From NCBI RefSeq assembly GCF_003856835.1, contig NZ_CP034145.1, forward strand, positions 186,001 to 250,000: a stretch of DNA of 64,000 nt. Direction: 5' to 3'. Made by a program: the position numbers and the translations under genes. This DNA comes from Haloplanus aerogenes. Its GTDB lineage: Archaea; Halobacteriota; Halobacteria; Halobacteriales; Haloferacaceae. The notes under the pieces were generated by a model that did no database searches, was not told the origin of the DNA, and saw only the letters and a list, made by a program, of their open reading frames with translations. This document shows positions 1 through 64,000 of the stretch, in pieces. Numbering within the stretch: the stretch's first letter is position 1; each line of letters begins with the position of its first letter.

Positions 1-2
1 TT

Positions 3-179
3 CCCGAGGAGCGGCAAGGCGACGTGTTCGAGCAAGGCTACTCCACGGCCACGTCCGGGACGGGCCTCGGCCTCTCCATCGTCGAGAAGATGGCCGCGGC
101 CCACGGCTGGACCGTCACCGTGACCGAGGGACGCGAGGGCGGCGCGCGGATCGAAGTCCGCGGCGTCGAGCGCGTCTAG
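3..179 (+). CDS. Sensor histidine kinase, C-terminal fragment
   Basis: Only the last 58 codons are in the window. They encode the end of a GHKL ATPase domain: a VFEQGYST segment, the glycine-rich G2 box GTGLGLSIVEKM and the closing AAHGW...EGGARIEV pattern typical of haloarchaeal PAS histidine kinases. The stop overlaps the stop of the convergent peroxiredoxin gene by two bases in a shared CTAG. The sensor domains, and therefore the signal, are outside the window. The C-terminus closely resembles that of the complete kinase at 7369, so the family assignment is firm although the input is unknown. Confidence 0.85.
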   Translation, partial: PEERQGDVFEQGYSTATSGTGLGLSIVEKMAAAHGWTVTVTEGREGGARIEVRGVERV

Positions 180-649
180 GCCGCGTCGACGGCGTCGAGA
201 ATCGCGTCGTAGTCGGGTTCGTTCGTCGGATCGTCCGCCACCCAGCGGTACGTGACGACGCCTTCGTCGTCGATGACGAACACGGACCGGTTCGCGACGC
301 CGTAGAGGCCGAGGTCGGGGATGTCCATCGTCAGGCCGTACGCCTCGATGGTGTCGCCGTCCATGTCGCTCACGAGGTCGAACTCCAGACCGTGCTCCTC
401 GCGGAACGCACCCTGCGAGAACGGCGAGTCGGCGCTGATGCCGAAAATCGTCGCGCCGGCGGCGTGGAAGTCGGCGAGATGCTCCTGCAGGCCGAGCATC
501 TCGTTCCGACAGGGGGGCGTGAACGCACCGGGGAAGAAGGCGAGGACGACCGGACCGTCGCCGAGGTGTTCCTCGAGGTCGAACGATTCGTGTTCGGCCG
601 TACCGACCGTCTCGGTGAACGTTGGGGCAGTGTCGCCAGTCGAAACCAT
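176..649 (-). CDS. Peroxiredoxin, 1-Cys type (AhpC/TSA family)
   Basis: Predicted cytosolic thiol peroxidase reducing H2O2 or organic peroxides. The 157-residue protein has the thioredoxin-like redoxin fold with the peroxidatic motif PGAFTPPCRNE (Cys47) and no second cysteine, so it must use an external thiol for resolution. The later segments IFGISADSPFSQ and RSVFVIDDEGVVTYRW are typical of the AhpE/Bcp branch. The reading frame stays open 13 codons upstream, but the ATG giving MVSTGDTAPTF fits the family N-terminus and is preferred. It stands alone, convergent with a kinase gene. Substrate preference cannot be read from sequence. Confidence 0.88.
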   Translation of the reverse strand: MVSTGDTAPTFTETVGTAEHESFDLEEHLGDGPVVLAFFPGAFTPPCRNEMLGLQEHLADFHAAGATIFGISADSPFSQGAFREEHGLEFDLVSDMDGDTIEAYGLTMDIPDLGLYGVANRSVFVIDDEGVVTYRWVADDPTNEPDYDAILDAVDAA

Positions 650-698
650 GGGCGAACGAACGGTCGCCGGGAAAATAAAACCCGCCACGAACGGGTCG

Positions 699-1202
699 CT
701 ACGCGCGCCCGTTGAGCGGACAGATGAAGTAGTTCGGTGGGCCGAAGCCCGGCCGTCCGAGCGTCACCTCGATGTACGGTTTGTCGAGGACGGCATCGGC
801 GTTCGTCAGCGGGGCGTCGGCGTTGAACGCGTCGATGTCGGTCACCTCCGCGGCGAAGTGCGTCCACTTCCCGCCGTTCCAGTCCCGATCACCGGGAGCC
901 GATTCGGAGACGAACGGCGACTGCTGATCGTCGCTCGCGTCATCGTTGTCGACGATCGCCCCCTCGCCGTCGTGGAGGAAGTAGATCCTGTCTTCGGGAT
1001 CGGGACGCTCGTCCAGCGTCTTCACGGCGTGTGTGCGCCAGAGTACGTCGTTCGCGTAGACGCGCCCGAACGCCCGGCCGTTCCCGCGTTCGTCGCCCTT
1101 GCCCGGATTCGCCGCGACCGGGCCGGCGAGCGTCAGTCCGCCCACGCCGAGGGCGACGCCCGACCGAAGTACCCGTCGTCGAGTCGGTGTGTGTCCTGTC
1201 AT
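699..1202 (-). CDS. Tat-exported haloarchaeal protein of unknown function
   Basis: A 167-residue protein starting at the ATG before TGHTPTRRRVLRSG. The N-terminus is a twin-arginine signal (RRRVLRSG followed by a short hydrophobic stretch ending AGPVAA), so it is probably exported folded. The mature part is acidic, lacks repeats or membrane segments, and contains WRTHAVKTL and YIEVTLGRPGFGPPNYFIC near the end, with one cysteine close to the C-terminus. I do not recognise a family. The frame is open upstream to 1289, but that extension lacks a signal-peptide layout and is rejected. It is followed by the peroxiredoxin gene on the same strand, 49 bases away. Confidence 0.72.
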   Translation of the reverse strand: MTGHTPTRRRVLRSGVALGVGGLTLAGPVAANPGKGDERGNGRAFGRVYANDVLWRTHAVKTLDERPDPEDRIYFLHDGEGAIVDNDDASDDQQSPFVSESAPGDRDWNGGKWTHFAAEVTDIDAFNADAPLTNADAVLDKPYIEVTLGRPGFGPPNYFICPLNGRA

Positions 1203-1307
1203 GGTTCTCCGGAAGCACCGTGCTTCCACCTCTCTCCGCGTCGGATTAGTAAAAGAACATTTTTCAGACTCCGGGGGGAGTCCACGCAAAGTCGGTCTAG
1301 AGTGTCT

Positions 1308-1664
1308 CTAGAAGGTGAGCGTCGTCTCGTGGGGGGCCGCGACACGTGACACCGCGCGCTCGTCGTCCATCGTTGCCCAGTCGGCGAGATCGGCTTCGTC
1401 GATGTCGCGGGCCACACAGCAGTCGCGCAGGGCGACGGCGTCCGCGAGGGCATCCGCGTCGCGAAGGCGCTCAATCGTCCGCCCGACGGTCGGGAGTCCC
1501 GACGCGTCGAGGGCGTGCAGGTCGGCGTCGGCAGTCAGGAGGTGGACGGCGTCGGCCATCGCCACGATGGACACGTCGTCGCCGTCGGCCAGTGCGCCCT
1601 TGGCGGCGACGAAGGGCAGAGCGGCGTCCGGGTCATCCGGCCCCGCAGTCAGCAACAGGAACAT
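1308..1664 (-). CDS. DsrE-like family protein
   Basis: A 118-residue protein beginning MFLLLTAGPDDPDAALPF, the N-terminal beta strand plus loop of the DsrE/DsrF/TusD fold. The next strand is DVSIVAMADAVHLL. Members act in sulfur relay or as small-molecule binding modules, often through a conserved cysteine. Here two adjacent cysteines occur in ALRDCCVARDIDEADL, where many family members carry an active cysteine. It is a single gene between the Tat protein and dctM, and no partner TusB/C-like genes are adjacent. The fold call is reasonable; a specific role is not supported. Confidence 0.6.
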   Translation of the reverse strand: MFLLLTAGPDDPDAALPFVAAKGALADGDDVSIVAMADAVHLLTADADLHALDASGLPTVGRTIERLRDADALADAVALRDCCVARDIDEADLADWATMDDERAVSRVAAPHETTLTF

Positions 1665-1726
1665 GGCTCACGTTCGGCCGGTCGGGCACATATATCTCTC
1701 GTCGTGGAGCGCGTCCCCGCGGGCGG

Positions 1727-3037
1727 TCAGCCCGCGGCGAGGACGTTCGCTTCGGGGAAGACGAAAAACAGGACGAGCACCGAAGTCAGCACGACGAAGT
1801 AGGGGAAGGCGGCGCGGGCGATTTTGATGTAGTCGATGTCGGTGATGCTACTCATGATGTAGAGGTTGAGCCCGTACGGTGGGGTGATGAACCCGATGGC
1901 GTCGCTGATCATGAAGATCACGCCCCACATGAGCGGCGAGATGCCGAGGGTGAAGGCCGCAGGCGCCAGCAACGGCGCGGTGAGGATCATGTTCGGAATC
2001 GACGCCAGCACCGATCCGCTCAACAGCATGACGACGAGGAGGGCGACGCCGACGAGGATCGGCGAATCGAGCGCCAGAATCGCGTTCGACACCAGATCCT
2101 GCAGGTTGAGAAAGGAGAGGCTCTGCTGGATCATGATCGACGTGATCAACACCGGGATGATGATGCCGACGAGGTAGACGGTGAGTTGCACGGACTCGGT
2201 GACAAAGTCGATCCCGTCGATGTGGCCGGAGAGGAACTCCGCGGTGACGACGAAGAGGATGGCGATGGAGGCGGATTCGGAGGGCGTGAAGATTCCGGTG
2301 AAGATGCCGCCCAGGAGGACGGCGATGGCGAGCAACGAGTTCCGCGCCCGGAACGTCGACCGGAGGATCGAGGTGAGGCTGAACGAGTAGGTAGCGGTGC
2401 CGTAGTCGCGCCGGTGGGAGATGAGCGTCGCCGTCACGATCAACCCGCCGAGCATCAGGAGGCCGGGGATGATGCCGGCGACGAACAGGTCCGAGACGGA
2501 GAGGTTGAACGTGACGCCGTACAGAATGAACAGGACGCTCGGCGGGATGATGATGCCGAGCGTCCCGCCCGCGGCGATGGTGGCGGCGCTGAAGACGGGG
2601 TCGTACCCCTCCTCGTCGAGTTCGTCGGTGAAGGCTTCGCCGACGGAGGCGGTCGTCGCGGCGTTCGACCCCGTGATGGCGGAGAAGACGCCGGCGGTGA
2701 GGAGTGCCGTGTTCGCCGAACTGCCGGGGAGCCACCCAGCGATCGAACGGGACATGTCGATGATGTCGCGGGCTATCTGGAGCTGGTTGACCAGTGCGCC
2801 GACGAGGATAAAGAGCGGCACGGCCGTCAGGGGGAACGTCCAGAGCTGATAGTACGAGACCAGCGCCATGTTCCGCAGGCTGAAGACGGGGAAGATGACG
2901 GTGAAGCCGATGGCCCACGTCGAGAACACGAGCAGGATCGGCACCCCGACGACGAACAGGAGGATCGAGAGTCCGGTCAGGAGGGCGAGGGCGACGCCGG
3001 GATCGAGGCCGGCGAGCCCCGCCTGCAGGGGGATCAC
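1727..3037 (-). CDS. dctM: TRAP transporter large permease subunit DctM
   Basis: Large membrane subunit (436 residues, about 12 predicted membrane segments) of a tripartite ATP-independent periplasmic transporter, which imports organic acids using the ion gradient. Typical DctM stretches include PLTAVPLFILVGALV, AGVFSAITGSNAATTASVG and GIIIPPSVLFILYG. The open frame extends far upstream, but that part is the reverse frame of dctQ. The GTG start whose GTGA overlaps the dctQ stop gives the family length and is chosen. It is the last gene of dctP-dctQ-dctM. Substrate is unknown. Confidence 0.92.
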   Translation of the reverse strand: MIPLQAGLAGLDPGVALALLTGLSILLFVVGVPILLVFSTWAIGFTVIFPVFSLRNMALVSYYQLWTFPLTAVPLFILVGALVNQLQIARDIIDMSRSIAGWLPGSSANTALLTAGVFSAITGSNAATTASVGEAFTDELDEEGYDPVFSAATIAAGGTLGIIIPPSVLFILYGVTFNLSVSDLFVAGIIPGLLMLGGLIVTATLISHRRDYGTATYSFSLTSILRSTFRARNSLLAIAVLLGGIFTGIFTPSESASIAILFVVTAEFLSGHIDGIDFVTESVQLTVYLVGIIIPVLITSIMIQQSLSFLNLQDLVSNAILALDSPILVGVALLVVMLLSGSVLASIPNMILTAPLLAPAAFTLGISPLMWGVIFMISDAIGFITPPYGLNLYIMSSITDIDYIKIARAAFPYFVVLTSVLVLFFVFPEANVLAAG

Positions 3038-3606
3038 TCGCCCACCACCTCGCCGTCCGCGTAGGTGATGTCGTCGCCGCGGCGGAACGCGTACGTCACC
3101 CAGAGGATCTGCTCGATCACCCGAAAGAGCACGAGGCCGACGCCGACGGTCACCGCCAGATAGGTGACCGCGTCGGGAACCGGCGTGCCCGTGATCGTCG
3201 CCCCGCGGCTGAGGAAGCCGCCGAAGACGGGGAGGGAGTAGACGAACACGACGCCCGCGAAGCCGATCCAACAGAGCCACTCGATCCAGTAGACGACGTA
3301 CCGGCCGGTGTTCGACAGCCCCGAGAGGACCATCGTAAAGCGGAGGTGGTCCTCGTTGCGGATCACGTAGGCCACGGAGAGCCACGCCACCCAGACGAAC
3401 ATCCCGATGGCGCTCTCCTGTGCCCACAGCGCCTGCTGGCCCGTCAGGGTGCGCTGGATGACCGAAAACCCGATCACCAGCCCGTAGACGACGAGAAGCG
3501 TCCCGCCGAGATACAGTTCGAGGTTGCGTTCGAGGGGGCCGAGACGCGTCTCTCGGAGACGATCCGGATCGAGGAACGTGCGGAAATAGTGGGATAGAGA
3601 AGCCAT
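3034..3606 (-). CDS. dctQ: TRAP transporter small permease subunit DctQ
   Basis: Small membrane subunit of the TRAP transporter, 190 residues with four predicted membrane helices: LGGTLLVVYGLVIGFSV, SAIGMFVWVAWLSVAYVI, a third around WIEWLCWIGFAGVVFVYS, and YLAVTVGVGLVLFRVIEQ. The conserved DctQ feature of a charged stretch after helix two (RNEDHLRFTM) is present. The start MASLSHYFRTF lies ten bases after the dctP stop, and the stop overlaps dctM by four bases, so the three genes are almost certainly one transcript with translational coupling. Confidence 0.9.
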   Translation of the reverse strand: MASLSHYFRTFLDPDRLRETRLGPLERNLELYLGGTLLVVYGLVIGFSVIQRTLTGQQALWAQESAIGMFVWVAWLSVAYVIRNEDHLRFTMVLSGLSNTGRYVVYWIEWLCWIGFAGVVFVYSLPVFGGFLSRGATITGTPVPDAVTYLAVTVGVGLVLFRVIEQILWVTYAFRRGDDITYADGEVVGE

Positions 3607-3616
3607 CGGCAACGAA

Positions 3617-4903
3617 TTACATCTGATCCAGATAGTCGTCCCACCACGCGTCGAGCGTGAAGTTCTCCGACTTATCGGGCACGCCGCTCTCGCGGGCGAG
3701 GTCGTGTAGCCGGTCGAAGAAGCCGTCGGTGAACTCGTCGTGGACCCGGCCGATGGCGTCGCTGTAGAGGTCACGGTTGTCGACGGGGTTGACGGGGGCG
3801 CGCCACGCGTCGAGGTCGTCCTCGCTCAGCCAGTTGACCTGCACCGGGTCGCCGTCGGGACCCTCGGTGTAGAAGTTCGACCCCTCGACGGGCGCGTCCG
3901 GGCTCAGCCCCTGGAAGCGCTCGTACATCCGGTCGGTGCGCTGGATGCTCTGCTCGGCGAGGGAGGCCGTGACCTCCGCGAAGGCCGACCGTTCGGCGTC
4001 GGAGAGGCTCTTGAGGAAGTCGACGCGGCACCAGATGGGGTCGAGACCCGGCGCCCACTGGGTCAGCGTCACCTGCGCGGTGATTGACGTGATCTGGGCG
4101 GCGACGGCGTAGGGCGTGATGATCTCGAGGCCGTCGACGACACCCGATTTCATCCCCTGCAGCGTGTCGGCGAAGGAGATGGTGATCGGATTCATCCCGA
4201 GTTCGTCGAACGCCGTCGAGATGACCTCGCTCTGCGTGGTGCGGATCTTTCGGTTCTCGAAGTCGGCTGGCGAAGTCACCGGCGTCCCGGGGTCGCTTCC
4301 CGTGCCGATGAGGTGTGCGCGGTAGCCCGGCGGGTCGAACCCGACCGGGACGACGTTGTACTTCTTCGCGAACGGCACCCAGTACTCCTCCCACGTGGTC
4401 GGGTGGACGAAACTGTAGCCGATGGAAGCCCGCTGATGAACCGGGAACGTGTACGGGATGCTCCAGATCTCGTTTTCCGGCCAGATCTTCGCCGAGTTGG
4501 CGACGGAACTGCTCCCGAGTTGGATCACTCGCGAGTCCAGTTTCGACATGCAGGACTGCTCGCTACAGAGTTCTTTGCTCCCCACGAGCGCCATGTTCGG
4601 GGCGTCGTCCCGTTCGTCGAGGCGGCGTTTGAGCTCGAAGACGGGGTAGACCAGTCCACACCCCTCCGGCCCCTCGGGCAGGCTCTCGTCGAAGTTCCAG
4701 CACGTCGTATCGGGGTTCTGGGTGCCGGCCCACCGGGCCGTGGTGCCGCCGGAACCGCCACCGCCGCCGGTGGCCGTTCCGCCGTCCGTGCCGCCCAGAC
4801 AGCCCGCGAACCCGGCCGCGAGGGCGCCGAGCGGTGCCGTCTTGAGCACGTCACGTCTGGAGCGGGTCGATGCGATGCGGTCGTCAGTGTTGGTGTCTCT
4901 CAT
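3617..4903 (-). CDS. dctP: TRAP transporter solute-binding lipoprotein DctP
   Basis: Extracytoplasmic solute receptor of the TRAP system, 428 residues. The N-terminus carries a Tat motif (SRRDVLKTAPLG) with a lipobox FAGC, so it is probably a Tat lipoprotein, the usual arrangement for haloarchaeal binding proteins. A glycine-rich tether follows. The mature domain contains the DctP signatures NRKIRTTQSEVISTAFDELG, SFADTLQGMKSGVVDGLE and a C-terminal helical stretch. Start at MRDTNTDD; an upstream in-frame codon would spoil the signal peptide. First gene of the dctPQM operon. The ligand is not predictable. Confidence 0.9.
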   Translation of the reverse strand: MRDTNTDDRIASTRSRRDVLKTAPLGALAAGFAGCLGGTDGGTATGGGGGSGGTTARWAGTQNPDTTCWNFDESLPEGPEGCGLVYPVFELKRRLDERDDAPNMALVGSKELCSEQSCMSKLDSRVIQLGSSSVANSAKIWPENEIWSIPYTFPVHQRASIGYSFVHPTTWEEYWVPFAKKYNVVPVGFDPPGYRAHLIGTGSDPGTPVTSPADFENRKIRTTQSEVISTAFDELGMNPITISFADTLQGMKSGVVDGLEIITPYAVAAQITSITAQVTLTQWAPGLDPIWCRVDFLKSLSDAERSAFAEVTASLAEQSIQRTDRMYERFQGLSPDAPVEGSNFYTEGPDGDPVQVNWLSEDDLDAWRAPVNPVDNRDLYSDAIGRVHDEFTDGFFDRLHDLARESGVPDKSENFTLDAWWDDYLDQM

Positions 4904-5360
4904 AATCGGATGGTGGCGAATGTCGCCCGTCGAGTCAGTCTCGGCGTCCCCGGCATCGGAGACGACCACGGGCGAAGCGTCAGCCGTCAGTGAAACGGCG
5001 TACGGCCGAGTGGGTCATTCGTCTGTTCCTCTCGACACCATTTTCCGAGACGCGTGACGCTCTGCGCGGGCGTAGACGCCGGACGACTCGGCATTCGTCC
5101 ACAGAATTGCCTCCAAAACGCACTAGTTCTACGGATTCGTTGATTTATCGGCGTTTTCGGTACAAATACGTCCAGCAACGGACGCCGAATCCGGCGTGGG
5201 GACGCCCCGGGAAAAGAGCAACAATTGCCGGTTGTGGCGGTCGCAGCCGCCGACACGGTAGCCCTAGACGTGTCAACGGCTATGTAGTCGCGGCGCGAGT
5301 CGTCCCTATGGTGTCGACGAGAGGCGTGGCGGTGGCAACCGGCGGGAGGCACGACTGACC
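4904..5360. promoter_or_regulatory. Divergent intergenic region between dctP and the nuclease-like gene
   Basis: About 460 bases without a convincing gene. The centre (about 5085-5190) is clearly more AT-rich than the flanks and includes TTGATTTATCGG and GTACAAATACG, the likely site of promoter elements for the TRAP operon on the minus strand. A reading frame across this stretch on the plus strand (4990-5358) has arginine-rich, non-haloarchaeal composition and is not believed. No perfect long inverted repeat was seen. Confidence 0.4.
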
Positions 5361-6335
5361 GTGCCCCACGTCACCGACACGCCGCCCGAGGCGGTTCGAC
5401 GCGACCTCGATGGGCTTCGGGCGGCGCTCGACGACCGCCTGCCGGCGCGGACGCTCGACCGCAACCTGTTGATCGGGACGTGGAACGTCCGCCACTTCGG
5501 CGGTCTCACCGAGCAGTGGCGCGCGAGCGACGACGACAGCCCGAAACGCGACCTGCACTCGATCCGCGTCATCGCGGAGATCATCCGCCGGTTCGACGTG
5601 GTGGCGGTGCAGGAGGTTCGCGGTGACCTGAAGGCACTCCGGCACACGATGAAGGCGCTCGGGCCGAACTGGGGGTTCATCCTCACGGACGTGACCCGAG
5701 GCGACCCTGGCAACGACGAGCGCCTCGGCTTCATCTTCGACCGGCGGACCACCCGGATCAGCGGCCTCGCGGGCGAACTCGTCGTGCCGGCCGACGAGTT
5801 CGACCAGATCGACGCCGACGCGCTCGACCGTCAGTTCGCCCGGACGCCCTACGCCGTCGCCTTCGAGTGTGGCGGGAAGACGTTCATCCTCGTGACCCTT
5901 CACGTCCTCTGGGGGGACCACCCGGACGAGCGGACGCCGGAACTCCGGGCTATCGCGGCGTGGCTCGACGAGTGGGCTCGCGACGTGAACGCGTGGGATC
6001 ACAACCTGATCGCCCTCGGCGACTTCAACATCGACCGCCGGGGCGACGAGCGCTACGACGCCTTCGTCTCGACGGGCCTGACGGTGCCCGCGGATCTCCA
6101 CGCCGTCCCGCGGACTATCTTCGCGGACCCCGCGGAGCCGACGGAGCACTTCTACGATCAGATCGCGTGGTTCACGGGCGAACACGGCCAGCCCGCCCTT
6201 TCGCTCCCCTACCGGCGCGGCGGCACGTTCGACTTCGTCGACGTGGCGCTCCCGCGCCGCGACCTGACGCGCACGTCGCTCTCGTGGCGCATCTCGGATC
6301 ACTATCCCCTGTGGGCGGAGTTCGGATTGCGATGA
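5361..6335 (+). CDS. Endonuclease/exonuclease/phosphatase family protein
   Basis: A 324-residue protein with the DNase I-like EEP fold: GTWNVRHFGG (Asn42), VAVQEVRG (Glu85), FILVTLHVLWG, ALGDFNIDRRGD and a terminal SDHYPLWAEF with the catalytic Asp-His pair. No signal peptide is visible, so it probably acts in the cytosol on nucleic acid or a phosphoester. The GTG start gives MPHVTDTPPEAV; no ATG fits better. It is convergent with the DUF5995 gene, nine bases away. The exact substrate is unknown; family membership is clear from the four motif blocks. Confidence 0.88.
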   Translation: MPHVTDTPPEAVRRDLDGLRAALDDRLPARTLDRNLLIGTWNVRHFGGLTEQWRASDDDSPKRDLHSIRVIAEIIRRFDVVAVQEVRGDLKALRHTMKALGPNWGFILTDVTRGDPGNDERLGFIFDRRTTRISGLAGELVVPADEFDQIDADALDRQFARTPYAVAFECGGKTFILVTLHVLWGDHPDERTPELRAIAAWLDEWARDVNAWDHNLIALGDFNIDRRGDERYDAFVSTGLTVPADLHAVPRTIFADPAEPTEHFYDQIAWFTGEHGQPALSLPYRRGGTFDFVDVALPRRDLTRTSLSWRISDHYPLWAEFGLR

Positions 6336-6344
6336 GGACAGGGA

Positions 6345-7259
6345 TCAGCGGCGCGCGTCCAGTGCCGTGCCGAGACGGCCGAGTACGTCGTCGAGTGACT
6401 GCCCCCGTTCGACCCGTCGGAGCGCCGCCAGAAGCCGGGGATCGACCGGAGGCGACCGGACGAAGACGGCGCCGCCAGTGGCCGTCGCCCGGAGGAGCCA
6501 GCGGGCGTACCGCCGGGCGAGCGACCAGCGCACGTCGGTCAGGACGGTCGCGATCCGCCACGCCTGCGCTCGACCCTCGGTCATCGAGAACAGGGAGAGC
6601 GCCTCGTCGAAGCGGCCGAGCGTGGCGTCCACGTCCGCGAGGCCCGGGGCGTAGAGGTCGGCGAGCGCCATCTGCTGTGCGTCGATCAGGTCGGTCAGGA
6701 CGACGTTGATCTCGCGGTGGTCGGCGCGCTTGCGGCGGCGGTCCGGGTCGATCCCCACGTCCCGGAGCGTCAGCGCGAGGTCGTAGTTGATGTGGGCATT
6801 GATGCCGAGAAAGGCGTCCTGCGCGACGAGGGCCGATCCCTCCACGGCGGTCCCGAACGCGACGATCCACGAGTCGGGGACGACGTCGAGATTCCCGCGT
6901 TCGAAGTCGAGGAAAGCGCGGCGGTAGTAGTCCGCGAAGGCGACAGTGTAGCGGCGCATCCAGTCGGTGTCCGTGAACCGATCGCTCTCGATAGCGTCGT
7001 GGACGGAGGCTGTCATCCGGGTGTAGATGGTCAGGAAGACCGCCCGGCGGTCGTCCGCCGCGCGGAGGCGGGTTTCGAGTTCGCGCAGGCGGTCGAACAC
7101 GTCGGCCACGCCGTCGAAGGGTCGCTCGGTCAGGGCGACGAGTGCCGGGTCGGGCTCCCGATCCGGGACGCTCGCCGACGGATCGGCCCGGAGTGCGAGG
7201 CCGACGGCCCGGAGCCGACGACCGTCGAGCAACCGGGGGAGTGTGGCGTAGCCGGCCAT
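6345..7259 (-). CDS. DUF5995 family protein
   Basis: A 304-residue protein starting MAGYATLPRLLDGRR. It is largely helical, and the central stretch VEGSALVAQDAFLGINAHINYDLALTLRDVG is the hallmark I associate with DUF5995, including conserved His and Asp that could bind a metal. No membrane segment or export signal. The frame is open a further 83 codons upstream, but that part has proline/serine-rich shadow composition and overlaps the promoter of the next gene. Function of the family is not known to me. Confidence 0.72.
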   Translation of the reverse strand: MAGYATLPRLLDGRRLRAVGLALRADPSASVPDREPDPALVALTERPFDGVADVFDRLRELETRLRAADDRRAVFLTIYTRMTASVHDAIESDRFTDTDWMRRYTVAFADYYRRAFLDFERGNLDVVPDSWIVAFGTAVEGSALVAQDAFLGINAHINYDLALTLRDVGIDPDRRRKRADHREINVVLTDLIDAQQMALADLYAPGLADVDATLGRFDEALSLFSMTEGRAQAWRIATVLTDVRWSLARRYARWLLRATATGGAVFVRSPPVDPRLLAALRRVERGQSLDDVLGRLGTALDARR

Positions 7260-7368
7260 AGCGGGGCGACGGGGAGCGACGAAAAATAGCTGGCGACGGG
7301 CAACGTGTTGCTCGGGTGACCGACGAGGGCGCAACTGCTTTGGTCGGAGGGTACTGAACGGAGAGGGA

Positions 7369-9438
7369 ATGAGCGAGCAGATCCGGGTCCTGCACGTGGA
7401 CGACGAACCGGATTTCGCCGACCTCACTGCAGACGCACTCGAACGTGAGGACGACCGATGCACGGTCGAGACGGCGACGAGCGCGGACGAAGGGCTGGCC
7501 CGACTCACCGACGCCGTCGACTGTGTCGTCTCCGACTACGAGATGCCCGGCCGGAACGGCATCGACTTCCTGGAAGCCGTCCGCGAGCGGTATCCGAACC
7601 TCCCGTTCATCCTCTTTACGGGCAAAGGGAGCGAGGAAGTCGCCAGCGAGGCGATTTCGGCCGGCGTGACCGACTATCTGGAGAAGCAGGGCGGCCTCAG
7701 CCAGTACACCGTCCTCGCCAACCGGATCGCCAACGCGGTCGATCAGTACCGCTCGAAGCGGGCGCTCGAAGCCAGCCAACGCCGTCTGTCGCTGTTTTTC
7801 GAACAGTCGCCGCTCGGTGTCATCGAGTGGAACGAGGACTTCGAGGTGGTCCGTCTGAACGACGCGGCCGAGGACATCCTCGGTTACGCCGAAGCCGACC
7901 TGCGCGGCGCGTCGTGGGAGCGAATCGTCCCCGAGTCGGAGGCGACAGCGGTCGGGGGAGTCGTCGACGCACTGTTACAGAACCGTGGAGGCTACCGGAG
8001 CGTCAACGAGAACGTCCGCGCCGACGGCGAGGTGATCGTCTGCGAGTGGCACAACCGAGTCGTGACCGACGACAGCGAGGAGCCACGCTCCTCGGGCAGT
8101 CGGCCACAGGCCGACGACAGCGAGGAGCCACGCTCCTCGGGCAGTCGGCCACAGGCCGACGACAGCGTCGAACACGGTTCGACGAGCAACCGGGCAGAGC
8201 CCGGTGACAGCGAGGCGTCGGAGACGCCTCGGGCAGAGAGGGACGACGTCCCTCAGGCCACCGGACGCAGTCCGGTGACAACCGGCGAAGCCGGCGACAG
8301 CGACGTGGTCGCTATCTTCTCGCAGTTCCAGGACATCACCGAACGGATCGAACGCGAGCAACAGCTCGAACGGAGCACGGCCCGACTCGAAGCGCTCTTC
8401 GAGAACTCGCCCGACATGATCAACGTCCACGACACCGACGGAAACATCATCGACCCGAACCCGCGGCTCTGCGAACGGACGGGATACGACGCGTCCGAAC
8501 TCGTCGACATGAAGGTGTGGGACGTCGACGCGCGGATCGACCCGGCGGAGGCGCTGGCGATCTGGGAAGAGATGGCCGTCGGCGACAGACACCGACTGGA
8601 GGGCGTCTACCGGCATCGGGACGGATCGACGTTCCCGGTCGAAATTCACCTCCAGCGACTCGATCTGGCGGGCGAAGATCGATTCGTCGTCATCAGCCGG
8701 GACATCTCGGAGCGGAAGGCACGCGAGCGCGAACTCCAGCGACAGAACGAGCGTCTCGAGGAGTTCGTCGGCGTCGTCTCACACGACCTCCAGAACCCGC
8801 TCAACGTGGCCGGGGGCCGCCTCGACCTCGCGCGAGAGGAGTACGATAGCGAGCATCTCGACGCCGCCGCGCGGTCGCTCGACCGGATGGACGAGTTGAT
8901 CGCGGACCTGCTGAAACTCGCGCGGGGTGGGAAACGCGTAAACGAAATCGAGCCCGTCGCGCTCGCGGACGTGGTCGAGGAGTGCTGGCACAACGTCGCG
9001 ACGGGGGACGCGGCACTCGTCGTCGAGACGGACCGGACGATCCGAGCCGATCCGGGGCGACTCCAGCACTTGCTGGAGAACCTGCTGCAGAACAGCGTGG
9101 GTCACGGCACCACGAGCAGCCGGCGCACCGAACACGCTGACGACGGCGTGGAACACAGTTCTGCGGAGAGCGAAGCCAACGGCGGCAGGGGCGACCACGT
9201 CACGATCACCGTCGGTGGCCTGGACGACGGCTTCTACGTCGAAGACGACGGCACCGGGATTCCCGAGGAGAAGCGGACGGCCGTGTTCGAGAGCGGCTAC
9301 TCGACCGCGCCGGACGGCACCGGATTCGGCCTCGCCATCGTCGAGGAAGTCGTCGAGGCCCACGGCTGGTCGATCCAGGTCACCGAGGGTGCCGACGGCG
9401 GGGCACGATTCGAGATTACCGGCGTCGAAGTCGAGTGA
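7369..9438 (+). CDS. Hybrid sensor histidine kinase REC-PAS-PAS-HisKA-HATPase
   Basis: A 689-residue soluble kinase. A receiver domain comes first (about 5-120; VLHVDDEPD, phospho-acceptor Asp56 in VVSDYEMPG), then PAS 1 (from about 133), PAS 2 (about 340-455), the dimerisation/phosphoacceptor helix with SHDLQNPL (His472) and the ATPase domain with DDGTGIPEEKR and GTGFGLAIVEE. PAS 1 is interrupted at about residues 235-311 by a Ser/Asp/Glu/Arg-rich linker whose DNA is an array of ten perfect hairpins (see 8071-8301); it falls between the last two PAS strands. A second odd linker interrupts the ATPase domain near 580-606. No cognate regulator is adjacent. Confidence 0.92.
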   Translation: MSEQIRVLHVDDEPDFADLTADALEREDDRCTVETATSADEGLARLTDAVDCVVSDYEMPGRNGIDFLEAVRERYPNLPFILFTGKGSEEVASEAISAGVTDYLEKQGGLSQYTVLANRIANAVDQYRSKRALEASQRRLSLFFEQSPLGVIEWNEDFEVVRLNDAAEDILGYAEADLRGASWERIVPESEATAVGGVVDALLQNRGGYRSVNENVRADGEVIVCEWHNRVVTDDSEEPRSSGSRPQADDSEEPRSSGSRPQADDSVEHGSTSNRAEPGDSEASETPRAERDDVPQATGRSPVTTGEAGDSDVVAIFSQFQDITERIEREQQLERSTARLEALFENSPDMINVHDTDGNIIDPNPRLCERTGYDASELVDMKVWDVDARIDPAEALAIWEEMAVGDRHRLEGVYRHRDGSTFPVEIHLQRLDLAGEDRFVVISRDISERKARERELQRQNERLEEFVGVVSHDLQNPLNVAGGRLDLAREEYDSEHLDAAARSLDRMDELIADLLKLARGGKRVNEIEPVALADVVEECWHNVATGDAALVVETDRTIRADPGRLQHLLENLLQNSVGHGTTSSRRTEHADDGVEHSSAESEANGGRGDHVTITVGGLDDGFYVEDDGTGIPEEKRTAVFESGYSTAPDGTGFGLAIVEEVVEAHGWSIQVTEGADGGARFEITGVEVE
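8071..8301. repeat. Coding array of ten short perfect hairpins with 3-nt loops, including a 45-bp tandem duplication
   Basis: Inside the kinase gene. Ten consecutive inverted repeats, stems of 5-8 bp and loops of exactly 3 nt, spaced about 20-23 bases: 8077-8093 (GAGGAGC-CAC-GCTCCTC), 8099-8115 (GTCGGCC-ACA-GGCCGAC), 8122-8138 and 8144-8160 (copies of the first two), 8167-8183, 8189-8205, 8212-8230 (8-bp stem), 8238-8254, 8259-8277 (8-bp stem) and 8282-8294. Spacers recur as GACAGC or GGGCAG. The block 8071-8115 is repeated exactly at 8116-8160. The reading frame stays open throughout. Confidence 0.95.
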
Positions 9439-9443
9439 GCGCC

Positions 9444-10589
9444 CTACCGTCGCTCGACCGTCGCCAGCACCCGGTCGATCCGCTCGATTGCCGTCTCGAT
9501 GGCGTCGGCGTCCGTCGCGTAGGAGAAGCGGAGGTAGTCGGCCGCCTCGTCGCCGAAGTCGACGCCGGGCGTGACGGCGACGCCGGCGTCCAAGAAGAGG
9601 TCGGCCACGTCGAGAGCGTCGCCCGGCAGGTCGCTCACGTCCGCCAGCAGGTAGTACGCCCCCTGTGGCGTGTAGCCGAGGTCGAGTCCCCACGCTTCCA
9701 CCGCGTCGACCAGCAGGTCCCGGCGCTCGCGGTACGTCGTCCGAATCTCCGCCAGTCGCTCCGGCGGCGTCTCCAGGGCCGCGACGCCCGCGTCCTGCAC
9801 GAAGTTCGGGGCGCAGATGAGCAGGTTCTGTGCGAGACGATTTACCACGTCGACGTAGTCGGGCGGGACGATCACCCATCCCAGCCGCCACCCGGTCATC
9901 GCGAACCGCTTGGAGAAGCCGTTGAGGACGAACGCGTCATCCGTGTATTCGAGCATCGTGTGCTCGGCCACGTCGTAGGAGAGGCCGTGGTACACCTCGT
10001 CGACGACGGGCGTCGCGTCGTGGGCGGCCGCCACGTCCGCGAGACCTGCGAGCGTCTCGCCGTCCATCACCGCGCCGGTCGGGTTGGCGGGGGAGTTGAG
10101 GAGGAGGGCGCGGGTGTCGTCGGAGACGGCGGCCTCGAAGTCCGCGATTCGGGGCTGGAATCCCTCGCTCGCGCGGAGCGGAACCGTCCGAACCCGCCCC
10201 TCGACCATCCGTACGAAGTTGGGATAGCAGGCGTAGTGCGGGTCGGTGAGGACCACCTCCTCGCCGGGGTCGACGAGGGCGGCCATCGTGAGCAAGAGGC
10301 CGGGCGAAGTGCCGGGCGTGATGACGACCCGGTTCGGGTCCACGTCGACCCCGTACTCGCGGTCGTAATGTGCAGCGATGGCGCGGCGGAGTTCGGGTTT
10401 CCCCCGCGCGGCGGTGTAGTTCGTGTTGCCCGACCGGAGCGAGTCGACGGCCGTCTCGATCACCCGGTCCGGGGGCGCGAAATCCGGTTCACCAACCTCC
10501 AGATGGATCACGTCGTCGAGTTCGTTCGCCCGTTCGAGCACGTCCATGGCGATGAACGGGGTCACGTCGGCGCCACGTTGGGAGACCAT
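9444..10589 (-). CDS. Pyridoxal-phosphate aminotransferase (class I, aspartate aminotransferase-like)
   Basis: A 381-residue fold-type I PLP enzyme. Visible motifs are the N-terminal HLEVGEPDF, NYTAARGKPELR, the cofactor-ring contacts SPANPTGA and VVDEVYHGLSYD, the Schiff-base lysine in NGFSKRFAMTGWRLGW (Lys227), and RFSYAT with the substrate carboxylate arginine near the end. These fit the aspartate/aromatic aminotransferase group used in amino acid biosynthesis. Start MVSQRGADVTPF gives family length. The gene converges with the histidine kinase and is co-directional with katG, without operon-like spacing. The amino donor/acceptor pair is not determined. Confidence 0.88.
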   Translation of the reverse strand: MVSQRGADVTPFIAMDVLERANELDDVIHLEVGEPDFAPPDRVIETAVDSLRSGNTNYTAARGKPELRRAIAAHYDREYGVDVDPNRVVITPGTSPGLLLTMAALVDPGEEVVLTDPHYACYPNFVRMVEGRVRTVPLRASEGFQPRIADFEAAVSDDTRALLLNSPANPTGAVMDGETLAGLADVAAAHDATPVVDEVYHGLSYDVAEHTMLEYTDDAFVLNGFSKRFAMTGWRLGWVIVPPDYVDVVNRLAQNLLICAPNFVQDAGVAALETPPERLAEIRTTYRERRDLLVDAVEAWGLDLGYTPQGAYYLLADVSDLPGDALDVADLFLDAGVAVTPGVDFGDEAADYLRFSYATDADAIETAIERIDRVLATVERR

Positions 10590-10689
10590 CGGTGCCGCGT
10601 TAGGAGAGGGGAACAGGAATACGCTCCGGTCGACTATCGGTGTCGAAACCGGGTTCGGGTGGCGCGAAAATCGACCGCCGCCTGCGAGG

Positions 10690-12985
<2,296 letters not shown>

Positions 12986-13048
12986 TTTGATTCGTCTTAT
13001 GCTAACCGATTATTCATAAGGGGGCATCGAACGATTCCGTGACGGACA

Positions 13049-14152
13049 CTATCGGTCGTCCCCGTCCGTCGGCACGCCACACAGGTTCCCCTCGTCGTCG
13101 AACAGTTTGGCGCGGAGGTAGCGCGCCCGGTAGCGATTGGCGCCGTCGCTCGTGTCGGCCTCGCGGATCTCGTCGATCCGACCGTCGGCGACGGCGTCGA
13201 TGATCGTCTCGATCTGCTCCTTTTCGCTCGGGGTGAGGTCGAACTCGTAGGTGCGGGACTGCTCGGATTCGAGGCGCGTCCACTTGCGCGCGGTAGCGAT
13301 GACCAGCGAACACGGCTCGCGACACGGAAAGACGCCGTCGCCGCGTGCCACGTCGAGTGGCGTCTCGGCGTCGTAGTCCCACTCGCGACGCTTGAGGCAC
13401 TGCGAGTCGACACAGCAGGCCTCCGCGACCCGGTTCACGTGGTCGTGACCTTCCCCCCGGTCCCACGTCTGCACGACGCCGTAGATGCCGGTCTGGCGCG
13501 AGACGGTCTCGTGCCAGTGGGTCACGTCGAGGTCGCCCTCGCGTTCCCGGTGCCAGTTCGCGACCGTCGCGGGGTAGAATCCCTCGGCGGCCCGGACGAG
13601 GGCGTCGGGATCGAGGTCGACGAACGCCCACCCGTGCGCCAGCGTCGGCGCCGTCGACAGCGGCCGGTAGTCGCCGTCGTCGTCCGTCTTCCGCAGGCGC
13701 CGCGCCTCGTAGGGGTCGGTGTAGGTGGTGAGGTCGTCGAGGGCGGTATCGTCGACGTGTCGCAGCTCGTAGCGGCGTCGGCCGTCCTCGATATGCGCCT
13801 CGATGGCGAGTTGGCCCCACTCGCGGTCGAGGCCGCCGTCGCGGAGGCGGTCGTGTCGCTCGGGGACGGACAGGTCGTCGGCGTGTTCGACCCACCGGAG
13901 GAACGCCCACTCGGCGGGGTTCTGGGGCGCGTGCTGGTGCCAGAACAGCCAGTTCTCGGCGTACGCACGGTGACGCTCGACCGCGTCGTCGAATTCGGCG
14001 GCCGAGAGGCCGTCGTAACTCGCCTCGGGCACCGCGACGCGGAAGCCGTCGTCGTCGCGCGCCGCCCGGAGGCCGTCGAAGTCGACGCCGTCGGCCGCGG
14101 CGGCCTCGCGCAGGGCGTCGGCTGGCGTCGGATCGGCCCTCGCGCCCGCCAT
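13049..14152 (-). CDS. DR2241 family iron-sulfur protein
   Basis: A 367-residue protein of the DR2241 family, which pairs with CbiX in haloarchaea. The N-terminal half is helical; the C-terminal third carries two cysteine pairs, ACCVDSQCLKRREW and VFPCREPCSLVIA, that fit a 4Fe-4S site. It ends with a charged segment EFDLTPSEKEQIETI. The ATG chosen lies one base beyond the cbiX stop; a GTG three codons earlier would overlap cbiX by eight bases. The operon with cbiX suggests a role in cobalamin or sirohydrochlorin metabolism, perhaps electron transfer or metal handling; the biochemical function is not established to my knowledge. Confidence 0.82.
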   Translation of the reverse strand: MAGARADPTPADALREAAAADGVDFDGLRAARDDDGFRVAVPEASYDGLSAAEFDDAVERHRAYAENWLFWHQHAPQNPAEWAFLRWVEHADDLSVPERHDRLRDGGLDREWGQLAIEAHIEDGRRRYELRHVDDTALDDLTTYTDPYEARRLRKTDDDGDYRPLSTAPTLAHGWAFVDLDPDALVRAAEGFYPATVANWHREREGDLDVTHWHETVSRQTGIYGVVQTWDRGEGHDHVNRVAEACCVDSQCLKRREWDYDAETPLDVARGDGVFPCREPCSLVIATARKWTRLESEQSRTYEFDLTPSEKEQIETIIDAVADGRIDEIREADTSDGANRYRARYLRAKLFDDEGNLCGVPTDGDDR

Positions 14153-14153
14153 C

Positions 14154-15026
14154 TCAGTCACCGTCGGCGGGCATCGTCGTCGTCTCCCCGGTCGTCGGGG
14201 CGTCAGTTCCGGTATCGGCGCCCGCGTCGGCCGTGCGTTCGAGGATCACGTCGGCCATGAGCGGTTCCGTCCCGATGGCGCCGGCGTACCAGATGTCGTG
14301 GCCGTCGACGCGGGACGGCACCGCGTAGCCCTCGCGGCCGTCGTCGGTGAGGCCCATATCCTCGGGAATGTCCTCCTGCGTGTGGTAGCCGTCGGCAATA
14401 AAGAGCGGGACGACGACGATGTCCTCGCTCTCGAAGTGGTCGGTCACGTCGTCGACTTCCGGCGCCTCGTCCATGAACAGCGCGCGTACCTCCGCGAACC
14501 GGTCGCGGTCGCGCACCCGGTCGGCGTGGTACTCCACCGCCTTCGCGGAGTTCTCGTTGCGCTTGGTGCCGTGGCCGACGACCGCCAAACCGACGCCCGC
14601 GCCCACGTCGGGATCACCCGTCACCGTCTCCGCCCGGCGAACGATCACGTCCGTCATCGCGTCGTGGGTGCCGACCGGGCCGCAGTAGTGGACGGTCTTG
14701 TCCACGTCCGACGGGGAACAGGTGGCGAAGTCGGCGCTCGTCCCGTCGGAGTTCCAGTCGGCGGCGTCGAACTCCAGTCGAAGTTCCCGCGGGATCACCT
14801 GCTCGGTGAAGTAGCCCTCGCTGATGAAGAGGGGAACGACGTACACCTCGTCGGCGGTCACCGTCCGGAGGGCGTTCCGGAGCGACGGCTCCTCCTTCCA
14901 GTAGGCCTCCCGAACCTCGTCGAACGCCCCGGACGCCCGGATCGTGTCGGCGTGGTCCTGTGCCGGCGCGCTCGACCGGGGATTCAGATGGGAGCCGTGG
15001 GCGACGAGCAACAGCGCCTCTGTCAT
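14154..15026 (-). CDS. cbiX: Sirohydrochlorin cobaltochelatase CbiX, two-domain form
   Basis: Inserts Co(2+) into sirohydrochlorin in the anaerobic cobalamin pathway. The 290-residue protein contains two homologous chelatase domains, the first beginning LLLVAHGSHLNPRS (His10) and the second AVVGHGTKRNENS; each is followed by a VVPLFISEGYFT or VVPLFIADGYHT segment with the second metal ligand. This is the long CbiX architecture rather than the short archaeal CbiXS. The C-terminal tail is Thr/Gly/Asp-rich. Start MTEALLLVAHGSH is at the domain boundary. It is followed at once by the DR2241 gene. Confidence 0.9.
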   Translation of the reverse strand: MTEALLLVAHGSHLNPRSSAPAQDHADTIRASGAFDEVREAYWKEEPSLRNALRTVTADEVYVVPLFISEGYFTEQVIPRELRLEFDAADWNSDGTSADFATCSPSDVDKTVHYCGPVGTHDAMTDVIVRRAETVTGDPDVGAGVGLAVVGHGTKRNENSAKAVEYHADRVRDRDRFAEVRALFMDEAPEVDDVTDHFESEDIVVVPLFIADGYHTQEDIPEDMGLTDDGREGYAVPSRVDGHDIWYAGAIGTEPLMADVILERTADAGADTGTDAPTTGETTTMPADGD

Positions 15027-15166
15027 TGGTGTCCCTATGGCTCGTCGGACTCTTAGGCCCTCCGTCCGCCCGGTGGCGGGCAGGGCGGCCTCGACCGGGG
15101 CCGTCGGCGTGGGCTGAGTGCAAACCTGTCGCCACATCTATACGTTAATTGAGAGAACGAAGTCGT

Positions 15167-15847
15167 ATGGACCACGACATCACCCACCGCCCGTCCTACG
15201 CCCAGCTCACCCTCTCGCTCGACGCCGGCGAATCGGTCCGCGCCGAAGCCGGCGCGATGGTGAGTTACACCGGCGACGTCGACGTCGAGACGCAGGCCGA
15301 AGGGGGCCTGTTGAAGTCGCTCTCGCGGTCGGTGTTCGGCGGCGAATCCTTCTTCATGAACACGTTCACCGCGAACGGCGCGAGCCAGCTCGAACTGGCT
15401 CCGGCGCTGTCCGGCGACGTGCAACACCACCAGCTAACCGACGAGACGCTGTTCGTCCAGTCCACGTCCTTCGTCGCCTCGGACCCGACCATCGACGTGG
15501 ACACGAAGTTCGGTGGGGGCAAGACGTTCTTCGGCGGCGAGGGGCTGTTCCTGCTGAAACTCTCCGGGACGGGACCGACCTTCATCTCCAGTTACGGCGC
15601 CATCGACGAACACCGCGTCGAACCCGGCGAGACGCGTATCGTCGACACCGGCCACATCGTCGCGTTCGAGGAGACGCTCGACTTCGAAGTCAAACGCGTC
15701 GGTGGCCTCAAATCGACGCTGTTCAGCGGCGAAGGCCTCGTCTGCGAGTTCAGCGGGGAGGGGACCGTCTGGACCCAGACGCGGAGCCCCGACGCCTTCC
15801 TCGCGTGGCTCATCCCGAAACTCCCGACGCAGAACAGTTCGAACTGA
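15167..15847 (+). CDS. TIGR00266/AIM24 family protein
   Basis: A 226-residue beta-rich protein of the AIM24 (TIGR00266) family. Diagnostic features are the early ITHRPSYAQLTLSLDAGESVRAEAGAMVSY segment, the repeated glycine-rich strands GGLLKSLSRSVFGGESFF and GGGKTFFGGEGLFLLKLSG, and the late GGLKSTLFSGEGLVCEFSG. No signal peptide. Members are widespread and mostly uncharacterised, with some links to stress response and mitochondrial architecture. The ATG at MDHDITHRP is chosen over an upstream GTG-type start. A TATA-like TACGTTAATT lies about 25 bases upstream, compatible with a short leader. Confidence 0.82.
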   Translation: MDHDITHRPSYAQLTLSLDAGESVRAEAGAMVSYTGDVDVETQAEGGLLKSLSRSVFGGESFFMNTFTANGASQLELAPALSGDVQHHQLTDETLFVQSTSFVASDPTIDVDTKFGGGKTFFGGEGLFLLKLSGTGPTFISSYGAIDEHRVEPGETRIVDTGHIVAFEETLDFEVKRVGGLKSTLFSGEGLVCEFSGEGTVWTQTRSPDAFLAWLIPKLPTQNSSN

Positions 15848-15884
15848 CCGGAGCCTTATGACACAGCGTCGCGGTAGTTCGCCC

Positions 15885-16082
15885 ATGGCAGACCGAAGCA
15901 TCATCGACCTGATCGAGGACTGGCAGACGGGCTTTTTCGTCGTCCTCGGCTGTATCGTCGTCGGCGTGCTGGTCGGGCTGGCTCTCCGGTCGGTCGCGGG
16001 GCCGCCCGGCTTCGTGATCGGCATCCTCGTCGGGGCGCTCTGCGGCTTCGTCGCGTACTCGTATCTCCGCTACGGGCGATAG
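15885..16082 (+). CDS. Small two-helix membrane protein
   Basis: A 65-residue protein, MADRSIIDLIEDWQTG, followed by two hydrophobic helices (FFVVLGCIVVGVLVGLAL and FVIGILVGALCGFVAYSYL) separated by a glycine/proline turn. No family is recognised. It follows the AIM24-like gene by 37 bases on the same strand and may share its transcript. An in-frame ATG nine codons upstream (MTQRRGSSP) is possible but less likely, because the chosen start has the acidic amphipathic N-terminus typical of haloarchaeal small membrane proteins. Confidence 0.68.
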   Translation: MADRSIIDLIEDWQTGFFVVLGCIVVGVLVGLALRSVAGPPGFVIGILVGALCGFVAYSYLRYGR

Positions 16083-16118
16083 GTGGCAGTGACGACGGGT
16101 GGCTGAGCGCCCGACACC

Positions 16119-16241
16119 TTACCCCGGCGTCGGGACGCCCGGCCCCGTCGGATTCTCGTCTTTCGGATCCTCGCGGTTGAGGATGGCGTCGCGGATGCGG
16201 TCGAACGCTGATCGGTCCGTACGGACAACGGGCACGTGCAT
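16119..16241 (-). CDS. Possible 40-residue soluble protein
   Basis: A short frame starting MHVPVVRTDRSAFDRIRDAIL and ending DENPTGPGVPTPG. The acidic/arginine balance, absence of rare codons and the RIRDAILNREDPKDEN stretch look like real haloarchaeal coding sequence rather than a shadow frame, and no larger gene overlaps it. It reads away from vapB. No family or function recognised; it could also be chance. Confidence 0.35.
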   Translation of the reverse strand: MHVPVVRTDRSAFDRIRDAILNREDPKDENPTGPGVPTPG

Positions 16242-16313
16242 AGCCCGCGTCCGTGTTAGGGTTTGACACACTTGGGTCTGGTGGGGGTAGACCGTTCTTC
16301 TAAGTAGTCCGAA

Positions 16314-16328
16314 GTATACGCTGTATAC
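16314..16328. promoter_or_regulatory. Tandem palindrome at the vapB start, probable autoregulatory operator
   Basis: GTATAC-GCT-GTATAC: two copies of a self-complementary hexamer separated by three bases, ending directly at the vapB ATG (16329). VapB or VapBC complexes commonly bind palindromes overlapping their own promoter or start, so this is the obvious candidate site. The hexamer also provides a weak TATA-like element. Confidence 0.6.
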
Positions 16329-16565
16329 ATGGGGAGCAAGACGATCCGTCTGGACGAGGACGTCTACGAGCGCCTCCGGGAGAACAAGCGGGACGACGAG
16401 ACGTTTTCGGAGGCAGTCGAGCGACTGATGGGCGGCCGCTCGCTCGCGGAACTGGGCGACGTGCTCGACGACGGGAGTCGAGTCGAGCGGATGGAAACGG
16501 CGATAGCGGAAGCCGACGAGGCCGACGTCCACGAGGTCGACGAAGTGCTCGATCAGTTCGAATGA
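16329..16565 (+). CDS. vapB: VapB-type antitoxin
   Basis: A 78-residue antitoxin. The N-terminus MGSKTIRLDEDVYERLRENK is a ribbon-helix-helix-like DNA-binding segment of the DUF217/VapB group, followed by FSEAVERLMGG and an acidic, flexible C-terminus (EADEADVHEVDEVLDQFE) that would wrap around and inhibit the toxin. The stop overlaps the vapC ATG in an ATGA, the usual coupling that keeps antitoxin ahead of toxin. A tandem palindrome at the start codon suggests autoregulation. Confidence 0.88.
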   Translation: MGSKTIRLDEDVYERLRENKRDDETFSEAVERLMGGRSLAELGDVLDDGSRVERMETAIAEADEADVHEVDEVLDQFE

Positions 16566-16948
16566 TCGCCGACACGGATTTCCTCATCGACCTGATGAAG
16601 CGGGATACCGGTGCTCGCCAGAAACTCCGCGAACTCGAAGCCGAGGGGATACCGGTCAAGATACCGGCGATGGCGGTGCTCGAACTCTACATCGGGGTTG
16701 GAGCGGAGATGAGCGACGACGAGGAACGGGAGGTGCGCGAGATCCTGCGCCCGCATCCGTTCGTCCCGATGAGCGACGAAATCTCCCGAATCGCCGGGCG
16801 GCGAATCGGAGAGGGAGACACCTCGAAACTGAAAAAGAACAAGGGCGACGCGGCTATCGGAGCGACGGGGGAAGTGGAAGGAGAGGCCGTCCTCACGCGG
16901 AACGTCGACGACTTCGAAGCGTTCGGGTTCGACGTCGAGACGTATTAG
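16562..16948 (+). CDS. vapC: VapC-type PIN-domain ribonuclease toxin
   Basis: A 128-residue single PIN domain. The four acidic metal-binding positions are visible: Asp4 in MIADTDFLIDL, Glu41 in VLELYIG, Asp96 in NKGDAAIGA and Asp116/117 in LTRNVDDFEAFG. VapC toxins cleave tRNA or rRNA and are neutralised by the upstream partner. Length is normal and the active site looks intact. The gene ends about 60 bases before the 3' end of tRNA-Gln, which lies on the other strand. Confidence 0.9.
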   Translation: MIADTDFLIDLMKRDTGARQKLRELEAEGIPVKIPAMAVLELYIGVGAEMSDDEEREVREILRPHPFVPMSDEISRIAGRRIGEGDTSKLKKNKGDAAIGATGEVEGEAVLTRNVDDFEAFGFDVETY

Positions 16949-17008
16949 CGCCGGTCGACTCTGTCCGATGTGCGGGTCTCGCTTCGGTTTTCTAAAAGAA
17001 GTGGAGAA

Positions 17009-17081
17009 TAGTCCCACCAGGATTCGAACCTGGGTCGAAGCCCCCAGAAGGCTTCAGGATTGGCCGCTACCCCATGGGACT
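17009..17081 (-). tRNA. tRNA-Gln (anticodon CTG)
   Basis: A 73-base tRNA read on the minus strand. The acceptor stem AGTCCCA pairs with TGGGACT followed by discriminator A; CCA is not encoded. The D-arm contains GGGGTAGCGGCC, the T-arm contains GGTTCGAATCC, and the anticodon arm has stem GAAGCC/GGCTTC with loop TTCTGGG, giving anticodon CTG for CAG codons. No intron is needed to fold it. The vapBC pair lies on its 3' side. Confidence 0.95.
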
Positions 17082-17164
17082 GCGACTCCGGGACGGGAGT
17101 CATCACTCTATACCCGCGAATCGCATATGAGTGTTGCGAAGTCCGAGCACCGGCGGCGGGCGCG

Positions 17165-17638
17165 CTACCGCGTCGCGATACCGAGCAACCGGACGACGTG
17201 CGCGAAACTCAGCAGGTGGTCCGCGCGGTCGAGGTCGTCGTCGCCCGGCTCCAGCACTGCCACCGCGTCGTCGACCCGGGCGTCGAGCGTCGCCGCGGCG
17301 TCCTCGCCAAGCCACCCGAGCGCGCGGTAGCGGGCGATAGCGTCGCGGGTCGCCCCCTCGCCCGCCGTCCGCACGAGATAGACGATCCAGTCGCGGCCGA
17401 TCCGTCGCCCCTCCGGTACATCCGGAAACGTGGGGAGATACGGCCGCTCGCCGAGCGCCTCGGGGTCGACGCCGCCGATAGCGACCAGCATCTCGCACTG
17501 CTCGTGGGAGGGTTCGTCCGGTGCCGCGGGTCGGTACTCCGACCCCTCGACGCGCGGGAGGCTGACGCCGATTTCCGGGTCGTCCACGTCGGCGAGCGAC
17601 CGAAGTTCCCGCGGATCGTAGTCGGCCGGGTCGATCAC
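17165..17638 (-). CDS. FlaD/FlaE-like domain protein
   Basis: A 157-residue acidic protein from a GTG start ([16 protein letters not shown]). The middle, [51 protein letters not shown], follows the archaellum accessory FlaD/E pattern (PYL-x-LP ... W-x-x-x-LV ... AL-x-YY-x-x-x-GWI), and the end [13 protein letters not shown] matches the helix that closes such domains in haloarchaeal stand-alone members. No archaellum genes are nearby, so it is a solitary member whose partner is unknown. Divergent from purO. Confidence 0.6.
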
Positions 17639-17727
17639 GGGAGGAGTTGGGCGGGTGCGCTCAAGGCTCTTTGGGCGGGCGCGGCAGAACGGAAAGACGT
17701 ACGTGGTCGGTGGCTGAACGGCGAGAC

Positions 17728-18303
17728 ATGTACGTTGGCCGCTTCATCGTCGTCGGCCCGGGTATCGGCGCCTACCGCGTCTCCTCCCGGTCGTTCCCGA
17801 ACCGACAGATCGTCGAGCGCGAGGGTACCCTGACCGTCACCCCGACGCCGGACGCACCGGAGACGGACAACCCCTACATCGCCTACAACTGCGTGCGGGA
17901 GAGTGAGGGGCGGGCGGTGCTTGGCAACGGTTCGCACGTCGACCCCGTGACCGAAAAGCTGGACATGGGCTACCCCGCCCGCGACGCGCTGGCGACGGCG
18001 CTCCTGTCGCTGGATTACGAGAAAGACGACTACGACACGCCGCGGATCGCAGGTGTCGTCGAGGCCGAGACGGCGACGGTCGGCATCGTCCGCCGTGACG
18101 CCCTGCTGGTCGAGGAAGTCGACGAACCGACGCTGGTCGCCACCTACGAGGAGGACCGCCCGCGCGCGTTCGACTTCGACGCGACGGACGCGACGGGAGC
18201 GGCCCGGGAGGCGTACGATCTGGACTTCGAACACGCGGTCTGTGCGGCCGGGATGGCCGTTGACGGCGACGGCGTGACGACCGGCATCGTCAACGGGGAG
18301 TGA
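17728..18303 (+). CDS. purO: IMP cyclohydrolase, archaeal PurO
   Basis: Catalyses the last step of de novo IMP synthesis, closing FAICAR to IMP, replacing the cyclohydrolase domain of bacterial PurH. The 191-residue protein has the PurO hallmarks [35 protein letters not shown] and [35 protein letters not shown]. An upstream extension of the frame is rejected because the ATG before YVGRF gives the standard N-terminus. It is a single gene, divergent from the FlaD/E-like gene. Confidence 0.94.
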
Positions 18304-18352
18304 GGGCGCGACCGGGACGCGGACACGTCGACGCATCGGGGCGCTCGCCGCC

Positions 18353-19990
18353 TCACAGGTCGTCACCGGCGGGCACTACCTCGGGGTCGAGGTGAACGTC
18401 GACCACCGATGGTCCGTCGACGGCCAGCGCCGCTTCGAGCGTCCGCTCGACCCCGTCGGGGTCGTTGAGGCGGAACCCCCGGGCACCGAACACGTCGGCG
18501 AGCACGTCGAACTGTGGGTCTCCGGCGCGATGCGGTGCCGTCCGGGCCGATCCGGGAGTGGCGTCGTGCAAGACGACCACCGTCAGATCGAGGGCCTCGC
18601 GGACGGCGACCGCCAGTTCCTGCTGCGTCGTCAGGAACGAGTCGGCCCCCTCGATACAGACGACTGGCCGGTCCCCGCCAGTGGCCACGCAGGCGCCGAT
18701 GGCCGCGGGCAGGCCGTAGCCCATCGTCCCCAAGTGCGTGGAGAGCCACGTCCGCGGCCGTCGGAACGTCCAGTATCGCATCGCCCACCACTGGTGTCGG
18801 CCGCCGCCGGTGGTGACGAGCGTGTCGTCGGGCGTCAGTTCGTCGAGTCGTTCGACGACCGCCCGCGGCGTCAGCGGCCCATCCGCGGGCGCGTCATCGG
18901 GGGCGGACTCGCGCCGCCACGCGTCGGTCCGACCCCGCCACGCCGCCGCGTCCGGGGATCGAGGCATCGCGTCGAACAGTTGCTCGAGGGCCGTTCCAAC
19001 GTCACCGACCAGCGGATGGTCCGCTCGGGGCATCCCGGTGGCGTCGAGGTGGACGCTCTCGGCGTCGGGAGCGACCGTCTCGACGCCGCCGGTGCTGCCG
19101 TCGAAGTCCGCTCCGACCGCGAGCACCGCGTCGCAGTTAGCTAGCGCCCGGTTCGCGCACGCGGTGCCGTGTGTCCCCGCGACCGAGAGCGAGAGCGGGT
19201 GGTCCTCCGGGAACGATCCCAGTCCAGGTACGGTCGTGGCCACCGGGATGCCGTGGGCGGTCACGAACGCACGGAGTTCGGCGCTGGCGTCGCCCGCGAT
19301 CACGCCACGGCCCGAGAGGACGACCGGACGGTCGGCGCCCGCGAGGGCCTCGGCGGCCGCCGACACCGATTCCGGATCGACGCGCTCGGGGGCCTCGGAG
19401 TCTACCGACGGGGACGGAGCGGTCGGCGACCGGTCGGTCGTCGCCAGCGTGACGTCCTTGGGGAGGTCGACCAGCGTCGGGCCGGGCCGCCCTGCACGAG
19501 CGAGCGCGAACGCCTCGGCGACGGTGTCACCGACCACGTCGACGTCGGTCACCAGGTAGTTCGCCTTGGTAACCGGTCCGGTCACGTCGACCGTGGGGGC
19601 CTCCTGGAACGCGTCCCGTCCGATGAGGTGGGACGGCGCCTGACCGGTCAGAGCGAGGAGGGGCGCGTCGTTCGCCGCGGCGTCGGCCAGTCCCGTGACT
19701 AAGTTCGTCGCCCCGGGCCCGGAGGTCGCCAGACAGACGCCGGGTGTGCCGGAGACGACGCCGTAGGCGTGGGCCGCGTGGGCCGCGCTCCGCTCGTGAG
19801 CCATGGTGACGTGGCCCATCGTCGAGTCGTAGAGGGCGTCGTAGACGGGCATGATCGCCCCGCCCTGGACGCCGAACAGGTGTTCGACGCCCGCCCGTTC
19901 GAGTGCCGCGGCGACCGCCTCGCCGCCGGTTCTGGGGGTCGCTGTCGATACGTCGTCCGCGTACTGCGTCGTTGCCGATCGGTGTGACAT
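18353..19990 (-). CDS. Thiamine-pyrophosphate enzyme, acetolactate synthase-like with atypical cofactor motif
   Basis: A 545-residue three-domain TPP enzyme of the POX/AHAS family. The N-terminal PYR domain has GVQGGAIMPVYDAL, catalytic glutamate Glu66 in MAHERSAAHAAHAYG, and LATSGPGATNLVTGLADA. The central domain starts near ADRPVVLSGRGVI. In the C-terminal PP domain the usual GDGSF-(about 25)-NN metal-binding signature is altered: EGADSFLTTQQEL in place of GDGSF...N and VVLHDATPG in place of the LNN stretch. Magnesium/TPP binding may therefore differ, or the enzyme may have another reaction. No regulatory subunit or ilv genes adjoin, so a role in branched-chain synthesis is unlikely. Confidence 0.78.
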   Translation of the reverse strand: MSHRSATTQYADDVSTATPRTGGEAVAAALERAGVEHLFGVQGGAIMPVYDALYDSTMGHVTMAHERSAAHAAHAYGVVSGTPGVCLATSGPGATNLVTGLADAAANDAPLLALTGQAPSHLIGRDAFQEAPTVDVTGPVTKANYLVTDVDVVGDTVAEAFALARAGRPGPTLVDLPKDVTLATTDRSPTAPSPSVDSEAPERVDPESVSAAAEALAGADRPVVLSGRGVIAGDASAELRAFVTAHGIPVATTVPGLGSFPEDHPLSLSVAGTHGTACANRALANCDAVLAVGADFDGSTGGVETVAPDAESVHLDATGMPRADHPLVGDVGTALEQLFDAMPRSPDAAAWRGRTDAWRRESAPDDAPADGPLTPRAVVERLDELTPDDTLVTTGGGRHQWWAMRYWTFRRPRTWLSTHLGTMGYGLPAAIGACVATGGDRPVVCIEGADSFLTTQQELAVAVREALDLTVVVLHDATPGSARTAPHRAGDPQFDVLADVFGARGFRLNDPDGVERTLEAALAVDGPSVVDVHLDPEVVPAGDDL

Positions 19991-20340
19991 CTGGTGAGTG
20001 TGGGGTGGAAGGTCGGGAGCGTCGCCGTAGCCACGACGGACCGGCGGCGTCACTCCGAAACGATTCGAACGGGCCGAGGAGAGGGGTGATGAGGTGGGGC
20101 GTTACTGGGCGGCCCCAATAATGGCGACGCGAGCGACGCCGACGGCCCCGCTGCTACGGGTGGACGAACCCGTCCGTGCAGCGAGCCGTTGCATACGCCG
20201 TCAATCCCCGCGTGGCATATTAACTATTCCGCCGCGACCCAAAAGGGACGGTCGAGTGGGAGGTGGCCGTGGGTCGCGGTGGGGCCCTAAGCGTTCGCGC
20301 TCACGACAAGGCCTAACCCCCGGGAGCCGCAAGCGACGCC
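19991..20340. promoter_or_regulatory. Divergent intergenic region, TPP enzyme / phosphoesterase
   Basis: About 350 bases with no convincing gene; frames here are arginine-rich shadows. The only AT-rich stretch is near 20215-20230 (CATATTAACTATTCC), a plausible core promoter for one of the two divergent genes. No strong inverted repeat was seen. Confidence 0.35.
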
Positions 20341-21018
20341 ATGCGCCTCGGCGTCATCTCCGACATCCACGCCAACCGAGTCGCCCTCGAAGCCGTCCTC
20401 GACGACATGCCCGACGTGGACCAGTTGGTCTGTGCGGGCGACGTGGTCGGGTACAACCCGTGGCCGGCCGACTGCGTCGCGGCGGTGCGGGAGCGATCCA
20501 TCCCGACGGTGATGGGCAACCACGACCGGGCCACCGCCAGCGACACGCCCTTCCGGTTCAACGCGATGGCGACGGCGGGCGTCGAGTACGCGAGAGACGA
20601 GCTGGACGACGACGCGCTGTCGTGGCTGGCCGACCTCCCACCGGAGCGCACTGTGGCGGACGGCCGCGTCAAGATCGTCCACGGCCACCCCGACGACCCG
20701 GACCGCTACACCTACCCCGAGGAGTTCTCGCCGCGAATGTTGCGCGGCGAAGACCTGTTGATCACGGGCCACACCCACGTGCAGGGCCACCGTGTCTTCG
20801 ACGAGGGGGTGGTGATGAATCCGGGGAGCGTCGGCCAACCGCGGGACGACGACCCGCGGGCGGGCTACGCAGTGGTCGAGTTGGACGAGGGGGCGGGCGG
20901 GGACACGGTGACGGTCGAGGAGCGCCGGGTCGAGTACGACGTGGACGCGGTCATCGAAGCGGTGGAGGAGGCGGGGCTGCCGACTCGGATCGGGACGCGA
21001 CTGCTGGACGGGCGCTGA
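20341..21018 (+). CDS. Metallophosphoesterase (YfcE/MJ0936-like)
   Basis: A 225-residue calcineurin-fold phosphodiesterase. All metal-ligand blocks are visible in order: GVISDIHANRVALEAV (Asp8, His10), VCAGDVVGYNPWP, TVMGNHDRATA, IVHGHPDDPDRY and ITGHTHVQGHRVF, then the family closing NPGSVGQPRDDDPRAGYAVVE. It would hydrolyse a phosphodiester or nucleotide in the cytosol using two metal ions. The natural substrate is not indicated by the neighbours. The ATG is at the start of the first strand. Confidence 0.9.
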   Translation: MRLGVISDIHANRVALEAVLDDMPDVDQLVCAGDVVGYNPWPADCVAAVRERSIPTVMGNHDRATASDTPFRFNAMATAGVEYARDELDDDALSWLADLPPERTVADGRVKIVHGHPDDPDRYTYPEEFSPRMLRGEDLLITGHTHVQGHRVFDEGVVMNPGSVGQPRDDDPRAGYAVVELDEGAGGDTVTVEERRVEYDVDAVIEAVEEAGLPTRIGTRLLDGR

Positions 21019-21058
21019 ACTGAAGGGTGGGCGCGTCGGGAACCGCGAACGGCGTGGC

Positions 21059-22240
21059 TCAGATCGTCTGTTCCTGCACGATTTCGAGCGTCTCCTCGCG
21101 GTCCGCCCAGTTGACGAAGATGGCGACGGAGGTGGCGGACGTGATGAGGTCGTGGATGTTGATGCCGGCCTCGGAGACGGGCTGGACGATGTCGAGGATG
21201 ATGCCGGGACGGTTCGGGAGTTCGCCGCCCGTGACCCGGATGACGGCGAACTGGCTCTCCACCGTGACCGAGGAGAGCGTCTCGTCGTCGACGACCTGTT
21301 CGTGGAGGATGTACTCCGCGTCCTCGGCGAGGTCGTCGTTGACGTAGAAGGTGACCGAATCCATGCCGCTGGCGACGGCATCGATGTTGATGTCCTCGCT
21401 CCGGAGCGCCTGCGCGAGGTCGGCGAGGATGCCCGGGCGATTGCGGAGCGCGCGCCCCGCGACGGTGATGCAGGCGAGGGGTTCGTCCTGCATGTCGATG
21501 AGGTTCTGGAACTGCCCCTCGATTTTCGTGCCGCCGGTCAGCAGGTCGCCGTGTTGGTAGTGGACGACGCGGACCACGAGATCCTCGTCCTTGTAGGAGA
21601 GGGCGCTGGGTGCGACCACCTCGGCGCCGCGGAAGGATAGATTGCGGAGTTCGTCGACGGTGATATGGCCGACGTTGCGGGCGCCTTCGACGACTCGCGG
21701 GTCGCCGGTCATGACACCTTCCACGTCGGTGACGATGACGACTTCGTCGGCGTCCATGAACTTCCCGAGCATGACCGCGGTGGTGTCGCTGCCGCCGCGG
21801 CCGAGCGTCGTCACCTTGCCGTCGATGGTCTGGGCGAGGAAGCCGGTGATGACGGGGACGACGTTATCGAGGTCGGCGGCGAGCGACTGGGAACGCTTCA
21901 GCGTCTCCTCGGCGTCGACCTCGCCGTACTCGTCGGTGATGATCGGCCAGATGTCGCTCCCGGGTTCGACGAAGGTGGCGTTGACGCCGCGGGAACCGAG
22001 CGCCGCCTTGAGCATCCGGACGCTCGTCCGTTCGCCCATGCTGACGATTTCGGCGCGGTCGGCGTCGTCCGCGTCGAACGTGATTTCTTCCAGCAGTTCG
22101 TCGGTCGTCGACCCCATCGCGCTGGCGACGATAGCGACTTCGTGGCCTTCCTCCACTGCTTTCGCGACGGTGTCGGCCGCGCGTTCGATGCGGTCGCCGC
22201 TCCCGAGCGACGTGCCGCCGAATTTCGCGACTACGCGCAT
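21059..22240 (-). CDS. lysC: Aspartate kinase
   Basis: Phosphorylates aspartate, the first step toward threonine, methionine and, in organisms with DAP, lysine. The 393-residue protein has the amino acid kinase domain (VAKFGGTSLGSGDR, GRGGSDTTAVMLG, IVTDVEGVMTGDPR) and two C-terminal ACT domains (ITVAGRALRNRPGILADLAQAL and IRVTGGELPNRPGIILDIVQ), so it is likely feedback-regulated by an end-product amino acid. Start MRVVAKFGG at the first strand. It stands alone, divergent from the formate-dehydrogenase-like gene across a region with a strong hairpin. Confidence 0.94.
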   Translation of the reverse strand: MRVVAKFGGTSLGSGDRIERAADTVAKAVEEGHEVAIVASAMGSTTDELLEEITFDADDADRAEIVSMGERTSVRMLKAALGSRGVNATFVEPGSDIWPIITDEYGEVDAEETLKRSQSLAADLDNVVPVITGFLAQTIDGKVTTLGRGGSDTTAVMLGKFMDADEVVIVTDVEGVMTGDPRVVEGARNVGHITVDELRNLSFRGAEVVAPSALSYKDEDLVVRVVHYQHGDLLTGGTKIEGQFQNLIDMQDEPLACITVAGRALRNRPGILADLAQALRSEDINIDAVASGMDSVTFYVNDDLAEDAEYILHEQVVDDETLSSVTVESQFAVIRVTGGELPNRPGIILDIVQPVSEAGINIHDLITSATSVAIFVNWADREETLEIVQEQTI

Positions 22241-22368
22241 CGTGGGCCCTCCACGTGGTCAGACGGATGTTCAGGCATGGCCGGTGGTAGCGAGATGGAC
22301 GGTAATAACTGTGTTCACTTGCCACGCGCCCTCGTGACGAACTGATAGGGGTTATCGTAACTGTCCAT

Positions 22369-22400
22369 AGATTCTCGCCGGGACGGTCCGGCGAGAATCT
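22369..22400. promoter_or_regulatory. Perfect 13-bp inverted repeat between lysC and the formate dehydrogenase gene
   Basis: AGATTCTCGCCGG (22369-22381), loop GACGGT, then the exact reverse complement (22388-22400). It ends 85 bases before the fdhF start and about 130 bases upstream of lysC. A short GTTA-TCG-TAAC repeat lies just before it (about 22351-22361). As DNA it could be an operator; as RNA it would be a strong stem in the leader of either gene. No U-tract follows, so a classic terminator is less likely. Confidence 0.75.
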
Positions 22401-22485
22401 CTGACGACTTCCGATGATCCCTATGAGTCCGCAGGAGCCCTTTTGTAGACAGAAGTCAATAGGATAACACTTGAGGTAATCACAG

Positions 22486-24570
22486 ATGAGCGAGCAAACC
22501 AAGACGATCTGTCCGTACTGTGGGGTGGGGTGTGGCATCGCGGTCACCGAAGATATGCGGTTCGCGCCGTGGGGTGATGCACCGGTCAATAACGGGCGCA
22601 TCTGCATCAAAGGGGGCGCAGCGATGGAGGTGGTCGAGCACGAGGACCGATTGAAGACGCCCCAGATTCGCGGCGAGGACGGCGAACTCCACGAGGCGAC
22701 GTGGGACGAGGCGTACGACCGAGTGGTGAGCGAGATGGAGCGCATCCGCGACGAACACGGCCCGGATGCGGTGGGCTTTTTCGGGTGTTCGAAGTCGATG
22801 AACGAGGAGAACTACCTCCTCCAGAAACTCGCGCGACGGTACGGCACGAACAACGTCGACAACTGCACACGGATGTGCCACGCCTCGACGGTGTACGCTC
22901 TCCGGCGAAGCCTCGGCGCCGGCGCGATGACCAACAGCATGCAGGACCTGATGGAGTCGGCCGACGTGCTGTGGATTCAGGGCGCCAACCCGGCCGAGCA
23001 ACATCCCATCGCCAACAGCGTCTACTTCCGACAGGCGGTGCTCGATGGCGCGACGGTGATTCAGGTCGACCCCCACGCCAACAAGACGACGCGGTCGTTC
23101 GACATCGAGGGGACGGAGCGACACCAGCATCTTCAGGTGGAGCCGGGCACCGACATCCCGCTCCTGAACGTCGTCATCAAGACGGTTCTGGAGAACGACT
23201 GGGTCGACGAGGAGTTCGTCGCCGAGCGAACCGACGGGATCGAGGACCTCGCGGAGACCTTGGAGGATTTCGACAAGGAAGCCGCTGCCGAGACGTGTGG
23301 CGTCCCCCTCGAAGACATCGAACGCGCCGCGGAGGCGTACGCCACCGCCGAGAACGCGGCCATCTTCACCGGGATGGGGATGAGCCAGCACACCTGCGGT
23401 GTCGACAACGTCCAGAACGAGATCAACCTCGCCCTGATCACCGGTAACCTCGGCCGACCGGGCACGGGCGTCAACCCGCTCCGTGGCCAGAACAACGTCC
23501 AGGGAACTTGTGACGTGGGTGCGATGCCGAACACCCTGCCCGGCTACCAGAACGTCGAGGACGACGAGTTGCGGGCGGCTGTCGAGGAGGTGTGGGGGTT
23601 CGAGGTGCCGCCGGAAGCGGGGCTGACGAACGTCGAAATCTCCCGAGCGGCCGGGGACACGATCCACGGGCTCTACGTGATGGGCGAGAACCCGATCATG
23701 AGCGAACCGGACGCCAACCGGGTCGCGGAACGGCTGGCCGACCTAGAGTTCGTGGTGGTACAGGACATCTTCCCGACCGACACCGTTGCCTACGCGGACG
23801 TGGTGTTGCCCGCGACTTCGTGGGCCGAGCGCGGCGGGACCGTCGCCAACACCGACCGGCGCGTCCAGCTGATGCGCGGGATCGATAAGGTCTACGAGGA
23901 CACGAAAGACGACCTCGAAATCCTCGCCGAGATCGGCACCCGGCTGTTCGGCGACGGCACCTTCGACTTCGACGGTCCCGAGGCCGTGTTCGAGGAACTC
24001 CGGCAGGTGTGTCCCATCTACTACGGCATGACCTACGAGTTGCTCGGGACCGAAGGGCTCCACTGGCCCTGCCTCGAACTCGGCGACGAAGGCGACCCCT
24101 ACCTGTACGAATCGGCGTTCACGACGCCGGACGGACTGGGGCACATCGAGGGTGTGCGCCACCAGCCACCGAAGGAGGTGCCCGACGAGGAGTACCCGTT
24201 GATCCTCACGACGGCGCGACTGATCGAACACTACAACACGGGGACGATGAGTCGACGGTCGCCGACGCTCAACCGCCAGCATCCCGAGAACTTCGTCGAC
24301 GTGCATCCGAAGGATGCCGAGCGATACGACATCGCGGACGGAGAGACCGTGACACTCCGGTCACGACGAGGCGAAATCGAGGTACAGGTGCAGGTTACCG
24401 ACGATATCAAGGAAGGGACCGTGTGGACGACACCCCACTTCGCGGCGTCGTCGGCGAACCGCCTCACGAACGACGTACTCGACGAACGGGCGAAGATCCC
24501 GGAGTACAAGGCTGCAGCCGTCGCCATCGAGCCGAGTGGTGGGGAGCCGGAGACGGCGGCTGACGACTGA
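22486..24570 (+). CDS. fdhF: Formate dehydrogenase-like molybdopterin oxidoreductase, catalytic subunit
   Basis: A 694-residue bis-MGD enzyme of the DMSO reductase family. An N-terminal 4Fe-4S site (Cys9, Cys12, Cys16, Cys40) is followed by FFGCSKSMNEENY and NNVDNCTRMCHAST, where Cys131-His132 matches the catalytic Cys/Sec-His pair of formate dehydrogenases; this is a cysteine, not selenocysteine, form. The C-terminal domain has GTMSRRSPTLNRQHPENFVDVHPKDA. There is no Tat signal, so it is cytosolic. No electron-transfer subunit or fdhD is adjacent in the window, so the electron acceptor is unknown. The leader contains a strong hairpin. Confidence 0.88.
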   Translation: MSEQTKTICPYCGVGCGIAVTEDMRFAPWGDAPVNNGRICIKGGAAMEVVEHEDRLKTPQIRGEDGELHEATWDEAYDRVVSEMERIRDEHGPDAVGFFGCSKSMNEENYLLQKLARRYGTNNVDNCTRMCHASTVYALRRSLGAGAMTNSMQDLMESADVLWIQGANPAEQHPIANSVYFRQAVLDGATVIQVDPHANKTTRSFDIEGTERHQHLQVEPGTDIPLLNVVIKTVLENDWVDEEFVAERTDGIEDLAETLEDFDKEAAAETCGVPLEDIERAAEAYATAENAAIFTGMGMSQHTCGVDNVQNEINLALITGNLGRPGTGVNPLRGQNNVQGTCDVGAMPNTLPGYQNVEDDELRAAVEEVWGFEVPPEAGLTNVEISRAAGDTIHGLYVMGENPIMSEPDANRVAERLADLEFVVVQDIFPTDTVAYADVVLPATSWAERGGTVANTDRRVQLMRGIDKVYEDTKDDLEILAEIGTRLFGDGTFDFDGPEAVFEELRQVCPIYYGMTYELLGTEGLHWPCLELGDEGDPYLYESAFTTPDGLGHIEGVRHQPPKEVPDEEYPLILTTARLIEHYNTGTMSRRSPTLNRQHPENFVDVHPKDAERYDIADGETVTLRSRRGEIEVQVQVTDDIKEGTVWTTPHFAASSANRLTNDVLDERAKIPEYKAAAVAIEPSGGEPETAADD

Positions 24571-24626
24571 TCGACGGCCGGGAACGTTGGGACAGGAACT
24601 TGTCCCCCCCGTCCGTAGCGCCACTC

Positions 24627-24890
24627 ATGGCACACGAGCAACTCCAACGCGCGAGCGACGAACTGACCGCCGCGGCCGAACTGGCCGCCGGCGACGAAAG
24701 CGACCGACTCGAACGACAGGCCGAGCAGTTCGCGAATCTGGCCGAGACGGGCGCCGATCACGGCCGCCTCGCCCGCCACGAGAACGCACTCCGTGAGATC
24801 AAGGCGGCGACCGACGACGACGTGAACGAACGGATCGACGCGGCGATGGACGCGATCACCGCCTACCGCGAGACGATCGAAGGCGTGTGA
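24627..24890 (+). CDS. Small helical haloarchaeal protein (DUF7553-like)
   Basis: An 87-residue, acidic, all-helical protein: MAHEQLQRASDELTAAAELA, then FANLAETGADHGRLARHENALREIKAA and a final ERIDAAMDAITAYRETIEGV. The DHGRLARHENALREI segment is the recognisable conserved core of a haloarchaea-specific family. It could form a coiled coil or antiparallel helical pair. Start taken at the ATG after CCACTC; an earlier in-frame start adds a proline-rich tail and is rejected. Function unknown; follows fdhF by 56 bases on the same strand. Confidence 0.68.
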   Translation: MAHEQLQRASDELTAAAELAAGDESDRLERQAEQFANLAETGADHGRLARHENALREIKAATDDDVNERIDAAMDAITAYRETIEGV

Positions 24891-24903
24891 GAACATCTCC
24901 CGA

Positions 24904-24925
24904 ACCCCTTCGCTTCGAGTGGAGA
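24904..24925 (-). repeat. Isolated ORB-like sequence
   Basis: On the minus strand this 22-mer matches the origin recognition box at 33589-33610 at 19 of 22 positions, including ACTCGAA and CGAAGGGGT. It sits in the short gap between the convergent DUF7553-like and rubrerythrin-like genes, about 9 kb from the origin. It may be a minor Orc1 site or chance similarity. Confidence 0.4.
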
Positions 24926-24967
24926 TCGGGGCCGCCAGAAGCAGCGAAAGCTAGCGAATAGCCCGGC

Positions 24968-25582
24968 TCAGCAGACGTTTTTCGGCTTGACGCCCATCGA
25001 TTCGAGCGTCTCCACGTAGTCCTCGTACGTCGCGTCGACGACGGCCGTTGCAGCGGCGGTCGCGCGGTCCCATCGGTCGTCGTCGTCCGCACAGAGGGTA
25101 TCGAGCGTGTCGACGACGTGGTCCTGTGCGTCGTCGATCCCGCTCCGCAGGTCGCGGAACTGGTTGGCCGTCGAGGGGTCGGCGTCGCCGACGAAGAAGC
25201 CGACCATCTGGCCCATGGTCCGGTCGAGGACGAGCGCGTAGCCGAGGGCGCCGCCGGCGCGGTCGACGGGGTCGTCGAGGCCCGCGAGCGTGTCGTAGGT
25301 GCGGCGGTCCGCGGCGTCGGCGTCCGCATCGAGCGCGTCTCGGCGGTCCGCGGCGTCGGCGGCGAGCGCCTCGAACAGTGCTTCCGCGTCGCCGTCGGCG
25401 TCGGCGGCCCACGTCTCGAACGTCTCGGCGGCCGCGGCGGCGTCGGTGGCCGCGGCGGCCCGAACCGCGTCGCCGGTCATGTCGCCGTCGGTGAGTGCGT
25501 ACAGCCACTTCGAGGAGCCGAGTCGGGATAGCTCCGTCTCCAGGTCGTCGGTCAGGGTGTCGACGAGCGTCGTACCGTCCAT
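24968..25582 (-). CDS. Rubrerythrin-like family protein
   Basis: A 204-residue helical protein resembling haloarchaeal proteins annotated as rubrerythrin family: MDGTTLVDTLTDDLETELSRLGSSKWLYALTDGDM at the N-terminus, a long Ala/Asp-rich helix, LDRTMGQMVGFFVGDADPSTANQFRDLRSGID, and a C-terminal ESMGVKPKNVC. The canonical EX(n)EXXH di-iron ligands of true rubrerythrins are not obvious in the alanine-rich middle, so iron binding and peroxidase activity are doubtful. Single gene; the fold call is tentative but the family resemblance is good. Confidence 0.65.
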   Translation of the reverse strand: MDGTTLVDTLTDDLETELSRLGSSKWLYALTDGDMTGDAVRAAAATDAAAAAETFETWAADADGDAEALFEALAADAADRRDALDADADAADRRTYDTLAGLDDPVDRAGGALGYALVLDRTMGQMVGFFVGDADPSTANQFRDLRSGIDDAQDHVVDTLDTLCADDDDRWDRATAAATAVVDATYEDYVETLESMGVKPKNVC

Positions 25583-25712
25583 ATCTCGCGGTACGACAGC
25601 CCGATGTTTGTATGCATCGGGATCGGGGACGGGCGGAAAAACGAATCGTGATGGTCACGCGCGACGCGTGGAGGTCGCTGTCGGCGGCGTCGGTCGGGCT
25701 GTCGTTCGCTAC

Positions 25713-25920
25713 GAGGCTTCGTGTTACTCAGCCTCGCCCTTCTCGCGGGTCGTTCCTCCCCGCTCGATTCGAGGCCTCGTGTTACTCGGCCTCGCCCTTC
25801 TCGCGGGTCGTTCCTCCCCGCTCGATTCGAGGCCTCGTGTTACTCGGCCTCGCCCTTCTCGCGGGTCGTTCCTCCCCGCTCGATTCGAGGCCTCGTGTTA
25901 CTCGGCCTCGCCCTGCTTCA
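25713..25920. repeat. 58-bp tandem repeats carrying copies of the tssA 3' end
   Basis: Copies at 25713-25770, 25771-25828 (identical to the next), 25829-25886, and a partial fourth from 25887 that diverges after 28 bases. On the minus strand every unit contains codons E-K-G-E-A-E-stop (the fourth has K-Q-G-E-A-E-stop), the same as the real end of tssA at 25969-25989. Each unit also contains a GAGGCC...GGCCTC inverted repeat and a GCGGG...CCCGC stem, so a tssA transcript reading through would hold a series of similar hairpins. Confidence 0.93.
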
Positions 25921-25968
25921 CGGCTCGCTACCGCTCGCCGTTCCGCCACGAGGCTTCGTTCCCTACGG

Positions 25969-26835
25969 TCACTCAGCCTCGCCTTTCTCGATCGGGACAC
26001 CAACGAGGTTGCCCCACTCGGTCCAGGAGCCGTCGTAGTTGATCGTGTCCTCGTAGCCGAGGAGTTCGTGGAGCGCGAACCACGCGACCGACGAGCGCTC
26101 GCCGATGCGGCAGTAGGCGACGGTCGTGCCCTCGCCGTCGATGCCTTCCTCGGCGTAGAGCGACTCGATCTCCTCGCGGGTCTTGAACGTGCCGTCGTCG
26201 TTCGTGACCGCGGCCCACGAGATGTTCTTCGCGCCGGGGATGTGGCCGCCGCGCTGGGCCGTCTCCTGCAGTCCCGGGGGCGCGAGGATCTCACCCTTGA
26301 ACTCCTCGGGCGAACGCACGTCGACGAGCGGCAGGCCGCGCTCGATGGCGTTCTCCACGTCCTCGCGGTACGCGCGGATGCTCTCGCGGGGGCCGGCCGC
26401 CTCGTAGTCGACGACGGAGAAGTCCGGCTCCTCCGTCGTCAGCGGGTAGTCGTGTTCGAGCCAGTAGTCCCGGCCGCCGTCCATCAGGCGTACGTCGTCG
26501 TGGCCGTAGTACTTGAACTGCCAGTAGGTGTAGGCAGCGAACCAGTTGGAGTTGTCACCGTAGAGGACCACGGTGGAATCCTCGGCGATACCGTGACTTC
26601 CCAGCAGGTTCTCGAAGTCCTTCTTCGAGAGGATGTCGCGGGTCGTCTGATCCTGTAGCTGGGTCTCCCAGTTGAAGCCGATGGCGCCGGGGGCGTGGCC
26701 CTCGTCGTACGCCTCCGTGTCTACGTCGACTTCTACGAGACGATAGTCCGGGTCGTCGCTCTGGAAGTCGTCGAGGTGGTTCTCGACCCAATCCGCCGAG
26801 ACGAGAACGTCCTTCGCGTACCCTGTGTCTGACAT
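25969..26835 (-). CDS. tssA: Thiosulfate sulfurtransferase (tandem rhodanese), TssA
   Basis: Two-domain rhodanese of 288 residues, transferring sulfane sulfur from thiosulfate to a thiophilic acceptor such as cyanide or a protein thiol. The inactive N-terminal domain includes VLVSADWVENHLDDF, EGHAPGAIGFNWETQLQD and VLYGDNSNWFAAYTYWQFKYYG (no active cysteine). The C-terminal domain has the catalytic loop AYCRIGERSS. Start at the ATG before SDTGYAKDV; the long upstream open frame is a reverse shadow of tssB. The last codons and stop are duplicated in the downstream 58-bp tandem array. Divergent from the second sulfurtransferase. Confidence 0.93.
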   Translation of the reverse strand: MSDTGYAKDVLVSADWVENHLDDFQSDDPDYRLVEVDVDTEAYDEGHAPGAIGFNWETQLQDQTTRDILSKKDFENLLGSHGIAEDSTVVLYGDNSNWFAAYTYWQFKYYGHDDVRLMDGGRDYWLEHDYPLTTEEPDFSVVDYEAAGPRESIRAYREDVENAIERGLPLVDVRSPEEFKGEILAPPGLQETAQRGGHIPGAKNISWAAVTNDDGTFKTREEIESLYAEEGIDGEGTTVAYCRIGERSSVAWFALHELLGYEDTINYDGSWTEWGNLVGVPIEKGEAE

Positions 26836-27066
26836 AGCAGATGTCCATACGCCACCCTCCCCTATAATCCTCACACAACGGGCAGACACGGCCATTCCTC
26901 GCCTTAACCGGAAAATGTTGCCACTGTTTGGACGGATCGACGGGCGTGGGCGACGACTGGGACGGGTGGGACGGGGAGATTCGGGAATGTAGCGGCAAAT
27001 ATTGTCGCCGGATGCGACGGCGTCCGGAAGCGCCGCCACTAAATCTGCCGGGGCTGTACGGCCGAT

Positions 27067-27858
27067 ATGACCGAGGACATCGTCGTGTCCATCGACTGGC
27101 TCGCGGACCGTCTGGACGAGGTGCGCGTGGTCGACGTGCGCGACGCGTGGGAGTTCGACGGCATCGGCCACGTACCGGGCGCGGTCAACGTGCCCTTCGA
27201 CCGCTTCCGGAGCAGCGAGGGTGACGAGGGGATGCTCCCCGGCGCGGACCGGTGGACGGCACTGATGGAGGACGCGGGGATCGCGCCCGACGACTGCATC
27301 GTCGCCTACGACGACGAACACGGCGTGTTCGCGGCGCGCTTTCTCGTCACCGCTCTCCTCTACGGCCACGACGACGTGCACCTGCTGAACGGCGACTTCA
27401 GCGCGTGGAGCCGGAGCCACGAGACGACGACGGACGCGCCGTCGGTCGAGCCCTCGACCTACGAGGTTCGGGAGCCGACGGCGTCGCCGCTGGTCGACTT
27501 CGAGACGGTACGGGACGCCCTCGACACCGACGCGGTGATCGTCGACACCCGCGAGGCGTGGGAGTACGAGGAGGGCCACCTCCCGGAGGCCGTCCAACTC
27601 GACTGGCGCGAACTCGTCGATCAGGAGACGCGGGGACTGAAACCCGACGACGAACTCGAAGCGCACCTGTCGGATCGGGGCATCACGCCCGACCGTCGGA
27701 TCGTCCTCTACTGCAACACCGCTCGACGGATCAGCCACACCTACGTCGCGCTCAAACACCTCGGGTACGACACCGTCGACTTCTACGAGGGGAGCCTCAC
27801 GGAGTGGAAAGAGCGGGGTGGGCCGCTGGTCGAAGGGGACGCCGCGGACGACGCCTGA
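27067..27858 (+). CDS. tssB: Sulfurtransferase (tandem rhodanese), TssB
   Basis: A second two-domain rhodanese, 263 residues. Domain one: VSIDWLADRLDEVRVVDVRDAWEF, ending with VAYDDEHGVFAARFL (Asp in place of the active cysteine). Domain two: VIVDTREAWEYEEGHLPEAVQLDW and the active-site loop LYCNTARRISHTY with the catalytic cysteine. The loop differs from that of tssA (CNTARR versus CRIGERS), so acceptors or donors probably differ. The genes tssA and tssB are divergent across about 230 bases. Cytosolic, no signal peptide. Confidence 0.9.
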   Translation: MTEDIVVSIDWLADRLDEVRVVDVRDAWEFDGIGHVPGAVNVPFDRFRSSEGDEGMLPGADRWTALMEDAGIAPDDCIVAYDDEHGVFAARFLVTALLYGHDDVHLLNGDFSAWSRSHETTTDAPSVEPSTYEVREPTASPLVDFETVRDALDTDAVIVDTREAWEYEEGHLPEAVQLDWRELVDQETRGLKPDDELEAHLSDRGITPDRRIVLYCNTARRISHTYVALKHLGYDTVDFYEGSLTEWKERGGPLVEGDAADDA

Positions 27859-27876
27859 TCGGTCAGACGAGCCGTC

Positions 27877-28878
27877 TCAGTCCTCCGAAACCGCGACCTG
27901 ATTGAGTTCGTCCGAGAGGAGATCAGCCATCTCGATGACGAGGGCGACGGCGAGCGGACCGGCGATGACGCCGACGGGCCCGAGCGTCAGGAGGCCGCCG
28001 ACGAACCCGACGAAGTAGAGACTGCCCGGGAGGTCGGCCGTCTCGCGGGCGAGCCGAGGCCGGATCACCACGTCGGGGAGCCACGCCACGAGGATGCCAC
28101 CGAGGACGAACACGAGCGCCGCCCGAGCGGGGTCACCGACGACCAGATGGGCGACGGCGAGGAGCCCGATCAACAGCGACGGGCCGACGACCGGCAGGAA
28201 CTGGAGGATGGCCGAGAGGACCGCCAGCGTGAGGAAGTAGGGGTAGCCGAGGAGAAAGAAAAGCACCAGCGCGACGACGAACGTCCCCGCCGCCGTCGCC
28301 GCCTGGAGGACGTAGATGGCAAAGAGGGTGGCACGGGTCCGGCGACTCAGCGCCCGCACCACGTCCCGGTACGAGGGGGGTACGAGGGCGATCAGGGCGC
28401 GGTGGGTCTCGGCAGTGTGCGAGAGGAGAGCGAACACGACCATCACGAACACCGTCAGTTTGAGCGCGAGGACGGGCACGACCGTCGCGAACGAGCGGGC
28501 GAGTTGGCGGCCGTAGGCGACGGCGACCGCCCGCGCATCGGCGAGCGTAATCGTCGCCGAGAGGCCGTAGATGTCGACAGTGAGGGTAGGTGGCAACGAC
28601 AGAAGAAAGGAGATGACGGCGTCGAGACGACCGGCGACGACGACGACGAGCGGCAGAGCGAGGGCGACGACGGCGAGGACACCCGTCGCCGTCGTGCCGA
28701 GACTGGCCTGCCACGCCGAGAGCCCCCGACGTGTCAGTTCCTCGCGGAGCGGGGAGAGCAGGTAGGCGACGGTGACGGCGAAAAAGACCGTCGCCAGAAT
28801 GTCGGCAAGCATGACCGCGGCTCCCAGCGCCAGCAGACCGAAAATCCCCCCCAGCACGTACCGGCGGTCGAGCGTCAC
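27877..28878 (-). CDS. AI-2E family transporter (UPF0118-type permease)
   Basis: A 333-residue integral membrane protein with about eight helices, starting at GTG in GTGACGCTCGACC (MTLDRRYVLGG). Family marks are TVFFAVTVAYLLSPLREELTRRGLSAWQAS near the N-terminus, LGYPYFLTLAVLSAILQFLPVVGPSLLIG and GVIAGPLAVALVIEMADLL at the end. The long frame upstream is not coding. Members include autoinducer-2 exporters and Na+/H+ antiporters; no quorum-sensing genes are near, so substrate is open. It converges with tssB 18 bases away. Confidence 0.85.
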   Translation of the reverse strand: MTLDRRYVLGGIFGLLALGAAVMLADILATVFFAVTVAYLLSPLREELTRRGLSAWQASLGTTATGVLAVVALALPLVVVVAGRLDAVISFLLSLPPTLTVDIYGLSATITLADARAVAVAYGRQLARSFATVVPVLALKLTVFVMVVFALLSHTAETHRALIALVPPSYRDVVRALSRRTRATLFAIYVLQAATAAGTFVVALVLFFLLGYPYFLTLAVLSAILQFLPVVGPSLLIGLLAVAHLVVGDPARAALVFVLGGILVAWLPDVVIRPRLARETADLPGSLYFVGFVGGLLTLGPVGVIAGPLAVALVIEMADLLSDELNQVAVSED

Positions 28879-29055
28879 GGCGTCACCTGTGACCGGTACG
28901 GGCAAAACCGTTTCCCGAACCGGTACGGACACTGACTGGTCAGAACGTGCAGACGAAACGGAGGGGTTGCGTGTGTGTGTGGGACGGGACCAAGGGTAGG
29001 GGAGGGACCGTGTCGAACACCACGCCTTTACCCCGACGGCTCCGATGGGTGGTCC

Positions 29056-29514
29056 ATGGTCGGGCCACGGCGACGCTTCAAGTTGGCGGACACCGCCCAG
29101 CAAGTCGTCGGTGGCTTCCTCCTCGCCGGGCCGTTCGTCGTCACGGAAGAAGTGTGGACGCTGGCCGCGGATATGACGTGGATACAGACGCTGATGACCG
29201 TCGCCATCGTGTTCGGCATCGGCTACGGCGCCCTCTACAAGGCCGACGACCGCGACCCCGAGACGGAGACGGACGTCGGGGGTGTCCCGCTCCGATTCGT
29301 CTCGCTCATCCTCGTGTCGTACTGCTCGGTCCTCGTCCTCGCCCTCGCGTTCGGGGCGCCCGGGACCTTCCTCGCGGACACGAACGGCGGGCGGACGGTG
29401 GGCGTCGCCGGCATCCACGTCACCATCCGAACCATCGAAGTGACGATCAAGGCGGTGAGCGTCGGGGCGGTATTCAGTGTCATCGGCGCCGCGACGGCCG
29501 ACTCGCTGTTCTGA
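29056..29514 (+). CDS. DUF2391 family membrane protein
   Basis: A 152-residue protein with about four hydrophobic helices: QQVVGGFLLAGPFVVTEEVW, WIQTLMTVAIVFGIGYGALY, FVSLILVSYCSVLVLALAFG and a C-terminal VSVGAVFSVIGAATADSLF. The motif FLLAGPFVVTEEVWTLA is what I associate with DUF2391 proteins. ATG chosen at MVGPRRRFKLAD, whose basic start fits the positive-inside rule. No function is known to me. Confidence 0.72.
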   Translation: MVGPRRRFKLADTAQQVVGGFLLAGPFVVTEEVWTLAADMTWIQTLMTVAIVFGIGYGALYKADDRDPETETDVGGVPLRFVSLILVSYCSVLVLALAFGAPGTFLADTNGGRTVGVAGIHVTIRTIEVTIKAVSVGAVFSVIGAATADSLF

Positions 29515-29574
29515 CGCCGGCCGCCGAACGGCCCTCACCCGCAGTCTTAAGTCCGTCCGGTCGCAGAGACGGAT

Positions 29575-30168
29575 ATGGATTACACGCTCGCCATCGATGG
29601 CGCGCCGGCGACGATCCCCGGCGGGACGGGGGTCCTTCTCCTCCATCCGAGCATCGGCGAGACTGACCGTATCGACACCGACTTTCTGAAGACCGACACC
29701 GACAACTTCCTCGTCATCTCGACCCGAACGACTGCCCGCGAGGTCGAACAGAAACTCGAACACTACGACGTTGACGAATCGCGAGCGGACATCCTCGACA
29801 CGCTCTCGGTCGAGCGGGGCTACTCACGACGCCCCTCGGATCGCGTCCACTACGTCGCTTCGCCCGACGATCTGGACGGGATCGTCTCCAAGACCGAAGC
29901 GTTCCTCGACTCCCACGGCGGGAAACGGCGCGTGAGCGTCGACTCGCTCACCGAGATGGCGTACTACGCCGACGAGGAACGGGTGTACGAGGCGACGAAA
30001 CGACTGCTCGATCTGCTGGCCGAGTACGATGCGGTGGGGCTGTTCCACCTCTCGAAGGAGGTCCACGACGAGGCGACGCTGAATCGCTTCCGGGACCTGT
30101 TCGACGGCGTCCTCGATCTCGGCGTCGACGGAGACGTATCCGCCGAGTTCGCTGACGCGTCGGAGTAA
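29575..30168 (+). CDS. Haloarchaeal RecA-like-fold protein lacking Walker A (DUF7090/DUF7504-like)
   Basis: A 197-residue acidic protein. GTGVLLLHPSIGETDRIDTDFLKTDTDNFLVISTR looks like the first strands of a KaiC/RecA-like domain, in which the phosphate-binding lysine loop is replaced by HPSIGETD. Later RRVSVDSLTEMAYYADEERVYEATKRLLDLLAEYDAVGLFHLSKEVHDE resembles the KaiC-type strand/helix pattern of such degenerate haloarchaeal proteins. It likely does not hydrolyse ATP. It converges with the DUF7089-like gene with one base between stops. Function unknown. Confidence 0.6.
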   Translation: MDYTLAIDGAPATIPGGTGVLLLHPSIGETDRIDTDFLKTDTDNFLVISTRTTAREVEQKLEHYDVDESRADILDTLSVERGYSRRPSDRVHYVASPDDLDGIVSKTEAFLDSHGGKRRVSVDSLTEMAYYADEERVYEATKRLLDLLAEYDAVGLFHLSKEVHDEATLNRFRDLFDGVLDLGVDGDVSAEFADASE

Positions 30169-30169
30169 C

Positions 30170-30955
30170 TTACGCGTCGCCGAGCGACTCGAACGTCTTC
30201 CCGGCCCACTGCACGGCGTAGTCTGACCCGTAGTCCACGTAGGCCGTCGTGTCGAGTGCCGCGAAGGGCGCCGGGAGATCGAGGCCGTGTTTGATCGCGG
30301 CGCAGGCGAGTTCGGTCGCATCGGAGAAGTCCGTCTCGCCGCGGGCCACAGCGCCGGGGAGACCGTCGACCCGGTCACGGAGTCGGTCGCCGGCGTCGAC
30401 CCACGCGTCGTAGAGATGTGGGTGGTCGTCCGCCCAGTCCTCGAAGATAGGGCGGGTCTGGAGGCCGAGCCACCCGTCGTACAGCGCGGCGGCCATCTGG
30501 TAGGTCGCGGCCGGATCGAGCGGAACTGCAGCGTCGAGGTCGGGATAGCTATCACCGAAGAAGGGGAGGAACGATTCGGGCACGTCGAGGCCGACCTGTA
30601 CCAGCGCCTCGGCGATCAGGAAGTCGAGGAAAGCGTCGGGCGTACCCTTCGCCCGGGCCTTGCAGAAGACGACCGGCGGGTCGGTCTGGCGGGTCCACGT
30701 GACCGTCCCGTCGCCCGGCAGGCCGATGGTGAACGCCGATCCGACGTATCGACGGAGGGGTTCCGGTGCGTCGTCGGGCACCCAGTCGTCGGGGTACGTC
30801 GCCGGATCGAAGGAATCGACCAGGAGGCCGAGTTCTTCCGCGGTCGCGGGGGGAAGCGTCTCGAAGTCACTGTCCACGTCGAGCACTATCGACTCCGGCG
30901 CGTGTTCGGCCCTGACAGCGGCCAACTCCCCGGAAAGCGACCGGCGCTCGAACAT
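30170..30955 (-). CDS. Haloarchaeal conserved protein (DUF7089-like)
   Basis: A 261-residue acidic cytosolic protein starting MFERRSLSGELAAVRAEHAPESIVLDVDSDFETLPP. Recognisable conserved blocks are RRYVGSAFTIGLPGDGTVTWTRQTDPPVVFCKARAKGTPDAFLDFLIAEALVQVG and LPFFGDSYPDLDAAV, typical of a haloarchaea-only family. No catalytic motif is evident. It overlaps the preceding 29-codon membrane protein gene in a TGATG stop/start, suggesting coupled translation. Confidence 0.7.
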   Translation of the reverse strand: MFERRSLSGELAAVRAEHAPESIVLDVDSDFETLPPATAEELGLLVDSFDPATYPDDWVPDDAPEPLRRYVGSAFTIGLPGDGTVTWTRQTDPPVVFCKARAKGTPDAFLDFLIAEALVQVGLDVPESFLPFFGDSYPDLDAAVPLDPAATYQMAAALYDGWLGLQTRPIFEDWADDHPHLYDAWVDAGDRLRDRVDGLPGAVARGETDFSDATELACAAIKHGLDLPAPFAALDTTAYVDYGSDYAVQWAGKTFESLGDA

Positions 30956-31044
30956 CAGCCGAGGAGGATTCCGACCACGAGGGCGGCCGCGAGGATTCCC
31001 GAGATGCCAACCGTCCCGACCACGATTTTGGTCGCCTGACTCAT
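30955..31044 (-). CDS. 29-residue single-helix membrane protein
   Basis: MSQATKIVVGTVGISGILAA followed by ALVVGILLG: a polar N-terminus and one hydrophobic glycine-rich helix. Its stop overlaps the start of the DUF7089-like gene, and the two are evidently one operon. A longer frame exists upstream but is arginine-rich and not needed. The conserved position ahead of its partner, rather than homology, supports it. It may be a membrane anchor or a short regulatory peptide. Confidence 0.6.
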   Translation of the reverse strand: MSQATKIVVGTVGISGILAAALVVGILLG

Positions 31045-31442
31045 ACCCGAACGCTCGGCGCGGCGCCGCATAAACATTTCAATCTCGGCGACCGGACGCG
31101 ACGATTCGATCCGCCAGTCTCGTTGGGTGGGGAAGGCCGACACGCCGTGATCGCGGACACCGAATCCGAACCACTGTTTCTTTTCCAGCGAAAAATGGCG
31201 TCACATGTACGCTATCGCGGGTTGAGGTCTGAATTACAGAAGAAACGAAGGGGTGTGAATCTCGGGTCTGGGACGCTCCGGCGTGGCGTCCCCGATATCG
31301 AACACGACGAACAGTGACCGGTGGGAAGTAAAATAGTATCGACCGAAGGCGAGCCGCGACGGCGGGTGTGGGTGAGTAGGTGCGGATGGGCGTGGAGGTG
31401 AAACGGCGGCGTGCGACGGATCGAACGTGGATCGGACGCGCC
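31045..31442. other. Intergenic region downstream of oapC, no gene seen
   Basis: About 400 bases between the 29-codon gene (read leftward) and the oapC repeat array. It holds a 7-bp hairpin GGGACGC...GCGTCCC at 31270-31292, an AT-rich stretch AAGTAAAATAGTATCG near 31328, and an ORB core (31242-31254). No reading frame with haloarchaeal composition was found. A small RNA is possible but there is no specific support. Confidence 0.4.
31233..31254 (+). repeat. ORB-core sequence left of the oap operon
   Basis: Contains the exact 13-base core GAAACGAAGGGGT (31242-31254) shared with the origin boxes at 33589 and 33792; the first half of the box matches poorly (5 mismatches over 22). It lies about 2.3 kb from the main origin, in non-coding DNA. 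Confidence 0.5.
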
Positions 31443-31510
31443 GACGCTTACGAGTCGTCAACGTTTACGAGTCGTCAACGTTTACGAGTCGCCGACGCTT
31501 ACGAGTCGCC
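31443..31510. repeat. Four 17-bp tandem repeats containing the oapC stop codon
   Basis: Units 31443-31459, 31460-31476, 31477-31493 and 31494-31510, differing at only a few positions. On the minus strand each unit contains GACTCGTAA; in the first (31494-31510) this is the actual last two codons and stop of oapC (Gly-Asp-Ser-stop context), and the other three are downstream copies. The array therefore duplicates the gene's 3' end, as at tssA. Confidence 0.95.
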
Positions 31511-32161
31511 GTCGCGCCACGTGTCGACGACTTCGATGACGTAGTGGCCGTCCTCTTGCAGGGAGATGATACACTCCTGCCGGTCGTACAGCTCCATCAA
31601 GTTGAGTTCGTACTGACCGGGCTCGACGATTTTGATACTCTCGAACTGATCGTTGAGTTCCGCACGGAGGTCCTCGATATCCGGCTGATCGTCCGCCGTC
31701 GAGGAGTCGGGCGGAATCGTTCGGGCGGCGTCGTCGGCGGATGGCGGAGGCGAGGCCACCTCGTCGAGTTCGTCGCGGGTGACCACGTCGCGGCGGGCGT
31801 CCGCCTGTGCCGTGTCCTCCGACTCGTCGAGGACGCTCGGGTCCGACTCCGCCTCGATGTAGTCGGCGTCAGTGTCCGTGGTGGTGGGCGCGGATACGGA
31901 CGGGGAACCGCCCGTGGACGCGTCGGGAGAGCGGTCCGACGACGGTGATGGGGACGGATCGGGTGACGACGGCGTGTCCTCGGCAGGTGCGGTGTCGGCG
32001 GAAGTGTCGGACGACGCGTCGTCGTCACCGAGTGTCGGCGTCGGCGTCGCGGAGTCGGGCTTGAACTGGAACTTGTTCCCGCCACAGTCCGGACAGCCCG
32101 AGAGCATCTCCTTGGAGCCGTCGGGGAACACCCGCTCGCAGTTCGTGCACTGGTGGGGCAT
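31499..32161 (-). CDS. oapC: Origin-associated Zn-ribbon protein OapC
   Basis: A 220-residue protein. An N-terminal zinc ribbon (MPHQCTNCERVF ... LSGCPDCGGNKFQF, two CxxC pairs) is followed by a long acidic Ser/Thr/Pro/Asp linker (about 35-155) and a conserved C-terminal domain (DIEDLRAELNDQFESIKIVEPGQYELNLMELYDRQECIISLQEDGHYVIEVVDTW). Third gene of oapA-oapB-oapC next to the origin, two bases after oapB. The name follows haloarchaeal annotation of origin-associated proteins; the molecular role is not established. Its last codons are in the 17-bp tandem array. Confidence 0.85.
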   Translation of the reverse strand: MPHQCTNCERVFPDGSKEMLSGCPDCGGNKFQFKPDSATPTPTLGDDDASSDTSADTAPAEDTPSSPDPSPSPSSDRSPDASTGGSPSVSAPTTTDTDADYIEAESDPSVLDESEDTAQADARRDVVTRDELDEVASPPPSADDAARTIPPDSSTADDQPDIEDLRAELNDQFESIKIVEPGQYELNLMELYDRQECIISLQEDGHYVIEVVDTWRDGDS

Positions 32162-32163
32162 GG

Positions 32164-32562
32164 CTACTTGCGCGAGACGAGCGCGCTGATGAGGTTTTCG
32201 TCCTTGTGGAGCGTCTGGATCTGGTTGGCCGGGCCGATAACGGTGAGTTTCTTCGTCGACTCCCGCCCCATCAGGCGGTCGAGGAAACTCCGGTCGGCCG
32301 TCTCCGAGCGGGGGTAGGTTTCGATCTCGATCCCGTTGAACTCGTCGGGGCTGATCTCGGTCATCGTCACCTCGATGAGTTTCGACTCCTCGTCGGGCGA
32401 GAGTCCCTCCTCCAGAATGACGATGTTGCCGTCGCGAACGCCGTCGAGGATGAGCCGGATCTTCTCCATGCTCGCGAGGTCCTCCATCCGGGCGCCGCTG
32501 ATGAGATCGATCTGGACGCCGTCGCCGTCGGGATCGGTCGGGGTGGCTTCAGGCATCTCCAT
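32164..32562 (-). CDS. oapB: Origin-associated protein OapB (DUF2073)
   Basis: A 132-residue protein of the DUF2073 family: VQIDLISGARMEDLASMEKIRLILDGVRDGNIVILEEGLSPDEESKLIEVTM and the closing LTVIGPANQIQTLHKDENLISALVSRK. No nucleotide-binding motif. Start at the ATG overlapping the oapA stop (TGATG); a GTG one codon earlier is also possible. The tight coupling with the OapA GTPase suggests the two proteins work together. Highly conserved in archaea beside the GTPase, function not established. Confidence 0.88.
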   Translation of the reverse strand: MEMPEATPTDPDGDGVQIDLISGARMEDLASMEKIRLILDGVRDGNIVILEEGLSPDEESKLIEVTMTEISPDEFNGIEIETYPRSETADRSFLDRLMGRESTKKLTVIGPANQIQTLHKDENLISALVSRK

Positions 32563-33203
32563 CACCCGAAGTACTCCGCGATCTTGTCGTACACTTCGTC
32601 CATGTTGTCGCCTTCGAGCGCCGACAGCGGGATCGTCGTGTGCTGGGGGAAGGCGTTCTCGATGCGCTTGACGTTCGAGTCCTCGAGGTCCGTCTTGTTC
32701 GCGAGGATGAGCACCGGGAGGTCCTGGCTCTCGATGATCCCGATGAGCATCGTGTTCACCTGCGTGAACGGATCCTCGGTGCTGTCGAGGACGTAGATGA
32801 CGCCGTCGACGTCCTCGCGAAGCCAGTGCATCGCCTCAGCGACACCTTCCGTCGCCTCGCGGGAGCGGCGGACGGCGTCCTCCTCGTCGATGTCGTGTTC
32901 GAGGAACTCCTTGTAGTCGACTTTCGTCGTGACACCCGGCGTGTCGACGATGTCGATGGTGACGGTGCGACCGTTGCGTTCGATTTCGACGTTCTCCTTG
33001 CGCCGGGCGCGCCGGGTCTCGTGGGGGACGTGGCTCTCCGGGCCGATGGCGTCACCCGTCCAGTCGCGCGCGATGCGGTTCGCGAGCGTCGTCTTCCCGG
33101 CGTTCGGCGGGCCATAGATCCCGATGCGCTTGGGATCGCTGGCCGAGAACAGTCGTTCTGTAACTCGTGCGATGCTGTCTCTGAGTCCTGTGAGCAGTCC
33201 CAT
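32562..33203 (-). CDS. oapA: Origin-associated Era-like GTPase OapA
   Basis: A 213-residue GTPase of the TrmE-Era class. G1 IGIYGPPNAGKTTLANRIAR, G2-G3 switch IVDTPGVTTKVDYKEF, G4 LILANKTDLED and G5 IPLSALEGDN are all intact; the C-terminal KH domain of bacterial Era is absent. Start MGLLTGLRDSIARVTERLF; a start five codons earlier is rejected. First gene of the oap operon, transcribed away from the origin and divergent from orc1. Possible roles are in ribosome biogenesis or replication control; the neighbourhood favours a link to the origin but proves nothing. Confidence 0.9.
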   Translation of the reverse strand: MGLLTGLRDSIARVTERLFSASDPKRIGIYGPPNAGKTTLANRIARDWTGDAIGPESHVPHETRRARRKENVEIERNGRTVTIDIVDTPGVTTKVDYKEFLEHDIDEEDAVRRSREATEGVAEAMHWLREDVDGVIYVLDSTEDPFTQVNTMLIGIIESQDLPVLILANKTDLEDSNVKRIENAFPQHTTIPLSALEGDNMDEVYDKIAEYFG

Positions 33204-33453
33204 CCTATCCTCCCGCACCTCCCGTCTATCGCCGCGAGAGGGGCGTATGCGGGATGAAGGTCACGCCGTTCACTTAAGTGTGCGTCAGACAACCATAAGG
33301 GACCTGTCAGTAGTTGTCGAGGTCCGCGGCGGCCGGGGGCGGGTCGAGAGGCCGTGAGCGGCGTACTGCAAGCGACCGGTGGGCGGAGATAGGGCGTTCC
33401 GGTGAGACGGGAGTCGATGTGGAGATAGCCACTGCGAACACGGTGGCGACAGA

Positions 33454-33555
33454 GCCAACTCACGGGGACTGCCAACTCATGGGAACTGCCAACTCATGGG
33501 AACTGCCAACTCATGGGAACTGCCAACTCATGGGAACTGCCAACTCACGGGGACC
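33454..33555. repeat. Six 17-bp direct repeats beside the origin
   Basis: Six head-to-tail copies of GCCAACTCATGGGAACT; the first and last carry CACGGGGAC in place of CATGGGAAC and the middle four are identical. The array sits between oapA and the first origin box, 35 bases before ORB1. The units are not related to the oapC repeats in sequence although the length is the same. No unique spacers, so not CRISPR. Iteron-like in layout. Confidence 0.95.
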
Positions 33556-33588
33556 GACCTGCCTGTCCACCGCCCTCGGGTGCCCCCC

Positions 33589-33610
33589 ACCCCTTCGTTT
33601 CGAGTGGAAC
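33589..33610 (-). repeat. Origin recognition box ORB1 with G-string
   Basis: Minus-strand box with core CTCGAAACGAAGGGGT followed by TGGGGGG (33582-33589). It differs from ORB2 at one of 22 positions. Expected to bind Orc1/Cdc6; its orientation is opposite to ORB2 across the AT-rich element. Confidence 0.88.
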
Positions 33611-33656
33611 ACGGTGGGAGGGTGGTGTGAACGAGGTGGCGGCGTCGGTATCGAGG

Positions 33657-33750
33657 CTAGTTATCCTAACTACTCCTAGTGAAATAATATATTCTACTGC
33701 AGTACGGACAAAGTTGTGATTGTATTGTCTTATAGATTTCCCTCACTAGA
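33657..33750. other. AT-rich duplex unwinding element
   Basis: The lowest-GC stretch of the origin, including GAAATAATATATTCTACTG and TGTATTGTCTTATAGATTTC, placed between the two inverted ORBs. It includes the 10-bp palindrome TACTGCAGTA (33695-33704). Position and composition match a duplex unwinding element; it may also hold promoter elements for transcripts in the origin. Confidence 0.75.
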
Positions 33751-33791
33751 ACAGGGAGCGGCACCGCTCCCCCCTCCCCCCTCTTTTCCCC

Positions 33792-33813
33792 GTTCCACCC
33801 GAAACGAAGGGGT
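33792..33813 (+). repeat. Origin recognition box ORB2 with G-string
   Basis: Plus-strand box with core CCCGAAACGAAGGGGT and the halophile-type G-string GGTGGGGGGG directly after it. Pairs with ORB1 as an inverted set around the AT-rich element. Confidence 0.88.
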
Positions 33814-34073
33814 GGGGGGGTTCGGTCGTCGTGGCGGTCCGTCGGGGTGGAGACCGACCTGTCGAGTGTCCGGCGACTCGCTCGTTCGGTTCGTCTTCGA
33901 GGGTTCGACGGCGAGCCGATTCCCTCCGTCCGAATGGCCCGGATCGAGCCATCCGTTGCGTCCCGAGGGGAAGGTTTTTCTATCACCCCATCCTCTGTTT
34001 CCTCTGGATCATCTCGACGCGCTGAACCGGCACGAGGGTGGGGACAATCGAATTTCCGGGGTACGTCGCGCGT

Positions 34074-34095
34074 CTTCCACTCGAAACGAGGGGGT
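34074..34095 (+). repeat. ORB3 overlapping the orc1 leader
   Basis: CTTCCACTCGAAACGAGGGGGT, reported here by its core ACTCGAAACGAGGGGG: two differences from ORB1 and no long G-string. It ends eight bases before the orc1 ATG, so Orc1 bound here could repress its own gene. Confidence 0.8.
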
Positions 34096-34103
34096 CTCAA
34101 CGA

Positions 34104-35624
34104 ATGGATTCGAACGACACACCGCCCGACGATCACGCCGAGGGTCCCGAGGATAGGGATTTCCGCGCCCCCGCACGTGACCGAACGGCCGACATCTCCC
34201 GCGACGTCGACATCGACGACGTCCTCGACGACGAGGACGACAGTCAGGGACTGTTCGACGATCTTCTCTCCGGCGAACCGATCTTCGAGAACAAGGAGGT
34301 TCTCCGCCCGTCCTACACGCCACACGAACTCCCGCACCGCAACGAACAGATCAACCAGATGGCGACGATTCTCGTCTCCGCCCTTCGGGGCGACACTCCC
34401 TCGAACATCCTCATCTACGGGAAGACGGGGACCGGCAAGACGGCGAGCGCGAAGTTCGTCAGCAAGGAACTCGAGTCGACCTCCCAGAAGTACGACGTCC
34501 CCTGCGAGGTCGAGTACATCAACTGCGAGGTAACCGACACGCAGTATCGCGTGCTGGCCCAGCTCGCGAACAAGTTCATCGAGAAGAATCAGGCCGTTAT
34601 CGACGACCGACTCGACGACTTGACCGACCTCCGGTCGGCGATCACGAACGGACAGACGACGATTTCCCAGTGCCCGTTCGACTCCACCGACGCCCTCGAG
34701 GAGCGGATCGGAACGCTCGAAGCGGACCGGGAGGAGATGGAGGCCGTCCCTATGACGGGGTGGCCGACCGACCGCGTGTATAGCTCCTTTTTCGAAGCGG
34801 TCGATTACCACGAACGCGTCGTCGTCATCATGCTCGACGAAATCGACAAACTCGTCGAGAAATCCGGCGACGACACCCTCTACAACCTCTCGCGGATGAA
34901 CTCCGAACTCGACAACTCCCGCATCTCCATCATGGGCATCTCGAACGACCTGAAGTTCACCGACTTCCTCGACCCTCGCGTCAAGTCGAGCCTCGGTGAG
35001 GAGGAAATCGTCTTCCCCCCGTACGACGCCAACCAGTTGCGCGACATCCTTCAGCACCGCGCGGACGTGGCGTTCAAGAGCGGCGCGCTCACCGAGGACG
35101 TCATCCCGCTCTGTGCCGCCTTCGCGGCGCAGGAACACGGTGACGCCCGCCGGGCGCTCGATCTCCTCCGAACCGCCGGCGAACTCGCCGAACGCGGCCA
35201 GGCCGACACCGTCGAGGAGGAACACGTCCGGCAGGCCCAGGACAAGATCGAACTCGACCGCGTGGTCGAGGTGGTACGCACCCTCCCGACCCAGTCGAAG
35301 ATCGTCCTCTTCGCCATCATCCTCCTCGAGAAGAACGGCGTCCACAACATCAACACCGGCGAGGTGTACAACATCTACAAGCGTCTCTGTGAGGAGATCG
35401 ACGCCGACGTACTCACGCAACGCCGCGTCACCGACCTCATCTCCGAACTCGACATGCTCGGCATCGTCAACGCCGTCGTCGTGAGCAAGGGTCGGTACGG
35501 CCGAACCAAGGAGATCAGCCTCTCGGTTCCCGTCGAGGAGACCGAGGCCGTTCTCCTCTCGGACTCCCGTCTCGGCGACATCGAGAACGCCCAGCCGTTC
35601 GTGCAGGCGCGTTTCGACAACTGA
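34104..35624 (+). CDS. orc1: Orc1/Cdc6 replication initiator
   Basis: A 506-residue archaeal initiator that binds ORBs and loads MCM. After an acidic N-terminus come the AAA+ motifs: Walker A GKTGTGKT (106-113), Walker B LDEID (244-248), sensor 1 MGISNDLKF, the initiator-specific motif region around VYSSFFEAVDYHERV, sensor 2 HGDARRALDLLRTAGELAE, and a C-terminal winged helix (about 415-500; RVTDLISELDMLGIVNAVVVSKGRYGRTKEI). ATG chosen at MDSNDTPPDD; an earlier start would lie across ORB3. Probably autoregulated by ORB3. Divergent from oapABC across oriC. Confidence 0.97.
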   Translation: MDSNDTPPDDHAEGPEDRDFRAPARDRTADISRDVDIDDVLDDEDDSQGLFDDLLSGEPIFENKEVLRPSYTPHELPHRNEQINQMATILVSALRGDTPSNILIYGKTGTGKTASAKFVSKELESTSQKYDVPCEVEYINCEVTDTQYRVLAQLANKFIEKNQAVIDDRLDDLTDLRSAITNGQTTISQCPFDSTDALEERIGTLEADREEMEAVPMTGWPTDRVYSSFFEAVDYHERVVVIMLDEIDKLVEKSGDDTLYNLSRMNSELDNSRISIMGISNDLKFTDFLDPRVKSSLGEEEIVFPPYDANQLRDILQHRADVAFKSGALTEDVIPLCAAFAAQEHGDARRALDLLRTAGELAERGQADTVEEEHVRQAQDKIELDRVVEVVRTLPTQSKIVLFAIILLEKNGVHNINTGEVYNIYKRLCEEIDADVLTQRRVTDLISELDMLGIVNAVVVSKGRYGRTKEISLSVPVEETEAVLLSDSRLGDIENAQPFVQARFDN

Positions 35625-35965
35625 TAGAACAGCGTGCCGTTTCCGGTCGGCGTCAGCAACGCTGCGCGAGAGACACAGCGCGAGTCTTGCGGACGGAAAG
35701 TCAGTGGCCGCTTCCCGGACCGGCGTGCCAGTTCGACGACGTATAGAATGCTGTTACTGCCGATCTATACCCTCCTCACGGCGCACGAACGACGTGGCGA
35801 TACCGATGACTCCCTGACCGTGAGAGTAGGTCCGTACTTTCGGGTCCGACTCGCCGACTCGGTCCGCCTACATGAACTGAATCGGACAAAAGTAATGAAA
35901 AATAACTGATAAAAAGTCTCTCGTGGTGCCGGCAGGGATTACGATGGACGCGCCGCTACGGTCTC
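35625..35965. other. Region between orc1 and the HU-gene inverted repeat, no gene seen
   Basis: About 340 bases. A 91-codon frame (35634-35909) exists but has arginine/leucine-rich composition unlike the neighbours and is not accepted. The right half (about 35875-35930) is AT-rich (AAAGTAATGAAAAATAACTG). In related genomes, as I recall, orc1 is followed closely by the signal peptidase gene, so this stretch appears to be the left flank of inserted DNA. Confidence 0.4.
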
Positions 35966-36047
35966 ATACGGTTTATTGTAAGTCAGTCCCGGTGGTTCGC
36001 CAAGACGGTCCGGCTAACCACCGGTACACAGTTACAATAATCCGTAT
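35966..36047. repeat. Imperfect inverted repeat with 36-bp arms abutting the HU gene stop; MITE-like
   Basis: Left arm 35966-36001 and right arm 36012-36047 pair at 30 of 36 positions around a 10-base loop. The best-conserved blocks are ATACGG, TTATTGTAA and CGGTGGTT. The right arm ends on the first base of the HU gene's stop triplet (plus-strand TCA at 36047-36049). The element could be a non-autonomous transposon remnant or a strong transcript-end hairpin. No flanking direct repeat was identified with confidence. Confidence 0.85.
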
Positions 36048-36754
36048 CAGTTGACGGCCTTGGAAAGCTCGGCACCCGCCTTGAACTTGACTACGTTCTT
36101 CGCCGCGATCTGGATTTCCTTTCCAGTCTGACGGTTTCGCCCTCCCCGTGCGGACAGCGTCGAGACGGTAAACTCCCCGAACTTCTCGCCTAATGACAAC
36201 CTATCACCCTTCTTCAGAGCCTTCGTCGTCGCGTTGATGAACGCGTCGAGCGCCCGCTTCGCGTCCGCCTCCGATACCTTGCTGTCCGAGTCACGTCCCG
36301 TCTCACGCGCGATGTACTCCGCGTCGATCACTACGTCTGCGTCCCGGCACTTGGCGCTGGCTTCGTCACCCTTGCCGGGGTTGAGATCGAGGGCGGCCGC
36401 GAACTCCGGGCACGAGTCGAAGGTCACCGGCGAGTCGTCCGCAGGTCCCTTTCCGGACTCTGGATTCCGCCCCGTCCGGGCGGAGCGCTTCGAGATACTG
36501 AACGACCCGAATCCGACCAGTACGGCACTATCGCCCTTCTTCAGGGCCTTCGTCGTCGCGTTGATGAACGCGTCTAGTGTCTTCTGTATCTCCGACTCCT
36601 TCATTCCGGCTTCACTCGCCATCTGCTCGATCAGCTCCGCTTTGTTCATCGCCACTGCTCGACCCGTCGTAGTCAACAGGGCCAGTCCGAGGGACGTCGA
36701 GAGGATAGCGCCCCTCCGCAGTACGGTTCGCCGCGAGAGCTCGTTTTGGGACAT
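36047..36754 (-). CDS. Tat-exported tandem HU (DNABII) DNA-binding protein
   Basis: A 235-residue protein unlike its neighbours. Residues 1-35 form a Tat signal (SRRTVLRRG, then AILSTSLGLALL, cleavage expected after AVA). The next residue, Met36, begins a complete bacterial HU: MNKAELIEQMASEAGMK, ALKKGDSAVLVGFGSFSI and the DNA-arm motif RTGRNP. A linker with two cysteines (115 and 136) leads to a second HU domain (about 138-235) with LSLGEKFGEFTV, GRNRQTGKEIQIAAKNVVKF and AGAELSKAVN. Sixteen residues (LDAFINATTKALKKGD) are identical in both, with 45 of 48 bases conserved. It is lysine-rich, unlike haloarchaeal proteins. An in-frame GTG at 36769 is an alternative start. Role inferred: binding extracellular DNA. 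Confidence 0.9.
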   Translation of the reverse strand: MSQNELSRRTVLRRGAILSTSLGLALLTTTGRAVAMNKAELIEQMASEAGMKESEIQKTLDAFINATTKALKKGDSAVLVGFGSFSISKRSARTGRNPESGKGPADDSPVTFDSCPEFAAALDLNPGKGDEASAKCRDADVVIDAEYIARETGRDSDSKVSEADAKRALDAFINATTKALKKGDRLSLGEKFGEFTVSTLSARGGRNRQTGKEIQIAAKNVVKFKAGAELSKAVN

Positions 36755-36790
36755 GAATTGTTTACTCACAGTTCTCTATCGCTTGATCAA

Positions 36791-36799
36791 TATATAAAG
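36791..36799 (-). promoter_or_regulatory. TATA box of the HU-domain gene
   Basis: Minus-strand CTTTATATA in an AT-rich leader (36775-36855). Transcription about 26 bases downstream would begin near 36765-36770, giving either a leaderless message starting at the GTG (36769) or a 14-base leader before the ATG at 36754. The flank is much more AT-rich than surrounding DNA. Confidence 0.55.
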
Positions 36800-36950
36800 A
36801 CATTGTAAGTTCCAATCTGTATATGGTTTTAATATCATCAGTTTGAATAGACTCGAATACTGACTGCGACGTTCTATGGGGAAACGGAGGCGCCGGCGCG
36901 CTCGCTGTCGTCGTGGATAGCCCGTGAGAACGTCCCGGAATCGACGCGAC

Positions 36951-37805
36951 TTACGATCCAGCCAAGCCGACGGCTCGCGGCATCGGCGTCGGCGTCGGCG
37001 TCGACTTCCCCGGTGGCGACGGACGGGTCGCCGCCGCTTCGACCACGGACGGCGTCACGTCCGTCGCCACCTCGGGCGTCGCATCGAGGACGACCCCCGA
37101 GACGCCGAGTCGGACCCAGCCGAGATACGGGATTCTGACGCGCGCGATGCCGACGATCCACTCGGGTTTCACCGGGTCGCTGATCCCGTTCACCTGATCG
37201 TACTGTGCGTTGGCGTCGCCTTTCGTCACGAACCCGGCGTGTGGTGCGGGACAGTTGCGCATCTCCGCGCAGCTGCTCGCGCTCACGTACTCGGGGTTGG
37301 CCCTGTCGTACCAGTTTTCCCCCTCGTCGACCCAGAATCGCGCGCGATGGATCACTGGCGGCCCGGCGTCCCCGGGGTCGTCGTAGACGATCACCGAACC
37401 GTAGGCGCCGAACTTCCAGTAACCGGTCTCCCGGGCAACGTCTTGGGTGACGACGCCTGTCCCCTCGCGGGCGGTGTCGGGGACGAACCGACCGGTGTCG
37501 GTGATGAAGACGAGATCACCCTTGTGCATGTGTGGCTCCATGCTCCCGCTCTCGACGGCGACCATCGGCGGCCACACGCCACTGATAGCGAAGAGGAGGA
37601 GGCCGATGACGACGACGGCGCCGACACTCAGCGCCGTCTCACGCAGGATCAGGAGGGGTCCGTCGTTCGCCGTCGCGATCCGGCGAAGGGGCCCCATCGA
37701 CTCCGTGCGTTCGCCGTCACCGCCGTCGCTTCGACTGCGCCGCCCGCGTTCGCCGTCGCTGGGACGGTAGTCGTCGGAGGGACGGGGACCGTCGTCGGCG
37801 CTCAT
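36951..37805 (-). CDS. Signal peptidase I (archaeal/ER type)
   Basis: Removes signal peptides from Sec-exported precursors at the membrane. The 284-residue protein has an acidic cytosolic N-terminus, a membrane helix (ALSVGAVVVIGLLLFAISG), the catalytic serine in VESGSMEPHMHKGDLVF, and the histidine in GPPVIHRARFWVD, the Ser-His arrangement of archaeal enzymes. GFVTKGDANAQYDQ is the third conserved box. A Pro/Thr-rich tail ends the protein. Start MSADDGPRPSD is the ATG 79 bases from the polD gene, which diverges from it. Confidence 0.9.
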   Translation of the reverse strand: MSADDGPRPSDDYRPSDGERGRRSRSDGGDGERTESMGPLRRIATANDGPLLILRETALSVGAVVVIGLLLFAISGVWPPMVAVESGSMEPHMHKGDLVFITDTGRFVPDTAREGTGVVTQDVARETGYWKFGAYGSVIVYDDPGDAGPPVIHRARFWVDEGENWYDRANPEYVSASSCAEMRNCPAPHAGFVTKGDANAQYDQVNGISDPVKPEWIVGIARVRIPYLGWVRLGVSGVVLDATPEVATDVTPSVVEAAATRPSPPGKSTPTPTPMPRAVGLAGS

Positions 37806-37884
37806 CGGTTGCCGTTTACCGCCGGCCGAGTTGAAGGTTCTGGAGTTCCGGCACGCTTTTGCCCGCACCAATCGTCCCTCCCCT

Positions 37885-39549
37885 GTGCCTCTGGAGACGC
37901 CCGCACGGATCGCGCGCGAACTCGCTCGGCGCGGCTACAACGCCGAACGCGAGGCCGTGACCCTCCTCGCGGGTGCGACCGATCCGGCGGCGGCCCTCGA
38001 CACCGCCGTCGAGACGGCGCCCGACGACGCGCTTCGACTCACCGCGGAGCACGTCCGCTCGGCACTGTCCACGGACGCACCGGCCGCCGCGTCTCCGCCG
38101 ACCGATACCGACGCCACGGATACGACAGCATCCGCCGACACGGTTCCCGACGATACCGCCCCCGACGCCCCGCCAGAAGACCCCTCTGTTTCGACTGCAA
38201 CTCCCTCCCCCTCGTCTGGGACTCAGGCGGCTGACGCTCCAGTTGAAACGAAGGGGTCTCGGAAGGGTGAGATGGCCGGCACAGAGTCGGCGTCGACCAC
38301 GAGCGCAGACACGGCCACTGCCGACAGCGACACCGCCGCAGTCAAGCGATCTATCGACATCGCCGGCGACATCACCGGTCGAAGTACGGGCACCGGCGAG
38401 TACGGCGACTTCGTCTCCGTCTTCCGCGACCGTTACGAGAAGCTCTCCGGCAAACTCCGTGGGCGGGTGAACCACCGCCCGGCGTCGGCCGTCGCGGACA
38501 TGCCCGGCGGGAGCGATGTGGCGATGATCGGCCTCGTCAACGACGTGCGCTCCTCGGCCAACGGCCACTGGATCGTCGAACTCGAAGACACGACCGGCAC
38601 CTTCCCTTGTCTGATCACGAAGGACCGCGACATCGCGGACCTCGTGGACGAACTCCTCCTCGACGAGTGTGTCGCAGTGGAGGGCACGCTCTCGGACGAC
38701 GCGGGCATCGTCTTCGTCGACGCGCTCCACTTCCCGGACGTGCCCCGGACGTACAAGCCCTCGACGGCCGACCGGCACGTACAGGCCGCCCTGATATCCG
38801 ACGTGCACGTCGGGAGCCAGGAGTTCATGGCCGACGCCTGGCACCGCTTCGCCGACTGGCTCCACACCGAGGAGGCCGCGGCCGTCGAGTACCTCCTCGT
38901 CGCCGGCGACATGGTCGAGGGCGTCGGCGTCTACCCCGATCAGGACGAGGAACTCGACATCGTCGACATCTACGACCAGTACGACCGCTTCTCGGAACAC
39001 CTCAAGGAAGTGCCCGGCGACCTCGACATCGTGATGATTCCGGGCAACCACGACGCCGTCCGGCTCGCGGAGCCCCAACCGGGCTTCGACGAGGAGCTCC
39101 GGGAGATCATGTCCGCCCACGATCCGCGGATCGTGGGCAATCCCTCCACCGTCACTATCGAGGGCGTTTCGGTGCTGATGTATCACGGCGTCTCGCTCGA
39201 CGAGGTGATCGCCGAACTCCCCGAGGAGACAGCGAGCTACGACCACCCGCACCGGGCGATGTACCACCTCCTCAAGAAACGCCACGTCGCGCCGAAATAC
39301 GGCGGTCACATGCGCCTCGCACCCGAGGAACGGGACTACCTCGTCATCGAGAACGTCCCCGACGTGTTCCACACGGGCCACGTCCACAAACTGGGGTACG
39401 GGAAGTACCACAACGTCCTCGCGGTCAACAGCGGGTGCTGGCAGGCCCAGACCGCGTTCCAGAAGAGCGTCAACATCGACCCCGACGCCGGCTTCGCGCC
39501 CATCGTCGACCTCGACACGCTGAATCTGACCGTTCGGAAGTTCGCCTAG
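37885..39549 (+). CDS. polD1: DNA polymerase D small subunit DP1
   Basis: Small subunit of the archaeal replicative polymerase D (554 residues), carrying proofreading 3'-5' exonuclease activity. Order: N-terminal helical domain (VPLETPARIARELARRGYNAEREAV), a variable Thr/Ala/Pro linker (about 70-170), an OB fold (VAMIGLVNDVRSSANGHWIVELEDTTGTFPCLI) and a calcineurin-like nuclease domain with ALISDVHVGSQ, VAGDMVEGVGVYPDQ, IPGNHDAVR, MYHGVSLDE and HTGHVHKLGYG. GTG start. Two ORB-like sites lie in the DNA encoding the linker. Stop overlaps the stop of the convergent GNAT gene. Divergent from the signal peptidase gene. Confidence 0.95.
   Translation: MPLETPARIARELARRGYNAEREAVTLLAGATDPAAALDTAVETAPDDALRLTAEHVRSALSTDAPAAASPPTDTDATDTTASADTVPDDTAPDAPPEDPSVSTATPSPSSGTQAADAPVETKGSRKGEMAGTESASTTSADTATADSDTAAVKRSIDIAGDITGRSTGTGEYGDFVSVFRDRYEKLSGKLRGRVNHRPASAVADMPGGSDVAMIGLVNDVRSSANGHWIVELEDTTGTFPCLITKDRDIADLVDELLLDECVAVEGTLSDDAGIVFVDALHFPDVPRTYKPSTADRHVQAALISDVHVGSQEFMADAWHRFADWLHTEEAAAVEYLLVAGDMVEGVGVYPDQDEELDIVDIYDQYDRFSEHLKEVPGDLDIVMIPGNHDAVRLAEPQPGFDEELREIMSAHDPRIVGNPSTVTIEGVSVLMYHGVSLDEVIAELPEETASYDHPHRAMYHLLKKRHVAPKYGGHMRLAPEERDYLVIENVPDVFHTGHVHKLGYGKYHNVLAVNSGCWQAQTAFQKSVNIDPDAGFAPIVDLDTLNLTVRKFA
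38179..38200 (-). repeat. ORB-like sequence in the polD1 linker, minus orientation
   Basis: On the minus strand this 22-mer shares 18 of 22 positions with ORB1, including TCGAAAC and AGGGGT. It is inside coding sequence for the variable linker, where codon choice is free, and points opposite to the site at 38236. Confidence 0.45.
38236..38257 (+). repeat. ORB-like sequence in the polD1 linker, plus orientation
   Basis: Matches ORB1 at 19 of 22 positions with the complete core GAAACGAAGGGGT followed by CTC. With the site at 38179 it forms an inverted pair about 35 bases apart, 4 kb right of the main origin. Confidence 0.6.
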
Positions 39550-39980
39550 CTCGCCGGGTCGAGTCGGTAGCGGACGGTCGATTTCCCGTCGAACGCCGGT
39601 CCCGTCCCTTCACGCCTGAAGCCGGCCGCTTCGGCCGCCTCCAGCACTGCCTCATCGTCTTCGATTGCCAGCAGTTCGACGGTCATCCCCTCCGTCGTCG
39701 CGAATCGGACGGGTTCGCCGAGCAGTCGTTCACAGGCCGCCGTCGTCCCCGCGAGTTGCGTGACGTGGACCGTCCCGTTTCGCACGTCGAAACTGACGAA
39801 TCCGGCCACGTCCCGCGTCTCCTCCTCGGCCGTATCGGCGTTGGGACCTGCCGCCGTCGCCTCCCGCTGGGCGACCCGAACCGTCCGGTCGTGGATCAGG
39901 TTGCGGATCACGTCCGCCGGCACGTCCGCGATGGCCGAGAGCGCGTCGGCGTCGGCCTCGACCGCGTCGCGCACTTCCAT
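39546..39980 (-). CDS. GNAT-like N-acetyltransferase
   Basis: A 144-residue protein starting MEVRDAVEADADALSAIADVP, a GNAT-type first strand and helix. DVAGFVSFDVRNGTVHVTQLAGTTAACERLLGEP follows, and the end VLEAAEAAGFRREGTGPAFDGKSTVRYRL matches the last strands of the fold (A-x-x-x-GF). The acetyl-CoA loop Q/RxxGxG/A is weak (QLAGTTAACERL), so catalytic competence is uncertain. Convergent with polD1, sharing a CTAG at the stops. Substrate unknown. Confidence 0.72.
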   Translation of the reverse strand: MEVRDAVEADADALSAIADVPADVIRNLIHDRTVRVAQREATAAGPNADTAEEETRDVAGFVSFDVRNGTVHVTQLAGTTAACERLLGEPVRFATTEGMTVELLAIEDDEAVLEAAEAAGFRREGTGPAFDGKSTVRYRLDPAS

Positions 39981-40092
39981 GCCACTCCGTTGGCACGGGA
40001 GCCGTTTAAACGCTCGCTCCCGATCGGTGGCTGGTTCGTGGCGAATCCCGCCGGCCTCTACTTATAACTCCCTACCTGTCGAACGTTCGCCG

Positions 40093-41949
40093 ATGGCATC
40101 GCCACCGCCCGGGATGGTCCTGGTGTTCGCCCTCGTTCTCGTCGCCCTCGTCCTGTTCGTCACCGAACGCCTCCCCAACGACACGACCGCGCTCGCCGTT
40201 CTGGTCTCGCTCGTCGTCTTCGAGCCGTGGACGGGCGTCACCGCGGCGGAGGCCATCTCCGGGTTCGCCAGTCCTGCAACGCTCACCATCGTCGCCATGT
40301 ACATGTTGAGCGAGGGCATCCAGCGCACGGGGCTGGTCGAGCGGCTCGGTACGATGCTCGGGGAGGCCACCGGCGGCAACGAGCGGAAACTCCTCGGGGC
40401 GACCGTCGGGACGACGGGGCTCGCCGCCAGCGTCGTGAACAACACGCCCATCGTCGCGGTGTTCATCCCGATGATTACGGATCTCGCGGGGCGGTACGGG
40501 CTCTCGCCGTCGAAACTCCTCCTGCCGCTCTCGTACGCGGCGATGCTCGGCGGGACGCTCACCCTCGTCGGCACGGCGACGAACATCCTCGCCAGCGACC
40601 TCTCCAGCCAGCTGCTCGGTCACCAGCTCTCGATGTTCGAGTTCACGAAACTCGGCGTGGTGATCTTTCTCGTCGGTGCCGCGTACCTGCTCACGGTCGG
40701 CCGGTGGCTCACACCCGCTCGCATCGATCCCGCCGCCGACCTGACCGAGACGTTCGATCTGGGGAACCACCTCGTTCGCCTCGTCGTCCGGGAATCGTCG
40801 CCGCTGATCGGCTACCGTGTCGACGAAGCCGGCGAGGAACTCGCGGCGGCCGGCTACGATCTGGACATCCTCCAGATCGAACGCGACGGGGAGGCGTTTC
40901 TGGCGTCGGCGACCGACCGCCGCTTCGAGGACGGCGACCTGCTGACCGTCCGCACGTCGCTCCAGACGGCCAACCGGGTCGCCGGCGAGTACGGCCTCCG
41001 CCACCGCCACCGCGACGAGGTGACCGAGGACGACCTCTCCGAAACCCCACACCGCGGCACGCTGGTCGAGGTGGTGATCCCCGGCGAGTCCCGATTCGTC
41101 GGGAAACGGATCGGCGACTCGGCGCTCGACGAGCGCTTCGACACGACGGTGCTGGCCGTCCGCCGCGGCGACGAGGTGACGAAACGCGACCTCGACGCGG
41201 TCGAACTCCGCGCCGGCGACACGCTCCTCCTCCAGACGACTGCCGGTGCCATCGCCTACCTCGCGGACCGAGACGAAGTGTTCGTCACCCACGAGGCCGA
41301 GGATCCGGGTGACCTCGACGAGGCTGTGCAGGCGGAGACCAATGCCGAGCCGCTCGACGCCCACACGCCGGTCGCCGTCGCCATCCTCCTCGGCGTCATC
41401 GCCATCGCCGCGCTCGGCTTGCTCCCCATCGTCATCGCCGCCCTCGGTGGCGTCGTCGCCATGGTCGCGACGGGCTGTCTCCGCCCCTCCGAAGCCTACG
41501 AGGCCGTCAGCTGGAACGTCGTCTTCCTGCTCGCAGGCGTGATTCCGCTCGGGCTGGCGATGCAGAACACCGGCGGCGACGCTCTCCTCGCGAGCCTGCT
41601 CGTCGCCAGCACGGCCGTCCTCCCGCTGATCGGCGTCCTCGCGCTCGTCTACCTCGTCACCTCGCTGCTCGCGAACGTCATCACGCCGGTCGCGACGGTC
41701 GTGTTGATGATCCCCGTCGCCGTCGACACCGCGGCCCGGATCGGCGCCACCCGTCTCACCTTCCTCCTCGCCGTGATGTTCGCCGCCTCCACCGCCTTCA
41801 TGACGCCCATCGGCTACCAGACCAACCTCATGGTGTACGGCCCCGGCGGCTACCGGTTCACCGACTACGTCCGCGTCGGGGCGCCCCTGCAGGCGCTCAT
41901 GGCCGTCGTGACGACGGTCGGCCTCGTCGTCTTCTGGGGCCTTCGGTAG
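40093..41949 (+). CDS. SLC13-family permease with internal TrkA-C (RCK) domains
   Basis: A 618-residue anion/citrate-type transporter. The N-terminal membrane half has MVLVFALVLVALVLFVTERLPNDTTALAVLVSL and the family motif VVNNTPIVAVFIPMI; between the halves are two soluble TrkA-C domains (RESSPLIGYRVDEAGEELAAAGYDLDILQIER and VIPGESRFVGKRIGDSALDERFDTTVLAVRRG). The C-terminal half has LLANVITPVATVVLMIPVAV and AFMTPIGYQTNLMVYGPGGYRF. This is the DASS/SLC13 plan for dicarboxylate, sulfate or similar import. ATG at MASPPPGM; upstream frame is a shadow of the GNAT gene. Substrate open. Confidence 0.9.
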   Translation: MASPPPGMVLVFALVLVALVLFVTERLPNDTTALAVLVSLVVFEPWTGVTAAEAISGFASPATLTIVAMYMLSEGIQRTGLVERLGTMLGEATGGNERKLLGATVGTTGLAASVVNNTPIVAVFIPMITDLAGRYGLSPSKLLLPLSYAAMLGGTLTLVGTATNILASDLSSQLLGHQLSMFEFTKLGVVIFLVGAAYLLTVGRWLTPARIDPAADLTETFDLGNHLVRLVVRESSPLIGYRVDEAGEELAAAGYDLDILQIERDGEAFLASATDRRFEDGDLLTVRTSLQTANRVAGEYGLRHRHRDEVTEDDLSETPHRGTLVEVVIPGESRFVGKRIGDSALDERFDTTVLAVRRGDEVTKRDLDAVELRAGDTLLLQTTAGAIAYLADRDEVFVTHEAEDPGDLDEAVQAETNAEPLDAHTPVAVAILLGVIAIAALGLLPIVIAALGGVVAMVATGCLRPSEAYEAVSWNVVFLLAGVIPLGLAMQNTGGDALLASLLVASTAVLPLIGVLALVYLVTSLLANVITPVATVVLMIPVAVDTAARIGATRLTFLLAVMFAASTAFMTPIGYQTNLMVYGPGGYRFTDYVRVGAPLQALMAVVTTVGLVVFWGLR

Positions 41950-42033
41950 CGCCCGCGGCGCTCGTGTGTGGGCAGGACACGCACGACGAACACCTATGCT
42001 CGCTTCCGTCGCAGTTCTCGTGGGTGTCTCACC

Positions 42034-42870
42034 GTGACACGATACGACGAATGGACTGCTGCACAGGAGTCGACGACCGTCACTGTCGACGGCCACGACC
42101 TCGACGTTGCGTACTACGACGACGGCTCGGGCGACCCCGTCGTCTTCCTCCACGGCATCCCGACGAACTCCTATCTGTGGCGGGACGTGATCGATCCGAT
42201 AGCCGACCGCCGACGGGTGATCGTCCCCGACATGGTCGGCTACGGCGCGTCGGCCATGCACGACGGGTTCGATCGTTCGATTCGGGCACAGGAGCGGATG
42301 CTCGACGCCCTCCTCACGGCGCTCGACATCCAGTCACCGTCGCTCGTCGGCCACGATCTCGGCGGCGGCGTCTTCCTCCGCTACGCGGCCCACAACCCGG
42401 ACGCCGTCGACGAACTCGTCCTCTCGAACGCCGTGGCCTACGATTCGTGGCCCATCCAATTGGTCACTGATCTCGGCCTCCCCGAGACGGCCCGGACCAC
42501 CAGCCCCGAGGAGATGCAGACGATGCTCGACGACCTGTTCCGCGATACGCTCGTCGGCGACGATCCCGACGAGGCGCTCGTCGAGGGTATGACGGCGCCG
42601 TGGAACTCCGCCGAGGGCGTCACGTCCCTCGTCCGCAACGCCGCCTCGACGAACACCAACCACACGACGGAGATCGATCCGACGGCCATCACTGCCGACA
42701 CGCTGTTGCTCTGGGGGGCCGACGACGAGTTCCAGCCTATCCAGTGGGCCGAACGCCTCAGCGACGACATCGAGCGTGCCGAACTGGTCGGCCTCGACGG
42801 CGCGTCCCACTGGGTGATGGCGGATCGTCCCGACGCCTACCGGACGCACCTGTCGGACTTCCTGCGGTGA
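42034..42870 (+). CDS. Alpha/beta hydrolase, haloalkane dehalogenase/epoxide hydrolase-like
   Basis: A 278-residue soluble alpha/beta hydrolase from a GTG start (MTRYDEWTAAQES). The oxyanion region VVFLHGIPTNSYLWRDVI, the nucleophile elbow LVGHDLGGGVFLRYA with Asp rather than Ser, the acid WGADDEFQPI and the histidine in GASHWVMADRPDAYR give the Asp-Asp-His set seen in haloalkane dehalogenases and epoxide hydrolases. HGIPTNSYLW is very close to the dehalogenase consensus, where the residue after the glycine is often a halide-binding Asn; here it is Ile, so epoxide or ester chemistry is as likely. No export signal. Confidence 0.82.
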   Translation: MTRYDEWTAAQESTTVTVDGHDLDVAYYDDGSGDPVVFLHGIPTNSYLWRDVIDPIADRRRVIVPDMVGYGASAMHDGFDRSIRAQERMLDALLTALDIQSPSLVGHDLGGGVFLRYAAHNPDAVDELVLSNAVAYDSWPIQLVTDLGLPETARTTSPEEMQTMLDDLFRDTLVGDDPDEALVEGMTAPWNSAEGVTSLVRNAASTNTNHTTEIDPTAITADTLLLWGADDEFQPIQWAERLSDDIERAELVGLDGASHWVMADRPDAYRTHLSDFLR

Positions 42871-43003
42871 CAGCCGCCGTCGACGGACTGGGAGCGGGCC
42901 ATCCCGGCGCCGGCGCACGCACCCGCAACGGCCGGCGTCACACCGATTCGTTATCGCGCGGCACGGGGACGCTTTTGTCGGCGGTCGGTGTTGGTCCCTG
43001 ACG

Positions 43004-44209
43004 ATGCCGTCTCGGAAACACCGCGTCCTGCTGGTGATGGCCGTCGCCGAACTGCTGGCCATGTCGCTGTGGTTCAGTGCGACCGCCGCTGCGCCCGAAC
43101 TCGCCGCCGAGTGGGGGCTGACCGACGCCGAGACGGCGTGGCTCACCATCGCCGTCCAGCTCGGCTTCGTCACCGGCGCCCTCCTTTCCTCCGTACTCAC
43201 CCTCTCGGACGTGTTCCGGCCGCGCTACCTCCTCGCCGGCTCGGCCGTCCTCGGCGCGGCCGCTACCGCGCTCATCGCCGCCGCCGTCTCCGCGGCGCTC
43301 CCGGCTATCGCGCTCCGCTTTCTCACCGGCGTCGCCCTCGCCGGCGTCTACCCACCGGGAATGAAGATCCTCGCCGGGTGGTTCGAGGAGGGCCGCGGCT
43401 TCGCCATCGGCGTCCTCGTCGGGGCGCTCACCGTCGGCTCCGCGCTCCCGCATCTCATCCGCGCGGTCGGCGGTGTCGGCCAGCCACGGGTCGTGCTGTA
43501 CGGCGCCGCCGCCCTCGCCACTCTCGGCGGCCTCCTCGCTCTCCTCGTCGAACCCGGACCGCACCAGGCGCCCGCGGCGCCGTTCGACCCCGGTGCTATC
43601 GGCCGCATCCTCCGTGACCGCGGGACCATGCTCGCCAACGGCGGCTACTTCGGCCACATGTGGGAGCTCTACGCCGTCTGGACGTGGATCCCGGCGTATC
43701 TGATCGCGAGTATGGCCGCGAACGGCGGGGGGTCGACCGGGCTCGCCTCCCTCCTCGCCTTCGCCACCATCGCCGTGGGTGGTGTCGGCGCCGTCGTCGC
43801 CGGGTCGGCCGCCGACCGGGTCGGGCGCACGCGCGTCACGAGCGTGAGCATGGCCGTCAGCGGCCTCGCCTGCCTCGCCGCGGGCGTCGTCTTCGGCCGC
43901 TCGCTATTCCTGCTCGTTCCCTTCGTCCTCGTGTGGGGGGTCGCCATCGTCGCGGACTCCGCGCAGTTCTCCGCGGCCGTCTCGGAACTGGCCGAGCAGT
44001 CGTACGTCGGCACCGCACTGACGCTCCAGACGGCCATCGGCTTCCTCCTCACCACGATTTCGATCCAGCTGATACCCGTGGTCGTCGACCTCGTGGGCTG
44101 GCGGTGGGCGTTCGCACCCCTCGTCGTCGGTCCGCTCCTCGGCACGCTGTCGATGCAGTGGCTCCGTCGCCTGCCCGAGGCGACGCGTCTGGCGGGTGGG
44201 CGGGGGTGA
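43004..44209 (+). CDS. Major facilitator superfamily transporter
   Basis: A 401-residue, 12-helix MFS protein starting MPSRKHRVLLVMAVAELLAMSLWFSATAAAPELAAEWGL. The inter-helix 2-3 loop and motif around RPRYLLAGSAVLGAAAT and the helix-5 GVALAGVYPPGMKILAGWFEEGRGFAIG resemble the nitrate/cyanate (CynX/NarK-like) branch. The second half repeats the fold (TGLASLLAFATIAVGGVGAVVAGSAADRVGRTR). Substrate not identifiable. It precedes uvrB by 45 bases on the same strand, though functional linkage is unlikely. Confidence 0.87.
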   Translation: MPSRKHRVLLVMAVAELLAMSLWFSATAAAPELAAEWGLTDAETAWLTIAVQLGFVTGALLSSVLTLSDVFRPRYLLAGSAVLGAAATALIAAAVSAALPAIALRFLTGVALAGVYPPGMKILAGWFEEGRGFAIGVLVGALTVGSALPHLIRAVGGVGQPRVVLYGAAALATLGGLLALLVEPGPHQAPAAPFDPGAIGRILRDRGTMLANGGYFGHMWELYAVWTWIPAYLIASMAANGGGSTGLASLLAFATIAVGGVGAVVAGSAADRVGRTRVTSVSMAVSGLACLAAGVVFGRSLFLLVPFVLVWGVAIVADSAQFSAAVSELAEQSYVGTALTLQTAIGFLLTTISIQLIPVVVDLVGWRWAFAPLVVGPLLGTLSMQWLRRLPEATRLAGGRG

Positions 44210-44254
44210 TCCGAACGAATCCGTCAAGTTCTTCGAGCGACCAGTACCGGTACC

Positions 44255-46315
44255 GTGAGTGACGCCAACTCGGGCCCGCTCCAGCCGGACCGCCCCGACG
44301 CCGACCAGCCGTTCCGGGTCGACGCCCCCTTCGACCCGGCGGGCGATCAGCCCGACGCAATCGAGGAACTCGTCGCCGGCTACGAGGCCGGAATGGACGA
44401 GCAGACGCTCCTCGGCGTCACCGGCTCGGGCAAGACCAACACCGTCTCGTGGGTGATCGAGGAACTCCAGCAGCCGACGCTGGTCATCGCCCACAACAAG
44501 ACGCTGGCCGCCCAGCTATACGAGGAGTTTCGAAACCTCTTCCCCGACAACGCGGTCGAGTACTTCGTCTCTTACTACGACTACTACCAGCCCGAGGCGT
44601 ACGTCGAACAGACGGACACGTTCATCGACAAGGACGCCTCGATCAACGACGAGATCGACCGCCTGCGCCACTCCGCGACCCGTTCCCTGTTGACCCGAAA
44701 CGACGTGATCGTCGTCGCCAGCGTCTCGGCCATCTACGGCCTCGGTGACCCCGCCAACTACGTCGACATGGCGCTCCGCCTCGAACGGGGTCAGGAGATC
44801 GGCCGCGACGACCTGCTCGCCCGGCTGGTCGACCTCAACTACGACCGCAACGACGTGGACTTCACGCAGGGCACCTTCCGCGTCCGCGGCGACACCGTCG
44901 AAGTGTTCCCGATGTACGGTCGCTACGCCGTCCGCGTGGAGTTCTGGGGCGACGAAATCGACCGTCTGACCAAACTCGATCCGCTGGAAGGGGAGGTAAA
45001 GAGTCAGGAACCCGCCGTGTTGATCCACCCGGCAGAACACTACTCCATCCCCGAGGAGCGACTGGAGAACGCTATCGAGGAGATAGAGGTGCTGATGGAG
45101 GACCGCGTGGCCTACTTCGAGCGACAGGGGGATCTGGTCGCCGCCCAGCGGATCGAGGAGCGCACCACCTTCGACATCGAGATGCTGCGCGAGACGGGGT
45201 ACTGCTCGGGCATCGAGAACTACTCCGTCCACCTCTCGGACCGGGAGTCCGGCGAGGCGCCCTACACCCTGCTCGATTACTTCCCCGACGACTTCCTCAC
45301 GGTCGTCGACGAGTCCCACCAGACCCTCCCCCAGATCAAGGGACAGTACGAGGGCGACAAGTCCCGCAAGGACTCGCTGGTCGAGAACGGCTTTCGGCTC
45401 CCCACCGCGTACGACAACCGCCCGCTCACCTTCGAGGAGTTCGAGGAGAAGACGAACCGGATGCTGTACGTCTCCGCGACCCCCGGCGACTACGAGCAGG
45501 AACACTCCGATCAGGTGGTCGAACAGATCGTTCGGCCCACCTATCTCGTCGACCCCGCGGTCGAGGTTGCGGACGCGACGGGGCAGGTCGAGGACCTCAT
45601 GGACCGCATCGACGAACGCATCGAACGCGACGAGCGCATCCTCGTGACGACGCTCACCAAGCGGATGGCCGAAGATTTGACCGAATATCTCTCAGAGGCC
45701 GGCGTCGCCGTCGAGTATATGCACGACGAGACGGACACGCTGGAGCGCCACGAGTTGATCCGCGGTCTCCGGTTGGGTGACTTCGACGTACTCGTCGGCA
45801 TCAACCTCCTCCGGGAGGGGCTGGACATCCCCGAAGTCTCCTTGGTCGCCATCCTCGACGCCGATCAGGAGGGGTTCCTCCGGTCGGAGACGACGCTCGT
45901 CCAGACGATGGGCCGGGCGGCGCGCAACGTCAACGGCGAGGTGGTGCTCTACGCCGACGACGTGACGGACTCGATGCAGTCGGCTATCGACGAGACGCGG
46001 CGGCGCCGGCGCATCCAGCAGGAGTTCAACGAGGAACACGGCCACGAACCGACGACCATCGAGAAGGCGGTGGGTGAGACGAACCTGCCGGGGAGCGAGA
46101 CGGACACCTCGGGCGTCACGGGCGACACCCCCGAGACCGAGGACGAGGCCCGTGAACGGATCGAGGCGCTGGAAGAACGGATGCAGGCCGCCGCCGACAA
46201 TCTGGAGTTCGAACTCGCGGCCGACATCCGCGACCGGATTCGTGACCTGCGACAGGAGTTCGAGTTCGACGACGCCGACGACGGCATCGCGCCCGAACTC
46301 GATTCAGAGTTCTGA
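44255..46315 (+). CDS. uvrB: Excinuclease ABC subunit B
   Basis: Damage-verification helicase of bacterial-type nucleotide excision repair, acquired by haloarchaea. The 686-residue protein has Walker [12 protein letters not shown], the beta-hairpin [30 protein letters not shown]-like [12 protein letters not shown], the helicase motif [52 protein letters not shown] and a C-terminal UVR helix pair ([29 protein letters not shown]). GTG start. uvrA and uvrC are not in the window. Acidic insertions near the C-terminus are typical halophilic additions. Confidence 0.97.
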
Positions 46316-46410
46316 GCGGCAGGACGGGGTCGGCCGCCCCGGTACGCCTCTCGATGGTAACTATCACCAACGTTTATGGCGCGACGGTAATATGATACTA
46401 GGTGACACGG

Positions 46411-46569
46411 ATGAGCCACGAAACTGATCCCCCCCTTCGTGGAGAGGGCCGACCGACTCCCGAAGACCCGACCTCGCACAGCCTCATCGGCCGTCTCGCC
46501 GCGTATCTCGCCGAGTGGCCACGGAAGTATATCGACATGCAGGTCGAGGCGCTCGATCCGAAGCGCTGA
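46411..46569 (+). CDS. 52-residue haloarchaeal small protein
   Basis: MSHETDPPLRGEGRPTPEDP opens this short protein, and the second half, IGRLAAYLAEWPRKYIDMQV, is a probable amphipathic helix ending EALDPKR. A TATA-like GTTTATGG and TAATATGATA lie about 25-45 bases upstream, so it has its own promoter. No family recognised. Composition (acidic start, basic amphipathic helix) suggests membrane-surface or nucleic-acid association. It converges with the TSUP gene. Confidence 0.6.
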   Translation: MSHETDPPLRGEGRPTPEDPTSHSLIGRLAAYLAEWPRKYIDMQVEALDPKR

Positions 46570-46617
46570 GAAGAGCGAGCAGCCGTCTTCTTCGGCCGTC
46601 AGTTCCCGCTGTGGCAG

Positions 46618-47721
46618 TTATCCGAGTCCCGCCGCCATCAGGAACAGCGCCGTCGAGATGATGCCGAACAGCATCGCGACGAACCGCTTGATCGTGCGGG
46701 TACTGAGCGCGTTGGAGACGTAGGGGGCGATCTGACCGCCCGTCACCGTCGCCGGGACGGTGAACACGACCATGTTCCACGGCGTCGAGGCGAGCGAGAG
46801 GGAGTGACCGCCGACGATGCCACCGCCGAAGACGTGGACGAGCGACGCGAGAATCGCCGTCAGCGCGACGACGATGTGGTTCGTCCCGATGGCCACCCGG
46901 ACCGGCACCTTCGTCCCGAGCATCGAGATGATGCCGAGTTCGCCGATGCCGAAGCCGGCGAGCCCCTGGAACGTGCCGCCGATGCTGTAGTTAGCCGCGC
47001 GGCGCAGGTAGCCACCGCGGGTGTAGGTGTAGTCGTCGCCGTCGCGGTCGACGCGCGTGACGGTGCCGTCCTCGGCCGTCTCGACGCCCGCGGGGCCGAG
47101 TTTGTCGTCGTCGTCGGGGAGACCGGCCGCTGCCGGGTCGGCGGCCGTCCCGCCGTCGGCGGCCGGATCGGCATCGGCGTCCGCGTCGTCGCTCCCGCTG
47201 TGATCCAGATTCGTCTTGAACAGGAGGTAGGCGGCCGCCAGCAGCGCGATCCCGAGTAGCGCGTGGAAGAGCGGCTCCGGAATGACGAACGAGAGCAGGG
47301 CGCCCCCGACGACGAATGGGATCGACCCGCCGACGAGCGTGAGCGCCAGTCGGCGGTCCACGAGGCCGTACTGGATGAAGGCGACCGAGGAACTGGAGAG
47401 GCCAAAGGCCTCGCTGATGAGGCCCACCTTCACCAGCGTCTCCGGTTCGAGCGGGTGGGCGAAGAGCGGGAAGATGAAGATCAGGAAGGGCACGAAGAGC
47501 GCGGACCCGCTGATGCCGACCGTGTTCACGATGGTCGCCCCGAGCAGGAAGACGGGGAAGAGCCACCAGTACTCGAGCCAGTAGTTCGCCCCCGGATCGC
47601 TCGCCGTCGTCGGGGCCGTGAAGAACACGGCGACGACGAACGCCACTGGGGCGGTGAATACGAATACGTGCTGATACTTCAGGAACCACTTCTGGATACG
47701 GCTGTATGAGGATGTACTCAT
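46618..47721 (-). CDS. TSUP family (TauE/SafE) anion permease
   Basis: A 367-residue membrane protein of the sulfite exporter TauE/SafE family. Two homologous membrane halves are visible: VNTVGISGSALFVPFLIFIFPL...LVKVGLISEAFGLSSSSVAFIQYGLVD, and FQGLAGFGIGELGIISMLGTKVPVRVAIGTNHIVVALTAI. They are separated by a soluble acidic insert (about residues 175-230) rich in Asp and Ala, a halophilic feature. Expected to export sulfite, sulfonate or related anions. tssA/tssB are 20 kb away, so no operon link to sulfur metabolism. Confidence 0.88.
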   Translation of the reverse strand: MSTSSYSRIQKWFLKYQHVFVFTAPVAFVVAVFFTAPTTASDPGANYWLEYWWLFPVFLLGATIVNTVGISGSALFVPFLIFIFPLFAHPLEPETLVKVGLISEAFGLSSSSVAFIQYGLVDRRLALTLVGGSIPFVVGGALLSFVIPEPLFHALLGIALLAAAYLLFKTNLDHSGSDDADADADPAADGGTAADPAAAGLPDDDDKLGPAGVETAEDGTVTRVDRDGDDYTYTRGGYLRRAANYSIGGTFQGLAGFGIGELGIISMLGTKVPVRVAIGTNHIVVALTAILASLVHVFGGGIVGGHSLSLASTPWNMVVFTVPATVTGGQIAPYVSNALSTRTIKRFVAMLFGIISTALFLMAAGLG

Positions 47722-47962
47722 CGGTCCGTCTGTGATTTAGCGGCCGGTGCCTGCGACCGTCGACACCGGGCGGTGCGACGACGCGGGTGCGAGGAGGAGG
47801 GTGTTCGTACTGGGAAGCGACACGCCGTCGACCGCGTCACGACTCATTGTCAGCGTGTCCGTAGCGAACTCCGTGTAAAAAGCCTTGAGATTCAGTAGCG
47901 GCGTGGGGACCACCACCACGCGCCACGTTCAGGATTGAGGCCCCACTACACACCTTGAAGTC

Positions 47963-47970
47963 TTTATACA
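47963..47970 (+). promoter_or_regulatory. TATA box of the PGF-CTERM protein gene
   Basis: TTTATACA followed by an AT-rich stretch (AATAATATCAAACACACAATA), 23 bases before the ATG at 47993. The spacing predicts transcription beginning essentially at the start codon, the usual haloarchaeal leaderless arrangement. Confidence 0.6.
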
Positions 47971-47992
47971 ATAATATCAAACACACAATACG

Positions 47993-48940
47993 ATGTCATC
48001 TAGAGCCGCGGTGGTAATCGTACTGATCCTCGTGGTGGCTAGTGGTAGCCTGCCGACACACGCTCTCGATCCCTCGGCTCCGCTCGCACAGCACGGTGGC
48101 GGCGACGGAACGCCGATGGGTGGTGGTGACGGCGGCGATGGGCGGCGAACGCCCGACGGTGGCGACGGGCAGCGCACCCCCACCGACGACGGTCGACGGA
48201 CATCCGGTGGTGACGGGCGAAGCACCCCGACCGGTGGGGACGGTCCCCGGACGAACGTCTCGGTCGACCACCGTCAGCCCGGTAACGCCTCGATCATGGT
48301 CCACAACGCCGCGGCGAACCGGACCGTTCACATCCAGTTCGAGCGGATGGCCGCGAACCCGGAAACGGGATTGATGCTCCGCGAGATGACTATCGCAACC
48401 GGCGACCCCGAGTACCAGTTGGCCGTCCGCACGACCACCCGCGCCAGCGAGGGTGTCACCCCCTTCCCCGGCGACCCTCCGTTCGGCTACCTCAACGTGA
48501 CCCACTCGGTGCCCAACGCCAACGTCACCAACGCCTCTCTCACGTTCACGCTCAACCGCACGCGACTGCGCGAGCGAAACGTGACTGCCGAGAACGTCAG
48601 CCTCTATCGCTACCGGGAGACTAACCGGACGTGGCAGCGCCTCCAGACTCGGGTGATGGAGCAGAATCGGACGCAGGTGACCTACCGATCCGAGTCGCCG
48701 GGTCTCTCGGAGTTCGCCGTCGCACCTACTGCCGAGACGACGACGCCCACGGCGACCGCCACGTCGACGCCGACTGCGACGGCGACACGCACCCCGACGG
48801 CGACTCCATCACCGACGCCCCGACCCTCGACGCCGACGCCGACGCCGATGCCCGGAACCGACGGCTCAGCCCCCGGATTCGGCTTCCTCGCTGCCCTGCT
48901 GGCACTGTTCGTGCTGGGCCGCCTCTGGAAGCCGCGCTGA
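47993..48940 (+). CDS. PGF-CTERM surface protein with PGF-pre-PGF-like domain
   Basis: A 315-residue secreted, cell-surface protein. A Sec-type signal (AAVVIVLILVVASGSLPTHA) is followed by a Gly/Asp/Thr/Arg low-complexity region (about 35-85). The globular domain VSVDHRQPGNASIMVHNAAANRTVHIQFE ... LSEFAVAP is of the PGF-pre-PGF type, with many N-glycosylation sequons. A Thr/Pro/Ala stalk then leads to a C-terminal GSAPGFGFLAALLALFVLGRL helix and basic end, the PGF-CTERM sorting signal processed by archaeosortase A and lipid-anchored. Own TATA box. Single gene. Confidence 0.85.
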   Translation: MSSRAAVVIVLILVVASGSLPTHALDPSAPLAQHGGGDGTPMGGGDGGDGRRTPDGGDGQRTPTDDGRRTSGGDGRSTPTGGDGPRTNVSVDHRQPGNASIMVHNAAANRTVHIQFERMAANPETGLMLREMTIATGDPEYQLAVRTTTRASEGVTPFPGDPPFGYLNVTHSVPNANVTNASLTFTLNRTRLRERNVTAENVSLYRYRETNRTWQRLQTRVMEQNRTQVTYRSESPGLSEFAVAPTAETTTPTATATSTPTATATRTPTATPSPTPRPSTPTPTPMPGTDGSAPGFGFLAALLALFVLGRLWKPR

Positions 48941-48983
48941 TCCCGCCATCACACTTTTGCGCGTTCCGTCCCCACCGACTCTC

Positions 48984-49172
48984 ATGTCTCGCGCCGCCGT
49001 CGACGTGGATGATCTGCTGAAACTGGTGCTCATTCTCGTCGTCGTCTGGCTCGCGCTCGAAATCGTCGGTGAGGTGTTCGACCTCTTCGTCGGCCTGCTC
49101 AACCTCTTCCCGACGCTGATCGGGCTACTCATCGTTGTCCTGATCGTCCTCTGGTTGCTCGACCGGATCTGA
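48984..49172 (+). CDS. Small two-helix membrane protein
   Basis: A 62-residue protein: MSRAAVDVDDLLKLVLILVV starts it, and two long hydrophobic helices (LVLILVVVWLALEIVGEVF and LIGLLIVVLIVLWLLDRI) make up almost all of the rest. Conserved haloarchaeal families of this size and pattern exist but I cannot name the function. It follows the PGF-CTERM gene by 43 bases on the same strand. Confidence 0.7.
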   Translation: MSRAAVDVDDLLKLVLILVVVWLALEIVGEVFDLFVGLLNLFPTLIGLLIVVLIVLWLLDRI

Positions 49173-49214
49173 CGGCTCCGGTACGCTCTTTTCTCCGCCC
49201 CGTCACCGTCCGCC

Positions 49215-49721
49215 GTGTACAGTCTCAACGTCCCCGTCCCGGGCGCCGTCGAACGCCTCGCGGCCGACCTCCACCCGCGACTCACCCCATTCGACCGGGT
49301 TCGCGACCGCCACACCCTCGTCTGCAAGCGGTTCGAGGCCGACGAGGGCGACTACGACCACCTGCGCGAACGCCTCCGGGTCACGCTCTCGCCGACGCCC
49401 GCTTTCGAGGCGCAGATTACGGGCATCGACACCTTCGAGACACCCACCCACGGCCCCGGCCCGGTCGTCTACCTCGCCGTCGAGAGCCCGGGTCTCCACG
49501 ACCTGCACCGGCGGTTGGTCGACGCCTTCGGCGCCGTCCACGACGAACTGGAAGGCGAGGCGTACGTCCCGCACGTGACGCTGGCCCGCGGTGATGGACG
49601 GGACGCCCTCGCCGACCTCTGCACGCTCGATATCGAGCCGATCACGTGGACCGTCTCCGAACTCCACCTCTGGAGTCGCGCTCGCCGCGAGACGGCGTGG
49701 CGAGTGTCGCTGCCGCGCTAA
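49215..49721 (+). CDS. 2'-5' RNA ligase family protein (2H phosphoesterase)
   Basis: A 168-residue protein from a GTG start (MYSLNVPVPGAVERLAADLHPRL). The 2H fold has two catalytic H-x-T/S motifs: RHTLVCKRF (first, H-T) and the clear second PHVTLARG. Family members hydrolyse 2'-5' or cyclic phosphodiesters, including in tRNA or RNA end processing. No signal peptide. The stop overlaps the P450 stop region by four bases on the opposite strand. First motif is less canonical than the second, but both histidines are present. Confidence 0.82.
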   Translation: MYSLNVPVPGAVERLAADLHPRLTPFDRVRDRHTLVCKRFEADEGDYDHLRERLRVTLSPTPAFEAQITGIDTFETPTHGPGPVVYLAVESPGLHDLHRRLVDAFGAVHDELEGEAYVPHVTLARGDGRDALADLCTLDIEPITWTVSELHLWSRARRETAWRVSLPR

Positions 49722-51076
49722 CGGGTCTCGACCCGCATCGGCATCCCGTCCTGTGGGTGCATCGTCAGCGACCCCCGGAGGTCGAAATCGTCCGTTCCCG
49801 TGTATTGCAGCCGATACTCGCGGCCGATCACGGCGAGGATGAGTTTCGCCTCCAGCAGCGAGAACTGCTTGCCGATGCAGTGGCGTGGCCCGCCGCCGAA
49901 CGGGAAGTGTGCGAACCGGGGACGCTCGGCGCTCCGGTCGCGCGTCCACCGATCCGGATCGAACCGGTCGGGGTCGTCCCACCACCGCGACGACCGGTGG
50001 ACGGCCCACTGCGGGAGCATGACGGCCGCCCCTTCGGGAATCCGGTATCCCCCCAGTTTCACGTCCACGACTGGCTCCCGAAACATGGCGTACACCGGCG
50101 GATACAGCCGCATCGTCTCCTGTAACACCCGATCCAGATACGTCAGCTCCCGCGCGTCCGCGAACGTCGGTGACCCGTCGAGGACCGAATCGAGTTCGGC
50201 GTGGACGCGCCCCTCGGCCACCGGATGCTCCGCGAGCAGGTAGCAGGCGTAGGTAAGCGTCAGCGCCGTCGTGTCGTGGCCCGCCAACAGCATCGTCATC
50301 ACCTCGTCGCGGAGCTGTTCGTCCGTCTGCTCGCCCCGCCGTTGCGCTCGGAGCAGGATCGACAGCAGGTCCATCGGCGGATCGTCGTCGTCCGCGTCCC
50401 CCTCGGTGCCGCGGCGCTCCGCGACGATCTCCATCACCACGTCCTCCAACTCCTCCAGCGCCGCCTCGAACGCTCGGTTCTCCCGGGTCGGCACCCAGTT
50501 GGGCGTGACGAAGCGGAACGGGTCGGGTTCGAAGCGAGCCCCGAGGGGTTCGAGGGTCTCCTGAATCGTCCGCACCCGCTCCTCGGAGAGGTCGATGCCG
50601 AGCATGGCGTCCGCGATGATCCGCACCGTCAGCCGCGCCATCTCGAGTTCGACGTTCAGGTCGTCACCTGTCGACCACTCCGCGACCGCGGCCTCGGCGT
50701 GCCGCGTCATCGTGTCGGCGATCCCCGCGATCCGCGACATGTTGAACGCGGGATTGGCGAGGTCGCGCTGGCGGCGCCACCGATCCCCCTCGCTCAGGAG
50801 GAGACCGTCACCGAGGAGCTGGCCGAGCGCGTCGTCCTGAAACGCCGGTTTGCGGTACTTCCCGTGGTCGCCGACGAGCACCCGTTCGATGTCCGTGGGG
50901 TTGGTGAGGATGTACGTTTCCAGTGGTCCGAGGTCGACCCGAACCACGTCGCCGTACGCCGACTCACACGCACTCAGGAAGTCGAACGGATCGCGTGCGT
51001 ACTGTCTGCTGTTCCCGAAGACGGGTTCGCCGCGGGGACCGGGCGGCCGTGCGCGTGACCGTGGCTGCTGGGGCAT
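49718..51076 (-). CDS. Cytochrome P450
   Basis: A 452-residue soluble P450. Visible are the N-terminal proline-rich start (PPGPRGEPVFGN), the I-helix oxygen-activation motif MLLAGHDTTALTLTY, the K-helix LQETMRLYPPVYAMFRE, PERF-like DRFDPDRW, and the haem loop FPFGGGPRHCIGKQFSLLEAKL with the cysteine ligand. No membrane anchor. Sequence style is of the CYP102/CYP174-like group often seen in haloarchaea; redox partner and substrate are unknown and no terpenoid or carotenoid genes adjoin. Confidence 0.94.
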   Translation of the reverse strand: MPQQPRSRARPPGPRGEPVFGNSRQYARDPFDFLSACESAYGDVVRVDLGPLETYILTNPTDIERVLVGDHGKYRKPAFQDDALGQLLGDGLLLSEGDRWRRQRDLANPAFNMSRIAGIADTMTRHAEAAVAEWSTGDDLNVELEMARLTVRIIADAMLGIDLSEERVRTIQETLEPLGARFEPDPFRFVTPNWVPTRENRAFEAALEELEDVVMEIVAERRGTEGDADDDDPPMDLLSILLRAQRRGEQTDEQLRDEVMTMLLAGHDTTALTLTYACYLLAEHPVAEGRVHAELDSVLDGSPTFADARELTYLDRVLQETMRLYPPVYAMFREPVVDVKLGGYRIPEGAAVMLPQWAVHRSSRWWDDPDRFDPDRWTRDRSAERPRFAHFPFGGGPRHCIGKQFSLLEAKLILAVIGREYRLQYTGTDDFDLRGSLTMHPQDGMPMRVETR

Positions 51077-51117
51077 CGACCGGCGTTAGGATGGGACCGG
51101 CATAAGCGCGTGGCTCG

Positions 51118-51735
51118 CTAGTTCTCCTCGGTGACGAACCAGTAGTCGTACGGCCGATCGTCGTACGCTTGCAGGGAGAGCGTCACGCGATACGGGCCAG
51201 CAGGGGGGCCGTCGACGACGCGAACCCGCTTCCCGCTCGCATCCTTGATGCCGGTCACCGTCGTCCCGTTCCGATACGTCGCCGTCACGTTCGTGGCGAT
51301 CAGCGCGTGCCCCGCCGTGAACCGACCGGGGGCGGTGATCCGGCCGAGCGAGCGCTCGCCGTCGAGAGCGGTCAGATCGAGTGTGACCGATTCCGAGCGG
51401 TAACACTCGCCTTCCGGCGGGGCGATGGGTGTGATCGTCGGCTTGTACGGTCCGGTGAACGTCCCCCGCCAGCACGGGCCCATGTCGCCCGCGCGTTCGA
51501 CGAACACCACCTGCAGGGTCACCTCGACCGACTCGATATCGTCGGGAATCGTGCCCGCGCTGACGGCGTACTCGACAGCGACGGGTTGGGGTGTCGCCGT
51601 GGGCGGAGGTGTGGCCGTCGCGGTTGGCGTCGACGTGGCGGTCGGGTCGGTGGTGTCGGAAGGACCAGTGGGCGCGGTACAGCCAGCGAGCAGGATGACT
51701 GCCGCGAGGACGAGGTGGAGGGCGTCTCGCCGCAT
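51118..51735 (-). CDS. Predicted lipoprotein of unknown function
   Basis: A 205-residue protein with a lipoprotein signal (MRRDALHLVLAAVILLAGC; lipobox LAGC), a Thr/Pro/Ala linker (about 20-55) and a beta-rich domain containing two cysteines (GPCWRGTF and EGECYRSE) likely to form a disulfide outside the cell. The ends VTATYRNGTTVTGIKDASGKRVRVVDGPPAGPYRVTLSLQAYD resemble immunoglobulin-like strands. Start at the ATG that begins the signal; an earlier one is rejected. No family recognised. Confidence 0.72.
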   Translation of the reverse strand: MRRDALHLVLAAVILLAGCTAPTGPSDTTDPTATSTPTATATPPPTATPQPVAVEYAVSAGTIPDDIESVEVTLQVVFVERAGDMGPCWRGTFTGPYKPTITPIAPPEGECYRSESVTLDLTALDGERSLGRITAPGRFTAGHALIATNVTATYRNGTTVTGIKDASGKRVRVVDGPPAGPYRVTLSLQAYDDRPYDYWFVTEEN

Positions 51736-51817
51736 ACGTTCGCCCCGTAGCGCCCGAGACAAATGTTTTCGGGAGCCGCGACGGCGACTTTTTCAGCCGT
51801 GCGGTCCTCCCGTCGCT

Positions 51818-52036
51818 ATGAACGGGGCGCTCGTCCTCACGGGCCTGCTTCTGATCGCCGTCGGTGCGGCGATGATGGTGTTTCCCCTCCGTGTCCGCAG
51901 TTACGTTCCGCCGCGCCAGTGGCGACAGGATCCGGAGCGAGCCGAACGCAGGCAGGTGCGCCGCGCCCGCGCCATCGGTGGGCTCATCGCCGTCGGCTTC
52001 GGCTGTCCGGCGTTGCTCGCCGGACTCGTCCTCTAA
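51818..52036 (+). CDS. Small membrane protein, 72 residues
   Basis: MNGALVLTGLLLIAVGAAMM forms a first helix, followed by a polar, arginine-rich loop (PPRQWRQDPERAERRQVRRARA) and a second helix (IGGLIAVGFGCPALLAGLVL). The organisation is a helical hairpin with a strongly basic loop, which should face the cytoplasm. Divergent from the lipoprotein gene across about 80 bases and convergent with the helicase gene. No family recognised. Confidence 0.65.
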   Translation: MNGALVLTGLLLIAVGAAMMVFPLRVRSYVPPRQWRQDPERAERRQVRRARAIGGLIAVGFGCPALLAGLVL

Positions 52037-52039
52037 ACC

Positions 52040-54229
52040 CTACGGCGTCGGCGGATCGCCGTCGTAGGCGTCGAGGTCCGCGTAGAAGTTCAGCATCGCG
52101 AACTTCACCTTCTCCGGCGCCACGTCGATGAGTTCGTCCCGTTCCTCGGGTGGGAACGAGTCGCGGACACCGTACTTCCCCATGTCGCGGCTGGCGCGGG
52201 TGTATCGTTTGTCGAGGAGGACGCGCACGCCGTAGTCGTCGGGAGCGCGGATCACCCGCCCGAGCGCCTGTCGGGTCTTGCGGATCGTCGGAATCTCGAC
52301 GGCGTAGCGCCACCCCGCTCCCCTGCGGTCGTCGTAGATCCGGTCGTAGGCGTCCTGCACCGCCTCCAGCCGTTCGGAGAGGTTGGGGTAGGGGACACCC
52401 ACGACGACGACGGTTCGGGCGTCGTCCCCGTCGAAGCTCACCCCCTCGCCGAGGGTGCCCCAGAGGGAGGTAAAGAGGGTCGACCCGCCGGCTTCGCCGG
52501 CGGTCGGAGGTGTCGAAGCCCCCTCGCCTTCGACGAACCGCTGGCGCAGGTCCTCGGTGGGCGTCCCCGCCTCGTCGAGGTATCCGCCGAGGCGTTCGTG
52601 ATAGCGCTCGGCCTCCGCGTACGAGGGACAGAAAACGAGCGTGTTGCCGGGGGTCATCTCGATCACGTCCGCGAGCGTCTCCGCCACCGTCGCCTGCGTC
52701 TCGGGGTCGTCGCGCTCACTCGCGAACAGTGCCGGCCCCTCGACGGCGTACGTACGCCGGCGTTCCTCGGGGTACGCCAGCCCGTAGGCCATCGTCACGG
52801 GGTCGCCGAGGCCGAGAACGTCTTCGACCACGTCGAACGGGCGGAGCGTCGCGCTCATCAACACGCTCGCGGCCACTTCGTCGAACAGGCCCTCGGTCAC
52901 TTCGCGCGGGATGCACGTGTAGAGTTCCGCGCGGCCGTACACCTCGTCGGTGCCCGCGTCGCGCCGCACCGCAGCCATCGGGTGTCGCCCCAGATCCGCC
53001 CCGTGGCCCATCCAGTCCGCGATGAAGCCCGCCGCCTGCAGCGTCGCGGACTCCGTGCGGGTCGTCGTCTCGCCCCGGCGGTAGGCCTCCTCGTACTCCT
53101 CGTCTAGTCGTTCGCCCACCTGCAGCGCGAGGTCGATCTCGGCGTCGATGCCGCTCCCCTCGTAGGCGTCGAGGAAGGCGAGCGTGAGGTCGTCCCGGCG
53201 GTCGTCGTTGGCGATGGCGAGGTCGTGCCAGTCGTCGCCAACCTGTTCGCGTTCGCCGAAGCCGAGGGCGTCGTCGACGGCCGTTCCGAGCCCCGTTCGA
53301 AAGGCCTCGATCACGTTTCTCGCTCGCCCAGCCCGCGAGTCGTCGGCCTCGTCGAGTTCGGCCAGCGCGCCCTCCAGCGTCCGCGCGGAGAGGGTCCGGG
53401 TGGCGTGGTCCCGCGCCGCCGACTCGACGTTGTGCGCCTCGTCGAAGACCGTGATCACCTCGGCGGGATCGCGGTCCAGCCACCGGAAGAAGTGTTCGCG
53501 GATCGTCGGATCGAGCAGGTGGTGGTAGTTACAGACGGCGAGGTCGATGCCGTCCATCCCCTCCTTGAGGAGTTCGTACCCACAGAGGCCGCGCTCGTCG
53601 GCGTAGGCGTAGATTTCCTCGGGCGTGCGCACGTCCTCGAACAGCCAGTCGTGGAAGGCGTCGGTGTCGCGGGTGAGGTTCGCGCGGTAGTGCTCGCAGA
53701 TGTTCGCCGCCTCTAGCTCCTCGATCTCCTCGTCGAGCGCTTCGAGTTCGTCCATGACGGCCGCGCGGGCCTCGCCGGCCTCGCCGTTGCCCTCGCGCAC
53801 GTCGTCCAAGAGCGCCTCGCTCCGCTGGGCGAGTTCCTGTCGGTCGGCTTCGGCCTCCACGAGCGAGCGGGTGGTCTCCTTGAGGCTCCGACACTCCTCG
53901 TAGCCCACGTCGAGGTGGCACATCGAGCCTTTCCCCTTGAAGACGACCGCGCGAATTGGCTCTTGGGCCCGGATGGCTCGGGCGTCCTCGACGAACTGCC
54001 GCATCTGCTGGTGGACGTTCGTCGTGATGACGACTGTCCGGTCGTGTTCGCGGGCGTGCGCGAGCGCCGGCACGAGCGCCGAGAGCGTCTTGCCCGTCCC
54101 CGGCGCGCCCTCCATGAGTACGTCCTGTCCGCGTGTGAGGGCGTTGGCGATGCGGTCCATCGCCTCGCGCTGGTTCGGATACGGATCGTCGTATGGGAAG
54201 AACCGCTCGTATCCCGCCGTGTCTGCCAC
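52040..54229 (-). CDS. ATP-dependent DNA helicase, XPD/Rad3-DinG type
   Basis: A 729-residue superfamily 2 helicase that unwinds DNA 5'-3' in repair. Motif I EGAPGTGKTLSALVPAL, four cysteines for a 4Fe-4S cluster (KGSMCHLDVGYEEC, ANICEHYRANL and RGLCGYELL), DEAH box VITVFDEAHNVES, motif III MSATLRPFDVV, motif V LWGTLGEGVSFDGDDART and motif VI QALGRVIRAPDDYG are present. A Gly/Thr/Pro insert before SLWGTLGEG is encoded by DNA with a perfect hairpin (52485-52503). GTG start. Confidence 0.93.
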   Translation of the reverse strand: MADTAGYERFFPYDDPYPNQREAMDRIANALTRGQDVLMEGAPGTGKTLSALVPALAHAREHDRTVVITTNVHQQMRQFVEDARAIRAQEPIRAVVFKGKGSMCHLDVGYEECRSLKETTRSLVEAEADRQELAQRSEALLDDVREGNGEAGEARAAVMDELEALDEEIEELEAANICEHYRANLTRDTDAFHDWLFEDVRTPEEIYAYADERGLCGYELLKEGMDGIDLAVCNYHHLLDPTIREHFFRWLDRDPAEVITVFDEAHNVESAARDHATRTLSARTLEGALAELDEADDSRAGRARNVIEAFRTGLGTAVDDALGFGEREQVGDDWHDLAIANDDRRDDLTLAFLDAYEGSGIDAEIDLALQVGERLDEEYEEAYRRGETTTRTESATLQAAGFIADWMGHGADLGRHPMAAVRRDAGTDEVYGRAELYTCIPREVTEGLFDEVAASVLMSATLRPFDVVEDVLGLGDPVTMAYGLAYPEERRRTYAVEGPALFASERDDPETQATVAETLADVIEMTPGNTLVFCPSYAEAERYHERLGGYLDEAGTPTEDLRQRFVEGEGASTPPTAGEAGGSTLFTSLWGTLGEGVSFDGDDARTVVVVGVPYPNLSERLEAVQDAYDRIYDDRRGAGWRYAVEIPTIRKTRQALGRVIRAPDDYGVRVLLDKRYTRASRDMGKYGVRDSFPPEERDELIDVAPEKVKFAMLNFYADLDAYDGDPPTP
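52485..52503. repeat. Perfect coding hairpin in the helicase gene
   Basis: CCGCCGGC-TTC-GCCGGCGG: an 8-bp stem with a 3-nt loop, encoding the low-complexity segment TAGEAGG. The same hairpin type, with an inner CCGGC-GAA-GCCGG on the opposite reading, ends the array in the histidine kinase (8282-8294). Confidence 0.85.
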
Positions 54230-54267
54230 GACAGGGAGTTACGCGTGCTCGGATTAAAGCATCGGGG

Positions 54268-54741
54268 TCACAGCCGGTCCGCCGTCGCCGCGTAGACGCC
54301 GCCGAGGACGGCCCCGTACACCACGTGCCACAGGAGCGACGGCGGCGCGAAGTTGGGGAACGGCGGCGAGGCGGGAGAGCCGACGACGCTCAACCACACG
54401 GGCATCACGAGCGCCGCCAGTCCGATCCACGTCGCGACACCCCAGCCGATTCCGAGACCGACCTGGCGGCCCGTCCCCTCGACACCGAACGCGCCGACGA
54501 GGGCCGCGAACACCACGCCCAGCACCGCGCCGTGGGTGACGTGGACCGCCATGCCGACCGCTGGATTCGGCGGCGGCGCCAGCCCGTACAGCGACGGAAT
54601 CGCCACCGTCAGTACCGGCGGATTCATCGCCAGGACGAGTCCGCCCATCACCAGCGCCCCGACGATACCGCCGAAGACGCCGGCCTGCCAGTTGCCGCTC
54701 GATTCGCCGGTATCGCCGACCGTCTCTGTCGCCGTCGACAT
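54268..54741 (-). CDS. Haloarchaeal four- to five-helix membrane protein
   Basis: A 157-residue protein. After a short polar start come helices AGVFGGIVGALVMGGLVLAM, VGMAVHVTHGAVLGVVFAALVGAF, IGWGVATWIGLAALVMPVWL and LLWHVVYGAVLGGVYAATA. Two histidine-containing repeats (HVTHGAVLGVV and WHVVYGAVLGGV) suggest internal symmetry and a possible metal or haem site. Haloarchaeal homologues exist but no function is known to me. ATG chosen at MSTATETVGD; one nine codons earlier is possible. Confidence 0.68.
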   Translation of the reverse strand: MSTATETVGDTGESSGNWQAGVFGGIVGALVMGGLVLAMNPPVLTVAIPSLYGLAPPPNPAVGMAVHVTHGAVLGVVFAALVGAFGVEGTGRQVGLGIGWGVATWIGLAALVMPVWLSVVGSPASPPFPNFAPPSLLWHVVYGAVLGGVYAATADRL

Positions 54742-54953
54742 ACCCGAGACGAGTTCGCCTGACGACATTTCCGTTCGGGAGTCGGGTGCGGTCGATACAC
54801 GGCGTCAGAAGGATGATATACCCGGTCCGACCACCGATAATTCCGTTCCGGTGCTGTGCGGATGTGTGACACGACCGCACGGACGACGACACGACGCCCA
54901 ACCTATCTACGTCTAGTAATTAGTTATTAATCATTTACGCGTGACAGTAACCT

Positions 54954-56030
54954 ATGTCGCTCGAAGACCGACATCTGGAGAACGAGTACTACACGCAGGC
55001 CGAACACGGCGACTTCGAACTGTTCGACCTCGGTGACTTCGAACTGGCGTCCGGGCAGCGGATTCCGGACTGCAAGCTGGCGTACCAGACCCACGGGAAG
55101 CTGAATCAGGCGAAAGACAACGTCGTCGTCTTCCCGCACATGTACTCCGGCACCCACCGCGACATGGAGATGTACGTGGGCGAGGACATGGCCATCGATC
55201 CGAAGGAGTACTTCGTGATCATGCCGAACCAGCTCGGCAACGGCCTCTCCACGTCGCCGCACAACACGCCGCCACAGGACGGCGGGATGGGCAACTTCCC
55301 CGACGTGAACATCGAGGACGACATCGACGCGCAACACCGACTGGTCACGGAGGAGTTCGGCATCGAGGAGATAGAACTGGTGCTCGGGTGGTCGATGGGC
55401 GCCCAGCAGACCTACGAGTGGGCGGTCCGGTATCCCGAGATGGTCAAACGCGCCGCGCCCATCGCAGGCACGGCGAAGGTGACGCCCCACGACCAGTTGT
55501 TCATCGAGGCCCACATGGAGACCATCCGCTCCGATCCAGCGTGGAACGACGGCTTCTACGACGACCCGCACGCGGTCATCACGGGCCTGAAGCGCCACGC
55601 CCAGATCTGGTCGGTGATGGGGCTCTGTACGCAGTTCTACCACTACGACGAACGCGCGTGGGAGGATGCCGGTTTCACGTCCGTCGAGGACCTGATGGCG
55701 AACTTCTGGGAGGACTGGTTCCTGCGGATGGACCCGAACAACCTCCTGACGATGGCGAAGAAGTGGCAACACGGGGACGTGAGCCGGAACACCGACGGCG
55801 ACCTCGAGGAAGCGCTCGGCCGTATCGAGGCCAAGACGTTCGTGATGCCGTTCGAGGAGGACATGTTCTTCCCCGTCAGCGACTGCGCCCACGAGGAGTC
55901 GATGATCCCGGACAGCGAACTCCGGCCGATTCCGAGCCTCTGGGGCCACTTCACCATGTTCGGCATCTTCGAGGAGGACAAACAGGCTATCGACGACAAC
56001 ATCCGGGAACTGCTCGAGACGCCCGTGTAA
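54954..56030 (+). CDS. Alpha/beta hydrolase, homoserine acetyltransferase (MetX)-like
   Basis: A 358-residue protein resembling the MetX branch of alpha/beta hydrolases: CKLAYQTHGKLNQAKDNVVVFPHMYSG, MPNQLGNGLSTSPHNTPP, nucleophile elbow VLGWSMGAQQTYEWAVRYPEMVKRAAPIAG (Ser), acid in FPVSDCAHEESM and histidine in WGHFTMFG. The MetX oxyanion and arginine features are partly changed, so it may be an acyltransferase or an esterase with another substrate; no met genes adjoin. An AT-rich promoter (TTAGTTATTAATCATTT) is 20-40 bases upstream. Confidence 0.82.
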   Translation: MSLEDRHLENEYYTQAEHGDFELFDLGDFELASGQRIPDCKLAYQTHGKLNQAKDNVVVFPHMYSGTHRDMEMYVGEDMAIDPKEYFVIMPNQLGNGLSTSPHNTPPQDGGMGNFPDVNIEDDIDAQHRLVTEEFGIEEIELVLGWSMGAQQTYEWAVRYPEMVKRAAPIAGTAKVTPHDQLFIEAHMETIRSDPAWNDGFYDDPHAVITGLKRHAQIWSVMGLCTQFYHYDERAWEDAGFTSVEDLMANFWEDWFLRMDPNNLLTMAKKWQHGDVSRNTDGDLEEALGRIEAKTFVMPFEEDMFFPVSDCAHEESMIPDSELRPIPSLWGHFTMFGIFEEDKQAIDDNIRELLETPV

Positions 56031-56199
56031 TCGGGAGCGTCGGCTCCGTCGACGTTCGAGCCGTCTCCCTTCCGACGGTCGTTACTCAGGATCGCTGACA
56101 ATAGTTAACACAGTTCACGAACAAGTGGGAGCTAGTGCTCGTCGCGCGGGATGGGCAGGGGACGAGACACGGCGGGACGGGCACACCGGGGAGGACACG

Positions 56200-56631
56200 A
56201 TGGCGACAACAGCGCGCGAGAACAAAGAACTCGTCCGACGGTTCATCGACGAAGCGAACGACAAGCACTACGACCGGGTTGCGGAGCTGTTCACGGCCGA
56301 CTACACCAGACACGATCCGGATGCACGGGTCGACGAGACGGGGCCGGAGCCGTTCGTCGAGGCGCTCCGACGACTCCACGAGGCGTTTCCCGACAGCGAG
56401 GTCCACATCGGCGAGATCGTCGCCGAAGGGGATCTGGTGGCGTTCGAGGGGACGATGACGGGAACCCACGAGGGCGTCTTCCGGGGACTCGACCCAACCG
56501 GCGAGACGATCGAGATACCCGGAAACGCCATGCATCGAATCAGGGACGGCCGGATCGCAGAGACGTGGGCTACCTGGAATTTCCTTCTCGGACTGCAGCA
56601 ACTCGGGGCTATCGACGCGTTGGGAGAGTAG
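56200..56631 (+). CDS. SnoaL-like ester cyclase family protein
   Basis: A 143-residue protein of the NTF2-like SnoaL fold: RENKELVRRFIDEANDKHYDRVAELFTADYTRHDPDARV, GPEPFVEALRRLHEAFPDSEVHIGEIVAEGDLVAFEGTMTGTHEGVFRGLDPTGETIEI and RIRDGRIAETWATWNFLLGLQQLG. The conserved HDP and W/GTH residues line the cavity in homologues. It may act on a small hydrophobic metabolite; no polyketide genes are near. The ATG at MATTAREN is used; the upstream frame is charged and unrelated. Single gene. Confidence 0.83.
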   Translation: MATTARENKELVRRFIDEANDKHYDRVAELFTADYTRHDPDARVDETGPEPFVEALRRLHEAFPDSEVHIGEIVAEGDLVAFEGTMTGTHEGVFRGLDPTGETIEIPGNAMHRIRDGRIAETWATWNFLLGLQQLGAIDALGE

Positions 56632-56665
56632 CGACCTCCCACCTTCCGGTTCGGCGTGCGGTATC

Positions 56666-57562
56666 CTACGCCAGCAGTTCGACGAGTAGGCCGGCCTGCG
56701 CGTGCAGCCGGTTTTCCGCCTGTTGCCAGACGATGGACCGGTCGCTCTCGACTACCTCGTCGGTGATCTCCTCGCCGCGGTGGGCGGGCAGGCAGTGCAT
56801 CACGAGGGCGTCGCTCCCGGCGAGGAGGTCGTCGTTCACCTGATACCCCTCGAACGCCGCCAGTTTCTCCTCGCGTTCGTCTTCCTCGCCCATCGACACC
56901 CACACGTCGGTGTAGACCACGTCTGCCCCGTCGACGGCGTCGGCGGGGTCGTCGACGAGCGTCGGCGTCGGACCGAGGTCGGCCGCCCGCTCCAGTACGT
57001 CGTCGTCGATGCCGTACTCGGGGGGCGTGGCGACGACGAGGTCGAGGTCGGCGAGCGCCGCCCCGAGGACGAACGACTGCGCGACGTTGTTGCCGTCGCC
57101 AACCCAGGCGACGGTCACGTCGTCGAACCCGCCGAAGCGCTCGCGGATGGTGAGCAGATCCGCGAGCGTCTGGCAGGGGTGGGCGTCGTCGGTCAACCCG
57201 TTGATCACCGGCACGTCCGAGTAGGCGGCGAGTTCCTCGGCGTCGGCGTGGTCGAACAGCCGCGCCATGATGGCGTCGGAGTAGCCGGCGAGGGCGCGCG
57301 CGGTATCCTTGACGGGTTCGCCGCTGCCGAGGTGGATGTCGTCCGGGCCGAGGAAGATGGCGTGTCCGCCGAGGCGGGTCATCGCCGTCTCGAACGACGT
57401 TCGGGTGCGCGTGCTCGGCTTCTCGAACACCATGGCGAGCGTCTGCCGGTAGAGTTCCGTGTCGTCTTCGCCGGCCTTGATGGCCGCCGCGCGATCCAAC
57501 ACCGTCTCCAGGTCCTCGGCCGTGAGGTCGTCCACGTCGAGGAGGTGGGTCGTTTCGATCAT
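56666..57562 (-). CDS. argF: Ornithine carbamoyltransferase
   Basis: Forms citrulline from ornithine and carbamoyl phosphate in arginine synthesis (and the reverse in arginine fermentation). The 298-residue enzyme has the carbamoyl-phosphate motif FEKPSTRTRTSFE, the second-domain signature VPVINGLTDDAHPCQTLADLLTI, and the ornithine site VMHCLPAHRGEEI. Last gene of the operon; its ATG overlaps the argE stop by four bases. Full length and no missing residue seen. Confidence 0.95.
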   Translation of the reverse strand: MIETTHLLDVDDLTAEDLETVLDRAAAIKAGEDDTELYRQTLAMVFEKPSTRTRTSFETAMTRLGGHAIFLGPDDIHLGSGEPVKDTARALAGYSDAIMARLFDHADAEELAAYSDVPVINGLTDDAHPCQTLADLLTIRERFGGFDDVTVAWVGDGNNVAQSFVLGAALADLDLVVATPPEYGIDDDVLERAADLGPTPTLVDDPADAVDGADVVYTDVWVSMGEEDEREEKLAAFEGYQVNDDLLAGSDALVMHCLPAHRGEEITDEVVESDRSIVWQQAENRLHAQAGLLVELLA

Positions 57563-58632
57563 TGCGGTGGTTGCAAGCGTTGACAGGCGTCGATCAACAC
57601 CTCGATGGAGCGGTCGTACTCGTCCAGCGCGAGGTGTTCGTTCGGCGCGTGGTCCAGATCCGAATCGCCCGGCCCGTACGTAATCATCGGGCAGTCCCAG
57701 ACCGAGGCGAAGACGTTCATGTCGGCCGTCCCCGTCTTACGGAGGAGACGCGGGTCGCCCCCGGCCTCGCGGATGGCCGCCCGGAACGCCCGCGCGACGG
57801 GCGTCCGCGGACTCTCCATCACCGGCGGCACCCGGTCGTACCAGTGGACGGTCCCCGTATCGAGTTGGCCGTCGGCCATCTCGCGTACGTCCCCCACCGT
57901 GTACTCCGGGGGGACGCGGAACTGCACTTCCATCGTCGCCTCGACGGAGAGGCCGTCCGCGCTGGGGCCCCCCTCGAACGACGTGGGCTTGCAGGTGACG
58001 CGCTCGAAGACGGGGAGGTACTCGTCGGGGTCGAACTCCTCCTCTACTCGTGCCCACCAGTCCATCGCGTCCTGAATCGCGTTGTTCTCCGGCCGGGAGG
58101 TGTGCCCCGACTCGCTGGTGGCGACGTACGTCCCGGCCAAGAGTCCACGATAGCCGAGCGTGATGCCCGTCCATCCGCTCGGTTCGCCGTTGATTAGGGC
58201 GCCGGGTTCCGGGCGGTCGCTCTCGATGACGTGGCGCGAGCCACGGGAGTCGACCTCCTCACCAACGACGCCGAGGAAACTCACGCCGGTCTCCACCGCG
58301 GCGACCGCCATCGCTGCCAGCGGCCCGGTCGCGTCGACGCTCCCGCGACCCCAGAGTTCCTTTCCACGCTCCACCTCCCGGATCTCGACCGGGATGTCGC
58401 CCGGCACGGTGTCGATGTGGGAGGTGAGGAGGACCGAATCGTCCGCCGGCGCGTGGACGTTCCCCACCTCGTCGATCCACACCTCGCGGTCGTGGGCCTC
58501 GAAGAAGTCGACGAGGCGCTGGGCCGCCGCTTCTTCCTCGCCGGAGGGCGAGGGGATGGCGACGAGGTCGACCAGCAGTTGCTGGGCGTCCGTCAGTTCC
58601 GCGTCGGCCACGTCGGGAAGCGCCTCGGTCAT
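57559..58632 (-). CDS. argE: [LysW]-L-ornithine/lysine hydrolase (ArgE/LysK)
   Basis: M20-family metallopeptidase that releases ornithine (or lysine) from the LysW carrier. The 357-residue protein has the metal motifs SPSGEEEAA, LLTSHIDTVPGDIPVEI (His, Asp), GVVGEEVDSRGSRH and NGEPSGWTGITLGYRG, and a lid domain with TCKPTSFEGGPSADG. Both gene junctions overlap by four bases, so it is translationally coupled. Whether the substrate is ornithine or lysine is set by the pathway; the neighbouring argF and argG favour arginine. Confidence 0.92.
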   Translation of the reverse strand: MTEALPDVADAELTDAQQLLVDLVAIPSPSGEEEAAAQRLVDFFEAHDREVWIDEVGNVHAPADDSVLLTSHIDTVPGDIPVEIREVERGKELWGRGSVDATGPLAAMAVAAVETGVSFLGVVGEEVDSRGSRHVIESDRPEPGALINGEPSGWTGITLGYRGLLAGTYVATSESGHTSRPENNAIQDAMDWWARVEEEFDPDEYLPVFERVTCKPTSFEGGPSADGLSVEATMEVQFRVPPEYTVGDVREMADGQLDTGTVHWYDRVPPVMESPRTPVARAFRAAIREAGGDPRLLRKTGTADMNVFASVWDCPMITYGPGDSDLDHAPNEHLALDEYDRSIEVLIDACQRLQPPQ

Positions 58633-59753
58633 CCCAGTACCGCCTCCAGTGAGTCGACGAACTGGTCGGCGTGGCTCTCGCCGATCGTCAGCGGCGGCAG
58701 GAGGCGGAGGACGGTCCGCCCGGCCGGCAGCGCCAGTACCTGCTCGTTCAACGCGAGATCACGCAGGAGCCGGTTCGATCCCCGCTTCACCTCGATGCCG
58801 ATCATCAGCCCCTGTCCGCGCACGTCGCGGATCGGGAGATCGGTCTCCTCGATGGACTCCATCAGGTAGCTCCCCACGTCCGCCGCCTGCGTCGGCAGAT
58901 CCTCGTCGACGACGACGTCGAGGGTGGCGTTGGCGGCGGCGCAGACGACGGGCCCGCCGCTGAACGTCGACCCGTGTTCGGGGTCGGCGTCGGCGATCCA
59001 GTCCGCACACACCGTCGCGCCGAGGGGCAGGCCGCTGGCGATGCCTTTCGCCGTCGTGAGGATGTCCGGTTCCACCTCGGAGCGCTCGCACGCCCAGAGC
59101 GTGCCCGTCCGCCCCACGCCGGTCTGAATCTCGTCGAAGACGAGGGCGGCGCCCGCCTCCTCGGTCACTTCCCGTGCGCGACGCAGGTACGTCGCGTCGG
59201 CGGGGTGGATGCCCCCCTCACCCTGGATGGGTTCGAGGAAGACGGCGGCCGTCTCCTCGTCCACGGCGTCGGCGAGTTCCTCGCCGTCGCCGTAGGAGAC
59301 GAACTCGATGCCGTCGACGAGGGGTTCGAACGACTTCTTGTACTTGTCCTTCCACGTCATCGACAGGGCACCGAGGGTACGGCCGTGGAAGCCACGGCGG
59401 GTGGCGACGATCTTTCCCCGCCCGGTGGCGTTGCGGGCGAACTTCAGCGCCGCCTCGTTGGCTTCCGTCCCGGAGTTACACAGCCAGACGTTGTCGAGTC
59501 CCGGCGGCGCCACCGTCGCCAGTTTCTCGTACAGTTCCGTCCGCGCCTCGACGGGGTAGGACGCCTGTACGTACATGAGGTCCTCGACCTGCGACTTCAC
59601 GGCGTCGACGACCTGCGGGTGGCAGTGGCCGACGGGCGTGACGGCGTAACTCGCGCCGAAGTCGAGATACTCCGTGCCGTCCTCGGCGTAGAGGTAGGCC
59701 CCCTCGCCGCGTTCGATGCCGATGGGCTTCTCCGAGAAGACGAATCCGCTCAT
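58629..59753 (-). CDS. argD: [LysW]-glutamate semialdehyde aminotransferase (ArgD/LysJ)
   Basis: PLP-dependent class III aminotransferase converting the LysW-bound semialdehyde to amine. The 374-residue protein has FSEKPIGIERGEGAYLYAEDGTEYLDFGASYAV, NSGTEANEAALKFAR, LVFDEIQTGVGRTG, ITTAKGIASGLPLGA with the Schiff-base lysine, and TFSGGPVVCAAANATLDVV. Four-base overlaps on both sides. Equivalent to acetylornithine aminotransferase. Confidence 0.93.
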   Translation of the reverse strand: MSGFVFSEKPIGIERGEGAYLYAEDGTEYLDFGASYAVTPVGHCHPQVVDAVKSQVEDLMYVQASYPVEARTELYEKLATVAPPGLDNVWLCNSGTEANEAALKFARNATGRGKIVATRRGFHGRTLGALSMTWKDKYKKSFEPLVDGIEFVSYGDGEELADAVDEETAAVFLEPIQGEGGIHPADATYLRRAREVTEEAGAALVFDEIQTGVGRTGTLWACERSEVEPDILTTAKGIASGLPLGATVCADWIADADPEHGSTFSGGPVVCAAANATLDVVVDEDLPTQAADVGSYLMESIEETDLPIRDVRGQGLMIGIEVKRGSNRLLRDLALNEQVLALPAGRTVLRLLPPLTIGESHADQFVDSLEAVLG

Positions 59754-60577
59754 GTGTCCTCCAGGGCGCTCGGGTGGATGTGTGTACCGCTTTCCCCCAG
59801 TGCTGCCGTGACGGGGTCGTCGGCGTTGGCGTCGGCGACGATCACCTCGCTTGCACCGCGCTCCAGCGCCTCCGTGGCGGCCATCACCTTCTTGGTCATG
59901 AACCCCTCCGCGGCGTCGGTCAGCGCGTCGTACTCCGCGGGGGTGGTCACCGATTCGATCAGCGTCGACGGGTCGTCGGGGTCGGCGTAGACGCCTTCCA
60001 CGTCGGTCAGGACGACCAGCGTCGCGCCGAGGGCGCCCGCCACCGCGGCGGCCGCGCGGTCCGCGTCCGTGTTGACGGGCACGCCGTCGTCGGCCAGCAT
60101 CGGCGGTCCCGCGACGGGCGTGTAGCCGTCTTCCAGTAGCGTCTCCAGCAACCCGGCGTTCACCGACTCGATTTTCCCCGAGTGGTCGCCGCGCTTGATC
60201 TTCTTCTTGCCGTCTTCGACGACACGCACGGCGGATTTCCGGGGGCCGGTGATGAGGCCGCCGTCGACGCCCGAGAGGCCGACGGCGTCGACGCCCGCCT
60301 CGCGGAAGGTGGCCACGAGTTCGGTGTTCACCTTCCCCGCCATCGCCATCGTGAACGCCTCCATCGTCGCCTCGTCGGTGAAGCGGCCGACGACGCCGCC
60401 CGGCGTCTCGACGTACGTGGGGTCGATGCCGAGCCGATCCAGCAGGTCGTCGACGGCCGTCGACCCGCCGTGAACGACGGCGACGGGTTCGCCGTCGGCG
60501 ACGAGGTCGGCGATGTCGGCAACGGCGCCAGCCGGATCGACCGCTTTGGCGCCGCCGATCTTGACCACGACCGACAT
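59750..60577 (-). CDS. argB: [LysW]-glutamate kinase (ArgB/LysZ)
   Basis: Amino acid kinase family, 275 residues, phosphorylating the carrier-bound glutamate. Motifs: VVVKIGGAKAVDPAGAVAD at the N-terminus, VVHGGSTAVDDLLDRLG, KIKRGDHSGKIESVNAGLLETLLEDG, PVNTDADRAAAAVAGALGATLVVLTDVEGVYAD, and FMTKKVMAATEALERGASEVIVADANADDPVTAA. The GGS instead of the usual GGGP loop is typical of the LysZ branch that works on LysW. It begins one base beyond the argC stop. Confidence 0.93.
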   Translation of the reverse strand: MSVVVKIGGAKAVDPAGAVADIADLVADGEPVAVVHGGSTAVDDLLDRLGIDPTYVETPGGVVGRFTDEATMEAFTMAMAGKVNTELVATFREAGVDAVGLSGVDGGLITGPRKSAVRVVEDGKKKIKRGDHSGKIESVNAGLLETLLEDGYTPVAGPPMLADDGVPVNTDADRAAAAVAGALGATLVVLTDVEGVYADPDDPSTLIESVTTPAEYDALTDAAEGFMTKKVMAATEALERGASEVIVADANADDPVTAALGESGTHIHPSALEDT

Positions 60578-60578
60578 C

Positions 60579-61622
60579 TCACGGCGCCCCCACGGGGTGC
60601 AGGCCCTGGAACTCCAGGCCCGCGGTCTCCTCGAGGCCGAGCGCGACGTTCGCGGCGTGGACCGCCTGCCCGGCCGAGCCTTTCATCATGTTGTCGATGG
60701 CGGAGAACACTACTAACCGCCTGTTCCCGGGGTCGAGTTCGAATCCGACCTCGCCGTGGTTGGTGCCCGCGACGGCCTTCGGTTCGGGGTAGCGGTAGAC
60801 GCCACCGCCGCCGGCGACGGTGCGCATGAAGGGTTCGTCGCCGTAGCTGTCGCGGTACGCACCCCACAGCTCTTTCTTCTTCACCGGGCCGTCCGGGAAG
60901 ACGTGACAGGTCGCGGCCGCGCCACGGGTCATGTCGACGGCGTGGACGGTGAAGGAGACGGAGAGACCGAGGAACTCCTCGATTTCGGCTTCGTGGCGGT
61001 GCCCCGTCGGGGCGTAGGGGCGGACGATGCCCGAGCGCTCGGGGTGGGAGGAGGCCGCACCGCCGCCGGCGCCGCCCTCCGAGGAGCCCACTTTCACGTC
61101 GACGACCACCTGCTCGTCACCCGAGAGAATATCGGCGTCGAAGAGGGGTTTGAGCCCCAGTATCGTCGCCGTCGCGTTACAGCCGCCGGAGGCGATCAGA
61201 TCGGCGCCGTCGAGGTTGTCGCGGTTGATCTCCGGCAGGGCGTACTCCGCTTCTTCGAGGAGGTCCGGCCGGTCGTGGCCGTCGTACCACTCGTCGTACT
61301 GTTCCTCCGTACTCAGCCGGAAGTCGGCGCTCAGGTCGACGACGGTGTCGGCCGCGTCCTGAAAGGCGTCGATGCGCTCCATCGAGACGCCGTGGGGCGT
61401 CGCCGCGAAGAGCACGTCGACGGATTCGAGATCCTGCGGGTCGGTAAAACGGAGGTCCATGTTCCGCAGGTTGGGGTGCTGGTGGCCCACCGTCTTGCGT
61501 TCGTAGCTCCGACTCGTCGCCTGCGCCACCTCGAACTCGGGGTGGCCGTTCAGCAGGCGGAGGAGTTCGCCGCCCGTGAAGCCGCTGGCGCCGACGACAC
61601 TGGCGGTGTAGGTGTCGGTCAT
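60579..61622 (-). CDS. argC: [LysW]-glutamyl phosphate reductase (ArgC/LysY)
   Basis: NADPH-dependent reduction of the acyl phosphate to semialdehyde. The 347-residue protein has the Rossmann start ASVVGASGFTGGELLRLLNGHP, ATPHGVSMERIDAFQ, the catalytic cysteine in ASGGCNATATILGLKPLFDADIL, and KVGSSEGGAGGGAASSHPERSG. The upstream open frame belongs to the reverse of argX and is not used; ATG MTDTYTASVVG overlaps the argX stop in ATGA. Standard length. Confidence 0.94.
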   Translation of the reverse strand: MTDTYTASVVGASGFTGGELLRLLNGHPEFEVAQATSRSYERKTVGHQHPNLRNMDLRFTDPQDLESVDVLFAATPHGVSMERIDAFQDAADTVVDLSADFRLSTEEQYDEWYDGHDRPDLLEEAEYALPEINRDNLDGADLIASGGCNATATILGLKPLFDADILSGDEQVVVDVKVGSSEGGAGGGAASSHPERSGIVRPYAPTGHRHEAEIEEFLGLSVSFTVHAVDMTRGAAATCHVFPDGPVKKKELWGAYRDSYGDEPFMRTVAGGGGVYRYPEPKAVAGTNHGEVGFELDPGNRRLVVFSAIDNMMKGSAGQAVHAANVALGLEETAGLEFQGLHPVGAP

Positions 61623-62479
61623 GCCGTCGCCTCCTGTGCTGCCTTCGATTCCAGCCAGTCCACGATGGCCGCAGGCACGTCGAAGTCGACACACGAGTCG
61701 AGCGCCTTGAACTCCACCGTGTGGTTCACCTCGTGGACGGTGTACGAGTCGCCCGTCTCCATCAGGTCGACGCCGAGCAACCCGCCGCCGACGGCGTCGG
61801 AGGCGCGTTTCACGAGATCGGCCACCTCCTCCGTCACCTCGAACTCGTCCACCTCGCCGCCTTTCGCGGCGTTGGTGAGCCAGTGATCCGAACTCCGGGT
61901 CATGGCCGCGACGGGTTCGCCGTCGGTGGCGACGACGCGGATGTCGCGGCCGGGCTTCTCGACGAACTCCTGAATGTAGAACACCTTGTGTTCGTAGTGA
62001 CCGAGGGTGGCCTTGTGTTCCAGAATCGCTTCGGCGGCGCTCCGGGAGTCCACCTTCGCCATCAGGCGCCCCCACGAGCCGATGACGGGTTTGAGGACGC
62101 AGGGGTAGCCGAAGGCCTCGATGGATTCGAGGGCGCTGTCGGTGGTGAAGGCCACGTCCGTGTTGGGCGTGGGGACGCCCGCGGCTTCGAGGACGAGGCT
62201 GTTTTTCACCTTGTCCGCACAGAGTTCGGCGGTGTCCGCAGCGTTGACCACGGGGATGCCGTAGGCGTCGAGAAAGCGAGTCACGTACTTGCTCCGGCTG
62301 GTCGCCAGACAGCGGTCGACCGCGATGTCCACGTCGTCGAACGCCGCAGGCGCTTCGCTGATGTTGAACCGCTCTTTCCGAACGTCGATTTTCGTCACCT
62401 CGTGGTCGCGGTCCCGCAGCTCCGAGAGGAGGAGCTTCTCGTCGCGCCTGATCCGCGAGTAGAGGAGTCCGACGTGCAC
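61619..62479 (-). CDS. argX: Glutamate/aminoadipate-LysW ligase (ArgX/LysX)
   Basis: ATP-grasp ligase joining glutamate (or aminoadipate) to the C-terminus of the carrier LysW. The 286-residue protein begins at GTG (MHVGLLYSRIRRDEKLLLSEL) two bases after argG. Motifs: NISEAPAAFDDVDIAVDRCLATSR, GYPCVLKPVIGSWGRLMAKV, FYIQEFVEKPGRDIRVVATDGEPVAAMTR, GGGLLGVDLMETGDSYTVHEVNHTVEFK. It needs LysW, whose gene is not present here although it usually sits directly before this gene; see findings. Confidence 0.93.
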   Translation of the reverse strand: MHVGLLYSRIRRDEKLLLSELRDRDHEVTKIDVRKERFNISEAPAAFDDVDIAVDRCLATSRSKYVTRFLDAYGIPVVNAADTAELCADKVKNSLVLEAAGVPTPNTDVAFTTDSALESIEAFGYPCVLKPVIGSWGRLMAKVDSRSAAEAILEHKATLGHYEHKVFYIQEFVEKPGRDIRVVATDGEPVAAMTRSSDHWLTNAAKGGEVDEFEVTEEVADLVKRASDAVGGGLLGVDLMETGDSYTVHEVNHTVEFKALDSCVDFDVPAAIVDWLESKAAQEATA

Positions 62480-62481
62480 GG

Positions 62482-63675
62482 CTACTCCTCCTCTTTGGCC
62501 TTCGCGAGCACCTTCGCCGCGAGGCGCTCCTGGAAGCCGTGGTACTTCGCGACGCCCGTCGCGTCGGCCTGCGTGATATCGCCCACGTCCTCCGTGTTGA
62601 ACGAGGCGAAGCTCTCGTCGTAGACGGCGTACTTGCTGTCGCGGCCGACCGGGCGAGCCTGCCCGCCTTCGAACCGGATGGTGACCGTCCCCGACACGCG
62701 GGTCTGCGTCTCGTCGATGAAGCCCTCCAGCGCCGCCATCAGCGGCGCGTCGACGAGGCCTTCGTAGCCCTTCTGGGACCACTCGTTGTCGACGAGTTTC
62801 TTGAAGTCGCGCTCCTCTTTGGTCAGGACGAGCGACTCCAGCGTCTCGTGGGCGTTGAGGAGCGTCGTCGCCGCCGGGTGCTCGTAGTTCTCGCGAACCT
62901 TCAGGCCGAGCATCCGGTCTTCCATCATGTCCGTGCGCCCGACGCCGTACTTCCCGGCCACCTCGTTGAGGTGTTCGATGAGGGCGATCGGTTCCATCTC
63001 CTCGCCGTCGACGGCGGTGGGATAGCCGTTCTCGAAGGTGAGTTCGATCTCCTCGGTGTCACCGGACGGGGCGCGCGTCCAGTCGTAGATCTCCTCGCCG
63101 GGGACGTGGCCGGGCTGTTCGAGGTCGCCGCCCTCGATGGAGCGACTCCAGAGGTTCGTGTCGATGCTCCAGACGCCCTCGTTGCCGCCCTCGACGGGCA
63201 GTTCCTTCTCCGCGGCGTACTCGATCTCCCACTCGCGGGTCAGGCCGAGTTCGCGCACGGGCGCGATGACTTCGAGATCGGAGGCGCGCCAGACGGCTTC
63301 GAACCGAAGCTGATCGTTCCCCTTGCCCGTACAGCCGTGGGCGACGGCGTCGCAGTCCTGCTCTTTGGCCACGTCGAGAATGGCCTCGGCGATGACCGGC
63401 CGCGCCAGCGCCGTCCCGAGCGGGTAGCCCTGATACGTCGCGTTCGCGCGCACCGAGTCGAGACACTGCTCGGCGAATTCGGCCTTGGCGTCCACGACGT
63501 AATGTTCCAGATCGAGCGCCTCGGCCGTCTCCGCGGCCTCCGCGAACTCGTCTTCGGGCTGTCCAACGTCGACCGTGACGCCGACGACCTCGTCGTACCC
63601 CCACTCCTCTTCGAGAAGCGGGACGCATACTGTCGTATCGAGGCCGCCGGAGAACGCGAGTGCCACACGTGTCAT
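62482..63675 (-). CDS. argG: Argininosuccinate synthase
   Basis: Condenses citrulline and aspartate using ATP. The 397-residue protein has the PP-loop ALAFSGGLDTTVCVPLL, a glutamine-rich middle with HGCTGKGNDQLRFE, IDTNLWSRSIEGG, and VSGTVTIRFEGGQARPVGRDSKYAVYDESFASFNTEDVGD. First gene of the operon, with an AT-rich promoter (TTTAAG and TTTATTTC on the minus strand within 70 bases upstream). It ends AKAKEEE two bases before argX. argH does not follow it, unlike the usual haloarchaeal order. Confidence 0.95.
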   Translation of the reverse strand: MTRVALAFSGGLDTTVCVPLLEEEWGYDEVVGVTVDVGQPEDEFAEAAETAEALDLEHYVVDAKAEFAEQCLDSVRANATYQGYPLGTALARPVIAEAILDVAKEQDCDAVAHGCTGKGNDQLRFEAVWRASDLEVIAPVRELGLTREWEIEYAAEKELPVEGGNEGVWSIDTNLWSRSIEGGDLEQPGHVPGEEIYDWTRAPSGDTEEIELTFENGYPTAVDGEEMEPIALIEHLNEVAGKYGVGRTDMMEDRMLGLKVRENYEHPAATTLLNAHETLESLVLTKEERDFKKLVDNEWSQKGYEGLVDAPLMAALEGFIDETQTRVSGTVTIRFEGGQARPVGRDSKYAVYDESFASFNTEDVGDITQADATGVAKYHGFQERLAAKVLAKAKEEE

Positions 63676-63946
63676 TACCGACTTCTCGACCCTTCAAAGA
63701 CTTAAATTCTACGTTTTTGTAATTGAAATAAAATGCGAAACGGGACGCTCACGGGAAGTCGCTGGTGTATCGGACGCACGGGGAGAGTGGGAGAAAGGTG
63801 GGCCTAACGGCCCCGTCGTCGCGGTCGTCGGACCGCGGGCGAGAGGCGGACGAGTTCGGACGAGTACGCCGATGTCCGGTCCATTGTCGCTAGAAATCGC
63901 GGCTCGCTACTAATATCTTGCGAACGGACGGCGGACGCGGCCGTTT
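63676..63946. promoter_or_regulatory. Arginine operon promoter region
   Basis: About 270 bases between argG and the partial gene at the window edge. The AT-rich part 63700-63735 contains minus-strand AATTTAAG and CATTTTATTTCAATTAC, likely TATA/BRE elements of the operon. A GGGCC-TAA-CGGCCCC-like pair sits near 63800 and may form a weak hairpin. Confidence 0.45.
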
Positions 63947-64000
63947 CTACTCCTCTTCTTCGTCGTCGGGGACGACCCGCCTGTGCACCGTCCCACCAGT
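63947..64000 (-). CDS. C-terminal end of an unidentified gene
   Basis: Seventeen codons and a TAG stop at the window edge, reading TGGTVHRRVVPDDEEEE. The acidic tail is typical of a haloarchaeal cytosolic protein. Too short for identification. It reads toward argG and would be upstream of the operon. Confidence 0.4.
   Translation of the reverse strand, partial: TGGTVHRRVVPDDEEEE

Follow-up and report, generated by a model that had tools for sequence, protein, structure and literature searches.

The 64-kb stretch of DNA analysed here (the window) carries, on its forward strand at 7369-9438, an open reading frame for a sensor kinase of 689 amino acids with Pfam domains Response_reg, PAS, PAS_4, HisKA and HATPase_c, arranged as response-regulator, PAS, PAS, HisKA and HATPase. 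On the same strand, five 45-nt double-hairpin units, delimited by exact sequence, occupy 8071-8295 of this gene (225 nt, 75 codons). As the original prediction had it, ten consecutive perfect hairpins lie here (8076-8293), with 3-nt loops throughout and each closed by a C-G pair. Their stems measure, in order, 8, 7, 8, 7, 8, 7, 9, 7, 8 and 5 bp; nine fall within the predicted range of 5-8 bp and one, at 9 bp, exceeds it. The repeat, supposed to be a single hairpin recurring every 22 bases or so, turned out to be a 45-nt pair of hairpins with the formula GACAG[8-3-8]RGCA[7-3-7], which encodes 15 residues and in which the spacers GACAG and RGCA alternate. Nor are the stem sequences unrelated, as had been claimed: they belong to two families that alternate along the array, CGWSGRRC and RYCGGVC, in which a change in one arm is matched in the other.

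All units are read on the forward strand. Unit 1 (DSEEPRSSGSRPQAD, 8071-8115), with its 8-3-8 and 7-3-7 hairpins, is followed by unit 2 (8116-8160), identical in sequence and hence an exact tandem copy, and by unit 3 (DSVEHGSTSNRAEPG, 8161-8205), which shares the architecture of unit 1 and has different, still perfectly paired stems. Unit 4 is split. Its first part (DSEASETPRA, 8206-8235) contains the 9-3-9 hairpin of what we refer to as a type-2 unit, and its second part (TGEAG, 8281-8295) consists of the 5-3-5 hairpin CCGGC-gaa-GCCGG; between the two, after GGCA and in the element's +1 frame, unit 5 (ERDDVPQATGRSPVT, 8236-8280) is nested. Type-2 units are likewise 45 nt long, with a 9-3-9 stem and a second, shorter hairpin, which is 6-3-6 where the unit is intact; intact representatives exist both in the window's own genome (L023) and among congeners (L243, L266, L281). 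Unit 5 matches, at all but one of its 45 positions, a copy that this genome carries in its cbiB/cobD gene (L021), and 117 nt of the array are found again at 86% in that cbiB gene, a sign that units pass from one gene to another, unrelated one.

The 64 kb contain 19 perfect stems of ≥7 bp that enclose a 3-nt loop, nine of them inside the array, while an order-3 Markov model predicts 13.5 +/- 4.5 per 64 kb; the stems outside the array are therefore background. Separately, the window holds a 58-bp tandem unit at 25712-25914 (3.5 copies, 98% identity) and two arrays of 17-bp tandem repeats at 33454-33551 (5.8 copies) and 31439-31515 (4.5 copies).

Within the first PAS domain, the array lies in frame in the turn that joins the final two strands, the very position that had been proposed. 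In 14/14 haloarchaeal orthologues compared, this turn reads VVTDxxGxxVAIFSQF and is without insert. Among congeners, the site is empty in G001, G008, G011 and G013, and just a single unit (DSVERSSTSNRPQAD) is present there in G002 and in G006, as compared to the five units in the window. AlphaFold2, in a weak model of the PAS region built with 14 relatives, renders the array as coil (pLDDT ∼31-51) and is confident about the PAS core and the C-terminal helix beside the array. This model fits a flexible linker in the kinase and is consistent with the disordered Asp/Ser/Arg linker that had been anticipated. The kinase has a further, decayed and weak copy close to its HATPase N-box (9092-9124, forward strand), matched by a sequence-only model (E 3.7e-4).

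Copies in other genes and genomes

A covariance model built from 33 units returned 55 matches in the window's genome and 65 in G002; a sequence-only model that ignores structure returned 49 in the window's genome. DNA searches of relatives gave 4-21 matches per genome of the genus. Among the 194 Halobacteria genomes, in each of which 30 candidates were scored, 181 had a match; in the phylum sample outside Halobacteria, just three genomes did, each with a single marginal one. Judging from these searches, the element appears to be confined to Halobacteria within its phylum. Neither phage records nor IMG/VR, the latter searched with a degenerate pattern, contained a match, and viral carriage was rejected on these grounds. 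Three haloarchaeal plasmids have a related stretch, in merA, glycoside hydrolase and kinase genes; no autonomous vector was seen.

Besides, two repeat groups lie outside genes. In five genomes of genus g30 (G083, G065, G040, G068, G062), loci L309-L328 are intergenic mosaics that combine the hairpins and spacers known from coding units. In several of these mosaics, identical units recur across a single genome; they are possibly a BIME-like form of the 45-nt element. In three genomes, a multi-copy non-coding repeat contains one unit with loops GTA/TAC (L271, L272, L274, L285, L286, L075).

Of 142 sites, 135 are within genes: 54 are histidine kinase N-boxes, where copies start with AAC AGC GTG GAA CAC, and 81 are in other genes. 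Pfam-confirmed hosts comprise MutS, photolyase, an HhH-GPD glycosylase, KptA, PhzF, Trm5, CbiB, molybdopterin oxidoreductase, CBS and tetrapyrrole methylase proteins. Filled and empty versions differ by exactly 45 nt in a photolyase (L024/L226), an oxidoreductase (L028/L225) and an MFS protein (L094/L215), and again between L111 and eight empty orthologues (L201, L208, L218 and five others). A solved photolyase structure has no counterpart to the inserted residues. Insertions usually adjoin a GAC codon. A search for target-site duplications gave no persuasive signal past this GAC: the start of the unit matches the following host bases little better than in shuffled sequence.

The abundance of N-box sites raises the question of whether any transposition is needed. 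NSVEHGST, the N-box sequence of histidine kinases, can be written as a 7-3-7 palindrome, and the unit could be a duplicated N-box that slippage and gene conversion spread among paralogous kinases and acidic linkers. The frequency of exact-copy tandem arrays at N-boxes and an identical nested unit common to three kinases speak for this explanation, as do the 54 N-box sites themselves. Yet it has to contend with the other 81 sites, many of them in unrelated genes, with the exact 45-nt empty/filled pairs and with antisense, +1-frame and non-coding copies; we consider it unlikely. The element may nevertheless have originated from the N-box, or the N-box may be a hot spot for it. Simple tandem repetition or slippage was rejected, given the single copies dispersed in unrelated genes. 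As originally stated, slippage accounts for the 45-bp duplication alone (units 1-2).

Copies also enter other copies. At 8 sites, a canonical host unit reappeared once 45 nt were cut out by script, as compared to 0/2370 control positions. One of these nestings can also be followed across species: in an FAD enzyme, G009 and G018 have a plain unit into whose A/B spacer a second unit is inserted in G004, and units 4 and 5 of the window represent a further case of nesting. In a pyridine-nucleotide oxidoreductase (L302 vs L073, L086), one insertion site is common to two genera, and one species has a further unit nested there.

Pairing of the stems

Across 84 distinct units, 1210 of 1260 stem cells (96.0%) are Watson-Crick, 8 of 1260 are G-T pairs and 47 of the 84 units are fully paired; the units were found by sequence only, although the position matrix behind them was trained on covariance-model seeds, which introduces some bias. 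Synonymous-codon resampling of the same units yields 62% Watson-Crick cells and none or one fully paired unit. Taken together with the orthologous kinases, which are without the insert, this is the opposite of what the original prediction would have been undone by, namely a protein sequence conserved at this place and pairing at the level of codon usage. In the seed alignment, whose members were picked partly for pairing, 9 of 15 pairs show two-sided changes (76 such changes vs 25 in shuffles), and the covariation score is 0.415 vs 0.151 in shuffles.

Pairing amounts to 89.4% in kinase N-box units, 94.3% in units of other genes and 97.3% in non-coding units; in the intergenic units of genus g30, 143 of 150 cells are paired. 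This order is the reverse of what the N-box duplication predicts. Since non-kinase and non-coding units pair better than N-box units, pairing belongs to the DNA element and not to the protein sequence.

Compared with dinucleotide shuffles, the array folds far better as RNA (z -8.5; 0/200 shuffles as good), and a selected mRNA structure by which translation of the kinase is slowed or controlled, one of the original suggestions, would explain so strong a fold. However, the array folds similarly well as DNA (z -8.2) and is missing from orthologous kinases. Copies occupy unrelated positions in dozens of unrelated genes and occur antisense and outside genes, and the stems have hardly any of the G-T pairs that RNA would tolerate. 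We therefore find no support for an effect on translation and regard it as scarcely probable. C(GNA)G loops, which are stable in DNA, close the second hairpin in 57 of 100 kinase units and 51 of 90 other units. The frequency of these loops, the near absence of G-T pairs and the paired state of intergenic copies favour a DNA over an RNA hairpin.

Comparison of orthologous insertions gave 300 unchanged pairs, 20 one-arm changes and 10 two-arm changes. Once inserted, copies thus mostly decay, though some changes are concerted, and some of the two-arm changes could represent replacement by another copy. In a calcineurin-like phosphoesterase (L102 vs L216, L200-L206), uninserted orthologues have sequence similar to the left arm of hairpin 1, and the right arm matches the left arm in each species; here, the landing site may have served as a template for the arms.

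Such arm correction is at the heart of another explanation, in which template switching at quasi-palindromes makes and re-perfects hairpins in place, and similarity among sites reflects convergence under codon and acidic-composition constraints. Stem changes in both arms with hardly any G-T intermediates are what arm correction would give, and the resemblance of one left arm to uninserted sequence (L102, L216) points the same way. Convergence, on the other hand, cannot yield a unit that has 45 nt and one and the same pair of spacers wherever it occurs in unrelated genes, nor 117 nt of array at 86% in two unrelated genes, nor nested units whose hosts are restored upon removal. As a full account we find this very improbable, but template switching may be the arm-correcting step within the mobile-element explanation developed below.

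Reading frame and origin of the array

At 132 of the 142 sites, the unit is in the same strand and frame, as called from GC3 and from reading of the translations (L296 was given no frame). Counted frame by frame, >90% of units are open in each of five frames, and two thirds in the remaining one. In most hosts, the preferred frame encodes D-S/G-x-E-x-x-S-x-G/S-S/N-R-x-x-x-D/G. Antisense copies are present in a uracil-DNA glycosylase gene (L257) and in an AzlC gene of the window's genome (L024), a +1-frame copy lies at the end of a DDE transposase (L090), and there are non-coding copies, too. Strict frame restriction is thereby rejected, and insertion itself is therefore not limited to the preferred frame. 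Rather, because the preferred peptide is hydrophilic and the other frames are more hydrophobic or rich in Arg/Leu/Trp, selection probably removes most copies in other frames.

We consider it very likely that the array formed by local accumulation of a mobile coding palindrome, akin in its working to the palindromic elements of Rickettsia. A mobile or self-templating palindromic element had been among the original suggestions, and it is strongly supported: the unit is dispersed, inserts exactly into sites that are empty elsewhere, nests, and keeps Watson-Crick pairing beyond codon usage while its sequence varies. Recombination-driven expansion, also suggested, holds for the 45-bp tandem copy and not for the remainder of the array. 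Several observations run against the mobile palindrome. The analysis turned up no mobilising enzyme, IS200-type transposase is lacking from copy-rich genomes, and past the shared GAC no target-site duplication emerged. Copies between genes are very few in the window's genus, though free movement should land some there, and one-arm changes outnumber two-arm ones between orthologous copies.

Mechanistically, new copies would be made through a single-stranded DNA hairpin, either by an enzyme that reads the hairpin in trans and cuts and pastes the unit, or by polymerase template switching, which would copy the unit and re-perfect its arms. Purifying selection would then leave mainly copies in the preferred frame and orientation, in surface turns, because the unit amounts to 15 codons with few stops and a hydrophilic Asp/Ser/Arg/Gly peptide in one frame. 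As for the kinase of the window, the likely history is that one unit entered the PAS turn, tandem duplication and the joining of variant units followed, and a further unit inserted into one of them. Mobilisation by IS200/IS605 or RAYT enzymes was rejected, as the presence of PF01797 does not track copy number: the copy-rich genomes G004, G018, G040 and G053 (30-38 copies each) have no match to this IS200-type Y1 transposase family.

A more far-reaching interpretation, which we put forward tentatively and with considerable doubt, would see in the unit a class-wide archaeal mobile element without a transposase of its own, defined by its shape. It would spread as a single-stranded DNA hairpin and use the GRCA/GAC spacer, its own included, as a landing site. 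With the arms re-perfected at each copying, the stems would drift while pairing is kept, and the element would be a steady source of 15-residue insertions.

Known palindromic elements and implications

The closest parallel are the RPEs of Rickettsia, which measure ∼150 bp and lie in frame in unrelated genes (Ogata et al. 2000, 2002, as summarised in PMC10969869, PMC6649704). Both systems are short palindromic DNAs found in frame in many unrelated genes, with a conserved, tolerated peptide and with pairing that decays after insertion. Unlike RPEs as described there, the haloarchaeal unit has 45 nt and two hairpins with 3-nt loops, is restricted within its phylum to Halobacteria, nests into its own spacer and keeps pairing while the stem sequence varies between copies. 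Judged by size and distribution, it is not an RPE. Coding palindromes of up to 284 bp, for which template switching was proposed, are known from nematomorph mitochondria (PMC6649704). They, too, are perfect inverted repeats within protein genes whose arms evolve together, but they are long, mitochondrial and not a dispersed family of fixed length (PMC6649704). REP and BIME elements are extragenic and tied to Y1 (RAYT) transposases (PMC2817692, PMC3733652). The haloarchaeal unit resembles them in its small hairpins arranged in modular mosaics, which in genus g30 are intergenic, and differs in that 135 of 142 sites are inside genes and in that Y1 genes are missing from copy-rich genomes. With MITEs it shares being small, non-autonomous, dispersed DNA; it is much shorter, however, and its hairpins are internal, with no enclosing terminal inverted repeats, nor did an autonomous partner come to light.

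The literature that we searched, which took in few subscription papers, contained no earlier description of the element in haloarchaea. To our knowledge, selfish DNA inside protein genes has been documented mainly in Rickettsia. The haloarchaeal unit would constitute a second, apparently independent system, in archaea and much smaller (45 nt), with hosts among repair, tRNA and cofactor genes. This would show that proteins gain new segments repeatedly by in-frame insertion of palindromes. Many of the Asp/Ser/Arg-rich inserts and "NSVEHGST" repeats of haloarchaeal proteins would be accounted for as well, a point of caution for annotators. As haloarchaea are culturable and amenable to genetics, movement of the element, its choice of target and the correction of its arms are directly testable.
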